Shown in pieces: positions 1-35,795 of a stretch of DNA of 35,795 nucleotides. Origin of the DNA: a virus; IMG/VR virus record IMGVR_UViG_3300022602_000247, positions 1 to 35,795 of that record; one strand, written 5' to 3'. Positions within the stretch are counted from its first letter, which is position 1; every line of letters starts with the position of its first letter. The translations under genes and the position numbers were made by a program. The notes under the pieces are model-generated. The model searched no databases. It saw only the letters and a program-made list of their open reading frames with translations, and was not told the origin of the DNA.

Positions 1-23
1 CTTTTATATTGACTTTTTTATTT

Positions 24-230
24 ATGGTCCCCACTATCGCAACTATGGTTAGCATAAAAATCCCAAAAAAAGAAAAAGTAAAATTAATTTTGATGCAGAC
101 TAATGTACCGCTCTCAGTTGCTAATCTTTTAGATACGGTAGCTGAAGAAAAGGGCATGAGTAGGTCGCTCTATTTAAGACAGCTTTTAGAGCAAGTGTCT
201 AAAATGATTATGTGCGGGCAAATTAAATGA
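24..230 (+). CDS. Small ribbon-helix-helix (CopG/Arc-like) DNA-binding protein
   Basis: The C-terminal 50 residues read as a beta strand (LILMQTNVP) followed by two helices (SVANLLDTVAEEKG, then SRSLYLRQLLEQ). This is the ribbon-helix-helix layout of dimeric phage and plasmid repressors. A role as a small transcription regulator is inferred from the fold only. The start is uncertain: ATG codons at 24 and 45 and a TTG at 9 are all in frame, none has a convincing Shine-Dalgarno, and the upstream DNA is outside the window. The gene ends in an ATGA overlap with the next gene, so the two are translationally coupled. Confidence 0.6.
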   Translation: MVPTIATMVSIKIPKKEKVKLILMQTNVPLSVANLLDTVAEEKGMSRSLYLRQLLEQVSKMIMCGQIK

Positions 231-592
231 ACGGCGACCTTCTTAATTATTATAATATTTGTATTTTAAGAGCAGGGATTAATAAAATTATTTCTTATCA
301 AGAAGAACAAATATTGCGACTATTTTTAATAGCAATTTATTCAGATAAAAATAATCGTAATAAAACACCTTATAAAAAATATGAAGTTTGTCTTGAGCAT
401 ATATGCTTACTTTTGAAAATTAAAATGAACAAATTATTGAGTGCATTAAAATCTTTAGAGCAAAAAAACCTCATTATAAAAGGTTTAAAAGTTACTACAA
501 GACAAAATAGAAAAATAATAGGACACACACAAATTTTAAGTTTAAATCCTGAGATTTTTACTAAATATTTATATGAAGAAATTAAATTGTAG
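227..592 (+). CDS. Winged-helix protein, possibly replication or regulation
   Basis: A basic protein of 121 residues starting at the ATG that overlaps the previous TGA (ATGA). The middle (about residues 55-95) looks like a winged helix: a helix with VCLEHICLLLKI, a recognition-type helix with MNKLLSALKSLEQKNLI, then a basic beta wing (KVTTRQNRKIIGHTQ). MarR-type regulators and the DNA-binding domains of replication initiators share this layout. No ATPase motif is present. A DNA-binding role is inferred from the fold and the regulator-like partner upstream; the target is unknown. Confidence 0.55.
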   Translation: MNGDLLNYYNICILRAGINKIISYQEEQILRLFLIAIYSDKNNRNKTPYKKYEVCLEHICLLLKIKMNKLLSALKSLEQKNLIIKGLKVTTRQNRKIIGHTQILSLNPEIFTKYLYEEIKL

Positions 593-601
593 GCCTTCAA
601 A

Positions 602-712
602 ATGACAGAAATAGAATCATGCCCAGAATGTGGCAAACCCATCCAGAGAGACCTTTTGCTGAGACCTATTCCATGCGATTGCTCTCCAGAGCTCCCGATT
701 GAGGAATTATGA
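602..712 (+). CDS. Tiny zinc-ribbon protein, 36 residues
   Basis: The ORF has two cysteine pairs (CPECG near residue 7 and CDC near residue 25) spaced as in a miniature zinc ribbon. The stop codon forms an ATGA overlap with the next start, continuing the coupled chain of small genes. The Shine-Dalgarno is weak (TAGG about 9 bases before ATG). The function is unknown; the paired cysteines and the operon position are the only support. Confidence 0.5.
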   Translation: MTEIESCPECGKPIQRDLLLRPIPCDCSPELPIEEL

Positions 713-852
713 CACCTGCGATTAAACTTTCTATTTTCACAACGTTTTTGTGGTTGATGTTTTGTCAAATCGTATGCGCTCCTGGTTTTATTTTAGCGGG
801 TATTGCAATCGCATCAATTCCATGGGGCATTTGGTGGGTTGCTAAAAAATGA
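709..852 (+). CDS. Small membrane protein, 47 residues, two hydrophobic segments
   Basis: The start overlaps the stop of the zinc-ribbon gene (ATGA) and the stop overlaps the next start (ATGA). The sequence has two hydrophobic stretches, about residues 7-22 and 25-43, separated by a short CAPG turn, with a basic C-terminus (AKK). The hairpin layout suggests an inner-membrane peptide. A holin or an exclusion peptide is possible, but nothing in the sequence decides this. Confidence 0.5.
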   Translation: MTPAIKLSIFTTFLWLMFCQIVCAPGFILAGIAIASIPWGIWWVAKK

Positions 853-1112
853 GTCATTCCGGGTTCAAAAAAGGCAAGCCTGAGCAAGGTAAGTACAGAA
901 TACTGACTGTAATGGAAAGACAGCTAACCGGGTTAGGACCTGTCTACATTACGACAAATGAATCAGGCGAGTTAAGCTTCTGTATGAAAAGCAAAGGGCA
1001 CTACATCCCTCTTTTCGTTGGAACTATCACAACAAAAAAACTGTGCGATAAATCATCTGAAATTTTGGATAAATACTGGAATAAAAAACATGTGTGTGGG
1101 AGATATGGTTGA
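849..1112 (+). CDS. Hypothetical phage protein, 87 residues
   Basis: Starts in an ATGA overlap with the membrane peptide. It is a basic, soluble protein with a predicted beta-rich middle (GPVYITTNESGELSF, then GHYIPLFVGTITTKK) and a C-terminal helix. No family is recognised. The coupled position in the accessory operon supports its being translated. Confidence 0.5.
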   Translation: MSHSGFKKGKPEQGKYRILTVMERQLTGLGPVYITTNESGELSFCMKSKGHYIPLFVGTITTKKLCDKSSEILDKYWNKKHVCGRYG

Positions 1113-1131
1113 GGTAATGAATGGGGAAAAA

Positions 1132-1539
1132 ATGGCATTAGAAACTTTAAAAGGTATAACAAATATTGGTAATTTTAACGTAGTAATCATGGATGAATTG
1201 AGAGAAAAATATCCAGATAAATTCAATCCATCAGGCGCAATGGATTATAAATGGTTCGAAAGCGACATAAGGCCGAGCAATTTTATTTATGTGCGTCATG
1301 ATGTAAATTCTTTATCTTTCACATTACAAAATGGTCCTATTAAAGAAAAAGGAGTGAATGGTTGCCAGGTAGACACAATCATAGAATCTGCAAAAATAAT
1401 CCTTGAAGGCTTAAATAAGCAATTTCCTTGCCGTGAGAATTCATGTGCAATTACCAAATTAGACGAAGCTTTGCATTGGTTACAACATAGGAAAAAAGAT
1501 AGAGAAAAAAGGAATGTAGAAGGTTTTTCAAAAATGTAA
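1132..1539 (+). CDS. Acb2/Tad1-hairpin-like protein, candidate anti-defence sponge
   Basis: The C-terminal half has the layout of a common phage family: a strand with FTLQNGPIKE, then GVNGCQ, a helix, then FPCRENSCAITKLDEALHWL and a basic tail ending in NVEG. From memory, this CREN...AITKLxEAxxWL helical hairpin is grouped with the Acb2/Tad1 hairpin of phage proteins that sequester cyclic-nucleotide or gcADPR signals of CBASS and Thoeris. Many relatives are simply uncharacterised. The start is chosen at 1132 for the GGGGA at 5-base spacing. ATG codons at 1090, 1105 and 1117 are in frame but have poorly spaced sites. This choice gives 135 residues, a plausible length for the family. The sponge function is an inference. 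Confidence 0.5.
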   Translation: MALETLKGITNIGNFNVVIMDELREKYPDKFNPSGAMDYKWFESDIRPSNFIYVRHDVNSLSFTLQNGPIKEKGVNGCQVDTIIESAKIILEGLNKQFPCRENSCAITKLDEALHWLQHRKKDREKRNVEGFSKM

Positions 1540-1541
1540 AT

Positions 1542-1874
1542 ATGGGATTTAAAGCACCTGAAAAATATCGAATAGCTGGAATTGTTGGTTCCAACAACGG
1601 AGCATTTAAAATTCCAAATATTAAAAAAAGAGACACTTTAACTATTATTGCATCTGACGGATTAGGATGGGAGCATGTTTCGGTTAGTAAAAAATACGAA
1701 ATACCAACGTGGAGTGAAATGAACTCAGTAAAAGATTTGTTTTGGGATGATGAAGATTTGGTCATTCAATATCATCCTCGAAAAAGCAAATATGTCAATA
1801 TGCACCCAAATTGCTTGCATATGTGGAGACCTATCGATCAAATAGTTCCAGAACCACAAATTGTACTTATTTAA
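1542..1874 (+). CDS. DUF7694-like phage protein
   Basis: The 110-residue protein has the sequence pattern I associate with the DUF7694 phage family: GWEHVSVS near residue 42, PTWSEM then VKDLFW near 55-67, VIQYHP near 73, and a C-terminal CLHMWRP segment. It begins two bases after the previous stop, in the same coupled string. The family has no established function. The His/Trp-rich conserved residues suggest a binding or catalytic surface, but that is a guess. Confidence 0.7.
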   Translation: MGFKAPEKYRIAGIVGSNNGAFKIPNIKKRDTLTIIASDGLGWEHVSVSKKYEIPTWSEMNSVKDLFWDDEDLVIQYHPRKSKYVNMHPNCLHMWRPIDQIVPEPQIVLI

Positions 1875-1887
1875 AAAGGAAAAATTT

Positions 1888-2214
1888 ATGAAAACAAAAT
1901 CTAAAAAATCTAAGTCATCAAAAAAAATTGTTCTTGTGCGTACATACGCAATGGGAGTTTTTGTAGGGGAATTGCTCCCAGAAAGCACAGAGACTTTGAA
2001 AGTGCTGAAGGACGCTAGACGGATATGGTACTGGGCCGGCGCTAGTTCTTTAAGTGAATTGGCTGTCAATGGCACTGCAAAGCCAGAGGAGTGCAAATTC
2101 CCAGTTGAAGTGCCACGAATTGAACTTACCTCGCCTCAAGGTTTTGAAGTGATTGACGTGAGTGACAAAGCTTACAAATCAATTAAAGGAGTGCCAGTGT
2201 GGACTCAATTTTAA
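1888..2214 (+). CDS. DUF6948-like phage protein
   Basis: The start at 1888 is set by AAGGA about 8 bases upstream. The 108-residue product has a lysine-rich leader and then the pattern VRTYAMGVFVGEL, DARRIWYWAGASSLSELA and CKFPVEVPRIEL, ending in VPVWTQF. I recognise this as the DUF6948 phage family, often found beside DUF7694 genes. Its function is unknown. Its 3' end overlaps the strong Shine-Dalgarno and GTG start of the first Gly-rich repeat gene in another frame. Confidence 0.7.
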   Translation: MKTKSKKSKSSKKIVLVRTYAMGVFVGELLPESTETLKVLKDARRIWYWAGASSLSELAVNGTAKPEECKFPVEVPRIELTSPQGFEVIDVSDKAYKSIKGVPVWTQF

Positions 2215-2303
2215 ATCAAAATTCTAAAAACGGTTACGTTTAGGGCCACGGAGTTGGTAACAGTAACGGTGAAGGTGATGGTTCCGGTTTCGGTTTCGGA
2301 TGA
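2199..2303 (+). pseudogene. Gly-rich (GYG) repeat gene, copy 1, stop at codon 15
   Basis: GTG at 2199 follows a strong AAGGAG at 7-base spacing. The N-terminus VDSILNQNS matches MDSVLKNS of copy 3. After 14 codons there is an in-frame TAG (2241-2243); the frame then continues as Gly-rich repeats to TGA at 2301. The preserved frame after the stop suggests a recent nonsense change, or read-through in a suppressing host. Confidence 0.6.
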
Positions 2304-2311
2304 GAAAAATT

Positions 2312-2539
2312 GTGAATTAAGTTTTAAATGATTTAACTAAAAGCGATGGATCGGTCGAAGAAAACGGAAACGGAAACGAAGACGGTTCCGAATACGATTC
2401 TAGTTACGGTGACGGTTACGGTTGCGGTTACGGTGACGGTTACGGTTACGGTTACGGTGACGGTTTTGTTTTCGGTAACGGCTATGGTTACGGCTCAAGT
2501 TTTGGTTGGGGAAATAACGACGGCAATGGTAATGGCTGA
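2312..2539 (+). pseudogene. Gly-rich (GYG) repeat gene, copy 2, stop at codon 3
   Basis: The start region GTG AAT TAA GTT TTA aligns with ATG GAC TCA GTT TTA of copy 3, so codon 3 has changed from TCA to TAA. The frame is otherwise open for 72 codons of GYGDGYG-type repeats to TGA at 2537. No other in-frame ATG restores it. Without suppression this copy should be silent. Confidence 0.6.
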
Positions 2540-2736
2540 AAGGAATCTATGGACTCAGTTTTAAAAAATTCCGTAGATTACGATTTTGGCGACGGTGCCA
2601 GTTCTGGTTTCAGTTTTTGTGACGGTTCTGGTTACGGTAAAGGCTACGGTAAAGGCTACGGTTACGGTGACGGTTACGGTGACGGTTACGGTTCTGGTTA
2701 CGGTGACGGTTCAGGTTACAAACCCGGTTCAGGTTC
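2396..2736 (+). repeat. Tandem GGTTACGGTGAC-type repeats
   Basis: The DNA is dominated by alternating GGTTAC and GGTGAC hexamers in copies 2 and 3 (densest at 2404-2466 and 2627-2718). They encode GYGDGYG. The other frames read as open TVTV or VTVT stretches, which are artefacts of the repeat. Confidence 0.8.
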
Positions 2737-2788
2737 CGGTTTCGGTTCTAGTTTTGGTGACGGCATAGGTTACAATGCCAGTGGCTGA
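2549..2788 (+). CDS. Gly/Tyr/Asp-repeat protein, copy 3 (79 residues)
   Basis: Intact member of the tandem family. ATG is preceded by AAGGA at 4-base spacing, and the same TGA-AAGGAATCT-start joint recurs before copy 4. The product begins MDSVLKNSVDYDFGDG, then runs through GYGKGYGKGYGYGDGYG-type repeats and ends in an aromatic/Gly tail. It lacks a signal peptide and is acidic. Such repeats occur in phage proteins of unknown role; low-complexity Tyr/Gly sequence can phase-separate or form beta fibres, which is only an inference here. Confidence 0.65.
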   Translation: MDSVLKNSVDYDFGDGASSGFSFCDGSGYGKGYGKGYGYGDGYGDGYGSGYGDGSGYKPGSGSGFGSSFGDGIGYNASG

Positions 2789-2797
2789 AAGGAATCT

Positions 2798-3073
2798 GTG
2801 AGCACAATTCAAAAATTTTGTGGTTTCGAAGACGTATTAGGTGGCGGCTCTCTTGTTAAAGATGGTTGTGGAATTGGTTTTAGTCACGCTTGTATTACCG
2901 GCTTTGGATATTATGATGGTTGCGGGAATGGAGACAATAGCGATTTAGGTTTAAGTGCTAATGAAGGTCAAGGTTATGGTACCGCTTCAAGCTATGGTAC
3001 GAGTTTTGGAGACGGAGATGGCTCAGGTCGTTGTTATGGTGAAGCAGCTAAAGATGGGTTTGGCTATGGCTAA
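2798..3073 (+). CDS. Gly-rich repeat protein, copy 4 (91 residues)
   Basis: GTG start with AAGGA upstream, 9 bases after the TGA of copy 3. The repeats are more diverged (CGIGFSHACITGFGYYDG, GYGTASSYGTSFGDGDG) and Cys is present. The N-terminus STIQKF differs from the MDSVL of the earlier copies. Its stop overlaps the start of copy 5. It is probably an older duplicate. Confidence 0.6.
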   Translation: MSTIQKFCGFEDVLGGGSLVKDGCGIGFSHACITGFGYYDGCGNGDNSDLGLSANEGQGYGTASSYGTSFGDGDGSGRCYGEAAKDGFGYG

Positions 3074-3302
3074 AGAAAAAATTAGTGAGCATTTCGAAAA
3101 CGGATACGGAAGAGGCGCTGCTTGCTCAATGGGTTCAAAGCTTGGATTTGGATACGGAGATGGTTGGAGCGAAGGCTATGGTGATATTAACGGCTCTGGT
3201 TTAAGCTATATGGCCGGGAATAATTTTGGATGTGGTGTAGGTGATGGCAGTTCTTACAATTCCAGTTTAGATTTAAATGAAAACGGTTATGGTAATGGTT
3301 AA
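3066..3302 (+). CDS. Gly-rich repeat protein, copy 5 (78 residues)
   Basis: ATG at 3066 overlaps the end of copy 4. The product begins MAKEKISEHFENGYGRG and continues with LGFGYGDGWSEGYGD and FGCGVGDGSS segments, ending NGYGNG. An upstream in-frame extension reaches 2955, but it reads through the out-of-frame repeats of copy 4 and looks artificial. The function is unknown, as for its paralogues. Confidence 0.55.
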   Translation: MAKEKISEHFENGYGRGAACSMGSKLGFGYGDGWSEGYGDINGSGLSYMAGNNFGCGVGDGSSYNSSLDLNENGYGNG

Positions 3303-3308
3303 ATTTAA

Positions 3309-3978
3309 ATGAGTTTGCATGACGAAGACGTAGAGGCAGGTTTACCCTCATCTACAGGTAGAGGCTCGGGAATGTTGACATCCTCTCTGGCGTAAACGCC
3401 AAAGATTCCCCGAAGGCCTTTTATGCCCAAAAGGCTCCTAAACAAACTTCTAGGAGTTACACCGCTATGATCATTACCCACTGCAGTTTGACAGCGTCTT
3501 CGAGAGACAGTCTAAATTTTGGACTCGAGTCTTTTCTTTTACGTTTAAGCCGCCTATTGGCAAAAATTCTTAAACAGATTAGACTTTTAACGTCTCAAAT
3601 GGTTTCTAACTTTTTAGATTTTACCCACGCTAAGATGATTTTAGAGCGTGGAACCGTATATCTAAATTTCAAAGAACGTAAAACCTTTTATAGTCACTAC
3701 AGTGGCGGAAGTAAATACAAATTGCCCTACGGGCAAATACCTTATATCTCCGCCCTGAAGGGAGGAGTTTTACGGTATGTCTGATAAGTATAGCTGAAGG
3801 TTTTAACAATGGAACCGGCGTAGGTCATCATGACGATCCTGACACAATTTGTTTTTTAGAGTTATGTGAAGGTAAAGGGGAAGGATGTGGTAGCGGCAGA
3901 AACTATCGGGTAGAATTTGGTCATTGCGTAATGGTCATGTCAGGAAAAGGAACTGAAATGGGAGACGGCGATGGCTAA
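3309..3978 (+). pseudogene. Gly-rich repeat gene, copy 6, split by an IS-like insertion
   Basis: The 5' part (ATG 3309 to about 3373) encodes MSLHDEDVEAGLPSSTGRGSG, then runs into the inserted element and stops at 3393. The 3' part (about 3789-3978) resumes as AEGFNNGTGVGHHDD and CEGKGEGCGSG and ends GDGDG-stop, like the paralogues. The two parts are in different frames across the insert. Removing a block whose length is one more than a multiple of three would rejoin them. Confidence 0.55.
3374..3788 (+). mobile_element. IS200/IS605-like relic or non-autonomous element
   Basis: The left end begins GTTGACATCCTCTC and carries the hairpin TGGCGT-aa-ACGCCA (3388-3401). Further hairpins follow: GCCTTTT/AAAAGGC (3416-3435) and CTCCTA/TAGGAG. 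The right end has TTGCCC-tac-GGGCAA (3722-3736) and the imperfect hairpin CTCC-CCCT/AGGG-GGAG around 3748-3767, then TTTTACGG and a TGATAAG-type terminus. Subterminal palindromes and a TTGAC-type boundary are typical of IS200/IS605 elements and their omega-RNA regions. No TnpA or TnpB ORF remains. Boundaries are good to about 5 bp. It interrupts Gly-rich copy 6. Confidence 0.55.
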
Positions 3979-4246
3979 AAAAAAAGAAACTTTAATAATC
4001 ATTTGCGCCGACAAGGGTGTGACGGGAATTAGAGGCCACATTGATTCATGTGGAGAATGTGGGGATGAAATCTTTGTCTCAAAATCATCACTTAATTCTG
4101 TGCTTGAGTATGGTCTGCAAGGTAATCCCATTGCTTTATTTTGTTTCACTTGCGGTGCGAATCAACTCAAAAAAATTAAAGAAATAATACCTTTTACAAA
4201 AGAACAAGTTAACGAAATAGCTGAGCACTGCAATGAAAACGATTGA
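3971..4246 (+). CDS. Zinc-ribbon protein, 91 residues
   Basis: ATG at 3971 overlaps the stop of Gly-rich copy 6. Two cysteine pairs (CGECGDEIFVS near residue 27 and CFTCGA near 58) form a probable zinc ribbon, followed by a helical tail with PFTKEQVNEIAEHC. The layout matches the plus-strand ORF at 6913-7206 (CKSCGEEIWVA then CEEC, then a helical tail), so the two are probably paralogues. The role is unknown; a nucleic-acid or protein adaptor is possible. Confidence 0.6.
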   Translation: MAKKKETLIIICADKGVTGIRGHIDSCGECGDEIFVSKSSLNSVLEYGLQGNPIALFCFTCGANQLKKIKEIIPFTKEQVNEIAEHCNEND

Positions 4247-4277
4247 CCTGTGATTTAAAAAATACTTAAATCACTAA

Positions 4278-4616
4278 ATGAATCGCATAAATAACAACAA
4301 CAATCCCTCTGGAAATAATCAATATTCATCTCGTCCGAAGCCTTGGATTAGAGTAAAGTTTAAAACCCCTCCGCAAGAATCAAAACCATTTATTCCTCTT
4401 AGCAAGCTGCCAGGTCCATTTTGGCTACAAAAAAAATCAAACGAATATGAAGCTGTAATTGCTTACGTAAGAAACCTTGCACAAATTGAACGCATTTGGC
4501 CCAGCGCTTACGATCTAGAGCACTTAGGCTCGACAACGCAAATACAATACACGTCTGCTTGTCCACGTCCTGAATGGTATCACTTAGACAAAGAAAACGA
4601 ATCCTATGCCAGATGA
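4278..4616 (+). CDS. Hypothetical protein, 112 residues
   Basis: The N-terminal 45 residues are Asn/Pro-rich and probably disordered. The C-terminal part has a helix (YEAVIAYVRNLAQIERIW) and a conserved-looking SACPRPEWYHL segment. It overlaps the following membrane gene by 11 bases. No family is recognised. Confidence 0.45.
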   Translation: MNRINNNNNPSGNNQYSSRPKPWIRVKFKTPPQESKPFIPLSKLPGPFWLQKKSNEYEAVIAYVRNLAQIERIWPSAYDLEHLGSTTQIQYTSACPRPEWYHLDKENESYAR

Positions 4617-4785
4617 CTGCACAGTCGGAAGCTACATGCTTGCCGTAGTGTTATTTTTAACATTTTTCTTTTTATTAGGATTTTTAATTGGTCAAAAATA
4701 TGGGGAAGCTGAAGCTGAAAAGCGATTTACGGATATAGTTTTACCAGAGATTATTAAAGAAATTAAAAATTGGGGAATGGATTAG
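4606..4785 (+). CDS. Single-pass membrane protein, 59 residues
   Basis: A short polar N-terminus is followed by a strong transmembrane segment (MLAVVLFLTFFFLLGFLIG, residues 11-29) and an acidic/basic amphipathic C-terminal tail. It overlaps the upstream gene by 11 bases and is the last plus-strand gene before the convergent late operon. The function is unknown; the layout would fit a lysis-accessory or membrane anchor protein. Confidence 0.5.
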   Translation: MPDDCTVGSYMLAVVLFLTFFFLLGFLIGQKYGEAEAEKRFTDIVLPEIIKEIKNWGMD

Positions 4786-4788
4786 AAT

Positions 4789-4826
4789 AGCCCCCCCGCA
4801 CAACAGGGAGGCTAGAGAAAACTCTA
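4789..4826. terminator. Hairpins between convergent operons
   Basis: An imperfect GC stem (AGCCCCCC with GGGAGGCT) is followed by TAGAG-aaaa-CTCTA (4813-4826), which overlaps the stop codon of the minus-strand gene. The position between converging genes suggests termination or transcript-end protection. There is no clean T-run, so the call is weak. Confidence 0.3.
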
Positions 4827-5099
4827 TGCAGCTTTCTTTTGTGTTCTACCTTGTCGAATGGTTTGACAGTGTTCAATCCAACGCTCTACGACGATAGAAG
4901 TCTCATTTGCTGATATTCTTGCCACTCGGTCTACGTCATTCAAATTAATAGTCTCGTCCTCGATGGGAAAGTAATTAGTCATATTCGCAGCGAAAAGAGT
5001 CAGGTAAGTAGAGTAGCTGAGTGCACACGCTCCGTCAGCCCTCTCGTTTTGATCTATCTGCCCTCGATTCACAAACCCGCCAAGATTTCTTTGTTCCAT
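4824..5099 (-). CDS. Hypothetical protein, 91 residues, last gene of the minus-strand operon
   Basis: The ATG has a strong AGGAG six bases upstream. The product is mostly helical and soluble; the N-terminal MEQRNLGGFVNRGQ is polar, and the C-terminal half (DVDRVARISANETSIVVERW) suggests an amphipathic helix. It is not recognised. The good ribosome-binding site makes it likely to be real. Confidence 0.5.
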   Translation of the reverse strand: MEQRNLGGFVNRGQIDQNERADGACALSYSTYLTLFAANMTNYFPIEDETINLNDVDRVARISANETSIVVERWIEHCQTIRQGRTQKKAA

Positions 5100-5191
5100 G
5101 TGTTTCTCCTATAGGTTTTTGCCGTTTTGAAGACCTTCACAATGTGGACCATTATTTTGACGCTCTGCATAACTACGCATATCCAGATCAA

Positions 5192-5671
5192 TCATTTTCT
5201 ATCTTTTAAGATACGAACATATCTAAATCGAATTCGATCTATGTATGATGAAAAATCGCTTGAAAATTGATTAAAACTATCCGCATCAAATGCCTTCACT
5301 CTAAAAACAATAAAACCTCTGTGCTCGAAAAGTTTTTGTTTAGCGTCATCTTTTTGTTTTATTGCAGGATTTGAATGAATTGAACCGTCAATTTCAATAA
5401 TATATTTGAAACCTAAATTAATTACATCAGGTATAAAACCAAAATAAGGCTTATTATATTGATCTTGAAATTCAATTCTTTCATGCCAATACTTTGGAAC
5501 TGGAACGTTGATCTTTTTTTTAAGTTTTCTAAATAAATCTCTAAACCACACTTCTGATGGGATTTTTTTGTGATTCAAGTCTGCCGCGAATCTTTTTAAA
5601 CGTTTCCAAGAATCTCGACCGGAAACACGACTTTCGGATAATACCTTACCATTTTTGACTACTTTTAGCAC
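5192..5671 (-). CDS. Free-standing Vsr/DUF559-like nuclease
   Basis: The 159-residue protein carries a PD-(D/E)XK-type core: IPDVINL (Asp82), then YIIEIDGSIH (Glu93, Asp95, His99), KQKDDAK (Asp108/109, Lys111) and the strand GFIVFRVKAFD. This is the arrangement of Vsr-like and DUF559 endonucleases, several of which are homing enzymes. The only in-frame start is GTG at 5671, and no Shine-Dalgarno is visible. The upstream region is very AT-rich and could hold its own promoter. The N-terminal basic region (RDSWKRLKRFAADLNHKK) may bind DNA. The fold resembles the nuclease antisense to the MuF intein, but close relation is not evident. Confidence 0.65.
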   Translation of the reverse strand: MLKVVKNGKVLSESRVSGRDSWKRLKRFAADLNHKKIPSEVWFRDLFRKLKKKINVPVPKYWHERIEFQDQYNKPYFGFIPDVINLGFKYIIEIDGSIHSNPAIKQKDDAKQKLFEHRGFIVFRVKAFDADSFNQFSSDFSSYIDRIRFRYVRILKDRK

Positions 5672-5842
5672 AATTACAAATAATATATTTTGTAAAAAAA
5701 GTAAAATTTTTATTAGGGTTTTTTTTGCCTAAAAATTCTCCATCCAAAACTATTAAATTTAATGCAATTTATGTGATGTAGTTGAGTCCTTATTCGCGAT
5801 AATAAAGGTTATCGGGAATTAAACTAGTGCGCAAACTGGCTA

Positions 5843-6622
5843 TTAAGCCGTAAACGTCCACATATCAGCGCTTAAGTTTTGATTTAAAAGATAGGTGTAA
5901 GGCAGCCAGAAATACCCAGCTTGCCCCCAAGAAGTGCCCCACGAATTTCTCATCTCGAAACACTTAAGCGAATCGTCATAGCCAATACACATGACTTCAT
6001 GACCGCCCAAAAGCTGTTCACTTGCGTGAGGTACTGGCACCATCCCAGTCCTAGCGACGTGGTCCGATTCAAACGATTCATAGACCATGATTCCACAAAT
6101 GAAAGGATTGCCATTCACTAATGAAGTTTTAAGATTTGATTCAGCTTGGATGAGTTTTTGATAGCTTTGGACTTTATGTTTTTCGGCTTGTTGGTATGCG
6201 ACCACAGGAGGCTTAACATACATGTTTGAAATAGAATAAGGCCATACCACTTCCTGACACACTCCAACCTTATTCATTACATAAATAATATCTCGAAGCG
6301 AAGCGCCTGAGTCTTGTTTTATATGCCCGTTGTTGACACGTTCATTATAATATACAAACTGAGTTGAGGATTCACAAAATAACGCTCCGTAAACTTCCGG
6401 CGTGACGTGTTTTTCTCGAAGCGATTGCATTTGCTTAAAATCAAATAAACCAATAGATGCTTGAGCAGTGCAACTGCCTTCTTGTCCTTGGTTGCGAATA
6501 GGTGGGCATAAAGGTCGAGTAGAGATTTTAGGCGGAAGGAGAGATGCATTAATTGCGTTGTAATTCAAATGATCTTTGATGCTTGGAATGTCACGTTTCC
6601 ATCCATACCGATGCAAACTCAT
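5843..6622 (-). CDS. Papain-like (C1 family) cysteine protease
   Basis: All catalytic elements of papain-type peptidases are present in order: oxyanion Gln45 and nucleophile Cys51 in NQGQEGSCTAQA, His208 in GGHEVMCIGYDD, and Asn226 in MRNSWGTSWGQAGYFWLPY. The 259-residue length fits a mature catalytic domain without a long pro-region; no signal peptide is visible. The start has a poly-G tract (GGGGGGG) 8 bases upstream. It sits between a nuclease and a holin-like peptide at the distal end of the late operon. Papain-like enzymes are uncommon in phages. Cleavage of host or envelope proteins, or virion maturation, are possible roles but unproven. Confidence 0.85.
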   Translation of the reverse strand: MSLHRYGWKRDIPSIKDHLNYNAINASLLPPKISTRPLCPPIRNQGQEGSCTAQASIGLFDFKQMQSLREKHVTPEVYGALFCESSTQFVYYNERVNNGHIKQDSGASLRDIIYVMNKVGVCQEVVWPYSISNMYVKPPVVAYQQAEKHKVQSYQKLIQAESNLKTSLVNGNPFICGIMVYESFESDHVARTGMVPVPHASEQLLGGHEVMCIGYDDSLKCFEMRNSWGTSWGQAGYFWLPYTYLLNQNLSADMWTFTA

Positions 6623-6648
6623 AAACTTATCCCCCCCAGGAATTTGTT

Positions 6649-6843
6649 TTAATTTTTGATAAGTTTATTGAGTGTATCTGAGTTTATGCCGATTGCATTA
6701 AGAACATATACTAGACCATTCAAGGCAAGTTCTAGAACGCTTCCAGATTTAACTAGGTCAGTACGACCTAAAAAAAACTCGATTAGAACATACACAAGCC
6801 CGCCAAAGACTTTAAAGCCTACAGAAGCCAATATGACGCTCAT
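6649..6843 (-). CDS. Small hydrophobic protein, holin-like
   Basis: The ATG has AAGGGG at 8-base spacing. The 64 residues contain one clear membrane segment (about 3-26, VILASVGFKVFGGLVYVLIEFFL) and a second weaker hydrophobic helix (about 38-54, LELALNGLVYVLNAIG), then a polar tail. Length and layout fit a holin, and it lies near the DUF5675 gene at the end of the tail operon. A holin role is inferred from position only. Confidence 0.45.
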   Translation of the reverse strand: MSVILASVGFKVFGGLVYVLIEFFLGRTDLVKSGSVLELALNGLVYVLNAIGINSDTLNKLIKN

Positions 6844-6912
6844 AGATTTTTCCCCTTATCGAAATTTTAAGCGTCATAAGTTTTTTTTGCAAATTTTTGC
6901 TATGAACTGTCT

Positions 6913-7206
6913 ATGAAAGTTTTAGTCTGTCACGCAATCAAATTACATCCCACACCGTCTCAAACCAGTATTCGACAAAACTGCAAAAGTTGCGGCGAAG
7001 AAATTTGGGTCGCGCTTGTCAGTATAAAACCGCCTGACTCGGGTTTTACTTACATGTGCGAAGAGTGTTTCACGGAGTCAGATATCAATGGTCCGTTTAT
7101 TGTGAGTGACCGGCAAATTGAAGACCTTGCAACAAAATATAAAATTTCAAAACATTTGACTCGTAATTTTGTAGATCAATATCTTGATAAATTAAATAAT
7201 ACTTAA
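6913..7206 (+). CDS. Lone plus-strand zinc-ribbon protein
   Basis: A 97-residue protein with CKSCGEEIWVA (residues 24-34) and CEEC (about 49-52), then a helical C-terminal half (DRQIEDLATKYKISKHL) that could be a small helix-turn-helix. It resembles the protein at 3971-4246. It is divergent from the holin-like gene and its last 15 bases overlap the end of the DUF5675 gene. A plus-strand gene inside the minus-strand late operon must have its own promoter. No Shine-Dalgarno is visible. Confidence 0.55.
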   Translation: MKVLVCHAIKLHPTPSQTSIRQNCKSCGEEIWVALVSIKPPDSGFTYMCEECFTESDINGPFIVSDRQIEDLATKYKISKHLTRNFVDQYLDKLNNT

Positions 7207-7605
7207 GTAAAAAGAATTTACGCCTTTAAGAGTATTTAAAAATTCATTGAAAGTATCCCTCGAGTTACTTAAAAAAAACTGGCCATTTGACAGTTTGCTT
7301 AACCCGCTACCCAACAAGCAGCACCCTGTCGACTGGTCTTGAAAATTCCCAACGTGAAATAGCAGACCTGAATGCCCAACTACTCCGGTTATTTCAAAGG
7401 TCTCAAAGGGAGTAGTTGAATGCTCAAGTTGGTGTATTCCGCGCACGCATTTAAACACGCCCTGAGGCACTTTCGCCTTCCATTGATTTTCTTCCCAATA
7501 GGCATGTTCAAGAGTTACGCACTGGAAAGCCGTACTTTCTCTAGTAGTTAACGTGCCAGCAATCCCACCGCGAGAAAATGAACTTCGAGTTAAATTAAAA
7601 TCCAT
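7192..7605 (-). CDS. DUF5675-family protein
   Basis: The pattern fits DUF5675: GTLT near the start, CVTLEHAYWEEN, VPQGVFKCVRG, then GLLFHVGNFQDQSTGCCLLGS and an S-R-D-T-F helix. Members of this family lie near lysis genes in many phages; activity is unproven, though conserved His and Cys residues suggest an enzyme. The ATG at 7605 is chosen because the upstream TTG (7641) would make the start run through the parS-like palindrome. Its 3' end overlaps the lone plus-strand gene. No other endolysin candidate is recognised nearby. Confidence 0.7.
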   Translation of the reverse strand: MDFNLTRSSFSRGGIAGTLTTRESTAFQCVTLEHAYWEENQWKAKVPQGVFKCVRGIHQLEHSTTPFETFEITGVVGHSGLLFHVGNFQDQSTGCCLLGSGLSKLSNGQFFLSNSRDTFNEFLNTLKGVNSFYLSII

Positions 7606-7618
7606 AAATTTGTCTCTT

Positions 7619-7634
7619 TGTTCCACGTGGAACA
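7619..7634. promoter_or_regulatory. parS-like ParB-binding palindrome, site 1 (perfect)
   Basis: TGTTCCACGTGGAACA is a perfect 16-bp palindrome (18 bp with flanking T/A). It lies in the short gap between the 68-residue gene and the DUF5675 start. It matches the widely conserved chromosomal parS type (TGTTxCACGTGxAACA). There is no loop and no T-run, so a terminator is unlikely. Confidence 0.7.
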
Positions 7635-7637
7635 ATT

Positions 7638-7844
7638 TCAAATTTTTTCTTCGACCTTCCCTAGCCGAATATCGAGCCGGTCAATTTGTTTCTTATGATG
7701 TAAGGTCCTTTCGACTACCACGGCTACCTGTTCATTTAATTTTTCAATGCTGACTTTCATTTCGTCGAGGATTTTAATTCCTCTCAGACAAAGAAAGCCA
7801 AGCACTCCTTTTAGAAGGTAATCGACTAGCTCTTGCGGTGTCAT
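7638..7844 (-). CDS. Small coiled-coil protein, possibly lysis accessory
   Basis: The N-terminal part (residues 8-26, DYLLKGVLGFLCLRGIKIL) is moderately hydrophobic, and the rest is a heptad-like coiled coil (VSIEKLNEQVAVVVERTL, then KQIDRLDIRLGKVEEKI). The layout is similar to XhlA-like haemolysin or holin partners, but with the membrane segment first. It starts two bases after the adhesin gene and precedes the DUF5675 gene. Confidence 0.45.
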   Translation of the reverse strand: MTPQELVDYLLKGVLGFLCLRGIKILDEMKVSIEKLNEQVAVVVERTLHHKKQIDRLDIRLGKVEEKI

Positions 7845-7846
7845 GA

Positions 7847-8575
7847 TCAGTAATATTCATCAATTACAATAATCCCTGAACCGCCAGAGCCGCCCTGAAA
7901 TCCATTCGTACCCGCAGAGCCGGGAGTTCCACCTGCTCCCACTTGATACGTATAACTAGCAGCTAAACCGTTTGTGATTCTTGCCCTTATATATCCACCT
8001 GCTCCGCCGCCAGAACCTCCGTAACAGGTGGATGTATTTCCAGTCCCAGCACCTCCTCCGCCAGAGCCTGTGCCAACTACGCCGTTTCCGCCGGGTTCAG
8101 TCGCGTAACCGCCGCAATATCCCGCTCCACCCCATGGGCCAGCAGCGCCGCAACCGCCTTGATACACGTTTGCCGGTCCCGCTGCTCCTACTGTTGCTGC
8201 TGCTCCACCATTTGCTCCGGTAAAGCCGTTACCAAACGCCGGGGAATTTATGAGAGTTGGGCCGCCAGCTCCGCCGGGATTACCGATAGTACCCGCTCCG
8301 CCACCATTTGCTTGCAGTAAGGAAGTACCAAAAATTGTAGCTGTCCCTCCGGTTGAAGCCGTCCCGCCAGAAACCGCCGAACTTCCACCTGCTCCACCTC
8401 CACCAACTAGCCATACTTCAATCCACTTGCAATTCGTTGGAACAGTATAGGTTCCCGTACCTGAATGAAGAGTTGTTTGCGTTGGAAAAGGGCTTGAAAC
8501 ACCGTAAGGAAAACTTGGTGCTCCTGTTCCCGCTGAATTTGTAATTGTGTCTGCTCGAAGTGTACCGCCCGCCAT
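7847..8575 (-). CDS. Glycine-rich tail adhesin
   Basis: The 242-residue protein has a short N-terminal region, a strand motif (TYTVPTNCKWIEVWLVGGGGAGG, residues about 43-65) and then a long Gly/Ala-rich domain with GGSGGGAGGY-type motifs to the C-terminus (SGIIVIDEYY). This matches phage receptor-binding tips with polyglycine-II-like sandwiches. It is the last tail gene and probably contacts the host surface. The start uses a run of seven G as its ribosome-binding site (GGGGGGGATT before ATG). Confidence 0.75.
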   Translation of the reverse strand: MAGGTLRADTITNSAGTGAPSFPYGVSSPFPTQTTLHSGTGTYTVPTNCKWIEVWLVGGGGAGGSSAVSGGTASTGGTATIFGTSLLQANGGGAGTIGNPGGAGGPTLINSPAFGNGFTGANGGAAATVGAAGPANVYQGGCGAAGPWGGAGYCGGYATEPGGNGVVGTGSGGGGAGTGNTSTCYGGSGGGAGGYIRARITNGLAASYTYQVGAGGTPGSAGTNGFQGGSGGSGIIVIDEYY

Positions 8576-8603
8576 AATCCCCCCCTTTAATTTTTCTTTT
8601 CAT

Positions 8604-8619
8604 TGTTCCACGGGGAACA
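8604..8619. promoter_or_regulatory. parS-like palindrome, site 2 (one mismatch)
   Basis: TGTTCCACGGGGAACA differs from the perfect site by one central base (T to G). It lies 37 bp from site 3 in the 88-bp gap between the fibre and adhesin genes. Confidence 0.6.
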
Positions 8620-8640
8620 ATTCATAAATTTTATTTTTTT

Positions 8641-8656
8641 TGTTCCACGTGGAACA
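8641..8656. promoter_or_regulatory. parS-like palindrome, site 3 (perfect)
   Basis: TGTTCCACGTGGAACA, perfect, and 20 bp long when the flanking TT/AA pairs are counted (8639-8658). The site sits just after the stop of the fibre gene. On either strand it lacks the T-run expected of a terminator. Confidence 0.7.
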
Positions 8657-8663
8657 AACCCTC

Positions 8664-9275
8664 TCAAATCACTCGAATGTAGCCAGTGCCTGTTGCTTGT
8701 AAAACTCCGGTACCGGATACGACAATTTCAGTAATACCAATGAATGCTGCGCCTGAAGGTACTGTTACCGTTACGCCGGTATCAATATGAGCTTCTGGCC
8801 AGGTTGTGCTTTGACCGCTAGTTAGCGTAATAGAATTTGGGACAAAATTGGGTACCACTAGCCCATTTTGAAGTGGAGTCGTCCAGTGTGTAGTGTCTGT
8901 AACAGGATTATTTAAATTATTGTCAGTGTCAGAAACGTATAAAATCCCAGCAACCTGAACTAAATCTCCGGAAAAATAAGTTGTGCCTGAATCCCATTCC
9001 GCCACTCCTGCTTGGAGTAAATAGGCAAGCTGATACGCAAAAAGATAACATATCGCGTTCATGTCTTGAATACCCGGGGAATTTGGGCCAACAACTGCTG
9101 CTGCTCCAAACCATCCCGACAGGTAATTAGTTAAGCTTTGGACAATAGAAGGAGTGATTGTACTGCCATCATACAAAGCGGGACTGCCATTTTGATAGCT
9201 GCCAAACTCGGCCATTTCTTGCGATCCTGCCGAGGTCCCAAAAACTTTTTGTGTATACCTATTCAACCTCGCCAT
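8664..9275 (-). CDS. Tail fibre or baseplate-attached fibre with carbohydrate-binding-like repeat
   Basis: The N-terminus (MARLNRYTQKVFG, then a helical region around DMNAICYLFAYQLAYLLQAG) resembles the attachment region of phage fibres. Residues about 93-135 (EWDSGTTYFSGDLV, ILYVSDTDN, HWTTPL) follow the W...Y..Gd.V...g.lY.s......P....W pattern of CBM5/12-like chitin-binding modules. The C-terminus is a beta-rich region (TVTVPSGAAFIGITEIVVSG). It lies between the DUF2612-like baseplate gene and the adhesin. The start again uses GGGGGGGATTATG. Confidence 0.65.
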   Translation of the reverse strand: MARLNRYTQKVFGTSAGSQEMAEFGSYQNGSPALYDGSTITPSIVQSLTNYLSGWFGAAAVVGPNSPGIQDMNAICYLFAYQLAYLLQAGVAEWDSGTTYFSGDLVQVAGILYVSDTDNNLNNPVTDTTHWTTPLQNGLVVPNFVPNSITLTSGQSTTWPEAHIDTGVTVTVPSGAAFIGITEIVVSGTGVLQATGTGYIRVI

Positions 9276-9285
9276 AATCCCCCCC

Positions 9286-10239
9286 TTAAATCACTATTTC
9301 TGTATCTCGATAGTCCCACCACACCCACGAGGTGTCAAAGCTTTGATAGGTGTTCATAGGTTTCACTTTAGTATTCGGTCCAAACCTGTAATCAAACATC
9401 CCAAAAAAATTGGTGAATGTAGGCGGTACAATAATACTCACGCCTACACCCATGGGTTTTGGAATGAGATTCAAAGATTCGAGCATGTAGACTAAATTTT
9501 GGCTCGCTAATGCTTGAGACAAATAATAGGTTAAATGCATTAATGCATCGTCAATAATCAAAAATTGACCGGGAAAGAAATCATTCATGTTACGTTCAAT
9601 CGCGTCTAATGAACTTTGACTATTGTTTTGAACAATCGCAAATTTAATTAAAACGATGAACTCAGAATCATTTAAAGTGATTGGGCCGCTAGGTCCGTAC
9701 CCATGCCTCGTAACACCACAATACTTTCCTAAAATATCTAATTGCGCGCCTACAGCTTGATTCGGTCCGATTAAGTTAAATCCATCTTGAACTGCTAGCG
9801 GTAAAATAACGTCTGTTTCTTTAATATCTATATTAATAGGTACTTTGCTAATTGTCAGTAAACTGTTGGTTGTAATTGTAAGTAAAGATACAGGCGGTTG
9901 AGTCCCAAAAAAACTGACAATTAATAATGTATCTGTAATGGCTCCGCTGACTAAAATATTCTCAAGACCGGGAATCGCTCTCAATTTAGTTTGTACTGTG
10001 GCAGTACTATCAAAGTAATTAATTGCAGCAGTGTTAGTCCCATTAAAATTCAAAATAAAAGAACCATTCGTAGCAATTCCAGTGAAAAACAAATCTTGCA
10101 CGCTTGTCTGAGGCATTAAAAGAGGAGCTACAGTTTTAAGTACAGTTTGATAAGCTTTTGGTTTTTGTTTGTATTGCTTGATCAACAGATCAGCATAATA
10201 ATTTGCAAGTTCAATTGGCTCATTAAAAATTTTTGCCAT
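9286..10239 (-). CDS. DUF2612-like baseplate protein with inserted beta-module
   Basis: The 317-residue protein has an N-terminal helical segment. An inserted beta-module (about 55-130: NGSFILNFNGTNT, FDSTATVQTKLRAIPGLENI, VSFFG) follows, then the DUF2612 signature (LPLAVQDGFNL, AVGAQLDILGKYCGVTR, about 146-178) and an aromatic C-terminus (SWVWWDYRDTEIVI). It follows gpJ directly, where the tail-fibre-bearing gpI-like baseplate protein is expected. The module is the same as one in the sheath protein. The ATG abuts the gpJ stop. Confidence 0.75.
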   Translation of the reverse strand: MAKIFNEPIELANYYADLLIKQYKQKPKAYQTVLKTVAPLLMPQTSVQDLFFTGIATNGSFILNFNGTNTAAINYFDSTATVQTKLRAIPGLENILVSGAITDTLLIVSFFGTQPPVSLLTITTNSLLTISKVPINIDIKETDVILPLAVQDGFNLIGPNQAVGAQLDILGKYCGVTRHGYGPSGPITLNDSEFIVLIKFAIVQNNSQSSLDAIERNMNDFFPGQFLIIDDALMHLTYYLSQALASQNLVYMLESLNLIPKPMGVGVSIIVPPTFTNFFGMFDYRFGPNTKVKPMNTYQSFDTSWVWWDYRDTEIVI

Positions 10240-11817
10240 TTAAACCACCGTAATGTCGCTTTCTGCCGTGTTGCCCAGGTCGTCAATGACTCCAACTACA
10301 TCTGATCCACTCGATACAGAGGTGTAAAGGCCAGTAACCGAATCTATACTTCCAGCGCCTGAAATCATTGAAAAGGTATACGGCGCAAATCCGCCTTCAA
10401 TGCGGAATTGAATACTTTCTCCTGTATTGCAAGTTACATTTGTGTGAGTGACTATATCACCAACGATAGTAAAAGTGTCATTAGGAGCAGTCAGTAAAAT
10501 CGGCGTAATAATAATATTCGGACTTAACACGACAAATTGAAAGTTTTTCGCGGTTGGAGTTAAAGTGTTTGTCCAAGGTCCAGAAGACGAAGTTGAAAAA
10601 CCAGCGCCAGTTATATACGTATTTGCATCGATTGATTGCACAGCAGTCCCGAGAGTTGTAATGTTAACTTCTTGATAAACGTTGGGAATAAAAACGCTAG
10701 GTAAATTTGTTTGTATTGCCGCTACGTTTGGAGGATTGACGCCATCCACTGAGCTTGCATTAAAATGAATATAAAGGTTTTCTAGAGTAACTTCATCATA
10801 CTTAATTCTAAAAATAGTACCGTCTCTCTGAGTGACATCATAGACGATAGATCCTTTCATTCCACATCCGGCATTACGTTTAGAATAGATTGCTTGAGCT
10901 ACTGGGTTGTAGACTCCCCAAGTGCCACCTGAACTTGTTGGATTATGACCGTAATTGTTATCGTACCATGATATATAATTTATTCCAGCGTAACTGGCTA
11001 CTTGACCATAACTGTAAACCGTAGTGACTGACCAATCAGGTGCTAAGTTAAGAGAGGGAGTGCCGTTGACAATCACCCAAATGCTGTGGCCGGGAACACC
11101 ATCGCCATCAGGACTGTCAGTGTTATTCTCATACACATATGCGCTTGTAATGCCATTAATGTTTAATAGAGCTGCAAGCAAACCTTGCAAGTAACCTTGA
11201 GATGAGAGCGATACCGAAATAGCTCGTCTCACTCGTAGCGCTGCATCTGTCTCTTGAGGTATTCCGAGATATGTATAGCTTGTTGGATTGTTGACAGATG
11301 TAACGCCCAATAAAATTGTGACTGGAACCGTAATCGTATTAGGAAGCGAAAAAATAGCGCCAAGAGTAGTGCATTGAAAAAGAAAAGAATAAGTGCCAGG
11401 AGACAAAGCAAGCTGGGAAGTAATCAATTGATATTGATTGCCGGAATTGTCTGAAACTGTATAAATCGATTGACCGAATTGATCTAAGCCGTACAAGTTG
11501 ACCGCTTGAGATACAACAACTGTAATCGGTTGAAGTGTATAAGTGCCGCCTTTTCGTTGAATACCATTAATCGCACACCGCTGATCAAGAGTCACTCCAA
11601 TCGCTTGATCAGGATCAAATGAATTGTAAATTGATTGAAGTAACCCTTCGATATCAATTGCGGCTTGCGTCAATATGTTAAGCCACTGACCATCTGGAGA
11701 ATTTTGAGCGATATTAATCGGAGCGCCGTAAATGTTTTGTAAGGCCGTAGTTAGATTTGAAAGTACTTCTGTTTGTGTTGCAACTTGAAGCCCATTAGCG
11801 TCCAAAACATTTGGCAT
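10240..11817 (-). CDS. Baseplate J-like protein with carbohydrate-binding-like insert and Ig-like tail
   Basis: The N-terminal region (PDGQWLNILTQAAIDIEGLL, YNSFDPDQAIGVTLDQRCAINGI) and the ETDAALRVRR segment near residue 190 identify the Mu gp47/P2 gpJ-like wedge family. Two additions are visible. Residues about 259-305 (APDWSVTTVYSYGQVASYAG, YISWYDNN, GGTWGVY) look like a CBM5/12-type carbohydrate-binding repeat. Residues about 440-525 form an Ig-like domain (GGFAPYTFSMISGAGSI, then VIDDLGNTAESDITVV). Together they explain a length greater than usual for gpJ. The ribosome-binding site is a run of nine G. Confidence 0.85.
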   Translation of the reverse strand: MPNVLDANGLQVATQTEVLSNLTTALQNIYGAPINIAQNSPDGQWLNILTQAAIDIEGLLQSIYNSFDPDQAIGVTLDQRCAINGIQRKGGTYTLQPITVVVSQAVNLYGLDQFGQSIYTVSDNSGNQYQLITSQLALSPGTYSFLFQCTTLGAIFSLPNTITVPVTILLGVTSVNNPTSYTYLGIPQETDAALRVRRAISVSLSSQGYLQGLLAALLNINGITSAYVYENNTDSPDGDGVPGHSIWVIVNGTPSLNLAPDWSVTTVYSYGQVASYAGINYISWYDNNYGHNPTSSGGTWGVYNPVAQAIYSKRNAGCGMKGSIVYDVTQRDGTIFRIKYDEVTLENLYIHFNASSVDGVNPPNVAAIQTNLPSVFIPNVYQEVNITTLGTAVQSIDANTYITGAGFSTSSSGPWTNTLTPTAKNFQFVVLSPNIIITPILLTAPNDTFTIVGDIVTHTNVTCNTGESIQFRIEGGFAPYTFSMISGAGSIDSVTGLYTSVSSGSDVVGVIDDLGNTAESDITVV

Positions 11818-11840
11818 AATCCCCCCCCCAGAAAACTAAA

Positions 11841-12209
11841 CTATACAGGTGCTCCTATCGTATATTGAAAGGCATTTCCTGTCTGCGAAAAAGTGGTCTG
11901 AACTCGATACGAAATTGAGAAAGCTCTTGTTTTAGTGTTTAAATTTACATTCAACTGTAACAATCCAGTGACATTAGGTACGTTCAAAATCACTCTGCCT
12001 ATAGCTAACGTAAAAGCTAGCTCGTTTTTTGAACCTCCTAAATAATAAAACCAATCTATTCCAGCGGTAAGATCAAAAAAACAATCGGCAACAAATGATT
12101 TTAAAGACGTTGTGATATTTTGAGATACTTCTGCATTTTGAGAAATATAATTAGATTTACCAGCTCCAAAGGTCCAATCACTATTAATATCTAGTGCTCT
12201 CGTGCTCAT
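11841..12209 (-). CDS. gp25-like baseplate wedge protein
   Basis: The 122-residue product, with WTFGAGKSNYI near the start, VSQNITTSLKSF and a DWFYYLGGSKNE segment, fits the T4 gp25/P2 gpW-like wedge family. The location directly before gpJ and after the spike is the standard order in contractile tails. The N-terminus is basic and Asp-rich as in the family. It is expected to link the baseplate hub to the gpJ ring. Confidence 0.7.
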   Translation of the reverse strand: MSTRALDINSDWTFGAGKSNYISQNAEVSQNITTSLKSFVADCFFDLTAGIDWFYYLGGSKNELAFTLAIGRVILNVPNVTGLLQLNVNLNTKTRAFSISYRVQTTFSQTGNAFQYTIGAPV

Positions 12210-12211
12210 AG

Positions 12212-12979
12212 TTATTCCAGCATCTCATCAAGGTTAATTTGAAGCGTTTCTAATTGGGTAATCACCGTACCTAATTCAGTCACCACAGAAGGATTCAAAG
12301 TCCCAGTTCCAGGATTTACAAAAGCGGGAGCATTTGTAACCATATTATTAAATAAATTTAGAAGGTTTTGAAGCAAAGAATGAAGGTCACTTCCCAATGT
12401 GCTTGTATTCAGCGGGTAAGTATTTGTAATTAAAGTTTTACCTGTAGTTTGATTTAAACCAATTGCGCCAGTGTTATTTGACTTCAATAAAACTCGTTCT
12501 TCATCGTAATCTTTAATCACATTGGGTTTACTTCGAACACCCACTAAAGCAACTGCGCTACTTGAAGAGTGAAGCGCATCGGTTGGAGGTGCATTTGTCG
12601 TCGAACCGCTTGCCTGCCAATACGAAAAATCTCGGTCATTAAAAAGTAATATACACTCATCCCCTGGTTCAATGGGAAATGTTAAAGTAGAAATTCCCCC
12701 CCCTAAACAGACTACAGGGCAATTGACTATCATAGTGTAGGGTTCTTGAACTAACTGATAGTTTCCTGTTAACTCATTAAAAATTTCAAAAGTTTTTTGA
12801 TAGTTTATAGTTACTTTAGCAACTTGATTGACTGCATCGAATTTTTCTATTGTACCTACATGATGACAATTCAAATTTAAAAAAATATTGTCATACAAAC
12901 GATTCAACACATCGAGAAGTTGAGGATCTCCAGTTTTTGCGCCGTATGGAAGTGAGTTAACTATAATTTGATCGGTCAT
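12212..12979 (-). CDS. Gp138-like baseplate spike protein
   Basis: The start at 12979 (ATGA overlap with the hub stop) is preferred over an upstream in-frame codon at 13051. The N-terminal half (LNRLYDNIFLNLNCHHVGTI, AKVTINYQK, NCPVVCLGGG, FPIEPGDECILLFNDRDFSYW) follows the OB-fold of Gp138-type membrane-piercing spikes. The C-terminus has a strand-helix layout (LLQNLLNLFNNMVTN) without a visible metal-binding HxH tip. It is expected to sit at the tip of the tail tube. An eight-G tract occurs in its coding sequence (12696-12703). Confidence 0.8.
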   Translation of the reverse strand: MTDQIIVNSLPYGAKTGDPQLLDVLNRLYDNIFLNLNCHHVGTIEKFDAVNQVAKVTINYQKTFEIFNELTGNYQLVQEPYTMIVNCPVVCLGGGISTLTFPIEPGDECILLFNDRDFSYWQASGSTTNAPPTDALHSSSSAVALVGVRSKPNVIKDYDEERVLLKSNNTGAIGLNQTTGKTLITNTYPLNTSTLGSDLHSLLQNLLNLFNNMVTNAPAFVNPGTGTLNPSVVTELGTVITQLETLQINLDEMLE

Positions 12980-13872
12980 ATTATAGGATTCAGAGATTTT
13001 CCGTTCTGACCTCCCTGATATAAAATAACTGACGTGATTGCTTCCCCACAAATACTCTCTGAAATAGTGCCTTTGTGTCTTAATTCTGACACTTTATAAT
13101 ATCCGTCTAAAGTACTACTTTTCACGTTAACATATTGCCCGGCTTGTAAACCTGGTTCAAATAACATATCAAAGGTAGCTCTGTTTTGTTCCTTTGCCGG
13201 AGTCCCAAGTAATCCGCTTTGAGAATTAATAAGAGGCACAAAGCCAGTACTAATACAGTCGTTAGTGGCTAAAATATTAATTTTACCTTGATCAATAAAA
13301 ACTGCACCCTTGCAGAGAGAATTTAAAATATTAATTGTTTTCCCCGAATAAGTAATCGGTGCCGGTAGTTTACCATTGATCAAACTGACTACTCCTCTAG
13401 TAACGGTTGGTGCTAATTCCTTAATTAAATCATCTATAACTTGAGAATAAGGAATACCTGCTTCGTATGGAGGTAAATTACAGTCAGTAGCAATACAAGC
13501 ATAGGCGCCATCATAAGAGGTAATCTCTGTTATAAAATCAACATTTTCTCTTACTGATAAAGCTTGAGCCATAGATCCGATAAAAATAGTGCTGATATTG
13601 GGACCATAGCCCGCATCTAATGTTATTTTTTTGAATTGAAGTTGATCATTAATGTTAAATTGAATCTTTTCTCTTGTTTTTCGATTTAAATTGTAAATTC
13701 TAAAATTGCCTGAATTTGGAATACCCATGGTGTTACGGGTAATCTCAAATTCAAGAGTAAATGGAGGTTTAATTACTATTGTTTCAGTGGATGTAACTTG
13801 AATCGTTAGCTTATAATTTCGATTAAACTTATGCCCGCTTTTGATCTGTTGTACAGCTAGCGGATTAGCCAT
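12976..13872 (-). CDS. Baseplate hub protein (gpD/gp44-like)
   Basis: The 298-residue protein shows the expected sequence of the hub family: PFTLEFEITRNTMGIPNSGN and FRIYNLNRKTREKI, then ITLDAGYGPNISTIFIGSMAQA (phage late-control style barrel), a helical part, and a C-terminal barrel with GQYVNVKSSTLDGYYKVSEL and LRHKG. It lies between the tail protein at 13865 and the spike, with short overlaps at both ends, consistent with assembly as a hub-spike complex. Confidence 0.75.
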   Translation of the reverse strand: MANPLAVQQIKSGHKFNRNYKLTIQVTSTETIVIKPPFTLEFEITRNTMGIPNSGNFRIYNLNRKTREKIQFNINDQLQFKKITLDAGYGPNISTIFIGSMAQALSVRENVDFITEITSYDGAYACIATDCNLPPYEAGIPYSQVIDDLIKELAPTVTRGVVSLINGKLPAPITYSGKTINILNSLCKGAVFIDQGKINILATNDCISTGFVPLINSQSGLLGTPAKEQNRATFDMLFEPGLQAGQYVNVKSSTLDGYYKVSELRHKGTISESICGEAITSVILYQGGQNGKSLNPII

Positions 13873-14209
13873 TAGCGTATAACTCCGCTAATTGTTCGAC
13901 TTCTGCCTGACTCATAATGTACAGATTTGAATTACCTAAATAAAAATCTTGAAGTTGTGTAGGTTCTTGATTGTTTACAGATACGCACGCAATTCCAAAA
14001 GGTAAAGTATTTTTCCATTGATAAAGTAAATTTGGGTTAGTTGTAATTCTAATCCCATTTAATTCAAAATTTAAATAAGTAAGATTAGTAATAAACCATC
14101 CAATTTGTCTTGGATTAAACTCTATCGCTAAAGTACAAGTGTTTCCGTTTGGCAAAGGGACTGTCATGAGCTGCCTTACGTCTGTACTTAAACCAGAAAT
14201 AATGTTCAT
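13865..14209 (-). CDS. Baseplate-associated protein of the DUF6983 type
   Basis: The 114-residue protein has the pattern LTYLNFELNGIRITTNPNLL, LPFGIACVSVNNQEP and DFYLGNSNLYIMS that I associate with a small baseplate protein found in contractile-tail phages. It starts in an ATGA overlap with the previous gene and precedes the hub. The role in baseplate assembly is inferred from synteny. Confidence 0.6.
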   Translation of the reverse strand: MNIISGLSTDVRQLMTVPLPNGNTCTLAIEFNPRQIGWFITNLTYLNFELNGIRITTNPNLLYQWKNTLPFGIACVSVNNQEPTQLQDFYLGNSNLYIMSQAEVEQLAELYANG

Positions 14210-15108
14210 GCAGCACCTGTCAAAGAGTTTAAATTTGACGTTATATCTAAAGCATTGCCGGTATTGATATTACCTAAATTCCTGACCGCTGAAAACCCTG
14301 CCGCAGTAAGAGGGTCTTGAACAAGCGCTTGTAAAGTCGTTTGAGCTGTTCTAACTTGTTTAAAAGTTAAACTAAAAGAAGACACAGTGCGAGTATCCTC
14401 TTCTTGAACAGGCTGGCATTTTAAAATGTACATATTTTGAAATACTGCCCAAGGAGTTTGAATTGTAAATGATTGGCGATTCTGCCAATAGCCATAAAGC
14501 AATTGAAACATCGTCTGTTGCTGATTTTGGGAAGTAACTTTTTGAGTGATAGATCCATTACTAATCACTGATTCCCCAGTGTTATTTTGCAAACTGCTCC
14601 AAGCGCTTTTAGCAGCGTTTAAAGTTGCTATTGAAGCTTGATAAGCTTGAAAAGCTTGATTGTATGCATTTATTGCGCCTTGTGTGATTTCAGGGCTTAA
14701 AGTTGGAATTGCCGCTAAGCTTGTAGCTGTATTTTGTAATATTTGAAGTGCGGGAGGTGGAACATTATTTAACTCTCCAATATATCCAACTGTGCTGACG
14801 GTTATAGGCTTTAAAGCAATATTGTCTTGAACTGAAAAATTCTCTTCGACGTAGTTATCAGTGATATCGCTCTCAAGAGATAAAGTTTGTTCGGCTTCAT
14901 AATGAAATAAAAGAGTCTTAGGTGCTTGATTTAATAAGTTACTTAATCCTAAACCTTGTAAAAGAGTTAAGCTGGTATCATTATCGGGTTGATAGCCTAT
15001 AGTTGAAGTCGGAGTAACTGCAACAATACCTCTTAACGCATTAATAGAATTACTAGCGAGGGAGAGTGCGCCAGTGGCTATTGATGTAGTTGTTAAGAGG
15101 TCTGCCAT
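14206..15108 (-). CDS. Dit-like or tail adaptor protein
   Basis: The 300-residue protein begins with a small-residue-rich helical region (LTTTSIATGALSLASNSINA). The segment LFHYEAEQTLSLESDITDNYVEENFSV is typical of the Dit-like N-terminal domain that follows the tape measure, and PWAVFQNMYILKCQPVQEED is a second beta segment. A central helix (ITQGAINAYNQAFQAYQASI) is less typical. It overlaps the tape measure stop by one base (TAATG). It is expected to connect the tail tube to the baseplate. Confidence 0.65.
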   Translation of the reverse strand: MADLLTTTSIATGALSLASNSINALRGIVAVTPTSTIGYQPDNDTSLTLLQGLGLSNLLNQAPKTLLFHYEAEQTLSLESDITDNYVEENFSVQDNIALKPITVSTVGYIGELNNVPPPALQILQNTATSLAAIPTLSPEITQGAINAYNQAFQAYQASIATLNAAKSAWSSLQNNTGESVISNGSITQKVTSQNQQQTMFQLLYGYWQNRQSFTIQTPWAVFQNMYILKCQPVQEEDTRTVSSFSLTFKQVRTAQTTLQALVQDPLTAAGFSAVRNLGNINTGNALDITSNLNSLTGAA

Positions 15109-16286
15109 TAATTCCTCTGAGTTCCAGGCAATTGCTGAAATGCATTTACAATTTGCCTTGTAGTTTCACTCGCTATTCTTGAAGGTTCAGGTGCGTTTCC
15201 ATTAAAGTTTAAAACAGGTGAAATATTATTAGTTTGAACGGTATCTCCTTTTGACTGCATTATAGGCATCTTGGGAGCTAAGATAGAACTTGGATTGCGG
15301 CTAGGTGCGGCGCTAGGTGCGGTTTTAGGAGTGACACTCCAAGGAGAATCAAAATCATTCATATCCATCATCGGATTAAATAACGCTGGGTTTGAAAGTA
15401 AAAATTTAGCTGCTTTAGGAATGTTGTTGGAAGCACTCGGCAAGACTTCTTTTGCGGTAAAACTTACTACTTCGGAGAGTCCAGTAATCCCCTTTTCCAT
15501 AACTTCAAAAACGTGTGATTTTTCAGCTATCTTTTCTAGTGCATTAGCTAATCCAAATAAAGCCGTTGTAATTTTATCCAAACCTGTAACAAAACCATCT
15601 CCATGTTTTATGAGTAAATCTTGGAATGCTTGAGATGCTTTCTGTTCTATTTTTGTTAAACCTTCTTTAACTTTTTCAAGTTTTTGAAGGTCAGCTTGGC
15701 TAGTAATAGACACTTGAGACAAAGCTTTATCTGTAAATTTTCCTTGATGAGCAGCCAAGACAAACTTATCACTGAGTCCTAAGCCTTGCTTTGAAATGTT
15801 TCGTTCTACATTGCTTCTAAAATATTTTTCAGCGTCTACCCATTTTTTTAAAGCATATTCTTTATCATTGACAGCTTTTTCAATATCTAAATCGTCATTA
15901 TTAGCCTGTAAAGCTCTTACCCACTCGGTTAAACCTTCAGGAGGTTTTTTTGTCCTTTGATAACTCTCCAACGCTTCGTGAATAGAAGAGATGTTTGCTG
16001 ACATTTCTTGGGCAGTAATTCCAACTGTTTCCCCCAATTTTTGCCAGCGTTGTATAGACTCTTCAGATACGCCCGTCTTTAAACTTAAAGCTTTTACTTC
16101 AATTGCATCGCCGCTAAATTTTTGCATCCCCCGTTCAGCGGCGTAAAACATGGCGACAATTGCTGCTTTTGCAGCGAGTGAAGTTGATGTGACTTTACTT
16201 AAGCTATTATTTAATTGACCAATAGCACCCAAAGCTTTGTCAGCGCCTTTAATTCCAAATTGTAAAAATAAATCTCCAGCATTCAC
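15108..16286 (-). CDS. Tail tape measure protein (short)
   Basis: Located directly after the frameshifted chaperone pair, as tape measures are. The start is GTG (16286) with AAGG upstream. The protein begins FLQFGIKGADKALGAIGQLN, a typical tape-measure N-terminus, followed by long helices with few prolines, a hydrophobic region near 230-260 (TGLDKITTALFGLANALEKI), then a Pro/Ser-rich linker (TPKTAPSAAPSRNP) and a C-terminal helix. At 392 residues it implies a short tail: about 59 nm at the usual 1.5 Angstrom per residue, an estimate from family behaviour. Confidence 0.75.
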   Translation of the reverse strand: MNAGDLFLQFGIKGADKALGAIGQLNNSLSKVTSTSLAAKAAIVAMFYAAERGMQKFSGDAIEVKALSLKTGVSEESIQRWQKLGETVGITAQEMSANISSIHEALESYQRTKKPPEGLTEWVRALQANNDDLDIEKAVNDKEYALKKWVDAEKYFRSNVERNISKQGLGLSDKFVLAAHQGKFTDKALSQVSITSQADLQKLEKVKEGLTKIEQKASQAFQDLLIKHGDGFVTGLDKITTALFGLANALEKIAEKSHVFEVMEKGITGLSEVVSFTAKEVLPSASNNIPKAAKFLLSNPALFNPMMDMNDFDSPWSVTPKTAPSAAPSRNPSSILAPKMPIMQSKGDTVQTNNISPVLNFNGNAPEPSRIASETTRQIVNAFQQLPGTQRN

Positions 16287-16291
16287 TTGAG

Positions 16292-16564
16292 TTATACCTT
16301 GTTCATTTCTAAATAAATTCGCTCGTACCTATCGACAAACTCCTCATAATTTAAACACTGCAAAACTGTTCTTGTGTCCCACTCTAAAATCATTTCAGGA
16401 TTGCCAGCTCCATAGCCTGCTTTTGCAAGCCTTATGGCAATCGCTAAGGGGTCGCTTTGTCCTTCAACCCTTGGGAGTTTTTGAGAGTTTCCAAAACTTC
16501 CGAATACTTTGAAGAGTGGGCCTTCAGAAAAGGGCCAAGAACTGCTTTTCCGACCTCCATACAC
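16292..16564 (-). CDS. Tail assembly chaperone, minus-one frameshift extension (T part)
   Basis: This frame lies -1 relative to the upstream chaperone ORF, overlaps it by 121 bases, and has no good start of its own. Entering at the CAAAAAC site (16483-16477) would give 125 residues of the first ORF plus 61 of this one, starting LPRVEGQSDPLAIAIRLAKA and ending YERIYLEMNKV. The arrangement is the classical G/GT pair before a tape measure. Only the downstream part after the slip is likely translated. Confidence 0.65.
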   Translation of the reverse strand: MYGGRKSSSWPFSEGPLFKVFGSFGNSQKLPRVEGQSDPLAIAIRLAKAGYGAGNPEMILEWDTRTVLQCLNYEEFVDRYERIYLEMNKV

Positions 16565-16851
16565 ACGCTGATATAATCCTCGCGTGCTTCTTCTGGGTCA
16601 AATGTAGTCATTGGATCTATCTTTAGGTCGTTATAAAGACACCGCTTCATACAAGTCCAAAGCGGCATCTTTATTTTATGGCTAGAAAACCCAAGACAAA
16701 TGACGTTTTTTAAAATCTCTCCAGGGTCACTTGTTGATAGACTAATTTTTTGAGCTTCCTCAAAAACAGCTTCTTTTAAAAGTAGCGCTTCGCCAAATGG
16801 AATTTTTCCAATTTTTAAGATAGCGCCACTGGGTAATAAAATATCTTGCAT
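16444..16851 (-). CDS. Tail assembly chaperone (G part)
   Basis: The 135-residue ORF has the look of phage tail chaperones: a beta-hairpin N-terminus (ILLPSGAILKIGKIPFGEALLL) followed by helices (DPEEAREDYISVCMEVGKAVL). It lies between the tail tube and the tape measure, and AGGA precedes the ATG at four bases. It ends at TAG (16444-16446) unless ribosomes shift frame. The chaperone binds the tape measure during tail assembly and is not in the virion in known phages. Confidence 0.7.
   Translation of the reverse strand: MQDILLPSGAILKIGKIPFGEALLLKEAVFEEAQKISLSTSDPGEILKNVICLGFSSHKIKMPLWTCMKRCLYNDLKIDPMTTFDPEEAREDYISVCMEVGKAVLGPFLKAHSSKYSEVLETLKNSQGLKDKATP
16477..16483 (-). promoter_or_regulatory. 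Candidate -1 ribosomal slippery site CAAAAAC
   Basis: In the zero frame the site reads C AAA AAC followed by TCC. It is an imperfect form of the X XXY YYZ pattern: Y tRNA pairing is good, X is C rather than A. A -1 shift continues as CTC CCA AGG in the extension frame. It lies 34 bases before the zero-frame stop. Confidence 0.5.
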
Positions 16852-16860
16852 CTAATCCTC

Positions 16861-17319
16861 TTAGGTTATTGCACGTACAGAAGGTTGATTCGCAAACTTC
16901 AGCATATAGATAGACTCACTTTGAACAGTATCGCCCTCTACGTTTGTTTTTGCTTCTGGGACTTTCGAAATAATCCCCCCCGCCATGTTGTAAACTACAC
17001 TAGTGATGTTACCTTTTCCATCCCCTGATTTTTTAGCAAAGGAACCATCAATTAATACAAAGGCTGTAAAGTTAGCATTCTGCTGATTTAAAAGCCCATT
17101 CAAATATTGGTCATCGCTAGAGCCTAAAATAACATGAATTTCAACTTCGCTCTGTTGACCTGTAGTATTCAGAGCATAGATCGCATTCCCATTTTTGCCT
17201 ATTTTTAAATTTGCCAATTCATTTGGAAATTTAATCATGACGCAATCGCCAGGTCCTAGGTCATTTAAAACTCGCCCGTTTAAAGTTATTGTATCCTGTC
17301 CGCTCAATGAACTGATCAT
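16861..17319 (-). CDS. Tail tube protein
   Basis: A 152-residue beta-rich protein (SGQDTITLNGRVL, GPGDCVMIKFPNELAN, TAFVLIDGSFAKKSG, SESIYMLKFANQP) directly after the sheath, with AGAGG at good spacing. DUF3277-like tube proteins follow DUF3383 sheaths in known phages, so the position makes this the inner tube. A seven-G run lies in the codons for GlyGly near residue 112. Confidence 0.7.
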   Translation of the reverse strand: MISSLSGQDTITLNGRVLNDLGPGDCVMIKFPNELANLKIGKNGNAIYALNTTGQQSEVEIHVILGSSDDQYLNGLLNQQNANFTAFVLIDGSFAKKSGDGKGNITSVVYNMAGGIISKVPEAKTNVEGDTVQSESIYMLKFANQPSVRAIT

Positions 17320-17341
17320 AAAGTTAACCTCTTATTTTTTA

Positions 17342-18811
17342 TTACTGATTAATATAAATGACAATATTTGCCGTCTGGATAGCGCCAGCTTCTTTTAAAG
17401 CAATCTGCATGAGAGGCGCTTTTCTGGCAGCGCGATCAACTTGGGATTGCTGTGCAATAGGAAGAGTAAATATGTAGTACCCGAACTGAGCAATGTTTTG
17501 ATACAGCAATACTTGATTGCCGAACGTGGTTGGACTTGTCCAAGTGCCAGGAGCTAGCATTTGATTAATCACACCTTGAGCACAGACAGATCTTGCCACC
17601 GCTTTCATTGCATCCATTCCGGCTTCAGTTTGAGGTTGCTTTGTCGCGGTTTGAGCTAAGAAATTAAACACAGCAATTTGTAAAGCGCCAACAATCCATA
17701 ATTGATTGTATATGCTGTCATAATAACGATTCGCACCATTTGAAATAATGCCAGCGGTACCTTGAATGCTTGGATAGATATCAGCTCCGGCGGCTTCTGC
17801 TAAACTTTTGATAGTCTCGCTCATCGTTGGATCTGGAGCAATTGTAGCCAAAGGTTTTAAGTTCATTGTGATAGTCGTATTTGAACCTGAAAAATTAACG
17901 GATAAACCAAGACCTGCATAAGCAGCGGCGAAAAGCACCGAGTTGAAGCCTGTGACACCATATGATATTGAATTGTCTCCGTAATATAAGCCACGCGAGT
18001 GACTTAAATTAGTAGACCGTAAAAGATCTAAACTACCTCCCGGATTGATATCGGAGGTCACATAACTTGCAAAAAATATAATTTTATTTAACGCTTGTAC
18101 TGCTGAAGCAGCGGCAAGCATTTCACTTTGTCCCATTCCATAAACAAGATCAACGTCATGATTACAAAGAATACCAAAAAAATTCACTTGCGAGACAGCG
18201 GCGTTAATTGCTGCTACTAAACTTTCTCCAGTTGTAGTCAAACTTGGAGTCACTGTAACGGCGGCCGAACTACCATCCAAAAGAGTATTATTTGCTACAA
18301 TAAACAGAGCAGGAGAAGGGCCATAAACTCCATTCATTGTAACTTCTAAAGTTCCACTTGCAATAGAACCGTTTACAAGCACTGACTGTAAACCGCTGAC
18401 TTGTCTAAGTGTGCTTTGAATTGTAGCAGCAGTATCGTTCCATTGAATAATTCCTGAAGTGTTACCTTGCCAAGTTAACTGAAAAGAACCAGAGGCAGGA
18501 GCAGCGCTAAAAACTATCGTTTCAACGCCTACACCCATTTTAATAATAATAAGTTGTCCGTTCCCATTTAAAATATTAGGTTGTTGTGAAAAAATAGCAT
18601 TAGCCATCGCATAAGTTTGCGAAGTTGTACCAAAATCGGCAGCTACATCTTGCGGCAACACATAAGCTTTATAACTTCCCGAGAAAGGGTCTCCAGGCGC
18701 TTCCGTAGTAAAAATTGCTAAGTTAGAAGTGTTGTATGCATTAGCACCAAGGCTTGCTTGTGAAACGCTGACGTTGACGATATCTGATATACTAAGTTGT
18801 GGCGTTGCCAT
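17342..18811 (-). CDS. Tail sheath protein (DUF3383-like) with inserted beta-module
   Basis: The 489-residue protein has the DUF3383 sheath pattern: an N-terminal strand region (ISDIVNVSVSQASLGANAYN), VDLVYGMGQSEMLAAASAVQ, ASYVTSDINPG, and a C-terminal domain (AGMDAMKAVARSVCAQGVIN, LAPGTW, AARKAPLMQIALKEAGAI). Residues about 104-188 are an insert: ASGSFQLTWQGNTSG, DTAATIQSTLRQVSGLQSV, LEVTMNG. It is homologous to a segment of the baseplate protein at 9286-10239. The contractile sheath gives the phage its myovirus type. The start has GAGGGGG about 10 bases upstream. Confidence 0.85.
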   Translation of the reverse strand: MATPQLSISDIVNVSVSQASLGANAYNTSNLAIFTTEAPGDPFSGSYKAYVLPQDVAADFGTTSQTYAMANAIFSQQPNILNGNGQLIIIKMGVGVETIVFSAAPASGSFQLTWQGNTSGIIQWNDTAATIQSTLRQVSGLQSVLVNGSIASGTLEVTMNGVYGPSPALFIVANNTLLDGSSAAVTVTPSLTTTGESLVAAINAAVSQVNFFGILCNHDVDLVYGMGQSEMLAAASAVQALNKIIFFASYVTSDINPGGSLDLLRSTNLSHSRGLYYGDNSISYGVTGFNSVLFAAAYAGLGLSVNFSGSNTTITMNLKPLATIAPDPTMSETIKSLAEAAGADIYPSIQGTAGIISNGANRYYDSIYNQLWIVGALQIAVFNFLAQTATKQPQTEAGMDAMKAVARSVCAQGVINQMLAPGTWTSPTTFGNQVLLYQNIAQFGYYIFTLPIAQQSQVDRAARKAPLMQIALKEAGAIQTANIVIYINQ

Positions 18812-18826
18812 TTTTAAAATTCCCCC

Positions 18827-19573
18827 TCATTGATTTAAAATAATTTGTGGATTGTCAAATGTATTAAAGTATGGTGCTTGTAAATTTAGTGCGATCGAGT
18901 ATTGAGTTCTAAAAACGTATTTATATCGATACGGTATGGCCGCACCGTCTACGTTAGATAAGTTTACAAACTGAATCGGCATTCTTCCAATTGTAAACCC
19001 ATTCGCTTCTTGTTGCTGCCTTGAATAAGTAGAATTTAAAGCCAAAGGAATGAGTCCGATACCATCTCTTGCAGCAGGTCCACGAGAAATAATATCAATC
19101 CCGATGTTATCGCACATATTAATGTATTGAAAAACTTGAGAGCCGTCCAAAGGATTTGGATACCAATTATTTCCAATGGGTTTACTCGAGTTTACATCGC
19201 AAATTACGTACAAAGAAGAATCTGTAGGTTGAAAAATTTTTTGGTCCCAAGCAAAAATATGGCTATCATCTAAATTTAAAAATTTTTGAAGGATATCTAA
19301 AACTAAAAAAAACACTGAACCGATTAGAATTCTAGCAAAAGCAATCGCTCCGAGATTGTCTATAACTTGTATCGTGTCATACATGCGGTCGACAGGATAA
19401 GCCGTCATTGACGGAGGAGCAGTATAAGTACCGAGAGAACTCGATATGGTGCCACCTGCTCCCCCCGGAATTATAGAATAGATATATGGAGTAGTTCCCC
19501 CGGTTGCCAGAAATTGAATAAAATTAGCGCCAGGTACGCAAGCTGTATAATTCTGAGCGAGCGTCAACGGCAT
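18827..19573 (-). CDS. Neck or tail terminator protein with Ig-like N-terminus
   Basis: ATG at 19573 is preferred; the GTG at 19582 overlaps the AGAGG ribosome-binding site. The N-terminal 85 residues form an Ig-like domain (GGTTPYIYSIIPGGAGGTI, then IQVIDNLGAIAFARILIG) matching the C-terminal domain of gpJ. The rest (DDSHIFAWDQKIFQPTDSSL, YVICDV, NMCDNIGIDIISRG, YRYKYVFRTQYSIAL) resembles phage neck terminator proteins that cap the tail and join it to the head. Position just before the sheath gene supports this. Confidence 0.65.
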   Translation of the reverse strand: MPLTLAQNYTACVPGANFIQFLATGGTTPYIYSIIPGGAGGTISSSLGTYTAPPSMTAYPVDRMYDTIQVIDNLGAIAFARILIGSVFFLVLDILQKFLNLDDSHIFAWDQKIFQPTDSSLYVICDVNSSKPIGNNWYPNPLDGSQVFQYINMCDNIGIDIISRGPAARDGIGLIPLALNSTYSRQQQEANGFTIGRMPIQFVNLSNVDGAAIPYRYKYVFRTQYSIALNLQAPYFNTFDNPQIILNQ

Positions 19574-19787
19574 GATTGACACCTCTTAGAATTAGATTTA
19601 ATTATTTTAATATGCTTCAACAAATAGCGATTAGTGTTGCACAACAGGCGAATTGTCTTGTGTGGAAACGTTCTTTTCGGAAAGGAACCCATAAAACTAT
19701 TTATGGTCTCTTTACATGCAGTGGAGAACGTATCCTCTTGCCGAAAGAGATTCTTCGCCATACGTGTAAAGATTGTGAGCGTCCTTT
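19574..19787. other. Hairpin-rich 214-bp gap between connector and terminator genes
   Basis: Four or more consecutive inverted repeats are visible: GTTCTTTT/AAAGGAAC around 19670-19688, CCATAAA-acta-TTTATGG (19689-19706), CTTTACA/TGTAAAG (19710-19771) enclosing CTCTT/AAGAG, and CCTTT/AAAGG near 19782-19795. A perfect TTGACA (19576-19581) with TTTAAT 15 bases on could be a plus-strand promoter. The gap may encode a small protein (19612-19818) or a structured RNA. Confidence 0.4.
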
Positions 19788-19818
19788 TCATAAAGGTCCG
19801 CTTCCTTCCCAATCTTGA
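19612..19818 (+). CDS. Possible plus-strand small Cys-rich protein, 68 residues
   Basis: Starts at ATG 19612, eight bases beyond an AT-rich stretch after a perfect TTGACA. The product contains FTCSGERILLPKEI and HTCKDCERPF, a possible zinc site, and many basic residues. Codon use is richer in C than in the neighbours. It overlaps the 3' end of the minus-strand connector gene by 31 bases. A structured RNA is the rival reading of the same DNA. Confidence 0.35.
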   Translation: MLQQIAISVAQQANCLVWKRSFRKGTHKTIYGLFTCSGERILLPKEILRHTCKDCERPFHKGPLPSQS

Positions 19819-20198
19819 ATAAGAAAGTACTCAATAAAACCGTACTGACCATAATCACTGCGACTCATCACTCGAGTTTGCTTGTTATTAATTTGTGGAA
19901 AAACAACTACGTCATCAACTTGAAGTGTTAACGGAGTTTGAGTGTAAAGTAAGTAAGGTGTCCAAGCCCTTTGGCCTTCTGGCAGAAGCTTCATTTCTCG
20001 AGCTCCGCCAGGCATAAAGATACCCCAAAAATCCGTAGTTACTGGAACTTCTTTATTTTGATACCCAACAACGCTTTTAACAATTTGAACAAAAGTAAGC
20101 TTTTGAAACCAATCTGTCATCGCCTCGGACACCAACGGAATAGTGCCTTGATTTTTGTAGAGAGGGATATCGCATCCATTTACGATGGTACTAGCCAT
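19788..20198 (-). CDS. Head-tail connector protein
   Basis: A 136-residue beta-rich protein (IPLVSEAMTDWFQKLTFVQI, VTTDFWGIFMPGGAREMKLL, QVDDVVVFPQINNKQTRVMS) located between the tail-completion protein and the neck terminator. GAGGG precedes the ATG at 8 bases. The pattern (VDDVVV..., RVMSR.DY..YGF..Y.L) fits small neck proteins. The exact family is not certain. Confidence 0.55.
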   Translation of the reverse strand: MASTIVNGCDIPLYKNQGTIPLVSEAMTDWFQKLTFVQIVKSVVGYQNKEVPVTTDFWGIFMPGGAREMKLLPEGQRAWTPYLLYTQTPLTLQVDDVVVFPQINNKQTRVMSRSDYGQYGFIEYFLIQDWEGSGPL

Positions 20199-20682
20199 TT
20201 GTAGAGCCCTCTACGACTTCAAAAGTAACCGCATTTCTAAGTTGGCCTGTATCATCAAGGATTCTATTGTTAGTATTTTTGTAGCCAGGTCTCCATTTCT
20301 TCCATCCACCGAAACCACCTGACTGAAAAGCGTCATCAACTACCTTAACAGCTAAGACTCCTAGTTTTTCAAATAAGCCGTGAAAAGTGCCTTCCTTGGC
20401 GCACTTCCCTAGAGCATCCTTGCTCAACAGCTTACTTTGATCTAACTCCGTTTTAAAAACAGTTGTCAAAGGCATGAGCAAAAATGATCTCTGAGGTATG
20501 TTGCGCAAAGGCGAACCGAATTCGTGTATCGCGCCAATTTCAGCATTATTTAGCTGTCCATCAGTGCGAGATGAACCTGCAAGCACTCCAATTTGAAGCA
20601 CGGGAAGCTTAGTTTTAAGTAATTTTTGAAGTTGCTTTAGACCTTTTAATTCAATTGTATCGTTTTCAAAGTGAGCACTCAT
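20191..20682 (-). CDS. Virion morphogenesis/tail-completion protein
   Basis: The 163-residue protein has the signature GAIHEFGSPLRNIPQRSFLL followed by a helix and then GGWKKWRPGYKN, RILDDTGQLRNAVTFEV, as in P2 gpS / Mu gpG-type morphogenesis proteins (HK97 gp10-like). It starts in an ATGA overlap with the upstream gene and its end overlaps the next by 8 bases. It is expected to join head and tail. Confidence 0.75.
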   Translation of the reverse strand: MSAHFENDTIELKGLKQLQKLLKTKLPVLQIGVLAGSSRTDGQLNNAEIGAIHEFGSPLRNIPQRSFLLMPLTTVFKTELDQSKLLSKDALGKCAKEGTFHGLFEKLGVLAVKVVDDAFQSGGFGGWKKWRPGYKNTNNRILDDTGQLRNAVTFEVVEGSTNG

Positions 20683-22364
20683 GTTGCACTCAATATTGAT
20701 GTGATATCAATACTCGCTTGAATAGGTATGGTGAGATAAAGCGGAGTTCCATCTGTATTAATTTTTTCTACCGCCGTACCTTTTTGAATCACAACTTGCA
20801 TGAAAGTATTGGTGCCTTGAAACTGAGTTGTAGCCATCAATGGGCATTCAAAATATCCGTTAAAATCTGTAAGCACTGTAACTGAAGAATAGAGCAACAC
20901 ATTTTGATCAGCGGCCATGTACGAGTCAGCGACAGCATTTACTAAGCTAAAAATAATGCTTGCGTTAGCAATGGGTAAACTTTGAAGGTCTCTCAAATAT
21001 CCATAAACTAACGTTGTTACTGGAATTGGATGAGCGGGCAAAACGTAATCATAAAAAAACTGATAGTATCCGATTGATGGTGTAAATACTTGAGCAGGCG
21101 AACTAAATAACGTGTAAAAAGTTAGATTACTCGGTAACAAGCTACTGACTAAAGTAGCCATATGTGCAGCAATATCTGCATCGGTATTGGTTTGCGCAAA
21201 AGATCCGTTAGATGGTACCCATGAAGTCCCATTCCAATATTTCATTTGACCATCCACAATAGGAGCAAAAGTGATACTGGTCCCAGTCGGAGTTTTTCCG
21301 ATAAAACCAAAACTATTGCTGCTTGTAGAAGGTACATATGCATTTGTATAAGCATAACCGGAAGCTGGAAATGGAGGCGTAATTGAATATTGAAGTATCA
21401 ATGGAGCAGTTAACCCGCTTGGAACGGGATTACTATCTGTGATCATTACAATTGTAAGTGTCCCAATGTTTTTTGGAAAACTACTAATATTATTAGTAAG
21501 AGTTGGCCAATCAGTGCCTTGACTATATTCACCATTCGAAGGCACCCAGGCAGTACCGTTATAGTAAAGCCCCGATAAAATAAATACAGGAAAACCGATA
21601 AAGTTAGATGAAATTAAAGATAAACAAAAATAATTAGGAAGCGTAATATTTGGAAAAGTAACAGTGTCTCCAAAATACCAGTCTAACTGGTTAACGTAGA
21701 AAGGTCCGACTGCTACTGGATTAGTTTGATTATTAATACAGATTCCGGGTGTAGAATTGTAATCAAAAGCAACTAAGCTTGTATAAAATACAACTGAATT
21801 TCTAAGATAAGTTACGATCCCATTTAAAATTTTAACTTCAAAAATATCACCTTGCGACCAAACAACTGCTGTACTTTGAGTGTTACCGGATTCAATTGGT
21901 TGAGCAGTAGTGCCATTAATGAACCATCCCCATCCGATTAAGTTATTGTTTCCTGAACTTGTATCTCCGATGGCCCATCCTGCCACGTAAACAGCACCGT
22001 CTGTAGGGTTACCCGCTACCCAATTTAAATCCGCATCATTATTTGCAACAAAGGTATCCGAGAAAGCGCCAGCATCCCAACTGCTTGGAAGACCGCCAGT
22101 TTTTGTTATGCCGCCATTTTGATCAATAGTTACATTTTGACTAGAAGCCCAGTTTACAGAAACAACAGGTTGTATTTGTTCACAATGGCCATTGGAAATG
22201 TTTGAATATATTGGATTAAAAGTAAATCCGGCGCTACTTGTAAAAGGTTGAGTGACTTCTGAATAAGTACCTGTGGGAGTCAATTCGGCATCTGTAGTAA
22301 TTGTTAAATTTTGAGATTTAAAATCTAAAGGGTTATCAAAATAAGTTAAATTTGCGTAGCTCAT
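20679..22364 (-). CDS. Large beta-rich head fibre or whisker-like protein
   Basis: The start at 22364 (ATGA overlap with the connector stop and AAGGAAG upstream) is preferred over an upstream in-frame codon at 22436. The 561-residue product contains a SPRY/lectin-like domain (WSQGDIFEVKILNGIVTYLR, LDWYFGD), then two WNG-type modules (YYNGTAWVPSNGEYSQG, YWNGTSWVPSNGSFAQ), then a C-terminal Ig/CarboxypepD-like domain (YGYLRDLQSLPIANASIIF, DFNGYFECPL). The same domains occur in the 746-residue protein at 25929-28169. Position inside the connector genes suggests a neck- or capsid-attached binding protein. Confidence 0.6.
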   Translation of the reverse strand: MSYANLTYFDNPLDFKSQNLTITTDAELTPTGTYSEVTQPFTSSAGFTFNPIYSNISNGHCEQIQPVVSVNWASSQNVTIDQNGGITKTGGLPSSWDAGAFSDTFVANNDADLNWVAGNPTDGAVYVAGWAIGDTSSGNNNLIGWGWFINGTTAQPIESGNTQSTAVVWSQGDIFEVKILNGIVTYLRNSVVFYTSLVAFDYNSTPGICINNQTNPVAVGPFYVNQLDWYFGDTVTFPNITLPNYFCLSLISSNFIGFPVFILSGLYYNGTAWVPSNGEYSQGTDWPTLTNNISSFPKNIGTLTIVMITDSNPVPSGLTAPLILQYSITPPFPASGYAYTNAYVPSTSSNSFGFIGKTPTGTSITFAPIVDGQMKYWNGTSWVPSNGSFAQTNTDADIAAHMATLVSSLLPSNLTFYTLFSSPAQVFTPSIGYYQFFYDYVLPAHPIPVTTLVYGYLRDLQSLPIANASIIFSLVNAVADSYMAADQNVLLYSSVTVLTDFNGYFECPLMATTQFQGTNTFMQVVIQKGTAVEKINTDGTPLYLTIPIQASIDITSILSAT

Positions 22365-22798
22365 GGCCTTGTACTTCCTTCCGCAATAAAACTGACTCCA
22401 ATAAAATTTGGGTAGACGTTCATTAAATACATACACCCATAGTTAGTTTTAGTAAGGTAGGCAAACATTGGGTTGTCCATGATGGCTTGTGGGATATTAA
22501 ATGACTCGTTTACAGGTCCCACGCCTTTACTGTTTTGAAGCCAATTGTATTGGCCTTGCAGTCCTTGTGAACTAGATCTTAAATTTAAAACAAGGTAATT
22601 TGCGGAGAGTAAAAGAAAGTTTGTCGTGAAGGCGGATTGAGTTGGGAAAAATGAAACGTTGATATTTTGAGAGGCAAGGTTGAAAGCTTTTTGAATATCA
22701 GGATTAGTGACTCCTGTTCTGATATCAGTCGTATACAGAAAATCCCTATTAAAATAGGTTTTAAAATCTGCAATGGTGGGAAGTACATAACCTGCCAC
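22361..22798 (-). CDS. Head-tail connector, DUF4054-like
   Basis: GTG at 22798 is chosen because AAAGGA lies six bases upstream; an in-frame TTG at 22813 overlaps this site. The product (145 residues) begins VLPTIADFKTYFNRDFLY and has VTNPDIQKAFNLASQNINVSF, LLLSANYLVLNLRSSS and a C-terminal segment, the usual DUF4054 layout after DUF2184 capsids. It follows the capsid terminator hairpin. Confidence 0.7.
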   Translation of the reverse strand: MAGYVLPTIADFKTYFNRDFLYTTDIRTGVTNPDIQKAFNLASQNINVSFFPTQSAFTTNFLLLSANYLVLNLRSSSQGLQGQYNWLQNSKGVGPVNESFNIPQAIMDNPMFAYLTKTNYGCMYLMNVYPNFIGVSFIAEGSTRP

Positions 22799-22810
22799 AA
22801 AAATTCCTTT

Positions 22811-22849
22811 CAAAAGAACACGGGAGGGAAACCCCCTTTCCCCCCCGTG
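22811..22849 (-). terminator. Strong hairpin after the major capsid gene
   Basis: On the minus strand a 13-bp stem (CACGGGGGGGAAA with TTTCCCTCCCGTG, one G-T pair) encloses GGGGG and is followed by TTCTTTTG. It lies directly downstream of the capsid stop and would partly terminate transcription, keeping capsid mRNA higher than the connector genes. Confidence 0.75.
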
Positions 22850-22864
22850 CTCACCTTGGAAAAA

Positions 22865-23983
22865 TTAACCGTTATTACTATAGTAAGCGATTTCAAGAGG
22901 TCGTAAAGGCTGAACCCCTGTAAATTGCGCCATAGCTGCACTTGAAAACTGAAAGTTATTTGGAGAGTTTGCAAGTGTGGTTTGGAACGGAAGTGGAATA
23001 TGCATGTTCAATGATTCAACGTCATTGGAATGCAACACATACATGTTGACGCCCATTGGGTTGAAGTCTGCATTGGCGTATGCAAGCGGAAGAATTTTGA
23101 AGTCATCTCCACACATCATTTTGAACATTTCGTCTAACAATTGAAGAATTGTTTTGATCGGGAAATCAGGAGAAACGGTTGTTGCCATGCCGTTATAATC
23201 AAATTGCGGCATGATAAACCGTTTTGGAATTTTGGTGTAATTATTTTTAACCTGATACGAATTCACCAAAGTCGCGCACAAGGTCTTAAGCTGAGCAGTG
23301 GTCATTGTGCTGATAGGGACTGGAATAGTCGTGGTATCAACAGGTATTCCAGGCAAATTTAAAAGACCGTAGCACAAGCCATTTGCAATTTCTCCACGTG
23401 CTCCCAAGAAAGCAACTCTCTGGACCCCGAGGTCGAAGTTTTCTTTTAGGCTGCGTTGCAACTGAGAAACTAAACTCCAATTTCCAGAGCGACTTGCTTG
23501 CTCAAGATCAAAAATTGAGTAGTTTACGCCCATCGCCCAGTTAAAAATTGTCTGGTTGACTGAATCGATACCAGCGGAGACTTGTGCAAGGCGCGCATTG
23601 TTTGAAGCGGTATTGATAATACCTTTTTCAAACTGATCTCCGATATTGTATGAACGATAGGTCGTCAAGAACTGCATCCATGCGCCTTCGCCAACGATCA
23701 AAGGTAGATATTGGGCGAAAGGCACTGTATAGTAACTTTGTTGACTGCATCTCGCAGTGACAGTGGTCAGGCTGGTTATAGCGATTTCATAACCAAGAGC
23801 ATTGGTCAGAATTTCTGCGTCCTCAAGACCATAAGGACCGTGCTCATTAAATAGCTTCTGAGAAAGCCACTTAATGTTATGTTTTTCACGGTTACTCAAA
23901 ACGATAGGCTTACCGTCTTTGCCGAGTACTGTTGGCGCAATCAATTCGCCCGCTGAATTTTTAATGACTTTTAACTTCCCCAT
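22865..23983 (-). CDS. Major capsid protein (DUF2184-like)
   Basis: The 372-residue protein fits the DUF2184 family of HK97-fold capsids: DAEILTNALGYEIAITSLTTV, the region VPFAQYLPLIVGEGAWMQFL, YNIGDQFEKGIINTASN, the conserved helix (DLGVQRVAFLGARG) and the P-domain strands (FNPMGVNMYVLHSNDVESL). GGGGG precedes the ATG by 8 bases. Length and position between decoration and connector genes agree. The 3' hairpin implies high expression. Confidence 0.9.
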   Translation of the reverse strand: MGKLKVIKNSAGELIAPTVLGKDGKPIVLSNREKHNIKWLSQKLFNEHGPYGLEDAEILTNALGYEIAITSLTTVTARCSQQSYYTVPFAQYLPLIVGEGAWMQFLTTYRSYNIGDQFEKGIINTASNNARLAQVSAGIDSVNQTIFNWAMGVNYSIFDLEQASRSGNWSLVSQLQRSLKENFDLGVQRVAFLGARGEIANGLCYGLLNLPGIPVDTTTIPVPISTMTTAQLKTLCATLVNSYQVKNNYTKIPKRFIMPQFDYNGMATTVSPDFPIKTILQLLDEMFKMMCGDDFKILPLAYANADFNPMGVNMYVLHSNDVESLNMHIPLPFQTTLANSPNNFQFSSAAMAQFTGVQPLRPLEIAYYSNNG

Positions 23984-24012
23984 TTTTCAATCCCCCAGAT
24001 TTTTATAAAAGT

Positions 24013-24786
24013 TTATGCAAATGTATAATTTGGCAAGGTTACATTGACTCGAATTAGCTGACCTGCTGCTGTCGCTCCATCCAATGCCCACCCAATAACT
24101 GCTGCGCCAGAAGAAATAACTTTCTGAGCGACACCGCCATTTGTAGTCACATCGGCTTGTACTTGAGCGCCTCTAGCAATAGCGCCGGTAGCGTACATAT
24201 AAATCACATCACCGTCCTGAGCGATTTCAAGCGGTGAATTGCCAAAAAATGCATTTTTGATGTTGTATACAGCTACGCCGAAAGCTGGGTCGGAATTAGC
24301 GGTAATGCTCACAACTTTTGGAATTCCGTCGGCGTTGTCTAAAGAAGCAGAAGCGATCTTTAAAATCATGCCGCCGTAAACAGGGCTATTTGAAGGCTGT
24401 GAGATATCAATTTGAGCTGTTTTTGTATTGTAATTATAGCCTTGATCAAGCACACCGAGCAAGGAGGTCATCGCAAATTGATTTTGAGACAACTCAGGCG
24501 CTCCAGTTGCGATTGCTACTTGTGTAGCATACACAGTAGAAGGAGTGGCGTCTGAATAACCAATTGTGATGTAGTAAGTAGTGCCAGGGATCAAATTAGG
24601 AATGAGAGCACTCAATGAAGTAGCTCCGGCAATCAAATTTGATGGTCCAGGAGTAAAACTAGGAGTTGTGCTTGCATACCACTGGTAAGAAATAGGAGCA
24701 GTCCCCCCCGTTTGATCCGTAGCGATCATTTGAGCGTAATTTGAACCGATTAAAACCGAACTGACAACGCCTGCTGTTAATGCCAT
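24013..24786 (-). CDS. Capsid decoration protein with Ig/Fn3-like domain
   Basis: GGAGG precedes the ATG. The N-terminal ~95 residues are Fn3-like (GGTAPISYQWYASTTPSF, LIPGTTYYITIGYSD). The C-terminal domain (GDVIYMYATGAIARGAQVQA, GVAQKVISSGAAVIGWALDG, LIRVNVTLPNYTF) resembles DUF2190-type decoration proteins. Surface Ig domains on heads are thought to bind carbohydrates or mucus, which is inferred here. A seven-G run lies in codons for GlyGly near residue 27. Confidence 0.7.
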   Translation of the reverse strand: MALTAGVVSSVLIGSNYAQMIATDQTGGTAPISYQWYASTTPSFTPGPSNLIAGATSLSALIPNLIPGTTYYITIGYSDATPSTVYATQVAIATGAPELSQNQFAMTSLLGVLDQGYNYNTKTAQIDISQPSNSPVYGGMILKIASASLDNADGIPKVVSITANSDPAFGVAVYNIKNAFFGNSPLEIAQDGDVIYMYATGAIARGAQVQADVTTNGGVAQKVISSGAAVIGWALDGATAAGQLIRVNVTLPNYTFA

Positions 24787-24814
24787 TTATCCTCCAATAT
24801 TTTAAAATTAAAAA

Positions 24815-25939
24815 TTATTTCCCGTACATTTCTAAGCCACGAGCTACCTGATCATAGATCAACCCAATGGTTTGACCTTCGGGAGCTTGAGCATTATGCG
24901 TGAGATGCGCTTTTCTCATCCCATCTGCTTTCGCTTTGACAAGAGAGTTTTTCTTTGCCTTAGATTCAGCAATTTCTTTTTCTTCGTGGGCAGCTAGCTC
25001 TTCAGCTTTCTTTTTTGCTGCTTTGTCTTCTTCAACATCGTTTTCTTTTTTGTCGTCTTGATCTTCGTTTTCTTTTTTTTCTTCTTCTTCGTTAGCGACT
25101 TCAACCTTCTTAGAAGACTCTTCTAAATCGTGCTCTTCAGCTTCACGATTTTTCTTCATTTCTTCAATATCGTTGCAAGCCTTCATGTGTTCTTTAACGA
25201 GGTCATTGACAGACATTTCTTTTTCGCCAACTTTAACCATGTGGTCTCCGTTAGCGTAGCCTTGCATGTTGACGATCTTATCCATTTCTTCAATCATATT
25301 AGTAATCGTCAATTCTTTGCCAGACTTTGGCAAAGTCACCATCAATTCAGGGTCAATAGCGTTCTCAACTTTAGTTTTTTTAAAAAATTTAAAAGCCACA
25401 GTTTTCTCCTTGCTGTTTTGAATTTTCTTTAATTCAACAATTTTTTGAGAGTTATAAGCTTTGAATTCTTCGGGAGTCATGATTTTTGACTGCTCGTAAC
25501 GTGGGTTAGACACGATTGCGAGGTGCTCATAAACTCCGTCAGTAATTTCACGATGATATGGAACTCCGTTATGAAGGCCGCCTTTACTGTATTCGGTGGG
25601 CATGTAAGCATTAGACAATCCCCATCCGTGCGAAATAGCTTCATCGGCGCGGTCAGTGACTGTGATAAACTCTACCCAATGGCATCCATCAGCTTCATTA
25701 TAAAATGAACGGATTACCCATCCATCTGCATCTTTACGAAGTTCATTTACATCTGTATCAACTTCGTCCACGTGCTCAACGAATACCGGCTTTACCTCAA
25801 AGCTTTTATCCATTTTTCTAAGAGTGTCTTCATTCAAGTACACTTTAGATATTTCTTTTCCATCCTGATACTGTGCGAGTCCAGGATAGAAATGAAGTCC
25901 AAACCAACGTTTACCTTGAGAGTTTTTATTAATAAACAT
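24815..25939 (-). CDS. Prohead protease fused to scaffold
   Basis: The N-terminal 190 residues follow the DUF2213 (prohead protease) pattern: VKPVFVEHVDEVD, HWVEFITVTDRADEAISHGW, GLSNAYMPTEY and YEHLAIVSNPRYEQSKIM, with His and Ser as likely catalytic residues. The C-terminal half is a Glu/Lys-rich coiled coil (about 255-345) with very high charge, as in scaffolds, ending with a short folded tail. Scaffold and protease are often separate genes or nested starts; here they are one 374-residue ORF. Overlaps the 746-residue gene by 11 bases. Confidence 0.75.
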   Translation of the reverse strand: MFINKNSQGKRWFGLHFYPGLAQYQDGKEISKVYLNEDTLRKMDKSFEVKPVFVEHVDEVDTDVNELRKDADGWVIRSFYNEADGCHWVEFITVTDRADEAISHGWGLSNAYMPTEYSKGGLHNGVPYHREITDGVYEHLAIVSNPRYEQSKIMTPEEFKAYNSQKIVELKKIQNSKEKTVAFKFFKKTKVENAIDPELMVTLPKSGKELTITNMIEEMDKIVNMQGYANGDHMVKVGEKEMSVNDLVKEHMKACNDIEEMKKNREAEEHDLEESSKKVEVANEEEEKKENEDQDDKKENDVEEDKAAKKKAEELAAHEEKEIAESKAKKNSLVKAKADGMRKAHLTHNAQAPEGQTIGLIYDQVARGLEMYGK

Positions 25940-28169
25940 TGATTATATTTGTTCCACTTGTTGAAACTGTTGATATTGCTTTTAAAGAAAGCCTATAACC
26001 CATTGGAATTTGATAAGGATAATTAATAGTTTGTGGAATTGCGATTAACGGCGGAATTAATCCAATTACAACTTCAGTATTTTGAGGTGCGTCCCATTTT
26101 GCTATCCCAATTTGAATTGGATTTGGGTCATTGTTTGAACCATTCTCCCAAATGAGTAGACCGCGTGTAGTATTTTGCAAGTAATTTATAACAGGAGTCC
26201 AATTTGTAGCGCTAATTGCAGTGCGAGTATAGCTAGCAGAAATTGGAGCGGATACGCCGTTTAAAACACTTCCAGCGGGGAAAACTAGAGTAATTGTTAA
26301 CGTATTAAATAAAAAGAATGATCCTATGTTTGCCGATACTTCTGATAAAGAATTGCTTTGAGCATAGGTACCGTCAGAAATTGCCCAAGCTGAACCATTC
26401 CACCAAGTAGAATTCAAAATAAAACCAGGACTACCAATAATACTATTTGAAGTGAAATCTGTCCAAGAAGCGGTATTACCGCCATCAATCGTTAAAGTTG
26501 GTAACGAAACCGAAGCATCTAAATAGCTGATAGGAACGATAGAAGAAGTGTTTACACTCACTTCGGAGCCAGGAGACGCAAATAACGCACAAGGAGAAGG
26601 AGCCGATGGTAAAATAGCAGTAGAGGTATAAACATTTACACCATTAATCGAATAATGAACAAAACCAGCAATATTTGTCAATCGGACTGTTAAATCTCCT
26701 TTGACTCCGCCGACGTTATGAACAGTAGCGCCCTTTTCAACAATTAAAATATCCTCGTTAACTTGCATGATCAAACTATCAGCAGTTGCTACGGCTCCAT
26801 TTGGATCAACTACTGAAAGTCCAACTGCAATGTTATTAAAATTTTTAATTAAATACTCAACATATGAGTGATCACCAATATTGATAGTTCCATCGAAAAC
26901 TGAATCAATACCGCCATTAGAATTTTTTGCGGCAGTTGTAACGACTCGAGTTGTGTTAACAAAATTTTGAAGTGTGACGTTAACTTGTCCAATTGCATTT
27001 GCGTGGTAGTTAAAAAACTCAATATAATTACCTGTAAAAGGCATTACTACGCCAGGATTGATTGAAAAGCCGCCAGGTAAGATATTTGAAGATTGATAGA
27101 TTAAAATTGAATTTTTAAAGTAACTTACTACTCTTGCATTAATTTGAATTTCAAAAACATCTCCGGCTTCAAATTGAACCGCAACATTTGGAACTGTATC
27201 TCCGTTTTCGTAAATTTCTGCTACACCTTGCACTACAGGTGCAGGATTTAAAGTGTTTTTTGTTTGAATGTGCCAAGCGTAGTTTAAAGTGTTTGAACCC
27301 AAAGGGTTATGATCAGTCAATCCCCAATAAAAATTTAAACCGGCTTGAGCATTGTTTAACATGCCAAATCCAGGAACCTGCCAGCTTTGTGTTGAATTGC
27401 CTGTGAATGCAGTTGCTCCAACTGCTGAAGCATTAGAAGCTTGTGGATTAAAACGCCCATAAGCTTGCGCTTGTGCATTTACGAGCTGAGTCCACACCAC
27501 AGGAGTAGTTAAAAGATAGTCTTTATATAATGTTATTTTTGGCAAAAGATCATGAGTTTGAAAAGATGCAATTCCAACAGTGTAAGTTGCGGCAGGTACC
27601 GTTAAAACTTGTCGAATCAAATATCCGTTATGCTTATATATAACTCCCGAAGTGCCTTGCATGTTAATTTCAAGAAAATCTCCATCCTTCAAAATAATAC
27701 CAGGATCATAAACAACATTACTTTCTTGAATCAATAAATTTTTATTTGGATCTATATAATAAGAGTATTTGAAATAAGCATAATCACTTACGTAGACGCC
27801 AACTTGAAAACCCATCAGGCAATCATTAAGGCTTGTATCATATTTGATATAGAAGTTGCCTTGTCCAGGAGCTGTATTACTTACATAGGTTTCAGTTGAG
27901 TTTGCTAAGCCGGGAACTCCGGTAGTTGCTTGAGTTGATACTTGATTAAGGAATGAATAAACTCCAGAAGTTCTAGCGGTCCAAGCAATTGGCGCTATTC
28001 CTGCTGCACCAAAAATAGGCTTTTGTTCTAATATGCTATTTTGTAGGATAACAGAATCAGGATCATAAACAATGTTATCAGTATCAAGTAAGTTTTGAGT
28101 TAAAGTACCGCGCGTAGTAGCAGCGTAATCGATGTTACTTGAAGTGCTTGGAGTTGGAATTGTAGCCAT
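25929..28169 (-). CDS. Large lectin-like structural protein (746 residues), head-associated
   Basis: A beta-rich protein with repeated lectin/SPRY-like modules: GDFLEINMQGTSGVIYKHNG near residue 170, EAGDVFEIQINARVVSYFKN near 345, and VRLTNIAGFVHYSINGVNVY near 500. A WNG-type module (TWWNGSAWAISDGTYAQ) and a C-terminal beta domain follow. It sits between MuF and the protease-scaffold gene, in the head module rather than the tail. The start has no good Shine-Dalgarno and follows a structured 149-bp gap. The paralogous 561-residue protein lies at 20679-22364. Head fibres or surface binding are inferred. Confidence 0.55.
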   Translation of the reverse strand: MATIPTPSTSSNIDYAATTRGTLTQNLLDTDNIVYDPDSVILQNSILEQKPIFGAAGIAPIAWTARTSGVYSFLNQVSTQATTGVPGLANSTETYVSNTAPGQGNFYIKYDTSLNDCLMGFQVGVYVSDYAYFKYSYYIDPNKNLLIQESNVVYDPGIILKDGDFLEINMQGTSGVIYKHNGYLIRQVLTVPAATYTVGIASFQTHDLLPKITLYKDYLLTTPVVWTQLVNAQAQAYGRFNPQASNASAVGATAFTGNSTQSWQVPGFGMLNNAQAGLNFYWGLTDHNPLGSNTLNYAWHIQTKNTLNPAPVVQGVAEIYENGDTVPNVAVQFEAGDVFEIQINARVVSYFKNSILIYQSSNILPGGFSINPGVVMPFTGNYIEFFNYHANAIGQVNVTLQNFVNTTRVVTTAAKNSNGGIDSVFDGTINIGDHSYVEYLIKNFNNIAVGLSVVDPNGAVATADSLIMQVNEDILIVEKGATVHNVGGVKGDLTVRLTNIAGFVHYSINGVNVYTSTAILPSAPSPCALFASPGSEVSVNTSSIVPISYLDASVSLPTLTIDGGNTASWTDFTSNSIIGSPGFILNSTWWNGSAWAISDGTYAQSNSLSEVSANIGSFFLFNTLTITLVFPAGSVLNGVSAPISASYTRTAISATNWTPVINYLQNTTRGLLIWENGSNNDPNPIQIGIAKWDAPQNTEVVIGLIPPLIAIPQTINYPYQIPMGYRLSLKAISTVSTSGTNIINVY

Positions 28170-28318
28170 GCTGTAACGTTAAGGTATCATTTTACTATTG
28201 ACAATATGCAAAATATGCTGGCAATTTTTGCATATTCAGGCGCTAAGGGAACGAATTGAACGTTCACAAAGTTTTTCTCGGCCATGAAAAACTTGCTCTA
28301 CCGTTAAGCTACCTTAGC
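28170..28318. other. Structured 149-bp gap with nested inverted repeats
   Basis: An outer pair, TAAGGTA (28180-28186) and TACCTTA (28310-28316), encloses AATATGCAAAA/TTTTGCATATT (28203-28236, 11-bp stem), the palindrome TGAACGTTCA (28257-28266) and AAGTTTTTC/GAAAAACTT (28269-28294, 9-bp stem). This layout can fold as a multi-branched RNA just after the MuF stop and before the next start. No T-run follows, so a plain terminator is unlikely. Confidence 0.5.
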
Positions 28319-30340
28319 CTATTTCTGATTCTTAAAGATCAATGGAGCTGCTCTGCATCGACAATTGTGAATAATTGTGTTATTTGAAAAATACCAATTA
28401 TTTTTAGTTTCAAGGTTAAAAACATGACCAGAAAAGAATCTCGTTTGCGTTTGGACCACGCGTGTACTCTTTATAAAACTAGCAAGCTCACTTTGTATGC
28501 CATCGGAAAGAAACTTGGCATTTCTCCCGATCGAATCGGAAAGGAACTCCGCACTCAAGGTATTAAAATTGAAAGGAGACAACAAGTTTGGAAGAAATTT
28601 GATATTATTCAAGAGGCTATTGACGATTATAAGAAAGGGATGAGTGAACTTGCTGTTTCTAGAAAATTTAATATTTGTAGAACTACTATCAGAAGTTGGT
28701 TGATTCAAAAAAACATTCATATCAGAAGTGGCTCCGAAGCTAACATTCTTCGAATGAAAAGAATGACTAGACAAGAGCGTCTCAAATTGACTGAGAAAGC
28801 TCATGAAGCTATCAGAGTCAAAGGCTTGCCTATTGAAGGTCGTTTGAAAAGAGCGAAAAACAGAAGTTTCAAGAGAGGACCGTTGGAAACTGAACTTTTT
28901 GAGTTTTTCAAAAAACTTAATTACCCCGTCGAACAACAAGTCCCTGTTCATACTTATAATATCGACTTTGTCATTTTTAATAACATCGCCGTGGAAGTCC
29001 GTTTCGGACAAAAGGCGAGTTTGTATTGGAATAAAAAAAGAAAGCGCATTAAATATTTGCTCAATGCTGGATTCCACGTATTCGCTGTTCATTTCTTTTC
29101 CAAAGACGTTTTTGACTATGCTTTGAAAAATATAGTCGCCGACTTGGATATCCTTCGCACCAATCCATCCCCTATTCGTCAATATAGGATGGTTACCTGT
29201 CGACTGATGGACCATATTATTGTCACTAATGAGAAAGGTCAATTCACCCGAAAAAGTACGCCTAAATACTTTGTTTATAGAACAGCTGAGAGTTATCAAG
29301 TTTGAACCCGGAATACAATTGTAGTCGTCGCCAGGGTTCAGATTGTGATTAGGTCCAGGCTTTTCAATCCCCCCCGGTTTTGGAGTCCCATCGCGATTAA
29401 TTTCTCTTGTCCCATCCCATGGGAAAACTTTAAGATCACAAATGCCGTGATCATATCGAACATTGCCTTTAGTGTGCTGTTTTGGAGTTTTATCATGTGG
29501 ATGATTGGCGCATCTCCATTCGTACCCAAATGAACCCGCAGAGGTATATCTAGCTTTAGAATAGGCCGCCATCATAAGCCTTGATTCTTGCCTCGCTAAA
29601 AACTTAGCTTTGTTTTTCGCTTCTTCTGCCGAACCTTCTATGAACTTTGTAATCTTGTAAATTCTTGATTCGAGAAAATCTCTTCGCTCCCCTTGCTGAA
29701 TAAGCTGAGCTAGGTCTTTTCTCATGCTTACGATCTGTTCTTGAGTCCATCCTTTAATGTAAAGCTTAAGGTTATCATTATAATCTTTCGCAATTGCCAG
29801 CTGCTCGGATTCTTTAAGCTTAGGCATGACCGCTATTTTTTTAGCATTTTTCTCAAATGACTTATCTGCTTTGAATAGAGCATCTCCAAAGAGGTCTTTG
29901 GCGCTAAAATGCTTCATCATCATTTCAGGGTTATATTTCTCCAGCCACCTATCCATGCGCAGAATGTTGTCTTTAATTTTCTTTTCAGCAAAAAAAATCA
30001 CGCTTTTGATATCGGTGGGGACTTTAGACCATTCTAGTTTGTACGATTGAGTAGACCTATCCCACTTCGCGCCTAAACCTTTTAGTTTTTTAGACGTGGA
30101 AGCATTGAACTTGCCTCTAAATGCTCCGGCGGAATAAAAGATCTTACCGCTCATCAAAGATTTGGCAAATCCTTCGTTAACTTTTTGGCTAGAGTTTTTT
30201 AAAAGGTTTTTTGGGAATTCAATCTCTGCTAGAAGAGGCCCATAAAAAAATTCCTTCCAAAGTTTAAGGATTTTCTCTTCTATAGCGTCAAAGTTTTCCC
30301 AAGCCTCAGGAATAGGAATGAGTGTTTCTACTTTACTCAT
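28319..30340 (-). CDS. MuF-type minor head protein with intein
   Basis: The 341-residue N-extein has helical head-protein regions and the MuF-type stretch FLARQESRLMMAAYSKARY, WRCANHPHD, NHNLNPGDDYN. The 14-residue C-extein is CRCRAAPLIFKNQK. Together they restore the family motif PGDDYNCRCRA. The whole 673-residue ORF includes a 318-residue intein between these parts; the spliced protein would be 355 residues. The gene lies between portal and protease genes. Its start overlaps the Fis-like gene by four bases. Confidence 0.85.
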   Translation of the reverse strand: MSKVETLIPIPEAWENFDAIEEKILKLWKEFFYGPLLAEIEFPKNLLKNSSQKVNEGFAKSLMSGKIFYSAGAFRGKFNASTSKKLKGLGAKWDRSTQSYKLEWSKVPTDIKSVIFFAEKKIKDNILRMDRWLEKYNPEMMMKHFSAKDLFGDALFKADKSFEKNAKKIAVMPKLKESEQLAIAKDYNDNLKLYIKGWTQEQIVSMRKDLAQLIQQGERRDFLESRIYKITKFIEGSAEEAKNKAKFLARQESRLMMAAYSKARYTSAGSFGYEWRCANHPHDKTPKQHTKGNVRYDHGICDLKVFPWDGTREINRDGTPKPGGIEKPGPNHNLNPGDDYNCIPGSNLITLSCSINKVFRRTFSGELTFLISDNNMVHQSTGNHPILTNRGWIGAKDIQVGDYIFQSIVKNVFGKEMNSEYVESSIEQIFNALSFFIPIQTRLLSETDFHGDVIKNDKVDIISMNRDLLFDGVIKFFEKLKKFSFQRSSLETSVFRSFQTTFNRQAFDSDSFMSFLSQFETLLSSHSFHSKNVSFGATSDMNVFLNQPTSDSSSTNIKFSRNSKFTHPFLIIVNSLLNNIKFLPNLLSPFNFNTLSAEFLSDSIGRNAKFLSDGIQSELASFIKSTRVVQTQTRFFSGHVFNLETKNNWYFSNNTIIHNCRCRAAPLIFKNQK
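28364..29317 (-). other. Intein in MuF (318 residues)
   Basis: Splicing block A begins Cys1 (CIPGSNLITLS), block B is STGNHPILTNRGW with Thr40 and His43, and the C-terminal block is GHVFNLETKNNWYFSNNTII ending His-Asn before Cys+1. All splicing residues (Cys1, Thr40, His43, His317, Asn318, Cys+1) are present. Between blocks B and F the minus-strand product is Ser/Phe/Asn-rich with no LAGLIDADG or HNH motif. The nuclease is instead on the other strand. Confidence 0.85.
28424..29305 (+). CDS. Vsr/DUF559-like homing endonuclease antisense within the MuF intein
   Basis: Plus-strand ORF of 293 residues with AAGG about 9 bases before ATG. Residues 20-50 form a helix-turn-helix (LYAIGKKLGISPDRIGKEL), 60-100 a second (MSELAVSRKFNICRTTIRSW). 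Residues 150-225 hold a PD-(D/E)XK core: Glu155, Gln171, Asp181 in YNIDFVIF, Glu191 in IAVEV, then RIKYLLNAGFHVFAVHF. This matches Vsr-like and DUF559 nucleases, some of which are homing enzymes linked to inteins. It covers codons 5 to 298 of the intein on the opposite strand in exact codon register. Confidence 0.85.
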   Translation: MTRKESRLRLDHACTLYKTSKLTLYAIGKKLGISPDRIGKELRTQGIKIERRQQVWKKFDIIQEAIDDYKKGMSELAVSRKFNICRTTIRSWLIQKNIHIRSGSEANILRMKRMTRQERLKLTEKAHEAIRVKGLPIEGRLKRAKNRSFKRGPLETELFEFFKKLNYPVEQQVPVHTYNIDFVIFNNIAVEVRFGQKASLYWNKKRKRIKYLLNAGFHVFAVHFFSKDVFDYALKNIVADLDILRTNPSPIRQYRMVTCRLMDHIIVTNEKGQFTRKSTPKYFVYRTAESYQV

Positions 30341-30717
30341 TTTTTAGATTTTTTAGGCTCTGGTTCAACTTCAGATACCGGCTTCAAACTTGCTTCAAAT
30401 TCAGTTTCAGCGGTTTTATGATCATAAGTGTACTTGTCGAGTGGGTTAAAAGGCATCCCTATATTGTTCGGGGGATTGCCTCTCATTGCCATTAGATAGT
30501 CATCTTGTTTTTTTTGCATCCGATCAAAAAGTGCCTGTTCATTTTTTTGGTCTTCTTCGTATGCTGTAATTTTGTTTTGAAGTGTTCTAAGCGCAATACC
30601 TAAGCTTTCAGCGGTATGTGTCTTGTTTTGACCATAGTAATTATAAGCGACCAAAATTGCTTGTTTTTCAACTTGATCAAGAGTTGTCCCAGGGGTCCAC
30701 GTAATATTGAATTTCAT
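30337..30717 (-). CDS. Fis-type helix-turn-helix protein
   Basis: The N-terminal part (DQVEKQAILVAYNYYGQNKT, HTAESLGIALRTLQNKITAY) is a Fis/NtrC-C-terminal helix-turn-helix of about 50 residues. The rest (FDRMQKKQDDYLMAMRGNPP, then KTAETEFEASL) is helical and ends with a Lys/Pro-rich tail (PEPKKSKK). AAAGGA precedes the ATG. Fis-type HTHs bind DNA in dimers; in this place a role in packaging, pac binding or late regulation is an inference. Confidence 0.65.
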   Translation of the reverse strand: MKFNITWTPGTTLDQVEKQAILVAYNYYGQNKTHTAESLGIALRTLQNKITAYEEDQKNEQALFDRMQKKQDDYLMAMRGNPPNNIGMPFNPLDKYTYDHKTAETEFEASLKPVSEVEPEPKKSKK

Positions 30718-30726
30718 ACTGTCCTT

Positions 30727-30915
30727 TTAGTTGATAGGGAAAATTAAATGACCACACAAAAATCCAAGTGCAAAGCTAATGAGCGGATACATTTTTGACA
30801 AATTGTAGAACTGCCAAGAAATTGTATTAGGAATCCCGCCGTGCAAGACTGCATACACATCGTATGCGATTAAGGCTAAAAAAGCGCTGACCATGACTGC
30901 TTGAGTAAGATTCAT
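30727..30915 (-). CDS. Small membrane protein, two segments
   Basis: AGGAG with 5-base spacing precedes the ATG. The 62 residues hold two hydrophobic segments (about 3-24 and 44-61) joined by a polar loop with HGGIPNTISWQFYNLSKMYP. It lies between portal and Fis-like genes. This is an odd place for a holin, but the topology is compatible. Confidence 0.5.
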   Translation of the reverse strand: MNLTQAVMVSAFLALIAYDVYAVLHGGIPNTISWQFYNLSKMYPLISFALGFLCGHLIFPIN

Positions 30916-30923
30916 ATGCGCTC

Positions 30924-32453
30924 CTATTTGTTAAATTCCAAAGTCCTGTCATCTGGGCCAACTTTCATTTTAGACGGAGTATCCATATCTTTGCGGCCCA
31001 TGCCTTCGTCTTGAGCATCTTTAGGCTTGTAAGGGTTCTGGATGCCTTCTTTAACTACATTGCCTTTGTCTGGATTGAGTAAGTCAGTTGGGTCAAGGTT
31101 CACGTCAAAAATTTGACCTTGGTTGCAAGCATCGATTGCCTTGTCCAAAGGCATGAGGCCCATAGTCCATGCCTCTTTTACTCGGTTCCATTTTGAATTT
31201 TTAACACTTTCTTCTTGCTCCGCTGACAACACACGCAAAGGTTTAAATTCTAGTTCCAGATCGTCTGGAATGAATCCAAACAATACTTGGCATTTAATTT
31301 CTGCCGTGCGAAGTAAAGTGTACTTTAATGAATCACGCACATCGCTTTCAATCATGCCGTTGTAAACTTCGAGCTGATCTTGGGATGACTGATTTAAGCC
31401 GCTAGGTCCCTCACCGAAAAGTTTAATCATTGGCATTCTCATGTCCGATGCCACTTGCCTACGGATTGAGTCTAGCGCTTCCCCAAAACCAGCAAAATTG
31501 ATTTGTTTGTGGTCCCACTCATCGTCAGCGTCTAAAACAAGAGCGTTTTGATAGTTTTTAAGATAGTTATTCTTTTTGATGGTGTTCATAATTTTATTGA
31601 ACCCATCGGGGTTGAACATCATGTCTTTGAGGTTTTTAAACTTATAATAATCAATTTTGAACTCGTCTAAAAGTTCATAAAGCACATCGACACTTTTAAA
31701 GTTTTGATTTAATGACCTTACTAGAATTTCTACGATGGAAAGTCCCCATCCGAAGAGTCTTGGTCGGACAAAGCTAGGAGCCTCAATCCCATTAATTTTC
31801 ATCACTCTGCTTTTGTGAAGCTTGTAGCCGTAGTAATTAAAGTATTCGTAGTCTAGCTGCTGAGAAGTTGGGTCGTAGTTTTCCGAACTTCCAGAACTCT
31901 CAAAATATAGCTCCCACATATCGGCAGCTTTAAACTTAACGTCCGAATCTAAAGTTAAGCTTTCGATATCAAGAGGTTCCTCTGGGTCTTGATCGCTCAT
32001 GATCACAACGCCAGCGCCACCAAATAAGCGCTTCCAGATATGAGCATAACAATTGCTTTCTATATCTTTATCTCTGCTCATAGAGATTTGAAGTTCTTGA
32101 ATCTGTTCTTGTTCTATTTGACTCGATTTAAACTTAATTCCTCCCCTGATAGCGTCTTGAACAGGGGTCACGCACAGAGTGTAAACAAGTCCGCTTTCGA
32201 CAAAGAGCTGCGAAATGAGAGGTCTAAAAAATGTGACTAAGGTCCATCTCATGTTGCGAAAAAGAGTAGTCGGTTGCTCTACTTGTTCGGTGAAAAGTCC
32301 ATTTGAGAAATTTGACAATCCAAAAGGATTAAATTGATAAGCACCGTTGCCAAAGCCTAACGAAGTATTTTTAACAATTTCATTTCTAAGGATATCTCTA
32401 CTGTTTACAGGGTTTCCAAATTGATCAACTAATCCATAGTTGTGAGATGCCAT
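30924..32453 (-). CDS. Portal protein (DUF1073-like)
   Basis: The 509-residue protein has SGLVYTLCVTPVQDAIRGGI, then WKRLFGGAGVVIMSD, the helix region (LVRSLNQNFKSVDVLYELLD), and the signature MRMPMIKLFGEGPSGLNQSS followed by DQLEVYNGMIESDVRDSLKY. This fits the DUF1073-type portals of contractile-tail phages. It is next to the large terminase and its start uses a GGGGGG ribosome-binding tract. The acidic/Lys-rich C-terminus is typical. Confidence 0.85.
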   Translation of the reverse strand: MASHNYGLVDQFGNPVNSRDILRNEIVKNTSLGFGNGAYQFNPFGLSNFSNGLFTEQVEQPTTLFRNMRWTLVTFFRPLISQLFVESGLVYTLCVTPVQDAIRGGIKFKSSQIEQEQIQELQISMSRDKDIESNCYAHIWKRLFGGAGVVIMSDQDPEEPLDIESLTLDSDVKFKAADMWELYFESSGSSENYDPTSQQLDYEYFNYYGYKLHKSRVMKINGIEAPSFVRPRLFGWGLSIVEILVRSLNQNFKSVDVLYELLDEFKIDYYKFKNLKDMMFNPDGFNKIMNTIKKNNYLKNYQNALVLDADDEWDHKQINFAGFGEALDSIRRQVASDMRMPMIKLFGEGPSGLNQSSQDQLEVYNGMIESDVRDSLKYTLLRTAEIKCQVLFGFIPDDLELEFKPLRVLSAEQEESVKNSKWNRVKEAWTMGLMPLDKAIDACNQGQIFDVNLDPTDLLNPDKGNVVKEGIQNPYKPKDAQDEGMGRKDMDTPSKMKVGPDDRTLEFNK

Positions 32454-32475
32454 TAATTCAGTCCCCCCGAAAAAC

Positions 32476-33987
32476 CTATTTACTCATCGCTTCAATCGTT
32501 GACAGCGTATCCGTTGCAAAAGCAAATTTAATCCCGTCGATCAACGAATCACAGAAATCGTCGTGTTTCCCTTTTGGGAAAGCAAGGCATTCATTTACGA
32601 GTGCCTCTTTGTTATGAATATTTTCATTGATCACAAGTTTTACATTGCTCAAGTATGGAACAATGTTAAGCGCCCTTTGTGTTTTATTCAAGCGCCGATC
32701 TTGGAAAAACTCATGCACTTGTTCTTCGGAAGGCATAACAATCCCAATGCGCCTAAATTTCGTATTCAGATAGATACCGTGACCTTTTGGCTCAATGTAC
32801 GCGCCTCTAAAGCCATATTTAGAATGTTTTTTGACAAATAGGCTTGCGGGACCTTCTATATCTGCTGCTTTGATTCTATCGCGCAGTACGTCAATAACTA
32901 AAAGTTGACTTCCGATCACACCGAAGCAAGTAAACACCGTAAAATCATTTTCTTGCTTATCGTTGTAAGCTGTATCAGCAGTAATAAATGTGTAATCAAA
33001 TTGCTTCGGCATTTTGGCATAATAAAACATGCCAACATTAAACACTGATCCGCCGTCTGGACGTGGATCTTGTTGATATAACGATGACCACGCTCTAGGC
33101 CCAATAGAAGCTTTAATTTTTTTTAATTGTTCAATGTTATATTTTTGAGGCCATAAAGCTTCCCCTATTTCTCTGGGATCTTCAGGATTAGAATTGTCTA
33201 CTTTTATTGCAGGGAGGTTTACTACTTCCCATTGAATTGCATCTTTTTCAACTTTCATTAAATCTAACAAACGAGAACTTAATTCCGATTCATGCCAACG
33301 AGTTTGAGTAATAAGAATTTGTCCTTTTCTGCCAGTTTTTAAATCTGTTTCTAATCGTGTAAATAAATCGTTATTATAAAAATTCCAAAGCCGTTCTCTA
33401 AAAGCTTCTGAATCCGCTATTTCTCGACCTTTTACAGGGTCATCAATAATTATGAATGAACTTCCAAAGCCTGTAAATGAACCTCCCACGCCTTGCCCTA
33501 GAAATTTTCCTTGCCTTCCCACAATATGGTGCTCTGACGCGTTTCTAGTCCCAATTGCATACCTTGTCCCAGCGGGATAAATTTTTGTACCGGGAAATAA
33601 TTCTTGATACTCTTTAGATTCAATGATTTTTTGAACATCTAAACACATTGCGCCAGCAAGAGAATCTAAATAACTTACTGACATAATATTTTTATCTGGA
33701 TAAAGTCCGTGAATATATGCAGGTAAATGCCTAGCTACTAGCTGGCTTTTCCCATGCCTCGGAGCTAGAAATACCATTAAATAAGGTATTTCTCCTTTAA
33801 CAAATTTATCTAATTTTTCACAAATTAATTTATGATGCCAATTTACTTGGTAATCATTTTTAGTATATTTAACAAATTCAAGAAAAGAGCTTCGAGCTAT
33901 TCTTTTATTTTTTTCTTCAATTATTCGAATAAGGTCTATTTTTTCATTTCTTATTAATTCGGAATTTTGTCGTGATGATTTGTTCAT
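32476..33987 (-). CDS. terL: Terminase large subunit
   Basis: Walker A is APRHGKS (residues 75-81), Walker B is FIIIDDP (178-184), and the coupling motif is TQTRWHESELSSRL. The RNase-H-like nuclease domain has Asp338 (ITADTAYND), Glu399 (AYIEPKG) and a C-terminal GKHDDFCDSL. It packages DNA into the head through the portal. The ATG at 33987 has AGGA upstream within the 3' end of the HNH gene, so the two overlap by 44 bases. Confidence 0.95.
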   Translation of the reverse strand: MNKSSRQNSELIRNEKIDLIRIIEEKNKRIARSSFLEFVKYTKNDYQVNWHHKLICEKLDKFVKGEIPYLMVFLAPRHGKSQLVARHLPAYIHGLYPDKNIMSVSYLDSLAGAMCLDVQKIIESKEYQELFPGTKIYPAGTRYAIGTRNASEHHIVGRQGKFLGQGVGGSFTGFGSSFIIIDDPVKGREIADSEAFRERLWNFYNNDLFTRLETDLKTGRKGQILITQTRWHESELSSRLLDLMKVEKDAIQWEVVNLPAIKVDNSNPEDPREIGEALWPQKYNIEQLKKIKASIGPRAWSSLYQQDPRPDGGSVFNVGMFYYAKMPKQFDYTFITADTAYNDKQENDFTVFTCFGVIGSQLLVIDVLRDRIKAADIEGPASLFVKKHSKYGFRGAYIEPKGHGIYLNTKFRRIGIVMPSEEQVHEFFQDRRLNKTQRALNIVPYLSNVKLVINENIHNKEALVNECLAFPKGKHDDFCDSLIDGIKFAFATDTLSTIEAMSK

Positions 33988-34567
33988 CAGTCCATCCTAA
34001 TCTTATCCGAGAAAATAATGTTTCTTTGGGACACCCTAAATTCCTTGCCCATGCACTAACATGTAAACAAATTCCATTATAGGTCAACATTCTATTAGTT
34101 TTAATATTTTCTGATTGTTCTAATGATGTAGACCATTTGCAATTTTTAAGATTATATCCTTCCTTTCCGTTTATTCGATCTATTGAATGTTTCGCAGTTG
34201 GTGGATGTCCCATATCCTCAAAAAAAAGAATAAAGTTTTGCCATCGTGAACACACTTTTATTCCTTTTGCTCCATAATCTTTGAATCGTGGATCTTTTGG
34301 ATTTTGACAGCGTTGAATCATTTTTGACCAACACCAATAAACTTTGGTGTTTGATAAACCATGTTTAAAATGAACTTCTTTAGTTCGTTTTTTTTTAAAA
34401 CATCCGCAACTTTTTACGATTTCTTTTTTAAGATGATAGCCAGTAATTTCTTTTTCATTTCCACATTCGCATCTACAAACCCAATACAATGATTTTAATG
34501 ACTTTTTACCTTTTCTTAAAACCGTATATTTATTAAAAACTTTACCTGTTAGATCGTTTAAGCTCAT
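33944..34567 (-). CDS. HNH homing-type endonuclease between terminase genes
   Basis: The 207-residue protein has the Cys-rich N-terminus of phage HNH proteins (YWVCRCECGNEKEI, SCGC), then YWCWSKMIQRCQNPKDPRF, DYGAKGIKVCSRW and the catalytic KHSIDRINGKEGYNLKNCKW. A C-terminal helix (ICLHVSAWARNLGCPKETLF) is an HTH-like DNA-binding part. The gene starts in an ATGA overlap with the small terminase and ends 44 bases into terL. This is the usual position of a free-standing homing endonuclease. Confidence 0.85.
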   Translation of the reverse strand: MSLNDLTGKVFNKYTVLRKGKKSLKSLYWVCRCECGNEKEITGYHLKKEIVKSCGCFKKKRTKEVHFKHGLSNTKVYWCWSKMIQRCQNPKDPRFKDYGAKGIKVCSRWQNFILFFEDMGHPPTAKHSIDRINGKEGYNLKNCKWSTSLEQSENIKTNRMLTYNGICLHVSAWARNLGCPKETLFSRIRLGWTDEQIITTKFRINKK

Positions 34568-35016
34568 GTGTTATTTTTTACTTGAATCAATTTACCTGTC
34601 AATTCATTTATTTTTTTATCTATTTCTTCGTTAGTCATTTCATTCAGAACATCTTTTTGAATTACTTGTTGTTCTGTTTTGTCGCACTGCCCTAAATACT
34701 GCTTTCCAAGAAAAATAAGCATTGGGACTTTTCCATCACGACAAGCTTTTCTTTGAAGCTGCGTGAGTTCCATTGTCCAGTCTTCTCCCTTTTCTTGTCG
34801 ATACTGGACAAAACTCATGTTCCAACGTTTTTTAATGCGCCGCTGTATAAGCTTAATTTTAGCTTGAACGTGATTTTCTTGAATTTCATTTTCAAGCATT
34901 AAATCATCTTTTTTTAAAAGATATCTTGCAATGTACCTTTCAGATGCGTGCATAGACAGTAAAGCGTCCACAGACTCCCAAGAAAACACGACAGGTTTTC
35001 GTCCTAGTTTAGGCAT
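34564..35016 (-). CDS. terS: Terminase small subunit-like protein
   Basis: The 150-residue protein has an N-terminal helical part (SWESVDALLSMHASERYIARYL), a basic middle (IKLIQRRIKKRWNMSFVQYR) and the pattern GKVPMLIFLGKQYLGQCDKTE, which is typical of small terminases of this type. It lies before the HNH and large terminase genes. It is expected to recognise the packaging site. Confidence 0.7.
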   Translation of the reverse strand: MPKLGRKPVVFSWESVDALLSMHASERYIARYLLKKDDLMLENEIQENHVQAKIKLIQRRIKKRWNMSFVQYRQEKGEDWTMELTQLQRKACRDGKVPMLIFLGKQYLGQCDKTEQQVIQKDVLNEMTNEEIDKKINELTGKLIQVKNNT

Positions 35017-35029
35017 GTACCAAATTACC

Positions 35030-35545
35030 TTATTCTGATCGTATCATTGCTTGTGACTCTTCAAATTCTTCTTGGCAATTTGGACATGTATAAAATTTCA
35101 TTTTTCTCATTTTATTTTTAAGGTTTGGTAAATGAGGAATTTCTGACAAATCAAAAGTAGAATTTAAAAGATCCAAACTTTTAACTCCAAGTAAATCTGT
35201 ATCAAAATTAGGATCGAGTAAAAGTACATCTTGATTAATGCCTTCAAGATCTAATTTCGCCCAAGATTGAATTGCGTTATCGCTTATCAAAAAAGCATAG
35301 GCTTGCTCTTCTGACGTAAAATCTTGATAGCTGACAGGCACTTTATCAAGTCTCATTTTTTGAGCAGCAAGCAAGCGACCGTGCCCAGCCTTTATCATGC
35401 CGTCTTGATTAGAGATAATGATCGGCCAACGCCATCCTTGATATTCTATCAGTTTTACAAGTCTATCGATTTGATCGTCCGTGTGTCGGTTTCTATTCTT
35501 AGGATCCATCCTAAGAGTTTCAATTCCCACCCAGTCTATTTGCAT
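35030..35545 (-). CDS. ParB/sulfiredoxin-like nuclease-domain protein with C-terminal zinc ribbon
   Basis: The N-terminal 100 residues follow the ParB/Srx fold: VGIETLRMDPKNRNRHTDDQ, LVKLIEYQGWRWPIIISNQD, AGHGRLLAAQKMRLDKVPVS. A small zinc-ribbon-like end (FYTCPNCQEEF) follows. The ParB central helix-turn-helix that binds parS is not visible, so it is unlikely to bind the palindromes near 8 kb. Phages commonly keep such ParB-like proteins next to the terminase, often with a methylase; none is in the window. Confidence 0.75.
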   Translation of the reverse strand: MQIDWVGIETLRMDPKNRNRHTDDQIDRLVKLIEYQGWRWPIIISNQDGMIKAGHGRLLAAQKMRLDKVPVSYQDFTSEEQAYAFLISDNAIQSWAKLDLEGINQDVLLLDPNFDTDLLGVKSLDLLNSTFDLSEIPHLPNLKNKMRKMKFYTCPNCQEEFEESQAMIRSE

Positions 35546-35614
35546 GATTTTGATACTAAATTTTAAAATCTAAATTGCAATCAATTTTATTTTGTAAATA
35601 TCAAACATTTATAC

Positions 35615-35643
35615 TTTACTTTTTTAGTATACTAATATATAAG
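35615..35643 (+). promoter_or_regulatory. Promoter with operator-like palindrome
   Basis: TTTACT (35615-35620) is followed after 17 bases by TATAAG (35638-35643). The perfect palindrome TTAGTATACTAA (35624-35635) lies in the spacer, a classic operator position. The start codon of the plus-strand gene is only 10 bases after the -10, so its mRNA would be nearly leaderless. Confidence 0.5.
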
Positions 35644-35653
35644 TTTCATTCTT

Positions 35654-35795
35654 ATGACAAGACTTGAAAAATTTAATAATTTAGAGAATCATCCTTGGTT
35701 AAAGAAATCTTTTAAAAAATTAAAGAATTCAGATTTGATCATAGCGAGAAATTTTTTGATAGCGAATTTGAATAATCCCGTTTCAGAATTTGAAC
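35654..35795 (+). CDS. Partial plus-strand protein, divergent from the late operon
   Basis: Open from ATG 35654 to the end of the window (47 codons). The sequence begins MTRLEKFNNLENHPWLKKSF and is basic and helical. The rest is outside the window, so no family can be given. It is read from the promoter above, divergently from the ParB-like gene. Confidence 0.5.
   Translation, partial: MTRLEKFNNLENHPWLKKSFKKLKNSDLIIARNFLIANLNNPVSEFE

Follow-up and report, generated by a model that had tools for sequence, protein, structure and literature searches.

Introduction

EDxHD/Vsr nucleases were reportedly described by Dassa et al. in 2009 as free-standing genes between the halves of split inteins. 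In the open-access literature, antisense endonuclease genes were found in group I introns only; examples such as the homing endonuclease I-DsqI of Didymium come from nuclear introns of this group (PMC9548176). The same literature yielded no antisense endonuclease within an intein, so that two-way coding of an intein and a nuclease is, as far as we found in open-access papers, undescribed.

Here we analyse such an arrangement in a phage head gene. The original prediction, made from one sequence, knew of no established example of a nested antisense nuclease in an unsplit intein. That agrees with the literature, but the prediction missed that the locus belongs to a large conserved phage family and is not a single oddity. 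The best explanation, and in our judgement very probably the right one, is a homing intein that has its endonuclease gene antisense to its own coding sequence. At the level of sequence this architecture is established; protein splicing, expression of the nuclease, the cleavage site and homing itself are predicted.

The host gene and its intein

The window (the whole stretch of DNA analysed) is a 35.8-kb virus record in which terL (32476-33987), a portal gene (30924-32453) and a MuF-type head morphogenesis gene (28319-30340) all lie on the minus strand. The MuF ORF, coding for a 673-aa precursor with an intein, matches PHROG 324 and 4529, both head morphogenesis/minor head protein families, and the head protein of Bdellovibrio phage phi1422 is 35% identical to it over the entire N-extein. 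The phi1422 gene, its closest relative, is intein-free at the same point (GRDYN^CRCMARPIVRF and a stop; here and below ^ marks the junction). Matching to this gene places the 341-aa N-extein, ending in ...NPGDDYN, at 29318-30340, followed on the same strand by the intein of 318 aa, Cys1 to Asn318, at 28364-29317 and by the C-extein, CRCRAAPLIFKNQK and a stop codon, at 28319-28363. The C(R/K)(C/S) that follows the intein is kept in nearly all relatives. The predicted spliced MuF has 341 + 14 = 355 aa. The host gene is a single uninterrupted ORF (28319-30340) and is thus neither fractured nor part of a split intein.

The sequence marks of a class 1 Hint intein are present in the window: Cys1, the TxxH of block B (T40-G-N-H43, 29189-29206, minus strand), blocks F and G (GHVFNLE...IIHN, 28364-28435, minus strand) with the C-terminal Asn, and Cys+1. 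The 46 aligned inteins all have Cys1, T40, H43 and the terminal Asn, and the junction with the C-extein reads IHN^C in the window and SN^C in many relatives. Pfam Intein_splicing matches residues 13-318 of the window intein at 2.2e-6, with 28 bits and so below the Pfam cut-off of 35.8, and it matches 30 of the 37 intein family members. In the AlphaFold model the two ends of the intein reach pLDDT 85-98 and form a Hint fold, which VIA-align superposes on the Mtu RecA intein with Z 13.2 and rmsd 1.5 over 107 residues. By this model the window intein has the Hint fold, and its stretch 143-270 (28508-28891, minus strand), which lies opposite the HTH region of the nuclease gene, is probably unstructured, with pLDDT below 50 over residues 143-266 and 268-270.

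Two inverted repeats (28203-28236, 16 nt, 88%; 28269-28294, 9 nt, perfect) sit in the gap downstream of MuF and upstream of the antisense nuclease; they are a possible terminator or operator. The profile of PHROG 15127 ('head protein') covers the whole intein, including its antisense-coded middle.

The antisense nuclease

The plus strand of the intein holds a gene of 293 aa at 28424-29305, with HTH domains and an EDxHD/Vsr-like nuclease. Two predicted HTH DNA-binding domains (about residues 7-45 and 59-96; 28442-28711) appear as helices in the model, and Pfam HTH_7/HTH_23 occur in 20-22 of 34 nuclease members (HTH_7 in 22), with a best value of 2e-13; NUMOD1 occurs in two. The nuclease also matches MTES_1575/DUF559 and HTH families. 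As a single query it found no match in the PDB, while a profile of 34 relatives reached the catalytic domain of I-Bth0305I (3r3p) at 1.3e-7. The AlphaFold model, at pLDDT 90.2, aligns in VIA-align with Vsr (Z 11.3) and I-Bth0305I (Z 11.0). Foldseek alone gave weak E-values for the models, and VIA-align was used to resolve these cases; all structure models were built from the window and IMG/VR rows only. The putative catalytic core is E155, Y178-N-x-D181 and E191 (28886-28996, plus strand): among 44 members Y178, D181 and E191 are invariant, E155 is present in at least 90% and N179 is conserved. Many relatives have the His of a GGGWH motif, absent from the window copy. Profiles and model together point to a Vsr/PD-(D/E)XK fold.

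The original prediction had called a complete intein in MuF from its Cys1, block B TxxH, C-terminal His-Asn and Cys+1, and an HTH plus Vsr/DUF559-like nuclease opposite it. Family profiles and predicted folds agree with both calls, and the search that it proposed with the two translations returned Pfam Intein_splicing for one and MTES_1575/DUF559 with HTH for the other.

Codon register and avoided stop codons

The two codon registers coincide: reverse-complementing intein codon 299-i gives nuclease codon i. The nuclease stop TGA is the complement of intein Ser5 (TCA) and its ATG the complement of His298 (CAT), as predicted originally together with the coordinates and the 293-codon ORF, all of which hold. 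Only the codons of intein residues 5 and 311, just beyond the nuclease ends, read as plus-strand stops. The nuclease had been taken as a replacement of the usual insert between blocks B and F. Its antisense nesting stands, but the gene starts within block F and also covers the greater part of the Hint N-terminal domain, running past blocks A and B. True double coding extends through the splicing domain.

Codons TTA, CTA and TCA in the nuclease would close the intein frame; there are none, where codon usage in the window itself predicts 14.4 (log10 P = -8.1). For 21 other window genes, the longest run that stays open in the codon-aligned antisense frame measures 29-117 codons. These two results rule out chance antisense openness, and a sequencing artefact is ruled out by the dozens of independent records.

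No intein-frame stop codon occurs in 15 divergent intein-borne nucleases. Free-standing copies from Acinetobacter phages carry 12 such codons in IME285 (10.3 expected) and 13 in locus L045, so openness is not inherent to the nuclease family. Nuclease queries gathered 89 distinct loci, and in 86 of them the nuclease match is free of sense-frame stops; the three exceptions are two intein-free free-standing Acinetobacter copies and one frameshifted contig in which both frames are broken. Homologues with one strand kept and the other broken, which would have spoken against the original prediction, are therefore not the pattern seen. Pooled over 187 clusters, the stop-avoided codons number 0 against 1217 expected, a count that is partly circular because openness on both strands was the criterion for choosing the clusters; the 86 of 89 is free of this bias.

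At about 1183-1860 of locus L065 a single frameshift seems to disrupt both the intein and the nuclease, apparently an assembly error or a decayed copy.

Start signals and selection on both strands

A Shine-Dalgarno-like AAGG (28412-28415, plus strand) lies 8 nt 5′ of the nuclease ATG (28424-28426), complementary to Asn-Leu codons of block F, and most relatives have GAGG or AAGG in the same place. The position of the start is also kept: in 49 of 67 non-redundant inteins it lies opposite codon 20 from the end. In 51 of 53 cases the His codon that pairs with it is CAT (24.5 expected, log10 P ~ -21), and the remaining two are CAC, giving a GTG start to the nuclease. The adjacent Leu codon is CTC or CTT in 49 of 57 (18.6 expected), which puts GAGG or AAGG on the opposite strand at the spacing of a Shine-Dalgarno sequence. 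On this evidence of codon choice in the intein, the nuclease start and its Shine-Dalgarno sequence are maintained. A sigma-70 promoter scan of the plus strand for the nuclease gave nothing above chance.

Overlap-aware dNN/dSN for the nuclease is 0.12 (0.07-0.21) in the Klebsiella set and 0.13 (0.08-0.19) in Guernseyvirinae; dNN/dNS for the intein is 0.19 and 0.28, respectively. Over eight pairs, changes in the middle region fall at nuclease third positions more often than at first (325 versus 213), while in the Hint N-terminal part intein third positions are favoured (83 versus 70; Fisher p = 0.0016 for the reversal). Judged by these substitutions, constraint passes at the Hint end from the nuclease frame to that of the intein, and both strands are under selection. 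Because the two frames share their second codon positions, the dN/dS signal of the intein frame is weak in the middle region.

Family, distribution and mobility

Searches by tblastn from either protein led to the same places, in 72-89 phage records. Members include Aaphi23, S1249, MSW-3, Klebsiella Jedunavirus-like phages, several Vibrio phages, Idiomarinaceae 1N2-2, the Gordonia phages Malisha, Vivi2 and Kewpiedoll, Guernseyvirinae of Salmonella, Escherichia and Pantoea, and a Helicobacter prophage. A Jerseyvirus paper notes the intein and puts homing endonucleases elsewhere (PMC8425127). Phage records and IMG/VR together yielded 339 loci, of which about 328 have an intein with a codon-aligned antisense nuclease (326 by automatic classing and two, L252 and L257, by hand), falling into 190 nuclease clusters at 70% identity. 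The window nuclease as a single sequence found no match in IMG/VR, its copy being divergent; mixed nuclease alignments had no conserved block for searching, and subgroup alignments worked. Short free-standing Vsr-like nucleases of about 146 aa, weak relatives in intein-free surroundings, were seen at about 2937-3375 of loci L333-L337.

Insertion is at one MuF site, before C(R/K)(C/S) near the gene end, in stand-alone and in portal-fused MuF genes. Homologues with and without the insert, which the original prediction had proposed to look for, both exist, the intein-free ones being phi1422, Salmonella phage ER12 and Escherichia phage 26. The last two have the exact empty site (KGPMPPAHPN^CRSTTAPVIS in ER12), and LSPA1 has an 816-bp intein at the junction that is empty in ER12. 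Vivi2 and Kewpiedoll have exteins 100% identical over 250 aa with inteins only 36% identical; for Snoke and fEg-Eco06 the figures are 95% and 27%. Near-identical host genes with unrelated inteins at the same site mean that the cassette is mobile, and these comparisons point to horizontal movement independent of the host gene.

Proposed mechanism and alternatives

Homing would best account for the nuclease family, its fold, the empty sites and the replacement of one cassette by another. On the late minus strand, the MuF precursor would carry a Hint domain made of two intein segments, residues 1 to about 125 and about 278 to 318, which would excise itself and ligate the 341-aa to the 14-aa extein. 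On the plus strand, the nuclease would be translated from its own Shine-Dalgarno sequence and ATG inside the complement of block F, its reading frame ending just within the N-terminal end of the intein. It would bind DNA through its HTH domains and cut intein-free MuF at the site encoding ...N^C(R/K)C, and repair from an intein-bearing template would copy intein and nuclease jointly.

The nuclease might instead be expressed mainly for the exclusion of intein-free competitor phages (marker exclusion) or for antisense control of MuF, with homing secondary. Free-standing phage endonucleases do mediate exclusion, and convergent transcription could damp MuF. Homing, however, predicts what was found, alleles that lack the intein and nearly identical host genes with unrelated cassettes at a shared site, and either function could coexist with it; we regard this reading as unlikely. 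We give still less credence to the idea that the nuclease alone matters and that the intein frame is a leftover without splicing. The middle of that frame is indeed predicted to be disordered and is weakly constrained, but its splicing residues are invariant in the 46 inteins, the sense frame is open wherever the intein is present and closed where the nuclease is free-standing, and MuF would otherwise be disrupted. Least credible is that the antisense ORF is a passive, unexpressed shadow of a conserved intein: codon-aligned antisense frames do inherit some conservation and openness, and the promoter scan found no good plus-strand promoter, but this reading is already contradicted by matches to families of nucleases and HTH proteins and to a homing endonuclease of solved structure, all built from unrelated genes, by a nuclease that folds at pLDDT 90 where the intein-frame middle does not, by the maintained start and Shine-Dalgarno sequence, by the concentration of middle-region changes at nuclease third positions and by free-standing homologues.

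Origin and other overprinted inteins

Free-standing nucleases were seen at two Acinetobacter phage loci, L005 (455-1348, plus strand, with 1342-2055, minus strand) and L045. In IME285 and L045 the nuclease homologue is free-standing and convergent with an intein-free MuF gene, overlapping its last bases, in the same orientation as the embedded form and in nearly the same place. From its sequence, this form may be the ancestor, a nuclease beside its target that later came to overlap a mini-intein, or it may be a derivative that followed loss of the intein.

Locus L338 has a MuF intein (2664-3776, minus strand) with an antisense DUF559 nuclease (2800-3588, plus strand) in a different antisense register; this nuclease lies entirely between Hint blocks B and F and has a strong Shine-Dalgarno sequence, AAGGAGG. 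A search for relatives found L338 itself as the sole match, and its arrangement is probably of independent origin. In Corynebacterium phage phi673 (L340), the helicase gene (1684-4194, plus strand) has an intein with PT-HINT above cut-off, and a DUF559 nuclease ORF (2318-2953, plus strand; E 1e-11) lies in the +1 frame on the same strand as this intein. It thus seems that inteins acquired an overprinted nuclease on more than one occasion. We lean towards seeing such overprinting as a solution to nuclease carriage that inteins have reached repeatedly, and overlapping-frame homing endonucleases as a strategy general among phage mobile elements and missed by pipelines.

Significance and comparison with known systems

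The locus would represent a widespread situation in which two unrelated, well-folded proteins come from opposite strands of one DNA in exact codon register, with selection acting on both, and a natural test bed for sense-antisense coding. Splicing and mobility would reside in separate proteins from one DNA, each of which could be disabled by changes silent in the other. Annotation pipelines display the head protein only, so nucleases have been missed in Salmonella, Klebsiella, Vibrio and Gordonia phages; PHROG 15127 has probably absorbed intein-bearing MuF genes, and antisense enzymes are missed by annotation as a result. The overlooked enzymes are a potentially large set of rare-cutting nucleases.

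The locus shares the Hint fold, an insertion between blocks B and F, a conserved site and intein-free alleles with inteins that carry an in-frame LAGLIDADG or HNH endonuclease (PI-PkoII, PI-PfuI). It differs from them in that its endonuclease is a polypeptide of its own, with a gene on the other strand that overlaps much of the Hint domain, and in that the in-frame insert is the antisense translation of the nuclease and is largely predicted to be disordered. With the IME285 and L045 loci it has in common a homologous nuclease antisense to MuF, which there abuts the 3′ end of the gene, but their MuF is intein-free and the strand opposite the nuclease is full of stops. Nuclease fold and family are those of the EDxHD/Vsr homing endonucleases (I-Bth0305I); genes of this kind in split inteins fracture the intein, whereas the MuF intein is unsplit, with its nuclease antisense within. 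Group I introns of the I-DsqI type likewise have an endonuclease gene on the opposite strand of a self-splicing element, but that element is an RNA intron with the gene in a peripheral RNA insertion, whereas the DNA of the MuF intein codes for two proteins.
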